NCBI GenBank assembly: GCA_948441255.1
Contig: CAOJPS010000002.1
Location: forward strand, 1 to 45,587
Length of the DNA: 45,587 nucleotides
Direction: 5' to 3'
Source of the DNA: an uncultured Eubacteriaceae bacterium
Lineage (GTDB): Bacteria > Bacillota > Clostridia > Lachnospirales > CAG-274
Below the pieces are notes generated by a model. It had not been told where the DNA came from and searched no databases. It worked only from the letters and a program-made list of their open reading frames with translations. A program made the translations under genes and the position numbers. Every line of letters starts with the position of its first letter. The first letter of the stretch is position 1. Shown piece after piece: positions 1 through 45,587 of the stretch.

Positions 1-589
1 AAGTTCCGTCAGGCTTTTTAACCGCCCTAACATTACCCATAAACTTAACCTCTGTAGCGTATTCCTGGCGCTTAACGCCCCACATATCCCCGTTTTCAAG
101 CCAGTTGTCAACTTTTTCAACCTGATAGCCGTTTTCAATTTTCTGTTCAAAAATACCATAATGATATCTTATACCGCAGCCATAAGCGGGAAGCTGCAAT
201 GTTGAGAGAGAATCAAGAAAACAAGCAGCCAAACGGCCAAGACCACCGTTTCCAAGACCAGGATCTCTTTCAGAGTCTTCAATAGCGTTATAATTAATAT
301 TAAGTTCATCAAGAATTTCTTTAATTTCATCAATAGCGGAAAGATTTAAAAGAGTGTTTCCCAAAAATCTTCCCATCAAAAATTCCATTGAGAGATAGTA
401 AACAACTTTAACGTCATCATCACGATATTTATCGTGAGTTTTAATCCATTTTTCATTAACATAATCTCTGACAGTAAAAACCAAAGCTTCATAAACCTGT
501 TCTTCAGAAGCTGTTTCAATAGTTTTTCTTGAAAGCATTCTAAGATTTTCAAAAAGCTGGGTTTTAAATGTCTCCTTGTCGATAAACAT
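1..589 (-). CDS. glgP: Glycogen/alpha-glucan phosphorylase, N-terminal part (cut by window edge)
   Basis: I translated this by hand from the minus strand; the first 196 codons are present and the rest lies outside the window. The protein begins MFIDKETFKTQLFENLRMLS and contains the phosphorylase signatures YYLSMEFLMGR and GNGGLGRLAACFLDSL, followed by the YGCGIRYHYGIF stretch typical of GT35 enzymes. The family releases glucose-1-phosphate from alpha-1,4-glucans in the cytosol, using PLP bound in the C-terminal half, which is not visible here. The ATG at 589 is preceded by an AAGGGGG ribosome binding site. No neighbouring glycogen gene is in the window. Confidence 0.93.
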   Translation of the reverse strand, partial: MFIDKETFKTQLFENLRMLSRKTIETASEEQVYEALVFTVRDYVNEKWIKTHDKYRDDDVKVVYYLSMEFLMGRFLGNTLLNLSAIDEIKEILDELNINYNAIEDSERDPGLGNGGLGRLAACFLDSLSTLQLPAYGCGIRYHYGIFEQKIENGYQVEKVDNWLENGDMWGVKRQEYATEVKFMGNVRAVKKPDGT

Positions 590-661
590 TTTATAATTTC
601 CCCCTTGAATAATAAAAAGTAAATTTTATAACATATTTTATCAAAAAAATTACATACCTCT

Positions 662-690
662 ATAATACCAAATAATCCGAATTATAGCAA
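662..690 (-). promoter_or_regulatory. Candidate sigma-A promoter of glgP
   Basis: On the minus strand TTGCTA (685-690) and TATTAT (662-667) are 17 bp apart, about 75 bp upstream of the glgP start. The match to consensus is fair, not perfect. Confidence 0.45.
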
Positions 691-793
691 AGGAATTTAT
701 GTTATTTTTTCAACAAAAATAAATTTTCATAAAAAACCTATAAAAAATCAGCGCAAACCAGAACTTATGTAATCATAATTACCAATAAATTTA

Positions 794-2914
794 TTATTTC
801 AATTCTTCCAGCATATACAAAGCCTTTGCCGCTTCAGCATTAGTAATATATCCGCTTGGGTTAAAATTACCCTCGTCATCGGCGCTCACAATATCCAAGG
901 CGTCAGCTGCCGCCATACATCCCAAGTCCTTGTCGCTGTCGTCAATATCTTTAAAAGAATTTTTAAAAATATTTTTTTCAGCTATTTTGTCATATCCAAA
1001 AAACATAGAAATCACTTTACATAGTTCTTTTCTAGTAATAGGCTCATTTTTATCTTTCAGAACTTTCATTATATCTTCATCATAAAAATCATCATAAGAC
1101 TCAAAAAGCTGATTTTTGGTAATATTATTGTCAGGCAAAAATCCGTCCGCTTCAGTCTGTTTAATATAAATACCGCTGTTTAAAAGACCGTTTACATATT
1201 TCTCACACCAATGCCCTTTAATATCAGGATAGCTTTCCGGAGCTTTCAAATTTCCCTTATATTCTGTTCCATCGTAATTTAATTCCTTGCCTGTCTGAGC
1301 TGAAATAAACGGAGCGAAAGAATTTAAGTCAATAAATGAATAAGCCAAAACAACATCCTCTTTTTTATTTTTATAATCATTGCGGCGGGCAAATTCCTCT
1401 GCCAAAGAGCCTTTTTTTCCGCCCATCTCATAAATCAAGCCAAATCCAGCCTTTTCCTGGACCTTTTTAACAATATCCAAAGTCGGAATTAAATTTTCAG
1501 CCGCTGGAAACTCAACAGAGTCATACCACTCACAGTCATAAGACCTAATTTTTCCAGACTCATCAAATTCAACTCTAACAGCGTTTTCCGGAAAAGAAAG
1601 TCCGTTTACTTTTCTCACAAAACATATTCTGTCACAGTCAGAGTCGTTTTCCTCAAATTCTATCAAATCAACTTTTTCAGGAGCAGCTTTTTTAATATAC
1701 TCTTCCGCTTTCAATTTTCTCTCATTAAAAACCTTGTCATAATTTTCAGCGGTCACTTCATTAAAATCTTCAGTTTCAGATACCTCATCAGGTTTCAACG
1801 GAACAATTTCACTTTTATAAGAATAAAATCTTTTAATCCTTTTATTTGTAGCATCATAAGCGGCATTGCCTTGTTCATAATTAATATTCCAGATATACTT
1901 TCCGTCCACTCTGTCTTTAGTAAGCTGAGCGCCTCTAAGTTCGCCAAGGTCAATTCCTTCCGGAAGAAGCCTTTTAATTTCTTTATCAGCGTCTTCTTTT
2001 CCCGGCAGTTCCCTGGCCTCATCAATTTTAGCAAGTTCCTGCTCAGACAATGTAGAAGCCGCTCCTCCAGCGTCAGCGGTATCGTATTCCTGTTTCATAC
2101 TATTGCTTCTGAAATTTCCGTTGTTGTTCATATTACATTCAAGCAAATCTCCCGTTTTAGCGTCAAGCGCTTTATTATAAAAAACAGATTTTGGTCTATA
2201 AGCTATAAAAATATTTTTTTCTTTTGTTTTATAGTCATAATTAAATATGTACTCTGGTTCAAGGGAAACTTTATCACAAAAGCCTTTAAGGGCTTCTTCA
2301 AATTTCATAACACCATCAGCGTCCTCGAAGTCCCTTTTAATATAATCGGCGTTCGCGAAGTAAAAATTTAAAACTTTCAAACTAACATTGTCAACAGATA
2401 TATTAGCTGTATTAAATCTAACAGGAATATCCCCCTTATACTGTCTGAAAACAAACAGATTGTTATCACTCAAATCTTTTTCAAATTTAAACTCCGAATA
2501 ATTATCACCAACAACCGTCTTTAAAAAACTTGCTGCCGCGTTCAAACATTCTTCTCTTGATTTTCTGTCTTTAATAGTAGATTTTTCCGAATTATTTTCC
2601 CAGCAGTTATAAGAAAAAATGTTTCCATTCACATCAACATCAACGCTTATCTCACCGTCATCTCTCACAGCTATTTTTTCTGAGTCAGGTTCTTTTTTAT
2701 TCTCTTTGCGCCAAATCAAATTATATTTTTCTCTATCATCATAATCATTAATAACATACTCAAATTCCGAATATTCCGCAGGAATATGAAGCCTGTCCTT
2801 AACACTCAAAATAGTCCCATACAAAACTTCCGGAATATCATTTTCAGCAAAAGATAAATTTGTTCCGCAAAAAAGCATAAAAGCTGATAAAACAACCGCA
2901 ACAAATTTCTTCAT
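794..2914 (-). CDS. Secreted YcdB/YcdC-domain protein with C-terminal S-layer homology domains
   Basis: This 706-residue protein starts with a signal peptide (basic MKK, hydrophobic core, Ala-Glu after about residue 24). The middle looks like two YcdB/YcdC (DUF4901-like) repeats, each ending in a conserved stretch of the form 'Y.....Y.D..TGKEL' (for example NKALDAKTGDLL near residue 250 and ISAQTGKELNYDGTEYKG near 550). The last 140 residues contain two S-layer homology segments, YPDIKGHWCEKYVNGLLNSG and a second one starting FKDIDDSDKDLG. SLH domains generally anchor proteins to secondary cell-wall polymers, so a cell-surface location is inferred. The function of YcdB repeats is not established. 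The ATG follows AAGGAGG by a few bases. It appears monocistronic. Confidence 0.85.
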   Translation of the reverse strand: MKKFVAVVLSAFMLFCGTNLSFAENDIPEVLYGTILSVKDRLHIPAEYSEFEYVINDYDDREKYNLIWRKENKKEPDSEKIAVRDDGEISVDVDVNGNIFSYNCWENNSEKSTIKDRKSREECLNAAASFLKTVVGDNYSEFKFEKDLSDNNLFVFRQYKGDIPVRFNTANISVDNVSLKVLNFYFANADYIKRDFEDADGVMKFEEALKGFCDKVSLEPEYIFNYDYKTKEKNIFIAYRPKSVFYNKALDAKTGDLLECNMNNNGNFRSNSMKQEYDTADAGGAASTLSEQELAKIDEARELPGKEDADKEIKRLLPEGIDLGELRGAQLTKDRVDGKYIWNINYEQGNAAYDATNKRIKRFYSYKSEIVPLKPDEVSETEDFNEVTAENYDKVFNERKLKAEEYIKKAAPEKVDLIEFEENDSDCDRICFVRKVNGLSFPENAVRVEFDESGKIRSYDCEWYDSVEFPAAENLIPTLDIVKKVQEKAGFGLIYEMGGKKGSLAEEFARRNDYKNKKEDVVLAYSFIDLNSFAPFISAQTGKELNYDGTEYKGNLKAPESYPDIKGHWCEKYVNGLLNSGIYIKQTEADGFLPDNNITKNQLFESYDDFYDEDIMKVLKDKNEPITRKELCKVISMFFGYDKIAEKNIFKNSFKDIDDSDKDLGCMAAADALDIVSADDEGNFNPSGYITNAEAAKALYMLEELK

Positions 2915-3110
2915 AAAATAACCTCCTTAAAATATAAGTAATATCATTGTACAAAACTCAATTTTATTTATAATATGACACAAAATATAATAGGTAATCA
3001 GATTAACAATACTATATCTTGTAACTCATTTTTGTAAAAATCGTATTTTGCACATCTCTATATAAATAATACTATATGACATAATTATACCACCTAAAAA
3101 ATAAAAGTCA

Positions 3111-3183
3111 ACGATATAGTCAATCAAATTCAAGAAGGTTATCTTTCCACAATAGAGAAAGATAACCCTTTAAAATTTAACAT
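3111..3183. repeat. Left copy of a 73-bp direct repeat flanking the CRISPR locus
   Basis: This segment recurs at 4869-4941 in the same orientation with one visible substitution. It begins ACGATATAGTCAATCAAATT, which resembles the end of a family-B element, and contains the hairpin GGTTATCTTTC...GAAAGATAACC. The two copies bracket 1685 bp holding the CRISPR array and D-family sequence. Confidence 0.9.
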
Positions 3184-3275
3184 AACGTGGGTTCGACAAA
3201 AAATTGCAGTGAAACCCAGCAAAACGTAGTTTCGCACAAAAGTTTTTGTGTATGTTTTTGTCAAAAAGTCGGTCG
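3184..3275. repeat. Partial D-family element (one end)
   Basis: It starts AACGTGGGTTCGAC and continues through the module with GAAACCCAGC and GTAGTTTCGCACAAAAG, matching the first part of the full D copy at 19789-20121. The opposite end is missing; an inverted copy of the same module sits at about 4780-4849, beyond the array. Confidence 0.7.
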
Positions 3276-3360
3276 ATCTTTTTTGGCTCATTTACAGGCT
3301 TTTTTGAAGGTTTTTCTTAAAAAATTTTTGCTTTAACTTGGTCTTTTTTTCATAAAAAGC

Positions 3361-3392
3361 TTGACTTTTTATCTATTTCTTGGTATTATAAT
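3361..3392 (+). promoter_or_regulatory. Promoter in the CRISPR leader
   Basis: TTGACT (3361-3366) is followed after 17 bp by TATTAT (3384-3389), overlapping TATAAT (3387-3392), just upstream of the first repeat at 3417. This sets the plus strand as the transcribed strand. It agrees with the degenerate last repeat at the far end and the ATTGAAAC 3' end of the repeat. Confidence 0.6.
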
Positions 3393-3416
3393 TTTAAAAA
3401 CAGCAGAAATACTGTT

Positions 3417-4427
3417 GTTACTACGTTACCTATGAGGTATTGAAACTGTCGACATCAAACTGTGAAGTACCTTCCGTGGTACTCTCTGGTTACTACGTTA
3501 CCTATGAGGTATTGAAACTAATAGCATCGTCATAAGTAATAAAACTAGTTCCATCATTTCCTAGTTACTACGTTACCTATGAGGTATTGAAACCCTTCTT
3601 GAGGAAGTTTCGAGATACCTTCCGCTGTGGTTACTTCTCGTTACTACGTTACCTATGAGGTTTTGAAACCTCTCTTCTGAACTCTCCTCTGATGAGCTCT
3701 CTTGTTACTACGTTACCTATGAGGTTTTGAAACCTAAATGAATTAGATTGACATTGCCAATTCCATTCATCATCCTCGTTACTACGTTACCTATAAGGTA
3801 TTGAAACTTTCCCTCATCAACTGGAGCAATAGGACCAAGGATATCAGTTGAATCCAAGTTACTACATTACCTATGAGGTATTGAAACTACCTTCTGTACT
3901 AACCTGTGGTACCTTCTGTACTAGTTACTACGTTACCTATGAGGTATTGAAACGATGCAGTACTAATCTCCGTGCTACCTTCATAGGTAACATGTTACTA
4001 CGTTACCTATGAGGTATTGAAACTTCTTCCATAATTATTATTCATCTCATTTTGGCAAATGTTACTACGTTACCTATGAGGTTTTGAAACCTCTCTTCTG
4101 AGTCCTCCTCTGATGAGCTCTCTTCTGTTACTACGTTACCTATGAGGTATTGAAACTTCTTCCATAATTATTATTCATCTCATTTTGGCAAATGTTACTA
4201 CGTTACCTATGAGGTTTTGAAACTCTTCTGTTGAGTCCTCTGTCGAATCTTCTGTTGACTCTTATTACTACGTTACCTATGAGGTATTGAAACGAGGTCT
4301 CTTCACTTGATGTATCTTCACTGGAAGTTTCGTTACTACGTTACCTATGAGGTTTTGAAACACTGTGGTACTCTCTACCCCTTTCTTTTGAGGAAGTGTT
4401 ATTATATTACCTATAAGGTTTTGTTAT
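3417..4427 (+). CRISPR. CRISPR array, 15 repeats of 30 bp and 14 spacers of 34-50 bp; no cas genes in window
   Basis: The repeat reads GTTACTACGTTACCTATGAG followed by GTATTGAAAC. Repeats start at 3417, 3489, 3564, 3640, 3704, 3778, 3858, 3924, 3994, 4061, 4127, 4194, 4264, 4332 and a degenerate one at 4398. Two repeat versions are interspersed: GTATTGAAAC, and GTTTTGAAAC (at 3640, 3704, 4061, 4194, 4332). Repeats 3778, 3858 and 4264 carry single changes. Spacer lengths in order are 42, 45, 46, 34, 44, 50, 36, 40, 37, 36, 37, 40, 38 and 36. Spacers 9 (4024-4060) and 11 (4157-4193) are identical. The ATTGAAAC end would give the usual 8-nt crRNA handle. This repeat form and the long, uneven spacers fit type III or type I-B/I-A systems; the subtype cannot be set without cas genes. 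Several spacers read in reverse complement as Ser/Thr/Glu linkers (see findings). Confidence 0.98.
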
Positions 4428-4456
4428 TTTACATTAAATTTTTACTATAAAATACG

Positions 4457-4506
4457 AAAAAGAACTATACATTTTTAATATCTAAAAATGTATAGTTCTT
4501 TTTTTA
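4457..4506. terminator. Strong hairpin terminator after the CRISPR array
   Basis: A 21-bp stem, AAAAAGAACTATACATTTTTA paired with its complement at 4483-4503, with a 5-nt loop and a T-tract on the plus side. It would end the array transcript and is symmetric enough to work on both strands. Confidence 0.75.
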
Positions 4507-4561
4507 TTTATAAAAATATGGAATATCTTTTTACCGAAAAATAATTGACATATATAAAAAT

Positions 4562-4849
4562 AACGTGAGTTCGATGAAATTTTATAATTATTGGAACCTT
4601 TTTCTATCGAAACGGGAACGCTTTCCCGATAAAAAGGATTCCAAACCTCCAAAAATGCTCCCCACGCGTTAAAACCTTGAGGCTCTGCCGGGGACTCCGC
4701 AAACATAGTCAGTGCTTTTGGCTTTGCCAAAAGCCGGCTTACGCCGTCCGCACTTCTTTGCGGCACATATTAAAAAAAGTTTGACAAAAACTTTTGTGCG
4801 AAACCTCGTTTCGCTGAGTTTTATCGTAATTTCTCGTCAAACTCACGTT
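4562..4849. repeat. D-family MITE-like element, copy 1 (288 bp)
   Basis: The ends are AACGTGAGTTCGAT and TCAAACTCACGTT, an imperfect terminal inverted repeat. The interior has hairpin modules shared with 19789-20121 and 25130-25320: GGAACC...GGTTCC, the GCCGCAAAGAAGTGCGGACGGC region, and the GCGAAAC...GTTTCGC module. It holds a 94-codon ORF that I regard as spurious. No transposase is present. Confidence 0.75.
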
Positions 4850-4868
4850 AATTTATGAAACGAACGTG

Positions 4869-4941
4869 ACGATATAGTCAATCAAATTCAAGAAGGTTAT
4901 CTTTCCACAATAGAGAAAGATAACCTTTTAAAATTTAACAT
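4869..4941. repeat. Right copy of the 73-bp direct repeat
   Basis: Matches 3111-3183 with one substitution (T for C in the CCCTTTAAA stretch). Its GGTTATCTTTC/GAAAGATAACC hairpin lies 55-100 bp downstream of the ferritin-like gene and could also serve as that gene's terminator. Confidence 0.9.
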
Positions 4942-4995
4942 CGGTTTATAGCAGCTCATAAAATTTCTATCCAAGCATAGTCTTTTTTCAAAAAA

Positions 4996-5652
4996 TTATT
5001 TATTTTTATATTTAGAATACATATAATTCAAAACATCAGCATGGTTCTGCTCGTCAGTCAAAATCTCAAACAAAGCGTCCCTTATCTCTTGATTTAAAAA
5101 CACAAAATACAATTTACGATAAAACTCAACAGCGCTTATCTCATCAAAAATACTGTTTTCAAAATTTTCCGTCATATCATCAGAAACAGGTTTATCATCA
5201 GCTTCCAATTGACTCTCATCGGGTTTTTCTCCCGTAATCATCTCAAAAATCTCCATAAAAATCTTTTCGTGTTTATTTTCATCGTGATGGAGTTTGTGCA
5301 TAATTTTTTTATCATTCTCATCAGTCAGCATATTTGCGATATTGTCATAAAATCTTCCGTCTGCTCTCTCATCTCTTATAGCCTCTTTAATCATTTCAAG
5401 AATATATCTGCCAACATCAGAGCAATCCGGTTCTTCTCTGTCCTCCGTGTCATTATTATCCATATCATTGCCGTTTCCCATATTATTGCCGCCATTATTC
5501 CCCATATCAGGAGTATTTTCCACAGGCTCCTCAGGTTCTATTTTTTCGTTCTCCTCACAGCCATCCGAATTGCTGGCAAAAACCTTAAAAGACGAAGCGT
5601 TATACCTCTTTTTTGTTTCTCCATAATTTCTTTTAATATTATAAGGATACAT
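4996..5652 (-). CDS. Ferritin-like (rubrerythrin-type) domain protein with acidic Asn-rich N-terminal region
   Basis: The 218-residue protein has no signal peptide. Residues 1-85 are low-complexity, rich in Glu/Pro and then Asn/Gly/Met (NNGGNNMGNGNDMDNN). Residues 88-215 form a predicted four-helix ferritin-like domain with likely metal ligands in two halves: E in IRDERADGRFY, then E and H in HDENKHEKIF, and in the second half E in FDEISAVEFY and E..H in DEQNHADVL. This pattern fits the rubrerythrin/DUF2202-like superfamily, whose members often handle iron or peroxide. The substrate here is unknown. The ATG follows GGAGG by six bases. It is last in the run after asnB, the HIT gene and a membrane protein. 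Confidence 0.75.
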   Translation of the reverse strand: MYPYNIKRNYGETKKRYNASSFKVFASNSDGCEENEKIEPEEPVENTPDMGNNGGNNMGNGNDMDNNDTEDREEPDCSDVGRYILEMIKEAIRDERADGRFYDNIANMLTDENDKKIMHKLHHDENKHEKIFMEIFEMITGEKPDESQLEADDKPVSDDMTENFENSIFDEISAVEFYRKLYFVFLNQEIRDALFEILTDEQNHADVLNYMYSKYKNK

Positions 5653-5746
5653 ATAATACCTCCGTTATATATTGTCTTTCTAAAATTATATGCGCCATAT
5701 ATAATAAAATGTTACAGAGAAAAAACTCATTATAGGAAACCAACTT

Positions 5747-6241
5747 TTATTTCCTTTTTTTCCTTATAGAAAAACTTATTTCCTTTGTAATTTTATAAAA
5801 AATCACATTAAAGAGCATAAGAACAAAATTCAAAAGGCAGGCAAAAAACAAGTCAAGAAGAACTCCAAAAGAGTCTTTAATATTTTTAGCGAAAAACACC
5901 ACGCAAAAAGAAGCGATTACAAGCAAAAAAGCAATTCCTATAAAAATCCAGTATCTTTTAATAGCGGTCGACTTATTACCCACTTTTCTGCAAATAATAT
6001 AAACAATCTGAGAAACAGCCAAAGCGGAAACCACATCTACTATAAAAAAGCTCACAAATCCGCTGATAATCTCAAATCCCATTTGAAAAACAACAGTAAA
6101 CACAACCGTTCCCATAATAGGAATCAAAAGTTCCGTATATTCCCGTCTAAGCCTTATAAGCTTAGCGGCAAAGCACAAAACGACAACGGAAAGAGAGGAA
6201 GCGACAAGCGCGGCAATCAAATACAAAAAAATATCATTCAT
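5747..6241 (-). CDS. Small multi-pass membrane protein, unknown function
   Basis: I do not recognise this family. The 164-residue protein has about five hydrophobic segments: near residues 4-26, 38-58, 62-85, 98-120 and 126-150. Short basic loops lie between them, and the C-terminus SFSIRKKRK is very basic. I chose the ATG at 6241 over an in-frame TTG one codon earlier, because GAGGGG lies at a suitable distance. The gene starts 27 bp after the HIT gene stop, so co-transcription is likely. There are no catalytic motifs. Confidence 0.65.
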   Translation of the reverse strand: MNDIFLYLIAALVASSLSVVVLCFAAKLIRLRREYTELLIPIMGTVVFTVVFQMGFEIISGFVSFFIVDVVSALAVSQIVYIICRKVGNKSTAIKRYWIFIGIAFLLVIASFCVVFFAKNIKDSFGVLLDLFFACLLNFVLMLFNVIFYKITKEISFSIRKKRK

Positions 6242-6268
6242 CAAAAAATCACCCCTCGGCTGCGCAGG

Positions 6269-6682
6269 TCAATTCAGCGCCTTAAAAATGGTTTTAGCAA
6301 TTCTGCCCATTTCTTCTTCGCTCACTTCAAAAACTTCAGATTTAATAGTAACTCCATCATCTTTTTTTCTTGGAATAACGTGAATATGAAAATGCCCAAC
6401 AGTCTGTCCCGCGGCTTCCCCATTATTCTGAAGAATATTAACCCCCTCGGCAAATCCCAAATCCATAAGGGCACAAGCGGTCTTTTTAGCCAAAAGAAAA
6501 GCGTCTTTCACAAGAGAATCAGAAACATCAAAAACATTCTCAAAGTGTTTTTTAGGCAAAATAAGAGTATGTCCGGGATTTGCCGGGGAAATATCCAAAA
6601 TAATCCTAAAATCGTTGTCTTCATACAAAGTATTCGAGGGAATTTCGCCATTGGCTATTTTGCAAAAAATACAATCGCTCAT
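6269..6682 (-). CDS. HIT-family nucleotide-binding hydrolase (HinT-like)
   Basis: The 137-residue length is typical for HinT. The histidine triad HFHIHVIP puts H97, H99 and H101 in the active site, and the N-terminal CIFCKI (C4, C7) and NPGHTLILPKKH motifs are standard. The family hydrolyses AMP-linked substrates such as adenosine phosphoramidates in the cytosol. The upstream in-frame TTG overlaps the GGAGG site itself, so the ATG at 6682 (MSDCIFC) is the better start. It lies 35 bp after asnB on the same strand. Confidence 0.93.
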   Translation of the reverse strand: MSDCIFCKIANGEIPSNTLYEDNDFRIILDISPANPGHTLILPKKHFENVFDVSDSLVKDAFLLAKKTACALMDLGFAEGVNILQNNGEAAGQTVGHFHIHVIPRKKDDGVTIKSEVFEVSEEEMGRIAKTIFKALN

Positions 6683-6717
6683 AATAAAAACCTCCAAACA
6701 AAAAATTTAATTTCAAA

Positions 6718-8550
6718 TCAACATTTCTCAAAGTATTGTTTATGCCAAACAAGAAACATATAAACCGTCCATATTTTTCTACTGAAATCTCCCTTTCCCT
6801 CTCTATGCTTGTTCAAAAGTTCAAGAATTTTATCAGAGTTAAAATATTTTTTAGCGGCTTCTCCCGAAAAAGCCTCTCTGACAATATTATAATACTTATC
6901 TTCTTTAAGCCATATTCTGATAGGAACAGGGAAACCAAGTTTTTTCTTGTTAGCCACAGCCTCCGGCAATCTATCTTTAGCGGCAAGTCTAAAAGCGTAT
7001 TTAGTAGAAACTCTGTTCACTCTAAAATCAGAACGAATATCAGAAGCCACCTTAAAAACCTCTTTATCAAGAAAAGGCACTCTAACCTCCAAAGAATTGG
7101 CCATACTCATTTTATCAGCTTTAAGCAAAATATCTCCTATAAGCCAAAAATTCATATCAATAAACTGCATTTTAGTAACATCATCTTTATCTTTCACCTG
7201 GTCATAAAAAGGCTTTGTAAGAAATTCCGGCTCAAAATTTCCTGTAGGATTTCTAAGAATTTCCTCACGCTCATCTTTAGAAAACATATAAGCGTTTCCG
7301 ATAAATCTTTCCTCAACATCTTTAGAAGCCCTTATAAAGAAATTTTTTCCTTTAAAAGAAAAAGGAATCAGCTTAACCACCGACGCTAAAAATTTTCTGA
7401 CAGCTTTAGGCAAACAGGTAATAAGAGATATATCCATAGGTTCTTTATAAATATTATATCCTCCAAAAAACTCGTCCGCGCCCTCTCCTGATAAAGCAAC
7501 CTTAACGTGAGAGCTTGCCAATTGGCTAACAAAATACAAAGCGACAGCGGAAGGATCCGCCAAAGGCTCGTCCATATGATACTGAACTTTAGGCAAAGCT
7601 TTCCAATATTCCTCCGTTGATATAGTTTTATTATAATTATCTATACCTACCTCTTTTGAAAGTTCCTCAGCATAATTAATCTCATTATAATACTGATAGT
7701 CAAATCCTACAGTAAAAGTTTTATCCCCGTTAAAGGAAGCGGCAACATAACTGGAATCCACCCCGCTCGACAAAAAAGAACCAACCTCCACATCGCTCAC
7801 CTTATGAGCCTCAATGGAATTTTGCAAAACATCATCAACTTCTGTAACCACCTGATGCAAGCTTTTCTCATAGTTTCCATCTTTAAACAGGGGATTAAAA
7901 TATCTTGAAACATTAAGCTTTCCATCCTTAAAAGTAAGAAAATGCCCGGGCATAAGCTTAAAAACACCTTTAAAAAAAGTTTCTTCCAAAACAGAATACT
8001 GAAAAGTCAGATAATTCTCCAGAGCAATCTCATTAACCTCTTTTTTAAAATGGGGATATTCCAAAAAGCTTTTAATTTCTGAGCCAAACAAAAGAGAACC
8101 GTTAATATTAGCATAATAAAACGGTTTAATACCAAAAAAATCTCTGGCGGCAAAAAGGGAGTTATCTTTTTTGTCAAAAATAACAAAAGCGAACATACCT
8201 CTTAAATACTCAAGCATATTCTTTCCCTTTTCCTCATATAAATGAACAAGAACTTCAGTATCAGCGTGAGTTTTAAAAATATGCCCCTTTTCAATAAGAA
8301 CTTTCCTAATCTCTTTATAATTATAAATCTCCCCATTAAAAACAAGCACAATCGAGCCGTCCTCATTATACATAGGCTGAGAACCGTCTGAGAGGTCTAT
8401 AATACTAAGTCTTCTAAAACCCATAGTAATATTATCATCACTGTGAACTCCCGCGCTGTCAGGGCCTCTGTGAACAATCCTATCCATCATCTTATTAATT
8501 ATAGCTTCTCTGTCTTTAACGCTTCCCGTAAACCCACAGAACCCGCACAT
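6718..8550 (-). CDS. asnB: Asparagine synthase (glutamine-hydrolysing)
   Basis: The 610-residue enzyme makes asparagine from aspartate, ATP and glutamine. The start is set at MCGFCGF so that Cys2 becomes the N-terminal nucleophile of the glutaminase domain; the ORF extends seven codons further without need. The class II amidotransferase domain includes RGPDS near 29-32, FRRLSIIDLS near 45-54 and NGEIYNY at 72-78. The synthetase domain has the PPi-loop SSGVDSS at 261-267 and ALSGEGADEFFGGY. C-terminal DKMSMANSLEVRVPFLD is characteristic. It heads a four-gene minus-strand run from a good promoter at 8656-8684. Confidence 0.96.
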   Translation of the reverse strand: MCGFCGFTGSVKDREAIINKMMDRIVHRGPDSAGVHSDDNITMGFRRLSIIDLSDGSQPMYNEDGSIVLVFNGEIYNYKEIRKVLIEKGHIFKTHADTEVLVHLYEEKGKNMLEYLRGMFAFVIFDKKDNSLFAARDFFGIKPFYYANINGSLLFGSEIKSFLEYPHFKKEVNEIALENYLTFQYSVLEETFFKGVFKLMPGHFLTFKDGKLNVSRYFNPLFKDGNYEKSLHQVVTEVDDVLQNSIEAHKVSDVEVGSFLSSGVDSSYVAASFNGDKTFTVGFDYQYYNEINYAEELSKEVGIDNYNKTISTEEYWKALPKVQYHMDEPLADPSAVALYFVSQLASSHVKVALSGEGADEFFGGYNIYKEPMDISLITCLPKAVRKFLASVVKLIPFSFKGKNFFIRASKDVEERFIGNAYMFSKDEREEILRNPTGNFEPEFLTKPFYDQVKDKDDVTKMQFIDMNFWLIGDILLKADKMSMANSLEVRVPFLDKEVFKVASDIRSDFRVNRVSTKYAFRLAAKDRLPEAVANKKKLGFPVPIRIWLKEDKYYNIVREAFSGEAAKKYFNSDKILELLNKHREGKGDFSRKIWTVYMFLVWHKQYFEKC

Positions 8551-8655
8551 AAAAAAACCTCCGATAATCACAAAATATATAAATAATCAATTAATCAACT
8601 ATAAAATCCGCAAAATAAAAAAAGAAAACTTCCCTCTTTACCTCACTTATGAGAT

Positions 8656-8684
8656 AGTATAGCATAAAAACCTGCTTTTGACAA
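8656..8684 (-). promoter_or_regulatory. Promoter of asnB
   Basis: TTGTCA (8679-8684) and TATACT (8656-8661) on the minus strand have a 17-bp spacer. No T-box leader is visible in the roughly 100-nt 5' region. Confidence 0.6.
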
Positions 8685-8705
8685 CATTACTCATCAATTT
8701 AAACA

Positions 8706-8907
8706 CAGAAATCAATTTTTATTCGGCGAAGCTGAAATAAAATTTAGGTCAAGCCTTTTTAAAGGCTTGCGGGAGTGGGCAGAGCCCACGGTTTTAATAC
8801 TTCAAGAGTATTTTTGGGGGTCTGGACACTTTTTACGATAAAAAAAGGGTCCAGAAATTAAAAAATTTTTAATAATTTTTATGCAACTTTATAAAAATTG
8901 ATTTCCG
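8706..8907. repeat. Inverted-repeat-bounded element (202 bp) with internal hairpins
   Basis: The ends carry GAAATCAATTTTTAT (8708-8722) and ATAAAAATTGATTTC (8891-8905). Inside are AAGCCTTTTTAAAGGCTT, GTGGGCAGAGCCCAC and a long CTGGACAC...GGGTCCAG pairing. The GAAATCAATTTTC end motif recurs near 8921 and 24961, and inverted near 35526. No ORF. Confidence 0.6.
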
Positions 8908-8958
8908 TGTCAATTTAAACGGAAATCAATTTTCACATCCGCCACAATTTTTTCTTTA

Positions 8959-9030
8959 GCAAAGCGAAGCTTTGCGTTATGGGTCAAGGGACTTGTCCCT
9001 TGCAGGGTGTGGGACAGCGTCCCACGGTCT
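8959..9030. repeat. E cassette: three consecutive hairpins
   Basis: In order: GCAAAGCGAAGCTTTGC, AAGGGACTTGTCCCTT, and GTGGGACAGCGTCCCAC. The same ordered cassette occurs at 16141-16215, 25375-25437, 38238-38310 and partly at 35475-35525 and 43541-43684. With the preceding element it explains the 525-bp gap between asnB and nspC. Confidence 0.8.
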
Positions 9031-9075
9031 TAATTTACCATATATGGGACAGCGTCCTAGCCTTAACCTGCTGCC

Positions 9076-10227
9076 TTAAAGTCTTGCCTTAAAATTCTCA
9101 TATCCAAAAGACTTAATAACCCTAAATTCTTTTTCTTTTGTATAAAACACAATATCCGGCAAATTAATTCCGTTAAAAGTATTATTTTTAACCATAGAAT
9201 AATGAGCCATATCGCAAAAAATAAGCCTGTCCCCTTCTCTCAATGGTTTATCAAAGGAATAATCCCCAATAATATCCCCCGAAAGACAAGTAGCGCTTCC
9301 AAGTCTATACGTAAACTTTTTTTCATAAGGCTTTCCAGCGTTTATAATTTCAGGTCTGTAAGGCATTTCAAGAACGTCCGGCATATGACAGGCGGCGGAA
9401 GTATCTAAAATAGCAATATCCATACCATTTTTCATAGTATCAAGAACAGATGATATAAGAAACCCTGTATTAAGAGCGACAGCCTCTCCCGGTTCAAGAT
9501 AGACATCAACATTATATTTGTTTTTAATAAATAAGATACAGTCAATAAGTTTTTCAATATCATAGTCAGAACGAGTAATATGATGTCCTCCGCCAAAATT
9601 AACCCACTTAACCTGTTTCAGATATTTTCCAAACTTCTCGTCAACAACCCTAACAGTCCTTTCAAGTGTATCCGAATTTTGTTCACACATAGTATGAAAA
9701 TGGATACCGTCAATTCCCTCCATTCCATATTTCAAGGCGCCCTCCTCAAAATATTCAAGAGTAGAACCCATACGAGAATTTTCAAAACAAGGATTATAAA
9801 TATCTGTTTCAATTTCCGAATATTCAGGATTAATCCTTATACCGCATTCAATCCTTTTAGAGCTTTTCTCAATTTTATCCTTATACTTAGCGAACTGTGA
9901 AAAAGAGTTAAAAACAATATGCCCGCAATATTTAATAATCTCATCAAACTCATCTTCTCTGTAAGCGGGGGAGTAAATGTGAACTTCTTTTCCCATTTCC
10001 TCAAAACCAAGCTTTGCCTCAAATAATGAACTCGACGCGACGCCGCTTATATATTGTGAGATAATAGGATAAACACTGTACATAGAAAACCCTTTCTGTG
10101 CCAAAAGAATACGACAGTCTGTCCTTTCCTCAACAGATTTCAAAATTTCCAGATTTCGAGTCAAAAGCTTTTCATCAACCACATAGCAAGGCGTTTTCAA
10201 CTTATAAAAATTTCTATCCATACACAT
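9076..10227 (-). CDS. nspC: Carboxynorspermidine/carboxyspermidine decarboxylase
   Basis: The 383-residue protein belongs to the alanine-racemase-fold PLP decarboxylases. It removes CO2 from carboxynorspermidine or carboxyspermidine, the last step of the aspartate-semialdehyde route to triamines. Visible features are KTPCYVVDEKLL at the N-terminus, AQKGFSMYSVYP carrying the likely PLP lysine, GIHFHTMCEQ, the phosphate loop NFGGGHHITRSDYD, and EPGEAVALNTGFL. The start at 10227 is chosen because GGAGTG lies seven bases upstream and overlaps the stop of the preceding gene; the longer ORF would run into that gene. Only 4 bp separate the two, so translational coupling is likely. It is last in the polyamine operon. 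Confidence 0.93.
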   Translation of the reverse strand: MCMDRNFYKLKTPCYVVDEKLLTRNLEILKSVEERTDCRILLAQKGFSMYSVYPIISQYISGVASSSLFEAKLGFEEMGKEVHIYSPAYREDEFDEIIKYCGHIVFNSFSQFAKYKDKIEKSSKRIECGIRINPEYSEIETDIYNPCFENSRMGSTLEYFEEGALKYGMEGIDGIHFHTMCEQNSDTLERTVRVVDEKFGKYLKQVKWVNFGGGHHITRSDYDIEKLIDCILFIKNKYNVDVYLEPGEAVALNTGFLISSVLDTMKNGMDIAILDTSAACHMPDVLEMPYRPEIINAGKPYEKKFTYRLGSATCLSGDIIGDYSFDKPLREGDRLIFCDMAHYSMVKNNTFNGINLPDIVFYTKEKEFRVIKSFGYENFKARL

Positions 10228-10231
10228 AAAA

Positions 10232-11431
10232 TCACTCCACAAGCTCCGGAGAAAAACTCTCTTTCCAAGGAAGTCCAAATTTATTAAGAGCCTCCATAAA
10301 TGGGTCAGGGTCAAACTCCTCAATATTATAAACGCCAGGCTTTTTCCATTTTCCCGTCATAACCATAGACGCGCCAATCATAGCGGGAACACCTGTAGTA
10401 TAAGAAATCGCTTGTGAGCCAACCTCTTTATAGCATTCCTGGTGGTCGCACACATTATAAACATAATAAGTTTTTTCTTTTCCGTCTTTAACACCTTTCA
10501 TAATACAGCCAATATTAGTTTTACCCTTAGTCCTAGGCCCAAGAGAAGCCGGGTCAGGAAGAACCGCTTTTAAAAACTGCAAAGGCACAATTTTCTTTCC
10601 CTCATAGTCAATAGGCACAATCGAAGTCATTCCCACATTTTCAAGCACCTTAAGGTGCGTAAGATATTTTTCAGAAAAAGTCATAAAGAAACGAATTCTC
10701 TTAATACCATTAATATTAAGAGCCAAAGACTCCAATTCCTCGTGATGAAGAAGATACATATCTTTTTCACCTATCTCCGGAAAATTATAAACCCTTTTAA
10801 TTTCAAGGGGTTCCGTTTCAATCCATTTTCCATTTTCAATATAACTTCCCCTTGCCGTAACCTCTCTAATATTAATCTCAGGGTTAAAATTTGTAGCAAA
10901 AGGATAGCCGTGGTCACCAGCATTAGCGTCTAAAATATCAATATAATGAATTTCATCAAAATAATGTTTCTGGGCATAAGCGCAAAAAACTCCCGTAACT
11001 CCAGGGTCAAAACCGCTTCCAAGAAGAGCCGTAATACCTGCCTTTTCAAAGCGTTCTCTATATTCCCACTGCCACTTATACTCAAATTTAGCCGTATCCA
11101 AAGGCTCATAATTAGCCGTATCCATATAATCTGTTTTAGTTGCCAAACAAGCATCCATAATAGTCAAATCCTGATAAGGCAAAGCGACATTAATAACAAT
11201 ATCAGGCTTAAATTTATTAATAAGTTCAATAAGTTCTTCTGTATTGTCAGCGTCAACTTTTGCCGTCTGAATTTTAGTTTTTCCGCCGTCAAGCTTAGCC
11301 TTAAGAGCGTCGCATTTAGACTTTGTTCTGCTTGCTATACAAATTTCCTCAAATACCTCCGAGTTCTGGCAGCATTTGTGAACAACAACGCTTGCCACCC
11401 CGCCGGCTCCAATTATCAATGCTTTTCCCAT
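10232..11431 (-). CDS. Carboxynorspermidine/carboxyspermidine dehydrogenase (saccharopine dehydrogenase family)
   Basis: The 399-residue protein has an N-terminal Rossmann motif, KALIIGAGGVASVVVHKC, and the catalytic-domain stretch TALLGSGFDPGVTGVFCAYA typical of the carboxynorspermidine synthase branch. It condenses aspartate beta-semialdehyde with a diamine (putrescine or diaminopropane) and reduces the Schiff base with NADPH. The product would go straight to the decarboxylase encoded 4 bp downstream. The ATG follows GGAGG by eight bases. A lysine-biosynthetic role (Lys1) is less likely given the partner gene. Confidence 0.92.
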   Translation of the reverse strand: MGKALIIGAGGVASVVVHKCCQNSEVFEEICIASRTKSKCDALKAKLDGGKTKIQTAKVDADNTEELIELINKFKPDIVINVALPYQDLTIMDACLATKTDYMDTANYEPLDTAKFEYKWQWEYRERFEKAGITALLGSGFDPGVTGVFCAYAQKHYFDEIHYIDILDANAGDHGYPFATNFNPEINIREVTARGSYIENGKWIETEPLEIKRVYNFPEIGEKDMYLLHHEELESLALNINGIKRIRFFMTFSEKYLTHLKVLENVGMTSIVPIDYEGKKIVPLQFLKAVLPDPASLGPRTKGKTNIGCIMKGVKDGKEKTYYVYNVCDHQECYKEVGSQAISYTTGVPAMIGASMVMTGKWKKPGVYNIEEFDPDPFMEALNKFGLPWKESFSPELVE

Positions 11432-11498
11432 TATATCTTCCTCCCATTAATAACAGCAGTTATTTTATATATTTTAAAATCGCCGCAAAATCAAATTT

Positions 11499-12197
11499 TT
11501 ATTTCGGCATATAAGCATATATTTTTTTATATTTATGTTCAACCACATAATTAGGGTTTGCCTCAAGGATAAGGTTTTCCAAAACTTCCGGGTCGTCCTT
11601 TAAGTGATACTCACATATAGATATTTTAGGAGTAAATTTTTTCAACGTCCTCATTGCCCCTTTAAGCATATTTCTTTCAGCGCCCTCAATATCAGCTTTA
11701 ATATAGTCAACCCTCTCAACATTATTTTTTTCAACAAAATCATCTATAGTTATTATATCCACCTTATTCTCATTATTAATGTTTTTCAAACAATTACTTT
11801 CAATAATTTTTCCTGTCGTCAAAGCGTCTTCGTTTACATAAAATTCTACTTTTCCTGTATAATCCCCAACAGCATATTCACACAACTCAATATTTGGATA
11901 TATTTCTATAATCTCTGATATATATTTATTAACAGCTGAAACTGGTTCAAAAGCGTAAACCTTTTTACATTTATCAGCAACTGAAGCCGCAAACAATCCA
12001 ATATTACTTCCAATATCAAATACAACATCTTCTTTATCAACAGAAACATTAGTCACTTCATAAGGCCCCTCATCTATAAGTGACAAATCATTATAAGCCT
12101 CCGGAAAAATTATATCCCAACTTTCACCCATAAATAAAGTAACATAATCCTCTTCCAAATTAAATGGATTGAGATATTTTATTCCGCCCATAGTCAA
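11499..12197 (-). CDS. FkbM-family methyltransferase domain (downstream part of an interrupted gene?)
   Basis: The 232 codons encode a class I SAM-dependent methyltransferase: VVFDIGSNIGLFAASVADKC is the SAM-binding motif, followed by VYAFEPVSAV and YIKADIEGAERNML, all typical of FkbM proteins. The first possible start is a TTG at 12197 (or ATG at 12191), but the only ribosome-binding-like GGAGGGGG is 24-30 nt away, too far. The frame continues upstream for 11 more codons (GGGTINYNSKY) to a TAG at 12231-12233, above which the preceding ORF is in the same frame. I suspect one gene broken by a nonsense codon. The substrate is unknown, and its place inside a polyamine operon is odd. Confidence 0.75.
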   Translation of the reverse strand: MTMGGIKYLNPFNLEEDYVTLFMGESWDIIFPEAYNDLSLIDEGPYEVTNVSVDKEDVVFDIGSNIGLFAASVADKCKKVYAFEPVSAVNKYISEIIEIYPNIELCEYAVGDYTGKVEFYVNEDALTTGKIIESNCLKNINNENKVDIITIDDFVEKNNVERVDYIKADIEGAERNMLKGAMRTLKKFTPKISICEYHLKDDPEVLENLILEANPNYVVEHKYKKIYAYMPK

Positions 12198-12230
12198 ATA
12201 TTTTGAATTATAATTAATTGTACCCCCTCC

Positions 12231-12626
12231 CTAGGCTTCCAAAAAGTATTCATAACCTATACACTCACATAGACTAAAAAAATCTTTCAGACTAATTACC
12301 TTTTTATATGAAAGTTCCGCATACTTTTCTATATTAGCTATCATTGATTTTATAGTCGTTTTCACAACACCGCTTATTAATATATCGTGACTGCTTTTTC
12401 TTATTCCGTTTTTATTATCTATGTACTCACTAAACTCATAAACTTTTATTCCGTCAACAACCCCATCTTTCTTATACCCATCGCTGCATAAAAAACAGTC
12501 AACCTTAATATTCAAAATTGATAAAGCTTTTAAAAGCATACGCCCCATAATACCAAAACCATAAATAACATAGCTTTTCGATTCATTTTCAGTAAAAGTA
12601 ATTTTCTCTAGTTCCAGTTTTCTCAT
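12231..12626 (-). CDS. Rossmann-like N-terminal domain of an FkbM-type protein, ending at an in-frame TAG
   Basis: The ORF encodes 131 residues: SKSYVIYGFGIMGRMLLKAL is a nucleotide-binding-like motif, followed by VDCFLCSDGYKKDG and GIKVYEFSEYI. Such domains commonly precede FkbM methyltransferase domains in a single chain. The ATG at 12626 is preceded by GGAGG at eight bases; the longer ORF start is not needed. The stop at 12231 is in frame with the methyltransferase ORF that follows, so this is probably the first part of that protein. It starts 50 bp after speE. Confidence 0.65.
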   Translation of the reverse strand: MRKLELEKITFTENESKSYVIYGFGIMGRMLLKALSILNIKVDCFLCSDGYKKDGVVDGIKVYEFSEYIDNKNGIRKSSHDILISGVVKTTIKSMIANIEKYAELSYKKVISLKDFFSLCECIGYEYFLEA

Positions 12627-12676
12627 AATAAAATCCTCCAAAAATAACATTCAATTCCTTTTTTCTTTCATCAAAT

Positions 12677-13534
12677 CTAAATTTTTCCCTGCTTCTCAAT
12701 AAGTTTTTTAACATAATTAGGCAAAGCAAAACTTCCCTTATGCAATTGAGTGTTATAATATTTTGTTTCAATTCCAAGATTATTCCAATAATCCTCTTTA
12801 ATATCATTTACAGGGTCAAATTTTTTAGACGCGAACCCAAAAAGCCAATGTCCCGAAGGATAAGTAGGTATATGAGCTTGATACAGTTTCACAAAAGGGA
12901 AAAACTGTCTTATTCTTTCATTCGCCCGTTTAAGGGATTCAGCATACACTTTATAATAAGGACTTTCGTGCTGATTAACAAGAATGCCGCAATCGTTTAA
13001 CGCTTTATAGCAGTTTCCATAAAATTCCTTTGTAAAAAGTCCCTCTCCCGGGCCAAAAGGGTCAGTAGAATCAACTATAATAAGGTCATAATATCCCTCT
13101 TTTTTTCTAACAAACCTAAGACCGTCCTCATAAAATATATTAACCCTAGGGTCAGAGAGTTTTTCCGCCATCAGCGGCAAAAACCTCCTGCAAGCGGAAA
13201 CCACCATATCATCAATCTCTACAAGGTCAATTTCCAATACAGATTCATATCTCGTAAGTTCTCTCACCGTACCGCCGTCGCCGCCGCCTATAACAAGAAC
13301 CTTTTTAATATCAGGATTAACCGCCATAGGAACGTGAACAATCATATCGTGATAAATAAACTCATCTTTCTCCGTAACCATCATAAGACTGTCAAGGGTC
13401 AAAAAAACTCCAAACTCATTAGACCTCATAATATCTATTCTCTGAAAATTACTTTTAGCGGAAAACAAATGCTCATCCACTCTAATCGAAAATTTAACAT
13501 CCGGGCTATGTTCCTCAGTATACCACAGTTCCAC
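12677..13534 (-). CDS. speE: Spermidine synthase (aminopropyltransferase)
   Basis: The 285-residue protein transfers the aminopropyl group from decarboxylated SAM to a diamine. Motifs are MELWYTEEHSPDVKFSIRV at the start, LVIGGGDGGTVRELTRY (dcSAM binding), EIDLVEIDDMVV, and the gatekeeper/catalytic stretch DLIIVDSTDPFGPGEGLF. The start codon is GTG at 13534, five bases after AAGGGGAG. It lies 45 bp downstream of the speA-like gene and needs dcSAM from speD two genes upstream. Confidence 0.95.
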   Translation of the reverse strand: MELWYTEEHSPDVKFSIRVDEHLFSAKSNFQRIDIMRSNEFGVFLTLDSLMMVTEKDEFIYHDMIVHVPMAVNPDIKKVLVIGGGDGGTVRELTRYESVLEIDLVEIDDMVVSACRRFLPLMAEKLSDPRVNIFYEDGLRFVRKKEGYYDLIIVDSTDPFGPGEGLFTKEFYGNCYKALNDCGILVNQHESPYYKVYAESLKRANERIRQFFPFVKLYQAHIPTYPSGHWLFGFASKKFDPVNDIKEDYWNNLGIETKYYNTQLHKGSFALPNYVKKLIEKQGKI

Positions 13535-13579
13535 AAAAACTCCCCTTTCTTCGTCAAATCACTATATATGAAACAAATC

Positions 13580-15046
13580 TCACGGTTTATCGTCATATTC
13601 AAAAACAACATTAATATTGTTAATATAAATATCCTCCGTTCCTGTAAGAAAACAGCCTTTTTTCTTGGCATAATCAATATACGCCAAAATATCTTTAGTA
13701 ATATACTCCCCAGGAGCAAGGATAGGTATTCCCGGAGGATAACACATAACAAACTCACTGCAAATCTTGCCATAGCTTTTTTCAATAGGGAGAGATTTTT
13801 TAGGAGCGTAAAAGGCCGCCTTTGGCGTCATAGCCACAAGAGGATTAATATATTCGTGGTCAAACATACCCGACTTGTCCTTTGAATAAAGCCTTTTAAT
13901 CTCCGACAATGATGAAATAAGCCTTTCAATAGCGAGAGATTTATCTCCCACGGAAATAATAGCGAGAATGTTTCCAATATCACCAAACTCAATCTGAATA
14001 TTATAATCATCTCTTAAAATATCATAAACCTCAATGCCGGCAAGCCCAATATTTCTTGTATGTACAGAAAGCTTAGTAACGTCAAAATCAAAAACTGTAT
14101 CATTATTTATAAGTTCTCTGCCATAAGCGTAATACCCGCCGATTTTATTAATTTCTTCCCTAGCATAATTAGCCAAAGAAGAAACTCTGTCAAAAATAGC
14201 CTCTCCGTTAAGGGCAAGATTTTTTCTTGAAATATCAAGAGAAGACATAAGCAAATAAGAACCGCTTGTAGTTTGAGTAAGATTTATAATCTGCCTGACA
14301 TAACCTTTGCTTATATTGTTGTTTATAAGCAAAAAAGAACTTTGCGTAAGAGAACCTCCCGTTTTGTGCATACTGACCGCCGCCATATCAGCCCCGGCGC
14401 TCATAGCGGAAACAGGAAGATTTCTGTTAAAATAAAAATGCGTTCCGTGAGCTTCGTCCACAAGAACAAGCATACCATAACTGTGAGCCAATTCCACTAT
14501 ATCTTTAAGTGGCGAACAAATACCATAATACGTTGGATTATTCACCAAAACCGCTTTAGCGTCAGGATTTGCCATAATAGCGCTTTTAACGTCTTTCAAT
14601 GACATACCCAAAGGAATACCAAGTTCCTTGTCAACTCCCGGATTAACATAAACAGGGGTTGCTCCGCTGATAACAAGCGCGTTAATAGCGCTTCTGTGAA
14701 CATTTCTGGGCATAATAATTTTTTCCCCGTTTTTGCAGGCGGCAAGCACCATAGACTGCACGGCAGAGGTAGTACCATTAATCATAAAGAAAGCGTGTTT
14801 AGCGCCAAAAGCGTCTGCCGCGAGTTCCTCCGATTCTTTAATAACTGAAACAGGATGACATAAATTATCAAGAGGTTTCATCGAGTTGACGTCCACTGTC
14901 ATACACCTTTCCCCAAGAAAATCCGTCAATTCCTTGTTTCCTTGTCCTCTTTTATGTCCTGGCACATCAAAAGGCACCACCCTCATAGATTTATATTTTT
15001 CAAGAGCCTCAAAAATAGGCATTTTACTCTGGTCAAATTTATACAT
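13580..15046 (-). CDS. speA: Orn/Lys/Arg decarboxylase, aspartate-aminotransferase fold (probable arginine decarboxylase)
   Basis: The 488-residue enzyme has the family features FDVPGHKRGQGN near 26-37, MINGTTSAVQSMVLA near 88-102, LVDEAHGTHF at 196-204, and the PLP lysine K228 in SMHKTGGSLTQSS. The C-terminal part has CYPPGIPILAPGE. Length and order match the short Firmicute-type arginine decarboxylases (SpeA/YaaO-like). Lysine or ornithine as substrate cannot be excluded from sequence alone. The start at 15046 is chosen for GAGGA seven to eight bases upstream; the ORF extends 17 codons further. No agmatinase or agmatine deiminase gene is in the window, so how putrescine would form is open. 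Confidence 0.9.
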   Translation of the reverse strand: MYKFDQSKMPIFEALEKYKSMRVVPFDVPGHKRGQGNKELTDFLGERCMTVDVNSMKPLDNLCHPVSVIKESEELAADAFGAKHAFFMINGTTSAVQSMVLAACKNGEKIIMPRNVHRSAINALVISGATPVYVNPGVDKELGIPLGMSLKDVKSAIMANPDAKAVLVNNPTYYGICSPLKDIVELAHSYGMLVLVDEAHGTHFYFNRNLPVSAMSAGADMAAVSMHKTGGSLTQSSFLLINNNISKGYVRQIINLTQTTSGSYLLMSSLDISRKNLALNGEAIFDRVSSLANYAREEINKIGGYYAYGRELINNDTVFDFDVTKLSVHTRNIGLAGIEVYDILRDDYNIQIEFGDIGNILAIISVGDKSLAIERLISSLSEIKRLYSKDKSGMFDHEYINPLVAMTPKAAFYAPKKSLPIEKSYGKICSEFVMCYPPGIPILAPGEYITKDILAYIDYAKKKGCFLTGTEDIYINNINVVFEYDDKP

Positions 15047-15093
15047 ATCACATTCCTCATACAGTAAGTGTAGTTTTTTAAGCTTGCCTATAG

Positions 15094-15918
15094 TCAATCA
15101 TTTGTAAAAATATTGCTTCCGCTGAAAATCTCAATCATTTCTCTGCGCAGGCTGTTAGTAATTTCAAGCCTTTCCTTAGGAGGAAGTTCATAAACATCAG
15201 TATTAAAAAGATAATTCTGCAAATCAATTTCTTTAATAAGCATTTTAGTATGAAAAATATTAGCCTGATAAACATTAATATCAATAGCGTCATATCTTTC
15301 AAGGGTTTTATCATTTATATAGTCCTGAATACTTGTCATATTATGGTCCATAAAAAGCTTTTTGCCGTCCACATCTCTCGTAAACCCTCTAACACGATAA
15401 TCCGTGGTAATAATATCCGAATCAAAGCTGTCAATAAGATAATCCAAAGTATTCAAAGGAGAAATCTGTCCGCAGGTCGAAACATCTATATCAACACGAA
15501 AGGTCGCGATAGAATTATCCGGGTGATACTCTGGATAAGAATGAACGGTAACATGGCTTTTATCAAGATGAGAAACAACGCTCTGTCTTTTTTCAATAAT
15601 TTTAGACTCTACCAAATTTTCCGATGTCCGTTCTTCCGAAAGAGAAAGTCCTCTTTCAGTAATAAGAACAGTAACGCTCGCCCCCTGAGGCTCATAATCC
15701 TGTTTAGATATATTAAGCACGTGAGCGCCAATCATTTTAGTAACATCACAAAGAATATTAGTAAGTCTTTCAGAGTTATACTGCTCGTCAATATAAGCTA
15801 TATAATCTTTTTGTTCTCTTTCACTTTTAGCGTAACAAACGTCATATATATTAAAGCTCAGCGTTTTTGTAAGATTATTAAAGCCATAAAGCTTCAGCTT
15901 ATTTTTCAACCCTATCAT
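15094..15918 (-). CDS. speD: S-adenosylmethionine decarboxylase proenzyme (E. coli SpeD type)
   Basis: The 274-residue proenzyme cleaves itself at K120-S121 in [13 protein letters not shown], where the serine becomes the pyruvoyl cofactor; C149 in [10 protein letters not shown] corresponds to the catalytic cysteine. Both lie nine residues later than in the 264-residue E. coli enzyme, as expected for a class 1A protein. It makes decarboxylated SAM for SpeE. ATG at 15918 is chosen over GTG at 15921 because AAAGG is five bases upstream. It is first in the operon. The stop codon lies inside TATAGTCAATCA, the end motif of a B-family repeat, so the last few codons may come from a repeat. Confidence 0.94.
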
Positions 15919-15956
15919 CACAGCCTTTCATAAAATAAAAAAGATACTTATTTTAT

Positions 15957-15985
15957 ATTTTACAATACAGCGAAAAAAATATCAA
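15957..15985 (-). promoter_or_regulatory. Candidate promoter of the polyamine operon
   Basis: TTGATA (15980-15985) and TAAAAT (15957-15962) on the minus strand have a 17-bp spacer, about 40 bp upstream of speD. No riboswitch-like fold is evident. Confidence 0.45.
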
Positions 15986-16106
15986 CAATTTATTAATGAA
16001 AAAACAAGTTCTTTTGTTAAAACCCTTAAAACTCCGCCGGTGACTCCGCTTCTTTCTTGAAAGAAAGAAGCAAAGAACTTTTACAAAACTATGTTTCGCT
16101 GTAAAA

Positions 16107-16215
16107 AAAACGCGGCAAAACCGCCGCCGCGTTTTTTTTAGCAAAGCGAACGCTTTGCGTTATGGGTCAAGGGACTTGTCCCTTGCAGGGTGCGGGACAG
16201 CGTCCCACGGTTTTA
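16107..16215. repeat. Hairpin-terminator module plus E cassette
   Basis: An ACGCGGC...GCCGCGT hairpin followed by a T-tract (about 16107-16138) is joined to the three-hairpin E cassette (16141-16215). The GCGGC/GCCGC hairpin with T-tract precedes the E cassette in the same way at 25331, 35443 and 43505. The E cassette runs into the last codons of the acyltransferase gene. Confidence 0.7.
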
Positions 16216-17280
16216 ATGTTTTAAAATTTTTTTAAATGGCAGGCTTTTAACAATAAGCATAAAAAATTCTGCCAAAAAATTGGCAATCCACGAAACAATA
16301 AGCGAACAAATAAAAATACAAGGAACAATAATAAAATAATACTTCACTCTGCCTCTAAAATCAGGAATAGCTGAATTCAAATAAGGATAAAATATCTTGT
16401 CAAAAATACAAGACGCCAAATATATTCCAAGAGCAAGTGATGAGATTTTACCCATACACTTTTTAATAAATAAAGGAAGCCTTTCAAGGTTAAGCTTGCT
16501 TATCAATATAAAAATAAGCGTCGAATCAATTACATTCTCAAAACCCATCCAATTACAATAACTTTTCCACTGAAAATTCAAACCATAGCTTTTATAAAAA
16601 TTAAACCCGCCAAAAGCAAATAAACAGATGATAAATATAATAAAAATATATCTTTTTTTAATTTCAACTCCAAATTCTCTTATAAAAGCGCCAATAAAAT
16701 AATATGTAACAGGGTAAAGCACCACCCAAAAATTAGGTATAATATCAATATCATCATTTATAAAAGACGGAGCCATTGTCAAAACAAGAAATGTAGCAAT
16801 CAACACAATTTTTTTATTTTTAGACTCCAATCCGTTGTAAATTAAGTTCAAAAATGGAATCAGCAGAAAAAGTCCGAAATACATTTCCATATACCAGGCG
16901 TACCATACCATAGAACCATTTAAAGTCCCCTGAATAAAATTCCAAAAATCAACATTCTCTTTAAGATGTATATTTCTGAATACCCATACCGCGATTGAAA
17001 TCAAAACATATACGATAAGAATTTTAACAATACCGCCGTAATATTTTTTAGACAAAGTCTTACGGCACATAAGATATCCGGTAAGTATCATAAACAAAGG
17101 CACGCAAATCATAAATAACGTTCTTGCCGTAACAGCGAAATATGAAAAAACCGAATCTATTTTTATTTTATAAAAACCAGTATTCATAAAAAAATGCACC
17201 GATATAACGGAAAAAACAGCCAAAATTCTAACCAAATCCATATTTACATTTCTTTTGTACCCCACCCCCCCCCCCCACAA
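16213..17280 (-). CDS. Membrane acyltransferase (acyltransferase 3 family), probably phase-variable
   Basis: The protein matches the acyltransferase 3 family: RNVNMDLVRILAVFSVISVH near the N-terminus holds the usual 'R...D..R..A...V...H' pattern, then about ten membrane segments. The family transfers acetyl or other acyl groups to surface glycans. As sequenced, the frame opens only at a TTG at 17280, inside a region ending in 12 Gs (17265-17276 on the minus strand), or at an ATG at 17241 that would cut into the domain. An ATG at 17333 with GGAGGT seven bases upstream is out of frame by one base; 13 Gs would join it and give about 373 residues. The RBS overlaps the stop of the upstream membrane-protein gene, indicating coupling. 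Confidence 0.88.
   Translation of the reverse strand: MWGGGVGYKRNVNMDLVRILAVFSVISVHFFMNTGFYKIKIDSVFSYFAVTARTLFMICVPLFMILTGYLMCRKTLSKKYYGGIVKILIVYVLISIAVWVFRNIHLKENVDFWNFIQGTLNGSMVWYAWYMEMYFGLFLLIPFLNLIYNGLESKNKKIVLIATFLVLTMAPSFINDDIDIIPNFWVVLYPVTYYFIGAFIREFGVEIKKRYIFIIFIICLFAFGGFNFYKSYGLNFQWKSYCNWMGFENVIDSTLIFILISKLNLERLPLFIKKCMGKISSLALGIYLASCIFDKIFYPYLNSAIPDFRGRVKYYFIIVPCIFICSLIVSWIANFLAEFFMLIVKSLPFKKILKH
17265..17276 (-). repeat. Homopolymeric G tract (12 G on the coding strand) at the acyltransferase start
   Basis: The plus strand shows twelve consecutive C, flanked by CCCA and ACAA. Such tracts slip during replication. The reading frame from the well-placed ATG at 17333 reaches the acyltransferase domain with 13 or 10 G but hits TAA after the tract with 12 G. 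Confidence 0.85.
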
Positions 17281-17338
17281 TTCTTTTTGTCATTATATTT
17301 TCCATTCTCTCCATATTCATTAACTTCCTCCATAAATT

Positions 17339-19744
17339 TTACCTCCAAAACTCAAACGCTTTTTCAAAAGCACATAAATATTTGTCTATATCAGCGTGAT
17401 TAAATCCAGAGGCGTTTAAAGTATAAGAATACATTTGAGTAAAACTAAGAATAAAGCACAAAACAACCGAACAAAAAAACGCCTTTGTCATAATCTTTTT
17501 AACACTTTCATTTTCACAATACCGATATATTATAAATGCTATAGTAAATGCCCCAAGCAAAAACTGCCACGCGAAATCAACTTTATATCTAGCCCCATAA
17601 CCGCTTTCCCACACAGAAGCGATAATCACAAAAGGAGCGATAATACATACCGACAAAAGCATAATAAGATACAATCTTTTATTATCACCGCTCAAAGCCA
17701 TATACGCTTTTTTGCCATAAAAATAAGAAAAACAGGGCAAAGCCATAACAAATAATCCTATAGCATTATTTGTTGCCACAAAATAATACCCATTTGGATT
17801 AAACGTTTCAACGTGAGAGGAAATAAAAGGGAACTCTGGAATAATATTGGGAACAGCAAACAAATAATTATAAAATCCTATTCCTGCAAAATGTGAGTGA
17901 AACTCCGTATTTGTAAAATCATTTATAGTAAGAGAATATTGTATTCCAAAGTCCATTATATTCCCAAATCTGGCATAATTATAAATCATCTGTATTCCGC
18001 CTATTATGGCAAAAGGCAAAAGAGCGGCGGCAAAATAACCGATATAATATTTAGCGCCTTTTATATTTTTGGACATAAAAGTTTTTCTTTTTTTAATAAA
18101 TCCGGCAAAAATAAAAATCAAAGAACACACACAATAAACGGCAAGAGTAGGTCTTGCCAGCACACCAAAAGCAAAAAGAACTGTAGAAACCGCCAAATTA
18201 ATCAAATTAATTTTTCTTTTCCCAATACAGCCACTTATAATCATAAAATAAGAGCCCGCTGTAACAAAAGCGAAACCTGACGCCTGAGCAATCTCATAAA
18301 AATTTCCCGTGGCAAAGCAAAACCAAATTCCGCTTGCGAACTGAATCATAGCAAGTCCCATCAATACGAAACTTATTTTCATATCTCCGAAAAATTCTTT
18401 CATAAAAGCCATATACAATTTATACAGGAAAAAAATACCTATAACGCCAAACAAAAAAGTACACCACAAAGACGGAAAATAATATCCCGTAATAAGATGA
18501 AACGGCAGACACAAAACCAAAACCGGCGCTATTCCATAATAAGAATAATAATTTCCATCAAAATAAAGATGGTCCCATAAATAAGAAATGCCCTCTCTCT
18601 GGCTGCCGTCATAAGGATTATCAAGCGCTTCAATCTCATCAGGAACTTCCGTCAAAAGACTCGCGCTCCCATTTTCAAAAGCGTCCACAAGTTCTTTAGT
18701 AATCTGATTTCCCGATTCCATTTTAAAATCATCAATAATATTTGAGAACAAGTCATTTCTTTGAACAATAATCATCAAAAAAGCGAAAGCTATCAAAAAA
18801 ACAGTAAATCCTCTCGCCGATAAAACACATAATCTCTCATTTTCCTCAAAAGTTTTAGAAAACCTTTCCGAGTTGCAAAAGAGATATTTAAAAAACACAA
18901 TACCTAATATAAATAAAATTCTAACAAAAGAGAAATTAAAAGGTATAACCTTATTAAACTCAAATTCCTCAACCGTCACAACATCTCCATTTTCGTGATT
19001 AATTTTTATTCTCATTTTGCTCACATTTCCCGACGCATTAATAGGAATAAAAAAACTTTTCTCACAGTCATTCACAATTTCGCCGGAAGCTATATTATTT
19101 CTATATTCTCTTCTCGTATCATCGGCAAAATCAATATTTATTTTTATTTTTTTATTATCCTTTGAGTTAGCTTTAAAATAAAGTGTTCCAACCTTTTCAT
19201 CTATTCCCAAAACCTCAATAACAGACTCGCCGTCATTTTCGGTTTTCATATTCTCAGCGTCAAAATTACTGAAAGCGACGTTTGAAACTTTAATATTTTC
19301 CTCATACTCTTCATAATTAATTTTAAAAGAATTAAAATTAAAAACAAAAATCTCAAGAAAAAGAGAAACTATAAAAGCCTTAAAAATCACTCTAAAAAAA
19401 TTATGTTTTGTCTTTTTCAGCAAAAACGAAGCAAAAAAAGCCAAAACCGAAGCCACAAAAAAGGCCATATAATGATACGCTTCTAAAGTTTTATAGCTAA
19501 TCTCCAAAGCTCCAAATATCAAAAAATACATAATAACGAAAAAAGTAATAATTATAAACAAATTATAATTTCCGCGAAATTTATAATTATCATAAAAAAA
19601 CAAATTCATATACGAAAAAACAAAAACTCCCAATAAAAGCAGTACATTTGCCAAAAAAATCTGATTAAAGACAAACAGAACAGCAGCAATTAATAATACA
19701 GGCAAAATTTTAACAAAATCAATAACTTGCTTTTTTTCCATCAT
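17339..19744 (-). CDS. Large multi-pass membrane protein, probable GT-C-type glycosyltransferase
   Basis: The 801-residue protein has hydrophobic segments near 10-130, a soluble beta-rich segment at about 135-270 (KVGTLYFKANSKDNKKIKIN region), and then roughly ten more membrane segments. The stretch LWDHLYFDGNYYSYYGIAP near residue 400 resembles luminal loops of GT-C/PMT-like glycosyltransferases, but I see no decisive DxD or catalytic signature, so the class is inferred. The ATG follows AGGAGAG at about ten bases. Its TAA overlaps the ribosome binding site of the acyltransferase gene, so the pair probably decorates or builds a cell-surface glycan. Confidence 0.65.
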   Translation of the reverse strand: MMEKKQVIDFVKILPVLLIAAVLFVFNQIFLANVLLLLGVFVFSYMNLFFYDNYKFRGNYNLFIIITFFVIMYFLIFGALEISYKTLEAYHYMAFFVASVLAFFASFLLKKTKHNFFRVIFKAFIVSLFLEIFVFNFNSFKINYEEYEENIKVSNVAFSNFDAENMKTENDGESVIEVLGIDEKVGTLYFKANSKDNKKIKINIDFADDTRREYRNNIASGEIVNDCEKSFFIPINASGNVSKMRIKINHENGDVVTVEEFEFNKVIPFNFSFVRILFILGIVFFKYLFCNSERFSKTFEENERLCVLSARGFTVFLIAFAFLMIIVQRNDLFSNIIDDFKMESGNQITKELVDAFENGSASLLTEVPDEIEALDNPYDGSQREGISYLWDHLYFDGNYYSYYGIAPVLVLCLPFHLITGYYFPSLWCTFLFGVIGIFFLYKLYMAFMKEFFGDMKISFVLMGLAMIQFASGIWFCFATGNFYEIAQASGFAFVTAGSYFMIISGCIGKRKINLINLAVSTVLFAFGVLARPTLAVYCVCSLIFIFAGFIKKRKTFMSKNIKGAKYYIGYFAAALLPFAIIGGIQMIYNYARFGNIMDFGIQYSLTINDFTNTEFHSHFAGIGFYNYLFAVPNIIPEFPFISSHVETFNPNGYYFVATNNAIGLFVMALPCFSYFYGKKAYMALSGDNKRLYLIMLLSVCIIAPFVIIASVWESGYGARYKVDFAWQFLLGAFTIAFIIYRYCENESVKKIMTKAFFCSVVLCFILSFTQMYSYTLNASGFNHADIDKYLCAFEKAFEFWR

Positions 19745-19788
19745 ATCTCACACTCTCTCCTAAAAGTCTGTCTAAAAACCAGTAATTT

Positions 19789-20121
19789 AACGTGAGTTCG
19801 ACAAGAAATTACGGTGAAACACAGCAAAACGTAGTTTCGCACAAAAATTTTTGTCAAACTTTTTTCAATATGTACCGCAAAGAAGTGCGGTCGGCGCAAG
19901 CCGATTTTTGGCGAAGCCAAAAACACTGACTGGTTTGTGGAGTTTGAGGCTGGTCACAAAATCAAAGATTTTGTTGCTCGCCCATGCAGCCAGGGTGAAA
20001 CCTCAAGGTTTTTAATGCGCAGGGAGCATTTTTGGGGGTTTGGACCCTTTTTATCGGGAAAGCGTTCCCGTTTCGATAGAAAAAGGGTCCAATTAATATA
20101 AAATTTCATAGAACTCACGTT
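19789..20121. repeat. D-family MITE-like element, copy 2 (333 bp), with 5-bp target duplication
   Basis: The ends are AACGTGAGTTCGAC and TAGAACTCACGTT. The element is flanked on both sides by AATTT (19784-19788 and 20122-20126), as expected for a target-site duplication. Internal hairpins include CCGCAAAGAAGTGCGG, GGCGCAAGCC, GGCGAAGCC, and CGGGAAAGCGTTCCCG. No transposase; it must be moved in trans if mobile. Confidence 0.8.
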
Positions 20122-20201
20122 AATTTAGTAAAAATGACATTGTTTTTATTGATTTTCATTTTGTTTTTAGACAATTTTCTCAAAATATTCAAAATAAGTT
20201 C

Positions 20202-20246
20202 TAAAAAGAAACGGCACACCACAAAATCTTGTGATATACCGTTTCT
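20202..20246 (-). terminator. Terminator of the str operon after tuf
   Basis: AGAAACGGTATATCACAA pairs with TTGTGGTGTGCCGTTTCT on the minus strand (two G-T pairs), followed by a T-run, about 40 bp past the tuf stop. Confidence 0.8.
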
Positions 20247-20283
20247 ATGTCAATAATAAATAATCTTTTAAAGACTAAACAAA

Positions 20284-21471
20284 TTATTCAATAACAGTAA
20301 CAACTGAACCAGAACCAACTGTACGTCCACCCTCACGGATAGCGAAACGAAGTCCCTGTTCCATAGCGATTGGGCTAATAAGTTCAACTGTCATTTCAAC
20401 GTTATCTCCAGGCATACACATTTCAGTACCTTCTGGCAAAGTAATAACGCCTGTAACGTCTGTTGTTCTAAAATAGAACTGAGGACGATAGTTGTTAAAG
20501 AAAGGTTTATGACGTCCGCCTTCATCAGCAGTCAAAACGTAAACCTGAGCGGTAAATTTAGTGTGAGGAGTAATAGTTCCCGGTTTAGCAAGAACCTGAC
20601 CTCTTTCAATTTCATTTCTCTGAACACCGCGGAGAAGAGTACCAACATTATCGCCGGCCTCTGCCTCGTCAAGAAGTTTACGGAACATTTCAATACCTGT
20701 AACAACTACTTTACGAGCTTCATCAACAATACCAACGATTTCAACTTCGTCATTAACTTTAAGAACACCACGTTCAACTCTACCTGTAGCAACAGTACCA
20801 CGGCCTGTAATAGAGAATACGTCCTCAACAGGCATAAGGAAAGGCTTGTCAGAATCTCTCTGAGGATTAGGGATATATTCATCGATTGTTTCAAACAATT
20901 CGATAATTTTATCTCCCCATTCACCAGAAGGATCTTGAAGTGCCTGGAAAGCGGAACCTCTTACAATAGGAGAATCCTCAAAACCATATTCAGCCAAAAG
21001 TTCGCTGATTTCCATTTCAACCAAGTCCAAAAGTTCCTCATCATCAACCATATCACATTTGTTCATAAAAACAACGATTTTAGGAACGCCAACCTGACGG
21101 GAAAGAAGAATATGCTCTCTTGTCTGAGCCATAGGACCATCTGTAGCGGCAACAACAAGGATAGCGCCATCCATCTGAGCCGCTCCTGTAATCATATTCT
21201 TAACATAGTCAGCATGACCAGGACAGTCAACGTGAGCGTAATGACGGTTAGGAGTTTCATATTCAACGTGAGTAGTTGAGATAGTGATACCTCTTTCTTT
21301 TTCTTCAGGAGCTTTGTCAATTTTATCAAAAGCTACTTCCTCGCCAAGCTGATATCTGTCATGCAAAGTTTTAGTAATAGCGGCAGTCAAAGTAGTTTTA
21401 CCGTGGTCAACGTGACCGATAGTACCAATGTTAACGTGTGGTTTAGTTCTTTCAAAACGTGCCTTAGCCAT
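20284..21471 (-). CDS. tuf: Elongation factor Tu
   Basis: The 395-residue GTPase delivers aminoacyl-tRNA to the ribosome. G1 is [10 protein letters not shown] near 18-27, G2 region [14 protein letters not shown]3 DCPGHADY, G4 NKCDMVDD, and the C-terminal barrel ends [22 protein letters not shown] precedes the ATG. It is last in the str operon, after a 99-bp gap that carries its own promoter. Confidence 0.99.
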
Positions 21472-21533
21472 TTAAAATTTCCTCCTTAAAAAGTTTAAAA
21501 TAAATTTTGTTTTCAAATTTTATATATAAAGTT

Positions 21534-21562
21534 ATTATATCTAATTTTACATAATTATGCAA
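21534..21562 (-). promoter_or_regulatory. Internal promoter upstream of tuf
   Basis: TTGCAT (21557-21562) and TATAAT (21534-21539) on the minus strand are spaced 17 bp apart in the fusA-tuf gap. This would allow extra EF-Tu expression independent of the rpsL promoter. Confidence 0.65.
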
Positions 21563-21570
21563 GCATTTTT

Positions 21571-23676
21571 TTACTCTGCCGCCTTGCCGGAAGCAACCTT
21601 TTCCTGAATACTCTTAGGAACCGCTTCATAATGGTGAACTTCCATAGTATAAGTTCCTCGGCCCTGAGTTTTAGAACGAAGGTCTGTAGCATATCCAAAC
21701 ATTTCAGCCAAAGGAACAAAGCTATGAACAATCTGCATACCGTTAAAAGGCTCCATACCCTCAATACGGCCTCTTCGGCTGTTTATATCGCCAATAACAT
21801 CACCCATATAATCCTCTGGAACTGTAACGTCAACTTTCATAATAGGCTCCAACAAAGCTGGGTCAGATTTTCTCATAGCGTCTTTAAACGCCATAGAGCC
21901 AGCAATCTGGAATGCCATTTCAGAGGAGTCAACCTCGTGATAAGAACCATCATAGCAAACCGCTCTTATGCCAACAACGGGATAACCGCCGATAACACCG
22001 GCCTGCATAGCGTCCTGAATACCTTTGTCAACAGCAGGTATATATTCTTTAGGAATAGCGCCTCCCACAACCTCATTGACAAATTCATAAGTTTTTTCCT
22101 CATTAGCGTCCATAACCTCAAATCTAACCTTACAATGACCATACTGACCGCGTCCGCCGGACTGTTTAGCGTATTTATGCTCAACATCCACATTTTTGCG
22201 GAAAGTTTCTCTATAAGCAACCTGAGGAGCGCCAACATTAGCTTCCACCTTAAACTCTCTCAAAAGACGGTCAACAATAATTTCAAGGTGAAGTTCACCC
22301 ATACCAGAAATAATAGTCTGACCTGTTTCCTGATTTGTATAAGTTTTAAAAGTAGGGTCTTCCTCAGCAAGCTTAGCCAAAGCAATACCCATTTTATCAC
22401 GGCCCGCTTTTGTTTTAGGCTCAATAGCAACCGATATAACTGGGTCAGGGAAATTCATAGATTCAAGAATAACCTCTTTATTTTCATCACACAAAGTATC
22501 TCCTGTTGTAGTAAGTTTCAAACCAACAGCGGCGGCGATATCTCCAGCATAAACCTTATCAATTTCCTGACGGGAATTAGCGTGCATCTGCAAAATACGT
22601 CCAATACGTTCTTTCTTGCCCTTAACAGAATTATAAACATAAGAACCAGCTTCCAAAACACCCGAGTAAACTCTAAAGAAAGCAAGTTTTCCAACAAACG
22701 GGTCATTCATAATTTTAAAAGCCAAAGCGGCAAAAGGTTCTTCATCAGAAGAATGTCTTTCAACCTCAACTTCCTCATTTCCAGGCTCGTGACCTTTAAT
22801 AGCCGGAATATCAGTAGGAGCCGGCATATATTCAAGAATACCGTCAAGAAGCTTCTGCACTCCCTTATTTCTATAAGCGGAACCGCAAAAAACAGGAGTA
22901 GCCTCACAAGCGATACAAGCCTTACGCAAAGCGGCTTTCATTTCTCCTATTTCAAGTTCTTCACCCTCAAGATATTTTTCCATAAGAGATTCGTCTGTTT
23001 CAGCGATAGCCTCCACCATAGCGGCTCTATACTCGTCAGCCTTATCTTTCATATCATCAGGTATATCTTTAATTTCAATATCAGTACCTTGTTTATCATT
23101 ATAATAATAGGCTTTCATTTCCATAAGGTCGATAATTCCAACAAAATCATCTTCCGCGCCAATAGGAAGCTGAACAGGCACAGCGTTAGCGTGAAGCCTG
23201 TCTTTAAGCATACCGACAACATTATAGAAATCAGCGCCCATAATATCCATTTTATTTACAAAAGCCATACGGGGAACGTTATATCTGTCAGCCTGTCTCC
23301 AAACAGTTTCAGACTGAGGCTCAACGCCGCCCTTAGCGCAAAATACACCAACAGAACCATCAAGAACACGAAGAGAACGCTCAACCTCAACAGTAAAGTC
23401 AACGTGTCCCGGTGTATCAATAATATTAATACGGTGCATTTCACCGTCACCGATATGCCACTGAGTGGTAGTAGCGGCGGAAGTAATTGTAATACCTCTT
23501 TCCTGCTCCTGTTCCATCCAGTCCATAGTGGCTGTACCTTCGTGAGTATCACCTATTTTATAGGTACGTCCTGTATAGAATAATATACGCTCTGTAAGAG
23601 TTGTTTTACCGGCATCAATATGAGCCATAATACCAATATTACGAGTTCTCTCAAGAGGACAAGCTCTACCTGCCAC
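21571..23676 (-). CDS. fusA: Elongation factor G
   Basis: The 701-residue translocase shows G1 [45 protein letters not shown], and the domain IV stretch [20 protein letters not shown]. Length and domain order are normal for bacterial EF-G. It starts 20 bp after rpsG with an AGGAGG site. A 650-codon antisense ORF over it is a shadow. Confidence 0.99.
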
Positions 23677-23695
23677 TTTTATTCCTCCTTCTTAA

Positions 23696-24166
23696 TTACC
23701 ATTTATAATGAGAGAAAGCTTTGTTAGCTTCCGCCATCTTATGAGTTTCATCTTTCTTTTTAACAGCTCCGCCGGAGTTATTAATAGCGTCCATAATCTC
23801 ACCGGCAAGACGGTCAATCATAGTTTTCTCGCTTCTTTTTCTGCTATACAAAGTAAGCCATCTAAGACCCAAAGCAAGTCTTCTGTCAGGCTTAATCTCA
23901 ATAGGCACTTGATAAGTCGCCCCGCCCACACGGCGGGCTTTAACCTCAAGCACTGGCATAATATTGTTAAGCGCCTGTTCAAAAGCCTCCATACTAGGAG
24001 TACCTGTTTTCTCCGTAACTTTCTCAAACGCGCCATAAACAATTTTCTGAGCGATTCCCTTTTTACCATCAAGCATAACGGAATTTATAAGTTTAGTAAC
24101 TACCTTACTTTTGTACAAAGGATCCGGCAATACTTCTCTTTTTGAAACATGACCTTTACGTGGCAC
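23696..24166 (-). CDS. rpsG: 30S ribosomal protein S7
   Basis: The 156-residue protein begins [20 protein letters not shown] and contains [20 protein letters not shown] and [16 protein letters not shown], standard for S7. It binds the 3' major domain of 16S rRNA and starts 30S head assembly. It is 218 bp downstream of rpsL, an unusually wide gap for this operon, filled by the hairpin at 24252-24306. Confidence 0.99.
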
Positions 24167-24251
24167 GATTCTTCCCTCCTTAATTATAAAAATATTAATT
24201 CAACGGTACTTGCGGATTTTAATCTCCGCATTTCATGCCTATGCACTAAAG

Positions 24252-24306
24252 TATAGTAATTACACTTAAATTATTTTTTTGTAACCTTTAAAGTGTAATT
24301 ACTATA
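24252..24306. repeat. 55-bp near-perfect inverted repeat between rpsL and rpsG
   Basis: TATAGTAATTACACTT (24252-24267) pairs perfectly with AAGTGTAATTACTATA (24291-24306), around a short A/T-rich loop. The TATAGT start, flanked by TA, recalls the ends of B-family elements. In the mRNA it would form a strong stem inside the str transcript. Confidence 0.8.
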
Positions 24307-24384
24307 AACCACTGCAACGACAGTTATTAAAGTACAAGGCAAAAATTCAATATACAAGAAAATGTTTAAACCAATTTCTTATAA

Positions 24385-24801
24385 TTATTTTTTCTTAGCG
24401 CGTTTAGCGCCGTATTTAGAGCGTGACTGCTTTCTGTCGGCAACGCCGGCGGTATCAAGAGTACCTCTTATAATATGATAACGAACACCAGGAACGTCTT
24501 TAACTCTTCCGCCTCTGATAAGAACAACGCTGTGTTCCTGAAGGTTGTGACCTTCTCCCGGAATATAAGCGGTAACCTCAATACCGTTTGAAAGACGAAC
24601 TCTGGCAATTTTTCTAAGAGCCGAGTTAGGCTTTTTAGGAGTAGCCGTTTTAACAGAAGTACACACGCCTCTTTTCTGAGGAGAACTCACGTCAGTCTGT
24701 TTCTTTCTTAAAGAGTTAAGTCCTTTCTGAAGAGCGGGCGCGGTAGACTTGTCAAACTTAGTTTCTCTGCCCTTTCTCACTAACTGGTTAAATGTTGGCA
24801 T
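24385..24801 (-). CDS. rpsL: 30S ribosomal protein S12
   Basis: The 138-residue protein begins [13 protein letters not shown] and carries [38 protein letters not shown] and [18 protein letters not shown], the decoding-centre segments in which K43- and K88-region changes give streptomycin resistance in other species. The sequence here looks wild type at these motifs. It is the first gene of the str operon, with GGGAGG upstream. Confidence 0.99.
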
Positions 24802-24910
24802 TTAATCTGCACCTCCCTGCGTATTTAATAAATTCTGCCATTGCATTGGTAATCCGAACAAGTTTCGTATGAAAACGAATAAAATCTTCCTCATACCGAC
24901 ACAGTTACAC

Positions 24911-24939
24911 ATTATAACATCATAATCACAATATGTCAA
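24911..24939 (-). promoter_or_regulatory. Consensus sigma-A promoter of the str operon
   Basis: TTGACA (24934-24939) and TATAAT (24911-24916) on the minus strand, exactly 17 bp apart: both boxes match consensus perfectly. The transcript would have a leader of about 100 nt before rpsL. Confidence 0.85.
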
Positions 24940-24957
24940 TACCATTTCTAGAAATTT

Positions 24958-25437
24958 CACAGAAATCAATTTTCACGTCCGCCGCAGGCGATTTAAAGTT
25001 TTCGGTCAAGCCTTTTTCAATATGTGCCGCAAAGAAGTGCGGACGGCGCAAGCCGGCTTTTGGCTTTGCCAAAAGCACTGACCAGCTTGCGGGTTCGGGC
25101 AGCGCCCGACTAATATTTTAAATAAAATTAACGTGAGTTCGATGAAATTTATATTTAATTGGAACCTTTTTCTTTCGCAAAAAGGTTCCAAACCTCCAAA
25201 AATGCTCTTTGAGCATTAAAAACCTTGAGGTTTCACCCTGGCTGCATGGGCGAGCAACAAAATCTTTGATTTTGTGACCAGCCTCAAACTCCACAAACTT
25301 TTGTGCGAAACTACGTTTCGCTGTAAAAAATCGCGGCAAAGCCTCCGCCGCGATTTTTTTCTTCAGCAAAGCGAATGCTTTGCGTTATGGGTCAAGGGAC
25401 TGGTCCCTTGCAGGGTGTGGGACAGCGTCCCACGGTT
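24958..25437. repeat. Mosaic of hairpin modules: D-family half and E cassette
   Basis: From left: a GAAATCAATTTTC end motif, the CCGCAAAGAAGTGCGG/GGCGCAAGCC modules, GTCGGGC...GCCCGAC-type hairpin, a D end at 25130 (AACGTGAGTTCGAT) with GGAACC...GGTTCC, the GCGAAAC module, the GCGGC/GCCGC hairpin with T-tract at about 25331-25360, and the E cassette at 25375-25437. This accounts for most of the gap between the str promoter and the pectate lyase gene; the last hairpins may terminate neighbouring transcripts. Confidence 0.65.
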
Positions 25438-25448
25438 TGCACTTTCAA

Positions 25449-28052
25449 TCAATATTCAGTTTCAAGCCACTCACTGTTCCATTTCATAACACCAGCGCCC
25501 ACAGACGGAACAACCTCCGACTCAAGATTATTCGTATCAATCAAATTGTAATTATAAGTCAGTTCTCCGTTCGTAATATAATCCGATTCACTCTCGTTCC
25601 AGGAAAATTCCTTCATAGTACTGCCTTTTTCAGTAGGTTTAAAATCAGCGCTTCCGCCTGTTTGCTCGTCGCCTGTACTGTTCACATTGTCAAGCTTAAC
25701 TTTATACTCCGTATCACTTCCGCCCTTGTGCAGATAATATTTAATACCCTCCGCGTAAAGCTTTCCAGCGTAATTTTTACCCTCTTCTTCAGCTTTCTGC
25801 TCAAAGCTCATAGGTGAGTTAACATCTTTCATATAGATATTTTCCGCAAGCAGCGCCCCGCCGCAAGTAGAAATCAGCGCTTGATTCGTAATACCAAAAT
25901 GATACGGCTCTTCGTTTTTGGAAAGGTCAAGTTTCAAATTTTTAGTTTTATACGTTTCGGTACTGTCTATAACAGTATTGAATATATGAGCGTTTCCAAA
26001 TCTCAGACGAGGAATTCTGTCCTGAATTTCCTTGTAATAGCAGTTATAAATTGTCACCGCCAGCTTGCTGTCAGCAGAATTATCATCATCGTGACCCACA
26101 AGGTGAGCCTTTTTCTGAGGTGCCTGAACCCTAATAATCTGTTCTTTGGAATATCCCTTGGTTTCTCTCAGATAACAATACAAAGGATACTTTGTTTTCG
26201 CCGTTTCAGGAGTTTCAGTATAAGTTTTCTCAAGCTGATTAATCTGTTTTGTAACCCAGCTGTTCTCAGTCATATCATCTCCAAGGAATTTACACCAAGA
26301 AATAACAATGTTATGAGAAGCCTCTTTAATATCCACCATACCGTCATAAGCCTTGTGGAAAGTGCAATGGTCAACCCAGGCGTTCGTCACAGGCACACCA
26401 GAGCTTTGTGTAAACGTGATATAATCCCAGTCATTTCTGTCATAAGCCCCTGGCTGCATCTCAGAATTTCCCGTTTCGCCTTCGTCCCACTCCCAAATCT
26501 CATCAAACTCAATATTTCTTATTATCAAGTTATCGCAGGCTTTAACCACAAAGCAGGCGTGTTTAATTTTGGCTCCGTTTTTCGAGAAAATAGTAAGCCC
26601 ATTAATATTTTGAACATTCACCGTACTAACTCCCGATTCTATAAGGATATCGTTATTTTTAGCCTGCATTTTATTTTTTTCAATACGCTTAAAATCGTTA
26701 CTCGTATCCTTATCTCCGTTTATCGTATCCCCGTCTATCTCATTCCAGCCAAGATTCAAGTCTGCCGTAATCTCAATCACTTTAATTTTACCGTTTCTGG
26801 CATTATAAAGAGCAGTGTCAAGTTCCTTTGGAGTAGAAACCTTAACATAAGCTTCGGCATTGCTTTCATCAACCGCACCTCCGCCTGTAATCTTGTCATA
26901 TCCAAATCCCGTAAGATTAAACTTAGAGTTTTCCGACGGTATATCATCGCTTGTCGTAACTTCCGTACTAATTTCCGTAGTACCTTCAGTAGGTTTATCA
27001 TCTCCTCCGGCGGCGTTGGAGTAAACCTCAATTTTATAAATATTAACTCCTCCGTCTTCTGAATAAATATATAAAGTAGTTTCATTTTCTGCCTTATATT
27101 TAAATTCAGCCATATAAAGCTTATCACCGCCAAGTTTTTCTGAAACTTGTTTATTAGAGTCTGCGCCATCGCTTAATGAAACGCTCCTTGGGGTACTTGA
27201 AGCACTGCTCATAGCAAGAACTTTGACAGTTACGTCTCCATTTACGTTAAACGCTACAGCCCTTTTAGTAATGTCACCTTTTCCTCCAAGTTTTATTCTT
27301 TTTGAAAAACTTTCCTTAGAACCGTCATCATACTCAAACGTCTTATTATTAGCGTCAATCGCTACGCTGCCTCCGCCTTTGATAGTAAACTCTCCGCACA
27401 CTTTTTCTTCATTTTCAGGAATAGCGGTAACCTCTTCTAAGTCGCTGGCGTTTAAAGACGAAATAAGCTTTTGTTCATTTGAAGCTTCCGTTGTTGTTTC
27501 AACACTTGATTCCTCCTCAGTGCTTGTTTCAGCTTCTGTACTTGTTTCTGTCTTGGTATTTGTTTCAGCCTCAGTGCTTGTTTCTGTTTTAGTATTTGCC
27601 TCAGTCTCAGTACTTGTTTCACTTTCTGTACTTGTTTCCGTTTTGGTATTTGTTTCAGCCTCAGTGCTTGTTTCCGTTCCATTACCCTTTTCAGTAGTCA
27701 TTTCCGTAGTTGAACTATCGTCTTCCCCATTATAAGGAATAAACTCAAAAGAGTTATTCAAAACTTTTTGAAGTATAGCGGAAGCGTCGTCAACAGATGG
27801 AACTTTCTTTCCCGTAACCTGTGAAAGCTCCGTTTGCTCGTCAGTAAGCTGAAATTTTCCAAGCACGGCATTCAATACAACAGAAGCGTCCGCCGCGGTC
27901 AAACTGCCGTCCATATCAACATCACCAAGTTTTTTTACATCATCCAAAGTATGTATGCCTTCGGCAAAAGAAAAAACTGAACCGCTTAAACACAATGCGA
28001 TACAAAGCATAAGTGATAAAAATTTTCTAAAACCATTTTTACAATAAATCAT
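25449..28052 (-). CDS. Secreted PL1-family pectate lyase with N-terminal dockerin-like domain
   Basis: The 867-residue protein has a signal peptide (about 1-30). A dockerin-like domain follows at about 40-100: GDVDMDGSLTAADAS is a full calcium loop, while the second copy (TGKKVPSVDDASAIL) has lost most ligands. Residues 108-190 are a Thr/Glu/Ser linker of near-repeated 12-residue units. A beta-sandwich, carbohydrate-binding-like domain follows at about 200-350, then a short TEGTTEISTEVTT linker. The PL1 catalytic domain runs from about 390 to the end, with AWVDHCTFHKAYDGMVDIKE and DRIPRLRFGNAHIFN as parallel-beta-helix active-site segments. It would cleave homogalacturonan by beta-elimination outside the cell. 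GAAAGG precedes the ATG. The stop is only 12 bp past an E cassette. Confidence 0.92.
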   Translation of the reverse strand: MIYCKNGFRKFLSLMLCIALCLSGSVFSFAEGIHTLDDVKKLGDVDMDGSLTAADASVVLNAVLGKFQLTDEQTELSQVTGKKVPSVDDASAILQKVLNNSFEFIPYNGEDDSSTTEMTTEKGNGTETSTEAETNTKTETSTESETSTETEANTKTETSTEAETNTKTETSTEAETSTEEESSVETTTEASNEQKLISSLNASDLEEVTAIPENEEKVCGEFTIKGGGSVAIDANNKTFEYDDGSKESFSKRIKLGGKGDITKRAVAFNVNGDVTVKVLAMSSASSTPRSVSLSDGADSNKQVSEKLGGDKLYMAEFKYKAENETTLYIYSEDGGVNIYKIEVYSNAAGGDDKPTEGTTEISTEVTTSDDIPSENSKFNLTGFGYDKITGGGAVDESNAEAYVKVSTPKELDTALYNARNGKIKVIEITADLNLGWNEIDGDTINGDKDTSNDFKRIEKNKMQAKNNDILIESGVSTVNVQNINGLTIFSKNGAKIKHACFVVKACDNLIIRNIEFDEIWEWDEGETGNSEMQPGAYDRNDWDYITFTQSSGVPVTNAWVDHCTFHKAYDGMVDIKEASHNIVISWCKFLGDDMTENSWVTKQINQLEKTYTETPETAKTKYPLYCYLRETKGYSKEQIIRVQAPQKKAHLVGHDDDNSADSKLAVTIYNCYYKEIQDRIPRLRFGNAHIFNTVIDSTETYKTKNLKLDLSKNEEPYHFGITNQALISTCGGALLAENIYMKDVNSPMSFEQKAEEEGKNYAGKLYAEGIKYYLHKGGSDTEYKVKLDNVNSTGDEQTGGSADFKPTEKGSTMKEFSWNESESDYITNGELTYNYNLIDTNNLESEVVPSVGAGVMKWNSEWLETEY
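27505..27690 (-). repeat. Degenerate tandem repeat coding the pectate lyase linker
   Basis: Units of about 36 bp encode TETSTEAETNTK-like 12-mers, with variants TETSTESETSTE and TETSTEAETSTE. The boundaries are approximate. Such repeats can expand or contract by recombination. Confidence 0.7.
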
Positions 28053-28083
28053 CTAACACCTTTCCTTTCATTAATAATTTTAA

Positions 28084-28138
28084 GGAAACATCGCACAAAT
28101 GGTATTAAAAATAATTTTTTTAATTTGTCAGTATTTCC
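28084..28138. repeat. A-family element, short form (55 bp), in the pectate lyase 5' leader
   Basis: It runs GGAAACATCG...CAGTATTTCC with TTAA on both sides (28080-28083 and 28139-28142). It lies between the promoter at 28158-28186 and the start codon at 28052, so the leader RNA would fold into a long hairpin. Confidence 0.75.
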
Positions 28139-28157
28139 TTAATATGTTATCAAATTT

Positions 28158-28186
28158 ATTATACTTATATATCGGAGTTTTTGCAA
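28158..28186 (-). promoter_or_regulatory. Promoter of the pectate lyase gene
   Basis: TTGCAA (28181-28186) and TATAAT (28158-28163) on the minus strand, 17-bp spacer. The rest of the 364-bp divergent region up to hflX is A/T-rich with no other clear site. Confidence 0.6.
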
Positions 28187-28416
28187 TAATAATTTAGCTG
28201 ATTTAGTACAATTTTTTCAAGAAAATCACAATAAAGAATATAAGTTGTATTTTCGGTATAATATAACCAAATAGACTTCCTTCAAAAACTAAGCAATTAT
28301 ATAGGAAATATTCTTTTACACTTTTGGTATTACTGTAAAATTTTGAAATAAGTCCATTGTAATTAATAAATACCTATGATATACTTTTAATAAAATAATA
28401 ACACCGGAGGTAATTT

Positions 28417-29676
28417 ATGTACAATACAGAAGAGGAACAAGAAAGGGTCATATTAGTAGGAATAGACTTTGACAAAAACGACCTTAACGCTGAAAGCTGT
28501 CTTGACGAACTGGAAGAACTTGCCAAAACAGCGGGAGCGGTATGCGTAGGAAAAATGATTCAAAAAAGGGAAGGAATCCATAGAGCCCACTATTTAGGAA
28601 AAGGAAAACTTGAGGAATTAAAAGCGTATATAAGCGAAACCAACGCTACCGGAATAATATGCGACGATGAATTGACGGCAACACAAATAAGAAATATGGA
28701 AAAAATCTTAAACACAAAAATAATGAACCGAACTCTCTTAATTCTTGATATTTTCGCGTCAAGGGCAAATTCAGCGGAAGGCAAAGTTCAAGTAGAGCTC
28801 GCTCAGCTCAAATATAGCCTTTCACACCTAGCAGGTCAAGGAAAATCGTTAAGCCGGCTTGGAGGAGGAATAGGAACGAGAGGCCCCGGAGAGAAAAAAC
28901 TCGAAACAGACCGCCGAAACATAGCGGACAGAATATCAGAATTAAATAAAGAATTAAAAGAAATAGAAAAACGCCGTCAAATAATAAGAGAAAAACGTAT
29001 CAAAAACAAAATTCCCATAATAGCCTTAGCAGGATACACCAACGCCGGAAAATCAACATTAATGAACACCCTCACAAACGCTGGAGTTCTTGCCGAAGAC
29101 AAACTTTTCGCCACTCTAGACACCACCACAAGAAAAATAAAACTTCCCTCTGGAGCGGAATATCTTTTTACAGATACAGTTGGATTTATACAAAAACTTC
29201 CGCATCATCTCATAAAAGCATTCAGAGCGACACTCGAGGAAGTAAAATACGCCGATATAATACTTCACATAGTAGACGCTTCAAATCCAATAAGAGAACA
29301 GCACATAAAAATTGTATACGAAACATTAAAAGATTTGGGCTGTGAGGAAAAACCTGTAATAACCGTATTTAACAAAACAGATAAAGCCGAAGCGGAAACG
29401 CCTTTTCCAAAAGACCCGCGCGCTTTAAGCACACAAGCGATTTCAGCAAAATACGAAAAAGGAATTTCAGAACTTTTAGAAAAAACGGAAGAAATAATAA
29501 AAGGTTTCAAAAAACTTATACAAATCACAATTCCATATAACAAAGGTTCATTAATAAATTTCATACACGGAAACTGCGAAATTGTCGAATCTGACAACAA
29601 ACCCGAAGGTTTTTTCTTCAAAATATACGCCAACTCAGAAGCGTTTAACCGTCTAAAAGATTACATTACAGATTAA
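28417..29676 (+). CDS. hflX: Ribosome-associated GTPase HflX
   Basis: The 419-residue protein has the HflX N-terminal domain (residues 1-195, with RREGIH-type region KREGIHRAHYLGKGK and SRLGGGIGTRGPGEKKLE) and a GTPase domain with G1 GYTNAGKST at 206-214, G3 DTVGF at 253-257 and G4 NKTDKAE. HflX splits stalled 70S ribosomes and 100S dimers under stress. The ATG follows CCGGAGG by six bases. It appears monocistronic. Confidence 0.97.
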   Translation: MYNTEEEQERVILVGIDFDKNDLNAESCLDELEELAKTAGAVCVGKMIQKREGIHRAHYLGKGKLEELKAYISETNATGIICDDELTATQIRNMEKILNTKIMNRTLLILDIFASRANSAEGKVQVELAQLKYSLSHLAGQGKSLSRLGGGIGTRGPGEKKLETDRRNIADRISELNKELKEIEKRRQIIREKRIKNKIPIIALAGYTNAGKSTLMNTLTNAGVLAEDKLFATLDTTTRKIKLPSGAEYLFTDTVGFIQKLPHHLIKAFRATLEEVKYADIILHIVDASNPIREQHIKIVYETLKDLGCEEKPVITVFNKTDKAEAETPFPKDPRALSTQAISAKYEKGISELLEKTEEIIKGFKKLIQITIPYNKGSLINFIHGNCEIVESDNKPEGFFFKIYANSEAFNRLKDYITD

Positions 29677-29700
29677 ATAACACATCAAAATCATAAACTG

Positions 29701-29980
29701 TAGTGAAAGAACTTGAATAACGGTAAAAAAATATTTTACATCCGCTTGCGGCAAAAGTCGGTAAGCGAATTGTGAAGCACTTCGCAGACTTTTGAGTAAA
29801 GGAAATACCGCATAATTCAAAAATAAAAATAATTTTTTAAAAAAATTGAAGTGATAGTGTTATTTTTCTTGAAAAATGACACGATAACGGAAATTTTAAC
29901 TTTAAAAAATTATTTTTAATATCCTTTGTGCGGTGTTTCCTAAAATAATTTTTTTTACTTCTTTTTAAGTTCTTTCACTA
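29701..29980. repeat. C-family element split by an A-family insertion
   Basis: The ends are TAGTGAAAGAACTT and AAGTTCTTTCACTA. Without the 140-bp A copy at 29801-29940 and one TAAA, the body matches the reverse complement of the uninterrupted copy at 45469-45587. It follows the hflX stop by 25 bp. Confidence 0.85.
29801..29940. repeat. A-family element (140 bp) nested in C, with TAAA target duplication
   Basis: It begins GGAAATACCGCATAATTC and ends CTTTGTGCGGTGTTTCC. TAAA occurs on both sides (29797-29800 and 29941-29944), while the empty C copy at the window end has a single TAAA at that point. The interior has further short inverted repeats and no ORF. Confidence 0.85.
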
Positions 29981-30248
29981 TATTCATAATTTTATTAAAA
30001 TAAAATAATATAGTTGAAATTTTTAATTATTTTTTGTAAAATGTATATATAAGAAACAGCTGATTTATAGTAAAACAATAAAAGAATGAATAATAAAACT
30101 TTATAAACCACACATATATTAAACAATTCTTCTATTGTTTTGAACAAAAATTTTGCGAATTGCTATAATCGCCTAATAATATCAGCGTTCTCACAACCGA
30201 CTTTTAAGAAAACCTTTTCACCTATATCAAAACAATAAAATAATGCCT

Positions 30249-30275
30249 TTGACAAATTATAAAAAATGATATATT
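30249..30275 (+). promoter_or_regulatory. Candidate promoter of the chemotaxis receptor gene
   Basis: TTGACA (30249-30254) with TATATT (30270-30275), a short 15-bp spacer. A second candidate upstream is TTGAAC (30140-30145) with TATAAT (30164-30169), 18-bp spacer. The remaining A/T-rich sequence of 29981-30381 shows a loose direct repeat (about 30133-30169 and 30289-30324) but no gene. Confidence 0.3.
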
Positions 30276-30381
30276 CAATCATTATTTTGTTGTTTTGCTT
30301 TGAAAATTTTGCGTATTACTATATATCAAAACTAATATTTGATGAATTGGTATTCTTAACTTGCTGAAAGGAGTAGTCAAA

Positions 30382-32067
30382 ATGAAAAAGGTAATGAATC
30401 AATCCTCAATGACGCTGATTTTAAACGGCGTTTCAATTGCCGCAATGCTAATTATGATTATCTCGCTGTTTATTTACAGCAATGTAAACCGACGTCTTAA
30501 CGAATCAAATGAAGAACGATTTGAACTAACTTATAACGCTAATAAGTTTATGAATGCTTCCTCTTATTTGACAAACGAAGTTCGGGCGTTTTCCGCCACA
30601 GGAAATCAAACCCACTACGATAACTATTGGAATGAGGTCAACACGGCAAAAAACCGTGATATCGGAGTGGCGGCAATGCAAGAAATCGGAATTACCCCGT
30701 CAGAACAATCTATGATTGACGATATGTACTCTCTTTCCAACTCTCTTGTTCCTCTTGAGGAAGAGGCGATGGAAAATGTACAAAAGGGAGATATGAGCAA
30801 AGCCATCGACTATGTATATGGTGATGATTACAACTCAACAATAGCAGAAATCAACTCATTAAAAGAACAGTTTGTAGAAAATCTAAATCAAAGAACTCTT
30901 GATGATGTAAACTCACTGTTAAGCGGTTCCAACTATTTAAGAATTATAATGATTCTTTCTATAATTATAGTAGTAGCTATACAGCTTTTTAATATGCTTT
31001 TTGTAAGAAAAAAGCTTTTGTCCCCAGTAATTGAGGTAAAAGACCAAATGGTTGAGATTTCTCAAGGAAATCTTTCAGCAAATTTTCATCTTGAGGCGGA
31101 CACATCAGAAATAGGACTGCTTGTAGGGTCCATTCACGAAACCAAGCGAGAGCTAAAAAAATATATCAAAGATATAGACTTCAAGCTTGCTCAAATGGCT
31201 GACGGCAATATGAATTTCACTGTAGGAAACGACTATAGAGGGGAATTTCTTCCAATTCAAAAAGCAATGCGGCAAATTCTCAGCGCTCTCAATAAAGCCC
31301 TTTCCGGCATCAACATAACAGCGGAGCAATTATCAGCGGAATCAGAAAGAATGGCAGAAAACGCCGAAATTCTCTCAAACAACGCCATAGAACAAGCCTC
31401 CGTAGTACAAGAACTTTCAGAAGACATACAAGAAATATACGACCGAGTAAACCGCACGTCAGAAGAAGCGGAAAACGCTAAAAATTGTTCTGCCAAATCA
31501 GTAAAACAACTTCACGGGTGCAGCGATAAAATAGACGAATTAACCTCCGCTATGGATGATATATCAAAATCTTCTGAAGAAATCGAAGGAATAATAAAGG
31601 CAATTGAAGATATCTCTGTTCAAACAAATCTTCTGGCGTTAAACGCGGCAATAGAGGCAGTACGTGCCGGAGAAGCCGGAAAAGGTTTTGCGGTAGTAGC
31701 GGACGAAGTTCAGAGTCTAGCAAATAAAAGTTCAGAATCCGCTAAAAATATAACAGGACTTATAAAAAACTCAATGCAGTTAATTAAATATGGTTCATCT
31801 TTATCAACTGATGCGACTAACGCTATTTTTGAAGTAGTAGCAAGCGCCGAGGAATCCACAAAAATGATGGAAAGAATAGCGGAATCAGCGTCACACCAGG
31901 CAAACTCTCTAAAAAAACTCACAAATGGTATGGAACAAATATCAAATGTTGTTCAAACCAACGCCAAAACCGCGGAAGAATCAGCGGAATCCGCGAGGGA
32001 ACTTTCCAATCAGGCAGACCATTTAAAAGAATCCGTTCAAAGATTTCAACTTAGAGAACAACGCTAA
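30382..32067 (+). CDS. Methyl-accepting chemotaxis protein
   Basis: The 561-residue receptor has a membrane helix near 12-34, an extracytoplasmic helical ligand domain to about residue 185 (four-helix-bundle type), a second membrane helix ([20 protein letters not shown]), a HAMP domain after it, and a cytoplasmic signalling hairpin whose tip is [20 protein letters not shown] followed by [20 protein letters not shown]. It would relay an external signal to CheA/CheW. The ATG at 30382 follows AAAGGAG; the ORF opens seven codons earlier at TTG without need. No other chemotaxis gene is in the window. Confidence 0.96.
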
Positions 32068-32151
32068 TTAACATAGCTTCAAGTCAAAGACTATTCGTAT
32101 TTTTATTTCATAAAAATACTTAAGAGACAAGTAACTTACTCAGCCGAATAA

Positions 32152-32195
32152 AAATAAAGCCGACGAAATATAATTTCGCCGGCTTTATTTTTATT
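32152..32195 (+). terminator. Terminator of the chemotaxis receptor gene
   Basis: AAATAAAGCCGACGAAAT pairs with ATTTCGCCGGCTTTATTT, then T-rich sequence. It lies between convergent genes and may serve the MATE gene on the other strand too. Confidence 0.8.
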
Positions 32196-32220
32196 CTTGC
32201 TTTTATTCATTTTGACAGTC

Positions 32221-33618
32221 TCAAACAGCTTGTCGCTCCACAGATTTCATATTGTCCATAGGCTTTATAATATTATTATAAACCCTGAAAATAAATATTG
32301 TACTAAAAATAACGCTGGCTATCTCGGCAAGAGGAAAAGCAAACCATATAAGGTCAACATTACTTCCCTCGCAGAAAAGAGAAAGCACATAAGCGGCTGG
32401 CAACAAAACAACAAGCTGACGTATTACAGAAATAATAAGGCTTAAAACACCCCTTCCAAAAGCTTGAAACACCGAACCCATTATTATACCAAATCCCGCC
32501 GGAATAAAGCTTAAGCTTATAGTTTTAAGAGCTGTAATACCCATATCTTTCATTTCCGCGGAAGCGTCAAATATATCAAGAAGCTCACCAGCGAAAAACT
32601 GAAATATTATAAATCCAACAATCATTATAGATATGGCATAAATAACTGAAAGTTTTATTGTTTTTATAATTCTGTCTTTTTTAACAGCACCATAATTATA
32701 TGCTACTATAGGAATCATACCGTTGTTCATTCCGAAAATCGGCATAAATATAAAACTTTGAAGCTTAAAATACACTCCAAACACAGCGACAGCGGTCAAT
32801 GAAAATCCTGTAAGTATTTTATTAACACCAAAAACCATTATCGACCCTATAGACATCATAAGTATAGATGGAACACCGACAGCAAAAATAATCTTTATTG
32901 TTTCAAAGTGAGGTCTAAATCTTTTAAGTCTAAGTTTAATTTCCTTGTTTTTAGTTAAGTTAAAATAAATAGCAAGAGCCATAGCGCAAGCCTGACCGAT
33001 TATAGTAGCCAAAGCCGCTCCCGCAACTCCAAGTTTAGGAAAACCAAGATACCCAAAAATAAGAATTGGGTCTAAAATTATATTTATTATAGCGCCCATA
33101 CCCTGAGTTATCATAGTATAAAATGTTTTTCCCGTAGACTGAAGAAGCCTTTCAAAAGTCATCTGACAGAAAAGAGCGACAGAAAATGTAGAGCAAATGG
33201 TAAGATAATCCACACCATATCCTATAACATCTTCATTTCCTGGAGCTTGACTTTCAAAAAACATTCTAACAAAAAACAGTCCAAAAATAATAAAAATAAT
33301 GGAACTTACAAGCACAAGAAAAATACCATTCGCGGCGGCACGATTTACATTCCTCATATTATTTTCGCCAAGACTTCTCGAAAGATAAGCGTTCATACCA
33401 ACTCCAATACCAGAACCTATGGCAATCATAAACGTCTGAACAGGAAATGCCAAAGAAACAGCTGAAAGAGCGTCTTCGCTTATCTTCGCCACAAACATAC
33501 TGTCAACAATATTATAAAGAGCCTGCACAAGCATAGAAGCCATCATAGGAAGCGCCATAGACAGCAAAAGCTTATTAACTGGCATAATACCCATTTTATT
33601 TTGTGATTGTTCTGACAA
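32221..33618 (-). CDS. MATE-family multidrug/metabolite exporter
   Basis: The 465-residue protein has twelve predicted membrane segments in two similar halves. The N-terminal PVNKLLLSMALPMMASMLVQ and LYNIVDSMFVAKISEDALSA are characteristic of the MATE (DinF/NorM) superfamily, which couples Na+ or H+ entry to export of organic cations. The start is a TTG at 33618, seven bases after AAAGGAGG; the longer ORF has no ribosome binding site. It appears to be a single-gene unit, convergent with the receptor gene. The substrate cannot be predicted. Confidence 0.93.
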   Translation of the reverse strand: MSEQSQNKMGIMPVNKLLLSMALPMMASMLVQALYNIVDSMFVAKISEDALSAVSLAFPVQTFMIAIGSGIGVGMNAYLSRSLGENNMRNVNRAAANGIFLVLVSSIIFIIFGLFFVRMFFESQAPGNEDVIGYGVDYLTICSTFSVALFCQMTFERLLQSTGKTFYTMITQGMGAIINIILDPILIFGYLGFPKLGVAGAALATIIGQACAMALAIYFNLTKNKEIKLRLKRFRPHFETIKIIFAVGVPSILMMSIGSIMVFGVNKILTGFSLTAVAVFGVYFKLQSFIFMPIFGMNNGMIPIVAYNYGAVKKDRIIKTIKLSVIYAISIMIVGFIIFQFFAGELLDIFDASAEMKDMGITALKTISLSFIPAGFGIIMGSVFQAFGRGVLSLIISVIRQLVVLLPAAYVLSLFCEGSNVDLIWFAFPLAEIASVIFSTIFIFRVYNNIIKPMDNMKSVERQAV

Positions 33619-33780
33619 ATCAATAACCTCCTTTAACGATATCATAACATAAAAATCTACTTTTAGAAAATTCATCAAAAAAATATTCCGCAAAAAAATA
33701 AAACCTTTGTAAAATATTAAATTAACGGTTTAATTCAGTAAAAAAAGCCTGCTATTATTTATAAAATCCTGATTAATTAA

Positions 33781-33920
33781 GGAAACACCGCACAAAGAGG
33801 AAATAAAAATAATTTTGCGAAAAAATACGCTCCAAGCAGTTTTAAAAACCTGCGCTTCCGCTAAATTTTTTTGCCACTCACGCTGAAATTATTTTTATTT
33901 TTTAATTATGCGATATTTCC
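33781..33920. repeat. A-family element (140 bp) with TTAA target duplication
   Basis: It begins GGAAACACCGCACAAAGAGG and ends ATGCGATATTTCC. TTAA flanks both ends (33777-33780 and 33921-33924). It occupies most of the 344-bp gap between tadA and the MATE gene. Confidence 0.85.
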
Positions 33921-33962
33921 TTAAATTATACGAAGAAAAAATACATATGTTTAACAAAAAAA

Positions 33963-34526
<564 letters not shown>

Positions 34527-34552
34527 TCAAAAACTCATCGGCCAAATAATTA

Positions 34553-35215
34553 TTATTTCTCAACAGGGAATAAATAATCGCCGTTTCCTACCGCTTTTCT
34601 CAAAATCATAGCCACATCTTCAGCGGTAAAGTTTTTCTCTGTTCCGTTTTTATCTTTAATCTGAGCGTTAGCGAAACCTTCTTCCGTTATAGTTTTTGCC
34701 TGTTCAGAATTAGGATTAAGTACATAAGCTAATAAAGTAGCGGCGTCATCTACATCCACAACACCATTATTGGTAACATCACCATACAAAATAGTAACCT
34801 CACCATTTTCAAAAACAATAGCGGCATATTCAGGGTTTTCAATATTACTTCCGCCAATACGAACAAAATATCTTCCATTTTCAGTATTAACACCGTCAGC
34901 AAAAGCAAAATCAAAGCTATAATCTCCGCTTGAGTTAATATTCACATCATCTTTCTGGTCAATATAAACAATATTATTTACGTCATACTCTTTATCAGCG
35001 TTAGCGTCAGTGCTTGCTCCCGTAGACATAACAGTAATAATCTGAGAACCGGTAGTTCCAGTAACCTTTGCGGAAACATCAACTTTCTGAGTTGTTTTAT
35101 TATATTTCGCTGTTTTTATTTCTATAGAGCCATTATCAGCGGCATAAACTCCGACACAGCTAAAAGTAAGCATAACACCCGCAAGCAGGGCAGAAATCAT
35201 TTTCTTCATAATCAT
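34553..35215 (-). CDS. Small secreted protein with C-terminal dockerin-like domain
   Basis: The 220-residue protein has a signal peptide (MIMKKMISALLAGVMLTFSC, cleaved near AYAAD-like VYAAD), a beta-rich region at about 28-140 that I do not recognise (SIEIKTAKYNKTTQKVDVSA, GRYFVRIGG), and a dockerin-like domain at about 143-210. The first loop is GDVTNNGVVDVDDAATLLAY, with Asn/Thr replacing two Asp ligands; the second (IKDKNGTEKNFTAEDVAMIL) is degenerate. Dockerins bind cohesins in cellulosome-like complexes; no cohesin gene is in the window. GGAGG lies five bases before the ATG. Own promoter and terminator are present. Confidence 0.8.
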   Translation of the reverse strand: MIMKKMISALLAGVMLTFSCVGVYAADNGSIEIKTAKYNKTTQKVDVSAKVTGTTGSQIITVMSTGASTDANADKEYDVNNIVYIDQKDDVNINSSGDYSFDFAFADGVNTENGRYFVRIGGSNIENPEYAAIVFENGEVTILYGDVTNNGVVDVDDAATLLAYVLNPNSEQAKTITEEGFANAQIKDKNGTEKNFTAEDVAMILRKAVGNGDYLFPVEK

Positions 35216-35271
35216 TTAATCCTCCATTCTAAAATCAATAGTCCTTTTTCACCGAATTAAGGCTTACTGTT

Positions 35272-35300
35272 AGTATAACATACCAAAACATAGTTGTCAA
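35272..35300 (-). promoter_or_regulatory. Promoter of the dockerin-like gene
   Basis: TTGACA (35295-35300) and TATACT (35272-35277) on the minus strand with a 17-bp spacer. Confidence 0.7.
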
Positions 35301-35355
35301 ACCTAATATTTTATCTTCTCAAAAAGCAGTTTCTCTTCAAAAAAGCAATATAAAA

Positions 35356-35640
35356 ACCTTGGGCGTTGCCCAAGCCCACAAACTTTTTGAAAAAAGTTTG
35401 ACAAAAACTTTTGTGCGAAACTACGTTTCGCTGTATAAAAAATCGCGGCAAAACCACCGCCGCGATTTTTTTCAGCAAAGCAATAACTTTGCGTTATGGG
35501 TCAAGGGACTAGTCCCTTGCAGCACGGAAATTGATTTCCATAGCGCCGACCGCACTTCTTTGCGTCACATATTGAAAAAAGTTTGACAAAAACTTTTGTT
35601 CGAAACTACGTTTCGATAGAAAAAGGTTTCAAAAAATTAA
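35356..35640. repeat. Mosaic hairpin modules (D half, terminator-like hairpin, partial E)
   Basis: It contains CTTGGGCGTTGCCCAAG, the GCGAAACTACGTTTCGC module twice (about 35416 and 35601), the ATCGCGGC...GCCGCGAT hairpin with T-tract, and the first two hairpins of the E cassette (35475-35520). ORFs here repeat a TKTFVRNYVS peptide also seen in other copies and are spurious. Confidence 0.6.
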
Positions 35641-35666
35641 AAATATTAAAAAATTTCAAATCAGTT

Positions 35667-35930
35667 TTATTCGTTCATATTATTTCTAGTAATTATTCTT
35701 TCTTCTCTCGTTCCATTTCCATAGTCAATCCAAAGATACTTATAATCTTCGTTTCTTTTAACTTTTATCATTTTAAATTTATCATCTTTTCTACCATTAA
35801 CTACTATTTTCTTTCCACTACTTCCTTTTAATTCCATACTGATTTCTTCCCACTCATTTAAACTTTCCTTTATTTCTTCTACTATTTTAAAATTTGGTGT
35901 GTAAAAATTTGCCAATTTCTGTTTTTCCAT
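35667..35930 (-). CDS. Hypothetical 87-residue protein
   Basis: I do not recognise it. It is charged (Lys/Glu-rich), lacks signal peptide and membrane segments, and ends with a beta-rich stretch (KIVVNGRKDDKFKMIKVKRN, YLWIDYGNGTREERI). An AGGAGG seven bases before the ATG makes it a real gene candidate. It sits next to the groESL operon on the same strand, separated by a hairpin. Confidence 0.55.
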   Translation of the reverse strand: MEKQKLANFYTPNFKIVEEIKESLNEWEEISMELKGSSGKKIVVNGRKDDKFKMIKVKRNEDYKYLWIDYGNGTREERIITRNNMNE

Positions 35931-35973
35931 TGTTATTCCTCCTAAAAATTGTTATAAATTTAATTAAGTGCAA

Positions 35974-36005
35974 GTCACCTCAACGATAAAAATCGTAAAG
36001 GTGAC
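35974..36005 (-). terminator. Hairpin downstream of groEL
   Basis: GTCACCTTTACGAT pairs with ATCGTTGAGGTGAC around TTTT on the minus strand. The T-tract after it is weak, so termination is likely but not certain. Confidence 0.55.
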
Positions 36006-36027
36006 CGCGAATTGCTTTAACTAAAAA

Positions 36028-37680
<1,653 letters not shown>

Positions 37681-37702
37681 TCAATTTAAAATAAAGATTT
37701 AA

Positions 37703-37987
37703 TTATTCAACAATAGCCAAAATATCGCTTTCTTTAACGATAATATATTCTGTACCGTCAATTTTAACCTCTGTACCAGCATATTTTGAGTAAATAACAT
37801 TATCCCCAACCGAAACCTGCATAGGAACAACTTTTCCGTCAACTGTCGCTCCAGGTCCCACAGCAATAACTTCAGCTTCCTGAGGTTTTTCTTTTGACTG
37901 TCCAGGCAATACAATACCCGATTTTGTTTTTTCTTCCGCTTCCAATTGTTTAATAACAACTCTGTCACCCAAAGGTTTAAGTTTCAT
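37703..37987 (-). CDS. groES: Co-chaperonin GroES
   Basis: The 94-residue protein begins [20 protein letters not shown] and has [20 protein letters not shown] (mobile loop) and [14 protein letters not shown] at the end. It caps the GroEL chamber. GGGAGG precedes the ATG by about nine bases. The gene is first in the operon behind a CIRCE operator. Confidence 0.98.
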
Positions 37988-38042
37988 CTTAAATTACCTC
38001 CCAATAGTATTTAAATTGTAAATTCACTATCTTTCAATTTTG

Positions 38043-38069
38043 TTAGCACTCACCTCACAAGAGTGCTAA
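38043..38069. promoter_or_regulatory. CIRCE operator (HrcA binding site) upstream of groESL
   Basis: TTAGCACTC, nine bases, GAGTGCTAA: a perfect match to the CIRCE inverted repeat. HrcA binding here represses groESL and is relieved by heat shock. hrcA is not in the window. Confidence 0.97.
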
Positions 38070-38080
38070 TTACAAATAAT

Positions 38081-38109
38081 ATATTAGAATAACGCCGATA
38101 TTTATGCAA
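38081..38109 (-). promoter_or_regulatory. Promoter of groESL
   Basis: TTGCAT (38104-38109) and TAATAT (38081-38086) on the minus strand, 17-bp spacer, placing the start point at the upstream edge of CIRCE. Confidence 0.65.
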
Positions 38110-38237
38110 TGCCACAAAACCGCCGTTTCAAGCGATTTAAAAGCAAAATCCTCCAATTATCTTCCAATATCTCCGCATATCACCCATTTACTAAAAATTT
38201 CAAAATCTGTTTTATCAAATTATGCGGTATTGCCTTA

Positions 38238-38310
38238 GCAAAGCGAATGCTTTGCGTTATGGGTCAAGGGACTGGTCCCTTGCAGGGTGTGGGACAGCGT
38301 CCCACGGTTT
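38238..38310. repeat. E cassette copy between groESL and the glycosylase gene
   Basis: The three hairpins GCAAAGCGAATGCTTTGC, AAGGGACTGGTCCCTT and GTGGGACAGCGTCCCAC occur in the usual order. It ends 18 bp before the glycosylase stop codon. Confidence 0.8.
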
Positions 38311-38327
38311 TAATTTTTAAATATAAT

Positions 38328-39194
38328 TTACTTAGCACCTATTTTAAACATTCTAGCGTAATGAAAAAGATATTGCTGAGCAAATCCGGCATACTCTCCA
38401 AATTTTTCTTCAGCAAAAGAGTGAATATCTTTAATTTTAGTATCAGCGCCGTCAAAATAAAAATACTCCATTACTCTTTTAACCCATACATCAGTAGGAA
38501 AAGTTTCTCTTCTTCCCATAGAAAAAAGCATTACACAATCTGAAACTTTCTCTCCCACTCCTTTAATCTCCATAAGTTTCTCTCTAACTCCAGATGTTGA
38601 AACTTCCCTAAGCTTCTCAAAATCCACATTTCCAGACTTCACATTTTTAATAGCGTCAATAATATACTTTGCCCTAAACCCGGTTTTACAGCTCATAAGT
38701 TCTTTCTCGTCTGCCTTTTCAATTTGTTTCAAAGAAGGAAAAAGAAAATAATCTCCCAAAGCGGTCCCATACCTTTCCGAAATATTTCTTATAACTTGTT
38801 TAATCATAGGGATACGGTTGTTCTGTGAAATTATAAAAGAAATCAGGCATTCCCAAGGTTCTTGATTTAAAATCCTTATTCCAGGAGCAAAGTCAACAGC
38901 TTTTTTCAAAATATTATCTTTTTTAGACAATATATTTTTTATTTCAATATAATCCCTTCCAAGGTCAAAATAATTTATCCAAATATTTTCAAATTCTTCT
39001 CTCAAACAGGGATAAAACTCAATTTTTTCCTCAAACTGAGTTATATGAAGAACCCTCGAACAGGCAATTATAACATATTCTCTCTCCCCAAGTTTATTAA
39101 ATCGAAAACACTGTCCGCATTCAAGAGTCTGTTCCACGTCAAAGCTATCAAAATCTTCCAATACAATTTTATCATCTTCTTCATAATATTTCAT
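38328..39194 (-). CDS. 8-oxoguanine DNA glycosylase, OGG1 type
   Basis: The 288-residue bifunctional glycosylase has the OGG N-terminal domain (QTLECGQCFRFNKL), and the helix-hairpin-helix motif MEIKGVGEKVSDC in which K216 is the Schiff-base lysine, followed by GRRETFPTDVWVKR with catalytic D235. It removes 8-oxoguanine from DNA in base excision repair. It is transcribed divergently from the DUF6062 gene, with a 70-bp gap that must hold both promoters. Confidence 0.92.
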   Translation of the reverse strand: MKYYEEDDKIVLEDFDSFDVEQTLECGQCFRFNKLGEREYVIIACSRVLHITQFEEKIEFYPCLREEFENIWINYFDLGRDYIEIKNILSKKDNILKKAVDFAPGIRILNQEPWECLISFIISQNNRIPMIKQVIRNISERYGTALGDYFLFPSLKQIEKADEKELMSCKTGFRAKYIIDAIKNVKSGNVDFEKLREVSTSGVREKLMEIKGVGEKVSDCVMLFSMGRRETFPTDVWVKRVMEYFYFDGADTKIKDIHSFAEEKFGEYAGFAQQYLFHYARMFKIGAK

Positions 39195-39264
39195 TTTTTT
39201 ATTCCTTTCTCTCTTTTAATATGATATAATAATATGGCTAATAAATCGCCAAGGAGGTATTTTT

Positions 39265-40008
39265 TTGAAAGAACATATATATACGATTCCAGTCATAGAC
39301 GCCTTTAATGATAAAGGAGAATGTCCTTTCTGCAATATGTACAAAAAACTCGAGGAAGAATCGGTGGATTATATTTTAGGTCCAGCGTATATGACAGACA
39401 CAATACGTCTTGAAACAGACAAAACAGGTTTTTGCAAACACCACATAAAACAAATGTACAAAAACCAAAATAGACTTGGAGTAGCGCTTATGCTGCACAC
39501 TCATCTAAAAAAAATCAATTCCGATTTAGAAACAGAATCACAATCTTTCACCGCTCAAAAAGCAAAAAGAGCGTTTTTCAAAAAAAACGCCGAAACAAAC
39601 AATAACATTTCCTCGTATCTAAATAATATAACAAATTCGTGTTACGTTTGCAACAGAATAACCGAAACTTTTGAGCGATATATAGATACTTTCTTTTATA
39701 TGTGGGAAAATAAGCCTGAAATAAAAGATTATATAAAAAATTCAAAAGGATTTTGTCTTGAACATTTTTCTCTTTTGCTCGAAAAGGGAGAAAAAGAACT
39801 TTCTAAAAGCAATTACACCGAATTTTGCGGTATAATACTGCCTTTAGAAAAAGAAAACTTAAAAAGGCTTGAAGATGAAATCGAATGGTTTATAAACAAA
39901 TTTGACTATAAATATAAAGACGAGCCTTGGAAAACCTCAAAAGACGCTCTTCCCAGAGCAATAGAAAAAATAATATCAACAATCATTGAGGAGGAAGAAA
40001 ATGTCTGA
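39265..40008 (+). CDS. DUF6062-family protein with four Cys/His pairs
   Basis: The 247-residue protein matches my memory of DUF6062: IPVIDAFNDKGECPFCNMYK, LGPAYMTDTIRLETDKTGFC, then NRLGVALMLHTHLKK. Cys/His motifs are CPFC (near 20-23), FCKHH, CYVC (near 130) and FCLEH, spaced as if two metal sites were formed, which is inference. The function of the family is unknown. The start is TTG at 39265, seven bases after AAGGAGG. It overlaps the next gene by 8 bp, so the pair is co-translated. Confidence 0.8.
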   Translation: MKEHIYTIPVIDAFNDKGECPFCNMYKKLEEESVDYILGPAYMTDTIRLETDKTGFCKHHIKQMYKNQNRLGVALMLHTHLKKINSDLETESQSFTAQKAKRAFFKKNAETNNNISSYLNNITNSCYVCNRITETFERYIDTFFYMWENKPEIKDYIKNSKGFCLEHFSLLLEKGEKELSKSNYTEFCGIILPLEKENLKRLEDEIEWFINKFDYKYKDEPWKTSKDALPRAIEKIISTIIEEEENV

Positions 40009-40666
40009 AGCGTTTAAAAAAATGCCGTTTAAAAAAAAATTAGAACATATATGGGAATATTACAGAGTAAACATTTTTTTATCTGTAGCGGCAATTTTAC
40101 TCGCGGGCTCGCTGATAAATGCCGTATTTATAAACCCTGCCCCAAAAACCTATGTCGGAGTAGCCTTTTATGACAACTATGTCAACTCTGAAATTATAGA
40201 AACGCTAACCTCCGAATTTACAAAAAAATTTGTACCAAAAGAGGAAAATCTTCAAGTAAAATTTTCCTCATACTATGAGGTAGAATCCGACCCGACAGTA
40301 GCGGTGGATATGGCTCAAAAATTTGAGATGCTTCTCTATGCCAAAGAACTTGATATAATAATAACCGGAAAAAACGAAAAAACAGGAATAAACTACTTTT
40401 CTGGTTTCGCCAAACAAGGAATTATCGCTCCTTTAGACAAAATATACACAAAAGAAGAACTCTCCGAATTTGAGGAAAAAGGACTTTTATTATACTGCGA
40501 AGACGCGGAGGGAAACAAAAAACCCTTTGGCGTCAGCACAAAAAACACTTCGTCAATTTTAAGAGATTACGGAGGATTCGACCAGGGAAAAAAATATATA
40601 GGAATCTCAAATACAACAGAAAAAGCCGATAAGGCAAAACAAATACTAAAAGCTCTTTCAGAGTGA
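40001..40666 (+). CDS. Membrane-anchored extracytoplasmic protein, unknown function
   Basis: I do not recognise a named family. The 221-residue protein has a basic N-terminus (KKMPFKKKLEHIWEYYRVN), one membrane segment (IFLSVAAILLAGSLINAVF) and a soluble domain of about 180 residues. That domain, with YVGVAFYDNYVNSEIIETL, ELDIIITGKNE and FAKQGIIAPLDKIYT, resembles a small solute-binding-protein-like fold; this is only a resemblance. GAGGAGG precedes the ATG at 40001, inside the end of the DUF6062 gene. Confidence 0.7.
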   Translation: MSEAFKKMPFKKKLEHIWEYYRVNIFLSVAAILLAGSLINAVFINPAPKTYVGVAFYDNYVNSEIIETLTSEFTKKFVPKEENLQVKFSSYYEVESDPTVAVDMAQKFEMLLYAKELDIIITGKNEKTGINYFSGFAKQGIIAPLDKIYTKEELSEFEEKGLLLYCEDAEGNKKPFGVSTKNTSSILRDYGGFDQGKKYIGISNTTEKADKAKQILKALSE

Positions 40667-40672
40667 TTTCAA

Positions 40673-40712
40673 GGAAACACCGCACAAAGAGGAAATAAAA
40701 ATAATTTTTCAA
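40673..40712. repeat. Half of an A-family element upstream of leuS
   Basis: GGAAACACCGCACAAAGAGG and the following AAATAAAAATAATTTT match the left end of 33781-33920 and 43691-43830. The right half is absent. No T-box motif is present in the 138-bp leuS leader. Confidence 0.7.
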
Positions 40713-40804
40713 AAAATCTTGTATTCTTAAATAACGTGATATAAAATAATATACAGAATCCCAAATTTTTAAAATAACTTAATATTTTGGAGGAAAAACA
40801 AACT

Positions 40805-43216
40805 ATGAGTAAAAAATATAACTATAAAGAAATCGAAAAAAAATGGCGAAAAAACTGGGAAATCAATCCTGTAAATCCATCCGATACAGATAAACCCAAA
40901 TACTACTGCCTTGATATGTTTCCATATCCGTCAGCAAACGGACTTCACGTAGGACATTGGCGCGGCTATGTTTTAAGCGATGTTATAAGCAGATATAAAA
41001 TTATGCAGGGTTTTGAGGTACTCCACCCAATGGGCTGGGACGCTTTTGGGCTTCCAGCGGAAAACTATGCCATAAAAACCGGAACACACCCGTCAGTCGC
41101 CACAAAAAACAGCATAGCCAACGTAAAAAGACAGCTTCACGAAATAAGCGCCGTATACGATTGGTCAAAGGAAGTCAACACCACCGACCCAAAATACTAT
41201 AAATGGACTCAGTGGATATTTATACAAATGTTCAAAAACGGACTTGCCTACGAAAAAGAAATGCCTCTCAACTGGTGCGATAACTGTAAAGCTGTTCTGG
41301 CAAACGAGGAAGCGACAAACGGAGTATGCGACAGATGCGGTTCAACAGTAACAAAGAAAAATCTCCGTCAGTGGATGCTGAAAATCACAAAATACGCCGA
41401 ACGTCTTTTAACCGACCTCAAAAAACTTGACTGGCCCGAAAAAGTAAAGAAAATGCAGTCCGACTGGATAGGAAAAAGCTATGGAGCGGAAGTTGACTTC
41501 AAGGTCGACGGCACAGACAAAGCCATTAAAGTATACACAACAAGACCAGACACACTGTATGGAGCCACATTTATGGTGCTTGCTCCCGAACACCCAATAA
41601 TAAAAGAAATAACAACCGAAGATAATAAAGACGCTATGGAGAAATATATTTTTGACGCAAGCACAAAATCTTCTGTAGACCGAATGACAGACAAAGAAAA
41701 AACCGGCGTATTCACAGGCTCATACGGAATCAATCCTTTAAATAACGCCAAAGCGCCTATATGGGTATCAGATTATGTCCTTTCCGATTACGGAACAGGA
41801 GCTATTATGTGTGTTCCCGCCCACGATGACCGTGACTTTGAGTTCGCTAAAAAATTCAATCTCCCTATTATACAGGTTATAAAAAAAGAAGGAGAACCTC
41901 TTGCCGAACTTACCGAAGCTTATACCGAAAGCGGTGTAATGGTAAACTCAGGAGAACTCGACGGTATGCCTTCCGAAAAAGCGAAAAAAGAAATGCCCGA
42001 ATTTCTCGAAAAGAATAATATTGGAAAGAAAACAGTAAACTATAAACTCCGTGACTGGGTATTTTCAAGACAAAGATACTGGGGAGAACCAATTCCTCTT
42101 GTTCACTGCGAAAAATGCGGAACCGTTCCCGTCCCTGAAAGCGAACTTCCGGTAGAACTTCCCAACGTAGAATCCTATCAGCCAACAAGCACAGGAGAAT
42201 CTCCTCTGTCAGCGATTGACGAATGGGTAAACACCACCTGCCCAAACTGCGGAGGCCCCGCTAAAAGAGAAACAAACACAATGCCTCAATGGGCAGGTTC
42301 TTCTTGGTATTATCTTCGTTATTGTGATGTAAATAATGATAAAGAACTCGCAAGCAAAGAAGCGCTCAAAAAATGGCTTCCGGTAGATATGTACGTAGGC
42401 GGAATAGAACACGCTGTTCTTCATCTTCTCTACGCTAGATTTTATACAAAATTCCTTTATGATATAGGCGTTGTAGACTTTGACGAACCATTTCTTAGAC
42501 TGTTCAATCAGGGAATGATTAACAAAAACGGCGCTAAAATGAGCAAATCAAAAGGAAATGTAGTATCTCCCGATGAACTTGTTGAGAAATACGGCTGTGA
42601 TTCTCTCCGAATGTACGAACTTTTCGTAGGTCCTCCCGAGGTAGATTCCGAATGGGACGACAGCGGAATAGACGGTGTATTCAGATATCTCAATAAAGCC
42701 TGGAAATTTGTTGACGAATATAAAGATAAATTCATAAAACCCACAAAAGAGCTTGAACAGCTTCGCCACAAAATGATTTATGAAATAACAAACCGACTTG
42801 AAGCGCTGACCTTAAACACTGTAGTCAGCGGCTTTATGGAATTTACCAACAAAATTTCCGCCAAAGCCAAAGAACTTGGAGGAGTTGACAAAGAAACAGT
42901 CGAAACAATTATAACACTCCTTGCTCCCTTCGCTCCTCACATAGCGGAAGAAATGTGGGAATCAATCGGAAATACTGAAAGCGTATTCAAACAAAGCTGG
43001 CCCAAATATGATGAAAACAAAATGAAAGAAGATACAATTGAGATTGCCGTACAAATAAACGGAAAATTCAGAGAAAGCCTTTCAATCTCCGCCGACGAGG
43101 GCAAAGAAAAAGCAATATCTATCGCCAAAGAAAAACTTGGAACAAGGCTTGATGGATTAAACATCATAAAAGAAATATATGTTCCCGGAAAAATCATAAA
43201 CATAGTGGCAAAATAA
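40805..43216 (+). CDS. leuS: Leucyl-tRNA synthetase
   Basis: The 803-residue class I synthetase has the HIGH-type motif HVGH at 48-51 in PSANGLHVGHWRGY, an editing domain after about residue 220 (with TTRPDTLYGATFMVLAPEHP), zinc-type Cys clusters (CDNCKAVLANEEATNGVCDR), and the KMSKS motif in GAKMSKSKGNVVSPDELVEK. The ORF opens six codons earlier at TTG, which overlaps the GGAGG site itself; the ATG at 40805 is preferred. Confidence 0.98.
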   Translation: MSKKYNYKEIEKKWRKNWEINPVNPSDTDKPKYYCLDMFPYPSANGLHVGHWRGYVLSDVISRYKIMQGFEVLHPMGWDAFGLPAENYAIKTGTHPSVATKNSIANVKRQLHEISAVYDWSKEVNTTDPKYYKWTQWIFIQMFKNGLAYEKEMPLNWCDNCKAVLANEEATNGVCDRCGSTVTKKNLRQWMLKITKYAERLLTDLKKLDWPEKVKKMQSDWIGKSYGAEVDFKVDGTDKAIKVYTTRPDTLYGATFMVLAPEHPIIKEITTEDNKDAMEKYIFDASTKSSVDRMTDKEKTGVFTGSYGINPLNNAKAPIWVSDYVLSDYGTGAIMCVPAHDDRDFEFAKKFNLPIIQVIKKEGEPLAELTEAYTESGVMVNSGELDGMPSEKAKKEMPEFLEKNNIGKKTVNYKLRDWVFSRQRYWGEPIPLVHCEKCGTVPVPESELPVELPNVESYQPTSTGESPLSAIDEWVNTTCPNCGGPAKRETNTMPQWAGSSWYYLRYCDVNNDKELASKEALKKWLPVDMYVGGIEHAVLHLLYARFYTKFLYDIGVVDFDEPFLRLFNQGMINKNGAKMSKSKGNVVSPDELVEKYGCDSLRMYELFVGPPEVDSEWDDSGIDGVFRYLNKAWKFVDEYKDKFIKPTKELEQLRHKMIYEITNRLEALTLNTVVSGFMEFTNKISAKAKELGGVDKETVETIITLLAPFAPHIAEEMWESIGNTESVFKQSWPKYDENKMKEDTIEIAVQINGKFRESLSISADEGKEKAISIAKEKLGTRLDGLNIIKEIYVPGKIINIVAK

Positions 43217-43228
43217 AGCACTCCTTCT

Positions 43229-43392
43229 TATAGTCAATCAACTTAAAAAATGAAAAAGTTCGGCGGACAAAAATCCTTTTCGCTGTGTTATCGTCGGTCG
43301 GCATAGGCTTCGGCTATGCTCTCCCTCCGCTGCCTTGCGAAAATAATTTTTGTCTCGTCTCCTTTTTTCCATTTTCAAGTTGATTGACTATA
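43229..43392. repeat. B-family element, copy 1 (164 bp including flanking TA)
   Basis: The ends are TATAGTCAATCAACTT and AAGTTGATTGACTATA, a perfect 16-bp inverted repeat. The copy at 45126-45289 has the same length and, when reverse-complemented, a similar interior. It lies 12 bp after the leuS stop. No ORF of note. Confidence 0.85.
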
Positions 43393-43438
43393 ATGCGTTT
43401 AAAATAAACCGCGGGACGCTGTTACTTAAGTGATAACT

Positions 43439-43688
43439 AAAAAACCTTGGGCGTTGCCCAAACCCACAAACTTTTATGCGAAACTACGTTTCGCTGTAAC
43501 AAAAAATAGCGGCAAAATCACTGCCGCTATTTTTTGTTTAGCAAAGCGATAGCTTTGCGTTTTAAAGTTTAGGGTCAAGCCCTTTTTAATATGTGCCGCA
43601 AAGAAGTGCGGACGGCGTAAGCCGACTTTTGGCTTTGCCAAAAGCACTGACTAGCTTGCAGGGTTGTGGGACAGCGTCCCACGGTTTT
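43439..43688. repeat. Mosaic hairpin modules with a split E cassette
   Basis: Order: CTTGGGCGTTGCCCAA, the GCGAAAC...GTTTCGC module, AATAGCGGC...GCCGCTATT with T-tract, GCAAAGCGATAGCTTTGC, an inserted block with CCGCAAAGAAGTGCGG and GGCTTTGCC, then GTGGGACAGCGTCCCAC. Together with the B and A copies it fills the 649-bp leuS-dacF gap. Confidence 0.65.
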
Positions 43689-43690
43689 AA

Positions 43691-43830
43691 GGAAACACCG
43701 CACAAAGAGGAAATAAAAATAATTTTGCAAAAAAATACGCTTCAAGTGGGTTTAAAAACCCACACTTCCGCTCAATTTTTTTGCCGCTCACGCTAAAATT
43801 ATTTTTATTTTTGAATTTGTCGGTATTTCC
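43691..43830. repeat. A-family element (140 bp) with TTAA target duplication
   Basis: It begins GGAAACACCGCACAAAGAGG and ends TTTGTCGGTATTTCC, with TTAA on both sides (43687-43690 and 43831-43834). Same length as 33781-33920, with a closely related interior. Confidence 0.85.
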
Positions 43831-43865
43831 TTAATTTACAATATATAGAACAGCGGTCCCGCTCT

Positions 43866-45044
43866 TCAGGCAAACCATAAAAAAACAAGTTTTCTCAAAA
43901 TATCGTTAAGCCCCGCCTTTTCAATTCCCTTTTCAGTAACAACATCACTTCTTCCAACCTCCTTGCCGTCATAATAATAAACTACCTCTCCAACCTTAGT
44001 ACCAGCGTCAAAAGGTGCTGAAATTCCATCAGAAAGCTGAGGTTTAGCCTCAATTTTAGTCGACGCTCCTTTGGGAACAACAATTTTCACCTCATCTTTA
44101 ACAATTCCAGAAACAATGTCTTCTTTCCCCTTATATATAAAAACCTCTCCAACTTTAGTATTTTTCTCATTTCCCTTAATTACAGTATAATTAGCAAAAC
44201 CATAATCAAGCATTTTCATAACCTCTCTAAACCTCACCTTGGGGTCAGGCGCCGCCATAACAACAGCGATAAGTTCCATATCATTTCTTTCGGCGGTACC
44301 CGATAAACAATACATAGCGTTGCCTGTAGAACCAGTTTTAAGCCCCGTAGCGCCATTATACCATTTAATAAGTTTATTTGTATTTGTAAGACCAAATTGA
44401 GAATCGCCTTTTCTTGTTGTATGAGTAATAGTATCCTGCCACGTTGTAGTATACTTTTTAACATCAGGATATTTTGTGATAAGCTCCCTGCTCATAATAG
44501 CTATATCTTTTGCTGACATCATATGTCCATCAGTATCCAGCCCGCAAGCGTTTTTAAATGTTGTATTATTCATACCAAGCTCTTTCGCTTTTTTGTTCAT
44601 CATTTCAACAAAGCTGTCCTCACTTCCCCCAATATGTTCCGCCATAGCGACAGCGGCGTCATTAGCGGACGCTATAGCGATAGCCTTTGTAAGTTCTGAA
44701 ACTTTCTGTTTTTCTGTAGGTTCAAGAAAAATCTGAGAACCACCCATACTAGAGGCGTGTTCACTTACAGTAACCATATCATCCCAGCCTATTCTCCCGT
44801 CAGAAACGGCGTCATAAATAAGCAAAAGAGTCATAATTTTAGTAACGCTTGCTGGCGCGAGCATTTCATCAGCATTTTTTTGAAAAAGAATATTTCCCGT
44901 CAAGGGCTCCATAATAACAGCGGACTTAGCTTCAACCTCAAGCCCAGCGTTTTGAGATTCAGTCTGTTCTTCCCCAAAAACACCCGCTGATAAATTAAAA
45001 AATATAAAAAAAGCGGTAAAAAATAAGAATATGTATTTTTTCAA
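43866..45044 (-). CDS. D-alanyl-D-alanine carboxypeptidase (penicillin-binding protein 5/DacF type)
   Basis: The 392-residue serine peptidase has a signal peptide (about 1-24), the catalytic SxxK motif S66-V-T-K69 in APASVTKIM, SxN at S126-A-N128, and KTG at 236-238 in GATGLKTGST. A PBP5-C-like domain follows (about 280-370), and the hydrophobic, basic C-terminus LNDILRKLVFLWFA looks like the usual membrane-binding amphipathic helix. It trims peptidoglycan stem peptides outside the membrane. The start is TTG, six bases after GGGGGG. Confidence 0.95.
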   Translation of the reverse strand: MKKYIFLFFTAFFIFFNLSAGVFGEEQTESQNAGLEVEAKSAVIMEPLTGNILFQKNADEMLAPASVTKIMTLLLIYDAVSDGRIGWDDMVTVSEHASSMGGSQIFLEPTEKQKVSELTKAIAIASANDAAVAMAEHIGGSEDSFVEMMNKKAKELGMNNTTFKNACGLDTDGHMMSAKDIAIMSRELITKYPDVKKYTTTWQDTITHTTRKGDSQFGLTNTNKLIKWYNGATGLKTGSTGNAMYCLSGTAERNDMELIAVVMAAPDPKVRFREVMKMLDYGFANYTVIKGNEKNTKVGEVFIYKGKEDIVSGIVKDEVKIVVPKGASTKIEAKPQLSDGISAPFDAGTKVGEVVYYYDGKEVGRSDVVTEKGIEKAGLNDILRKLVFLWFA

Positions 45045-45095
45045 TTCAATCCCCCCGAAACAAAATTATGTCGTTCCACAGCAATTCCTTTATAA

Positions 45096-45311
45096 GGAAA
45101 TACCGACAAATTAAAAAATTATTTTTATAGTCAACAAACTTGAAAAAAAGCAAAAGGAAGCGAGGGAAAAATTATTTTCGCAAGGCGACAGAATGAGAGC
45201 GTAGTCGAAAGCCTACGCCGAATGATAGCAACACAGCAAAAATAATTTTTAACCGCTTAACTTGTTTATTTTTAAGTTTGTTGACTATAATATCCTTTGT
45301 GCGGTGTTTCC
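45096..45311. repeat. A-family element split by a B-family insertion
   Basis: GGAAATACCGACAAATT at the left and CTTTGTGCGGTGTTTCC at the right are A ends; ATAA flanks both sides (45092-45095 and 45312-45315). Removing the B copy and one TA leaves about 52 bp resembling the short A form at 28084-28138. Confidence 0.8.
45126..45289. repeat. B-family element, copy 2 (164 bp), nested in A
   Basis: The ends are TATAGTCAACAAACTT and AAGTTTGTTGACTATA. If the element proper is TAGTC...GACTA, it is flanked by a TA duplication, as in Tc1/mariner- or IS630-type insertion. Confidence 0.85.
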
Positions 45312-45468
45312 ATAATTGCTGTAAAACCTTTATACTATCACTTTATTACATCAAAAATAAATTTATACCTATGAAAAAGCGAAGTCTGCTATAAAAAAGA
45401 TAAATTTAACGAATAATTAAAATCTGTCTGTAAATAATAATAAGGCGGATAACTAAAGTACCTTTATA

Positions 45469-45587
45469 CAGTGAAAGAACTTAAAAAGAAGTAAAAAAAT
45501 TTATTTTACTCAAAAGTCTGCGAAGTGCTTCTCAATTCGCTTACCGACTTTTGCCGCAAGCGGACGTAAAATATTTTTTTACCGTTA
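45469..45587. repeat. C-family element, uninterrupted copy cut by the window end
   Basis: It begins CAGTGAAAGAACTTAAAAAG and reads as the reverse complement of the C copy at 29701-29980, giving the empty site for the A insertion there. The stretch 45312-45468 before it is A/T-rich with no feature that I can name. Confidence 0.8.

Follow-up and report, generated by a model that had tools for sequence, protein, structure and literature searches.

The analysed stretch of DNA (hereafter the window) is 45,587 nucleotides long and carries, on its minus strand between tuf and a speD-like gene, an acyltransferase gene preceded by the gene of a large membrane protein, with a homopolymer of guanines close to the 5' end of the acyltransferase frame. 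The features of this region are listed in Table 1. Concerning the search for terminator-like sites, nine were observed vs. 3.0 in shuffled sequences.

Table 1. Features of the acyltransferase locus (N, number of Gs in the tract; SD, Shine-Dalgarno sequence)
Feature	Position in the window	Strand	Basis or remark
12-G homopolymer tract (poly-C on the + strand), proposed slippage switch	17265..17276	-	Expectation, match in G002
SD GGAGGT, 7 nt ahead of ATG 17333; shares bases with the stop codon of the upstream gene	17341..17346	-	
Leader frame from ATG 17333, MEEVNEYGENGKYNDKKNCGGGGWGTKEM and stop; fuses with the domain at N = 10/13	17244..17333	-	
Second SD-like GGAGG (17331-17327) and ATG 17320; fuses with the domain at N = 8/11/14	17318..17331	-	
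TTG without SD; sole domain-frame start 5' of the tract at N = 12	17278..17280	-	
ATG (MDLVRILA...), candidate re-initiation start, 2 nt past the leader stop; layout kept in G002	17239..17241	-	
P0001, acyltransferase-3 (AT3, PF01757) membrane protein, 355 aa from TTG 17280, R18-X10-H29	16213..17280	-	Pfam match
P801, 801-aa multi-pass membrane protein, upstream gene	17339..19744	-	GT-C-like by appearance; likely same operon
Terminator-like hairpin and T run, 3' of the acyltransferase	16112..16127	-	Site scan vs. shuffles
tuf (EF-Tu), kept upstream neighbour; marks synteny with G002 and G001	20284..21471	-	
AdoMet decarboxylase (speD-like), kept downstream neighbour in G002, 93% identical	15094..15921	-	

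The acyltransferase P0001 matches Pfam family PF01757 (Acyl_transf_3) at 1.6e-32 and 113.3 bits (gathering cut-off 31), with residues 12-333 aligned to positions 2-324 of the 326-position profile. The R-X10-H motif, which sits in TMH1 of AT3 enzymes (PMC9833829), is present in P0001 (R18, H29) and in the ortholog of a second genome of the genus (G002), and reads K-X10-H in that of a third (G001). As for the RXXR motif of the cytoplasmic face of TMH3, which is described as highly conserved, not absolute, and was treated here as common rather than defining, P0001 has G-x-x-K and both orthologs have K-x-x-K (by eye, alignment A1), so that caution is called for over the exact chemistry of P0001. 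The protein most likely acylates, and probably acetylates, a cell-surface glycan, a substrate suggested by analogy with the AT3 family. No relative was found when the PDB was searched with the acyltransferase, and a scan of public genomes with P0001 gave only one named match, a distant one (33%) in an uncultured Clostridia MAG. The 801-aa upstream protein had no Pfam or NCBIfam match. Elsewhere in the window, an 867-aa protein (25449-28052, minus strand) has a weak mucin-like match in its N-terminal part and a pectate-lyase-type match in its C-terminal part.

The genome to which the window belongs (G000) encodes Spo0A, no Omp85 was found in it, and the EF-Tu of the window is one that we take to be clostridial in appearance. 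The host is most likely a monoderm, spore-former-type member of the Clostridia, presumably living in the gut. Since it is most likely monoderm, LPS is an unlikely acyl acceptor; capsule, teichoic acid or the glycan of a glycoprotein may play this role.

On the minus strand, the stop codon of the 801-aa frame (TAA, 17341-17339) falls within GGAGGTAA and overlaps the SD GGAGGT. Translation from ATG 17333 gives the leader MEEVNEYGENGKYNDKKNCGGGGWGTKEM, which reads across exactly 12 Gs and terminates at TAA 17246-17244, just as the initial annotation had described it. All starts were then enumerated against tract length: ATG 17333 is in frame with the acyltransferase body at N = 7, 10, 13 and 16, which bears out the earlier claim that 10 or 13 Gs would join leader and enzyme; ATG 17320, located inside the leader 6 nt 3' of a GGAGG, is in frame at N = 8, 11 and 14; and the SD-less TTG 17280 is in frame at N = 6, 9 and 12. 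The length as assembled, N = 12, is the sole phase in which neither SD-led start enters the enzyme. ATG 17241 is in the domain frame and has no SD ahead of it. The initial annotation had also taken ATG 17333 as the designed start and the assembly as being in the OFF state. The former stands as regards the GGAGGT at 7 nt and the overlap with the upstream stop, but not as regards exclusivity, ATG 17320, which the initial annotation had overlooked, being another good start at N = 11 and 14; the latter agrees with the lack of any SD-led start reading the enzyme at N = 12, although re-initiation at 17241 could leak. With this layout, the switch may have a graded output and not just an on and an off state, since ATG 17320 serves N = 11 and 14, and expression of the enzyme may never be wholly OFF, given the second SD-led ATG and the re-initiation site.

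The 12-G tract is the only run of at least seven G or C in the window. When Markov models (orders 1-4) are fitted to the window minus the tract, they predict 0.001-0.023 runs of at least 12 Gs per genome (2 x 2.62 Mb). The G000 assembly is a draft of 282 contigs, 94% complete, with a handful of G8+ runs. Tens of G or C found at the ends of two other contigs (G000:C8:27637-27690 and G000:C231:3753-3801) are probably poly-G sequencing or assembly artefacts and were set aside as such. The tract itself is considered real because it sits well inside a 45.6-kb contig and has a counterpart in an independent assembly; its exact count of 12 Gs is uncertain because of the 282-contig draft and the poly-G artefacts that end those two contigs.

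The acyltransferase gene is present in three of the four genomes of the genus, and the comparison with relatives that the initial annotation had called for, once run, disclosed in G002 a syntenic tract of another length, at the same place, out of phase and ahead of a body under selection. The G002 ortholog is about 67-68% identical and has 8 Gs followed by an identical TACARAAGRAATGTAAATATGGAT; its SD-led GTG fuses with the body at 6, 9 or 12 Gs only, 8 Gs being out of phase. The gene order is tuf-AT3-speD in G002 (98, 67 and 93% identity, respectively) vs. tuf-P801-AT3-speD in the window. In G001, the ortholog (54% identical) lies downstream of tuf and is followed by a homolog of P801 (65%); it has no tract, its single frame runs uninterrupted and its leader is about as long, hence the in-frame leader form is a natural protein. 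With tuf at 98% and speD at 93% vs. 67% for the acyltransferase in the comparison with G002, and with a gene content that varies among the three congeners, the region 15094-21471 of the window has the look of a fast-changing island.

Between the window and G002, the enzyme body displays a dN of 0.22 and a dS of 1.38 (dN/dS 0.16), and the changes at codon positions 1, 2 and 3 number 92, 46 and 147, the third position being the heaviest. Purifying selection on a gene whose frame is broken in either assembly fits phase variation, not a dead gene. At the junction between leader and body, the ON-frame residues Y-K/R-R-N-V-N ahead of 17241 are conserved, RN being present also in the tract-less G001 ortholog, and the arrangement TAA-AT-ATG (leader stop, then ATG 17241) is kept in the window and G002 orthologs.

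At the level of the bacterial family, G9+ tracts were found in 38 of the 48 genomes, and one genus reaches about 25 in a genome. Across the wider order, the figure is 0-2 for most families, and two other families are also rich. A set of 95 distinct tracts, ranging from 8 to 20 Gs, was fetched from eight genomes of the family. Genes bearing or following these tracts include GtrII glucosyltransferases (three), YfhO, DUF6020 and PMT_2, an AlgX-type SGNH protein, TylF-type and other methyltransferases, a GT4 glycosyltransferase, a DUF11 repeat protein, polysaccharide deacetylase/heparinase-like paralogs and type I HsdS. Besides the window gene and its ortholog, further AT3 genes are located at tracts in loci L073, L105 (two genes) and L140.

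The phases of these tracts vary even between paralogs: adjacent GtrII paralogs in G001 have 10 Gs in frame and 9 Gs out of frame, and the heparinase-like paralogs in G007 have 10 Gs out, 9 Gs out and 10 Gs in. For the coding-like G8+ tracts, a class set by open-frame lengths in which a few members may be misassigned, 23 out of 43 are in frame, while the +1 and -1 phases hold 10 each. In the same DNA, the G4 runs are 321 in frame out of 367 (23 at +1, 23 at -1), and the corresponding figures for G5-6 runs are 56, 4 and 6. The difference in phase is significant vs. both G4 (Fisher p = 5e-7) and G5-6 runs (p = 5e-4), which free movement of phase explains, unlike selection that holds the frame fixed or favours a single recoding offset. 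Some individual loci were also recorded. In G007, a G9 throws a type I restriction HsdS out of frame (L112:1210-2419, contig C22), making it a candidate switch of DNA methylation specificity, and about 8 kb of locus L114 (C31:9700-21800) holds six G9-G10 tracts, their genes being two near-identical PglD/C2185-like ones, a deacetylase-heparinase and three heparinase-like paralogs in differing phases. In G002, some G8-10 tracts are in frame in genes of housekeeping type, a TsaD-like one (L069) and an FtsE-like ABC one (L080), for which the names rest on sequence motifs; chance may account for these tracts.

Taken together, the 12-G tract is very likely a translational contingency locus, at which slipped-strand mispairing would bring about phase variation of the AT3 acyltransferase. 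The tract lies between start and body and sets the frame, exceeds the length expected by chance, has kept its position while changing its length, and precedes a body under selection; the phase-variable switch proposed by the initial annotation is further strengthened by the occurrence of surface-glycan-type G-tract genes in all three phases across the family. The addition or removal of Gs at replication, between the SD-led starts and the AT3 body, would give the full protein from ATG 17333 at 10 or 13 Gs and a protein from ATG 17320 at 11 or 14 Gs. At 12 Gs, both SD-led starts would hit early stops and expression would be OFF or low, any product arising only through weak initiation at TTG 17280 or re-initiation at ATG 17241. 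The cells of one population would thereby vary in glycan decoration. From the sequences we infer slippage in living populations, together with its rate, the usage of the starts, the activity and substrate of the enzyme and a benefit to the cell.

Other explanations can be given for an enzyme that is out of frame with its leader. Programmed -1 ribosomal frameshifting or transcriptional slippage would make the tract a recoding site, delivering a steady full-length fraction at any tract length, and G runs are indeed slippery in principle; in both the window and G002 orthologs, the domain is offset by -1 from the leader. Such a site should nevertheless hold one offset, whereas the out-of-frame tracts of the family comprise 10 at +1 and 10 at -1 and many tract genes are plainly in frame; moreover, tract length is not kept (12 vs. 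8 Gs) and G001 does without a tract, which leaves recoding improbable. We give an equally small chance to a dispensable leader, in which case the enzyme would come mainly from ATG 17241 by re-initiation and the tract would only tune its level or N-terminus. The conserved TAA-AT-ATG and the position of the R-X10-H motif, past ATG 17241, speak for it; the lack of an SD before 17241, the conservation in the ON frame of the residues just 5' of this codon, and the tract-less G001 ortholog, which keeps RN and starts well upstream, speak against it.

Least probable of all is a frameshift frozen in a decaying gene, or a miscounted homopolymer, by which the gene would be dead or permanently on. Some suspicion does attach to a 282-contig draft with poly-G artefacts at the ends of two other contigs, but the body is intact across 340 codons with a dN/dS of 0.16, the tract lies away from the ends of its contig and recurs in a second, independent assembly, and a miscount would in any case leave the tract itself in place. 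Slipped-strand phase variation of the acyltransferase remains the preferred reading.

Most of what is known of poly-G contingency loci comes from Gram-negative pathogens and, among gut Gram-positives, from bifidobacterial pili. The AT3 O-acetyltransferase genes oafA of Haemophilus influenzae and oafB of Salmonella Typhi are given in a review as phase-variable (PMC9558356). The window locus resembles them, as portrayed there, in being a membrane AT3 enzyme for a surface glycan under random switching; the two known enzymes differ in acting on LPS/LOS in Gram-negatives, the switching of oafB being described as epigenetic (PMC9558356), whereas here the host has Spo0A and lacks Omp85, and the G tract lies in a coding leader. 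By AT3 family only, the locus can also be compared with IcaC of the staphylococcal PNAG operons, which the same review presents as a stand-alone AT3-only protein of a monoderm, with an exopolysaccharide as its target (PMC9558356). In the sortase-pilus of Bifidobacterium breve, a G-tract slippage switch was demonstrated by maximum depth sequencing (PMC9187656); its tract is likewise intragenic, its host is a gut commensal and Gram-positive, and a fraction of the population has the expressing length (PMC9187656). It is, however, a pilus gene of an actinomycete, while the present case concerns an acyltransferase in a Clostridia-type genome and is proposed from sequence comparison. As a whole, the family recalls the SSR phasomes of Campylobacter, Helicobacter and Neisseria, with many homopolymeric tracts in each genome, a good number of them in surface-modification genes, at both translational and transcriptional levels (PMC6321876, PMC2823697, PMC5320596), but these are Gram-negative and the poly-G repertoire here belongs to a spore-former-type lineage.

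Random switching of AT3 enzymes, and G-tract slippage in a Gram-positive of the gut (B. breve), are both already known; of the present claims, the one on the family-wide repertoire holds the greater interest. No report of poly-G phase variation in Clostridia or Lachnospiraceae was found in the open-access literature searched, and, as far as that literature goes, a poly-G repertoire in Clostridia of this sort appears undescribed. If true, a family of probably uncultured Clostridia varies its surface glycans by poly-G switching, which would be relevant to phage resistance, immune recognition and strain-level variation in metagenomes. Existing metagenomic reads give direct access to the state of such genes, and the claim can therefore be put to the test with no need for a cultured strain.

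A transcriptional component is suggested by promoter-like sites. In loci L124, L131 and L142-L147 (G008, G009, G012, G022, G026 and G027), TTGACA and TATAAT precisely flank a G tract, the spacer measuring 14-20 nt. The pattern occurs in these six genomes of the family, vs. none for the reversed control pattern, and such sites are candidate transcriptional phase-variable promoters. On balance, we lean towards a large poly-G phasome in this spore-former-type family, both translational (glycosyl- and acyltransferases, methyltransferases, HsdS) and transcriptional (-35/-10 spacers), in which the AT3 locus would be a graded switch, two out of its three tract phases being covered by a pair of overlapping SD-led starts that differ in frame.

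Two further observations concern the surroundings of the tracts. A T follows 65 of the 95 G8+ tracts (TA in 50) vs. 202 of 734 G4-6 runs (Fisher p = 2e-14), a bias of which TATAAT sites explain only a part. In addition, a dispersed intergenic element of G001, GAGGAAGTC...TTTTTAAGCGGGG...ACTTACTCTTGTATT, with G5-G11 runs, underlies several of the non-coding tracts (L094, L096, L097, L098 and L011:540-620).
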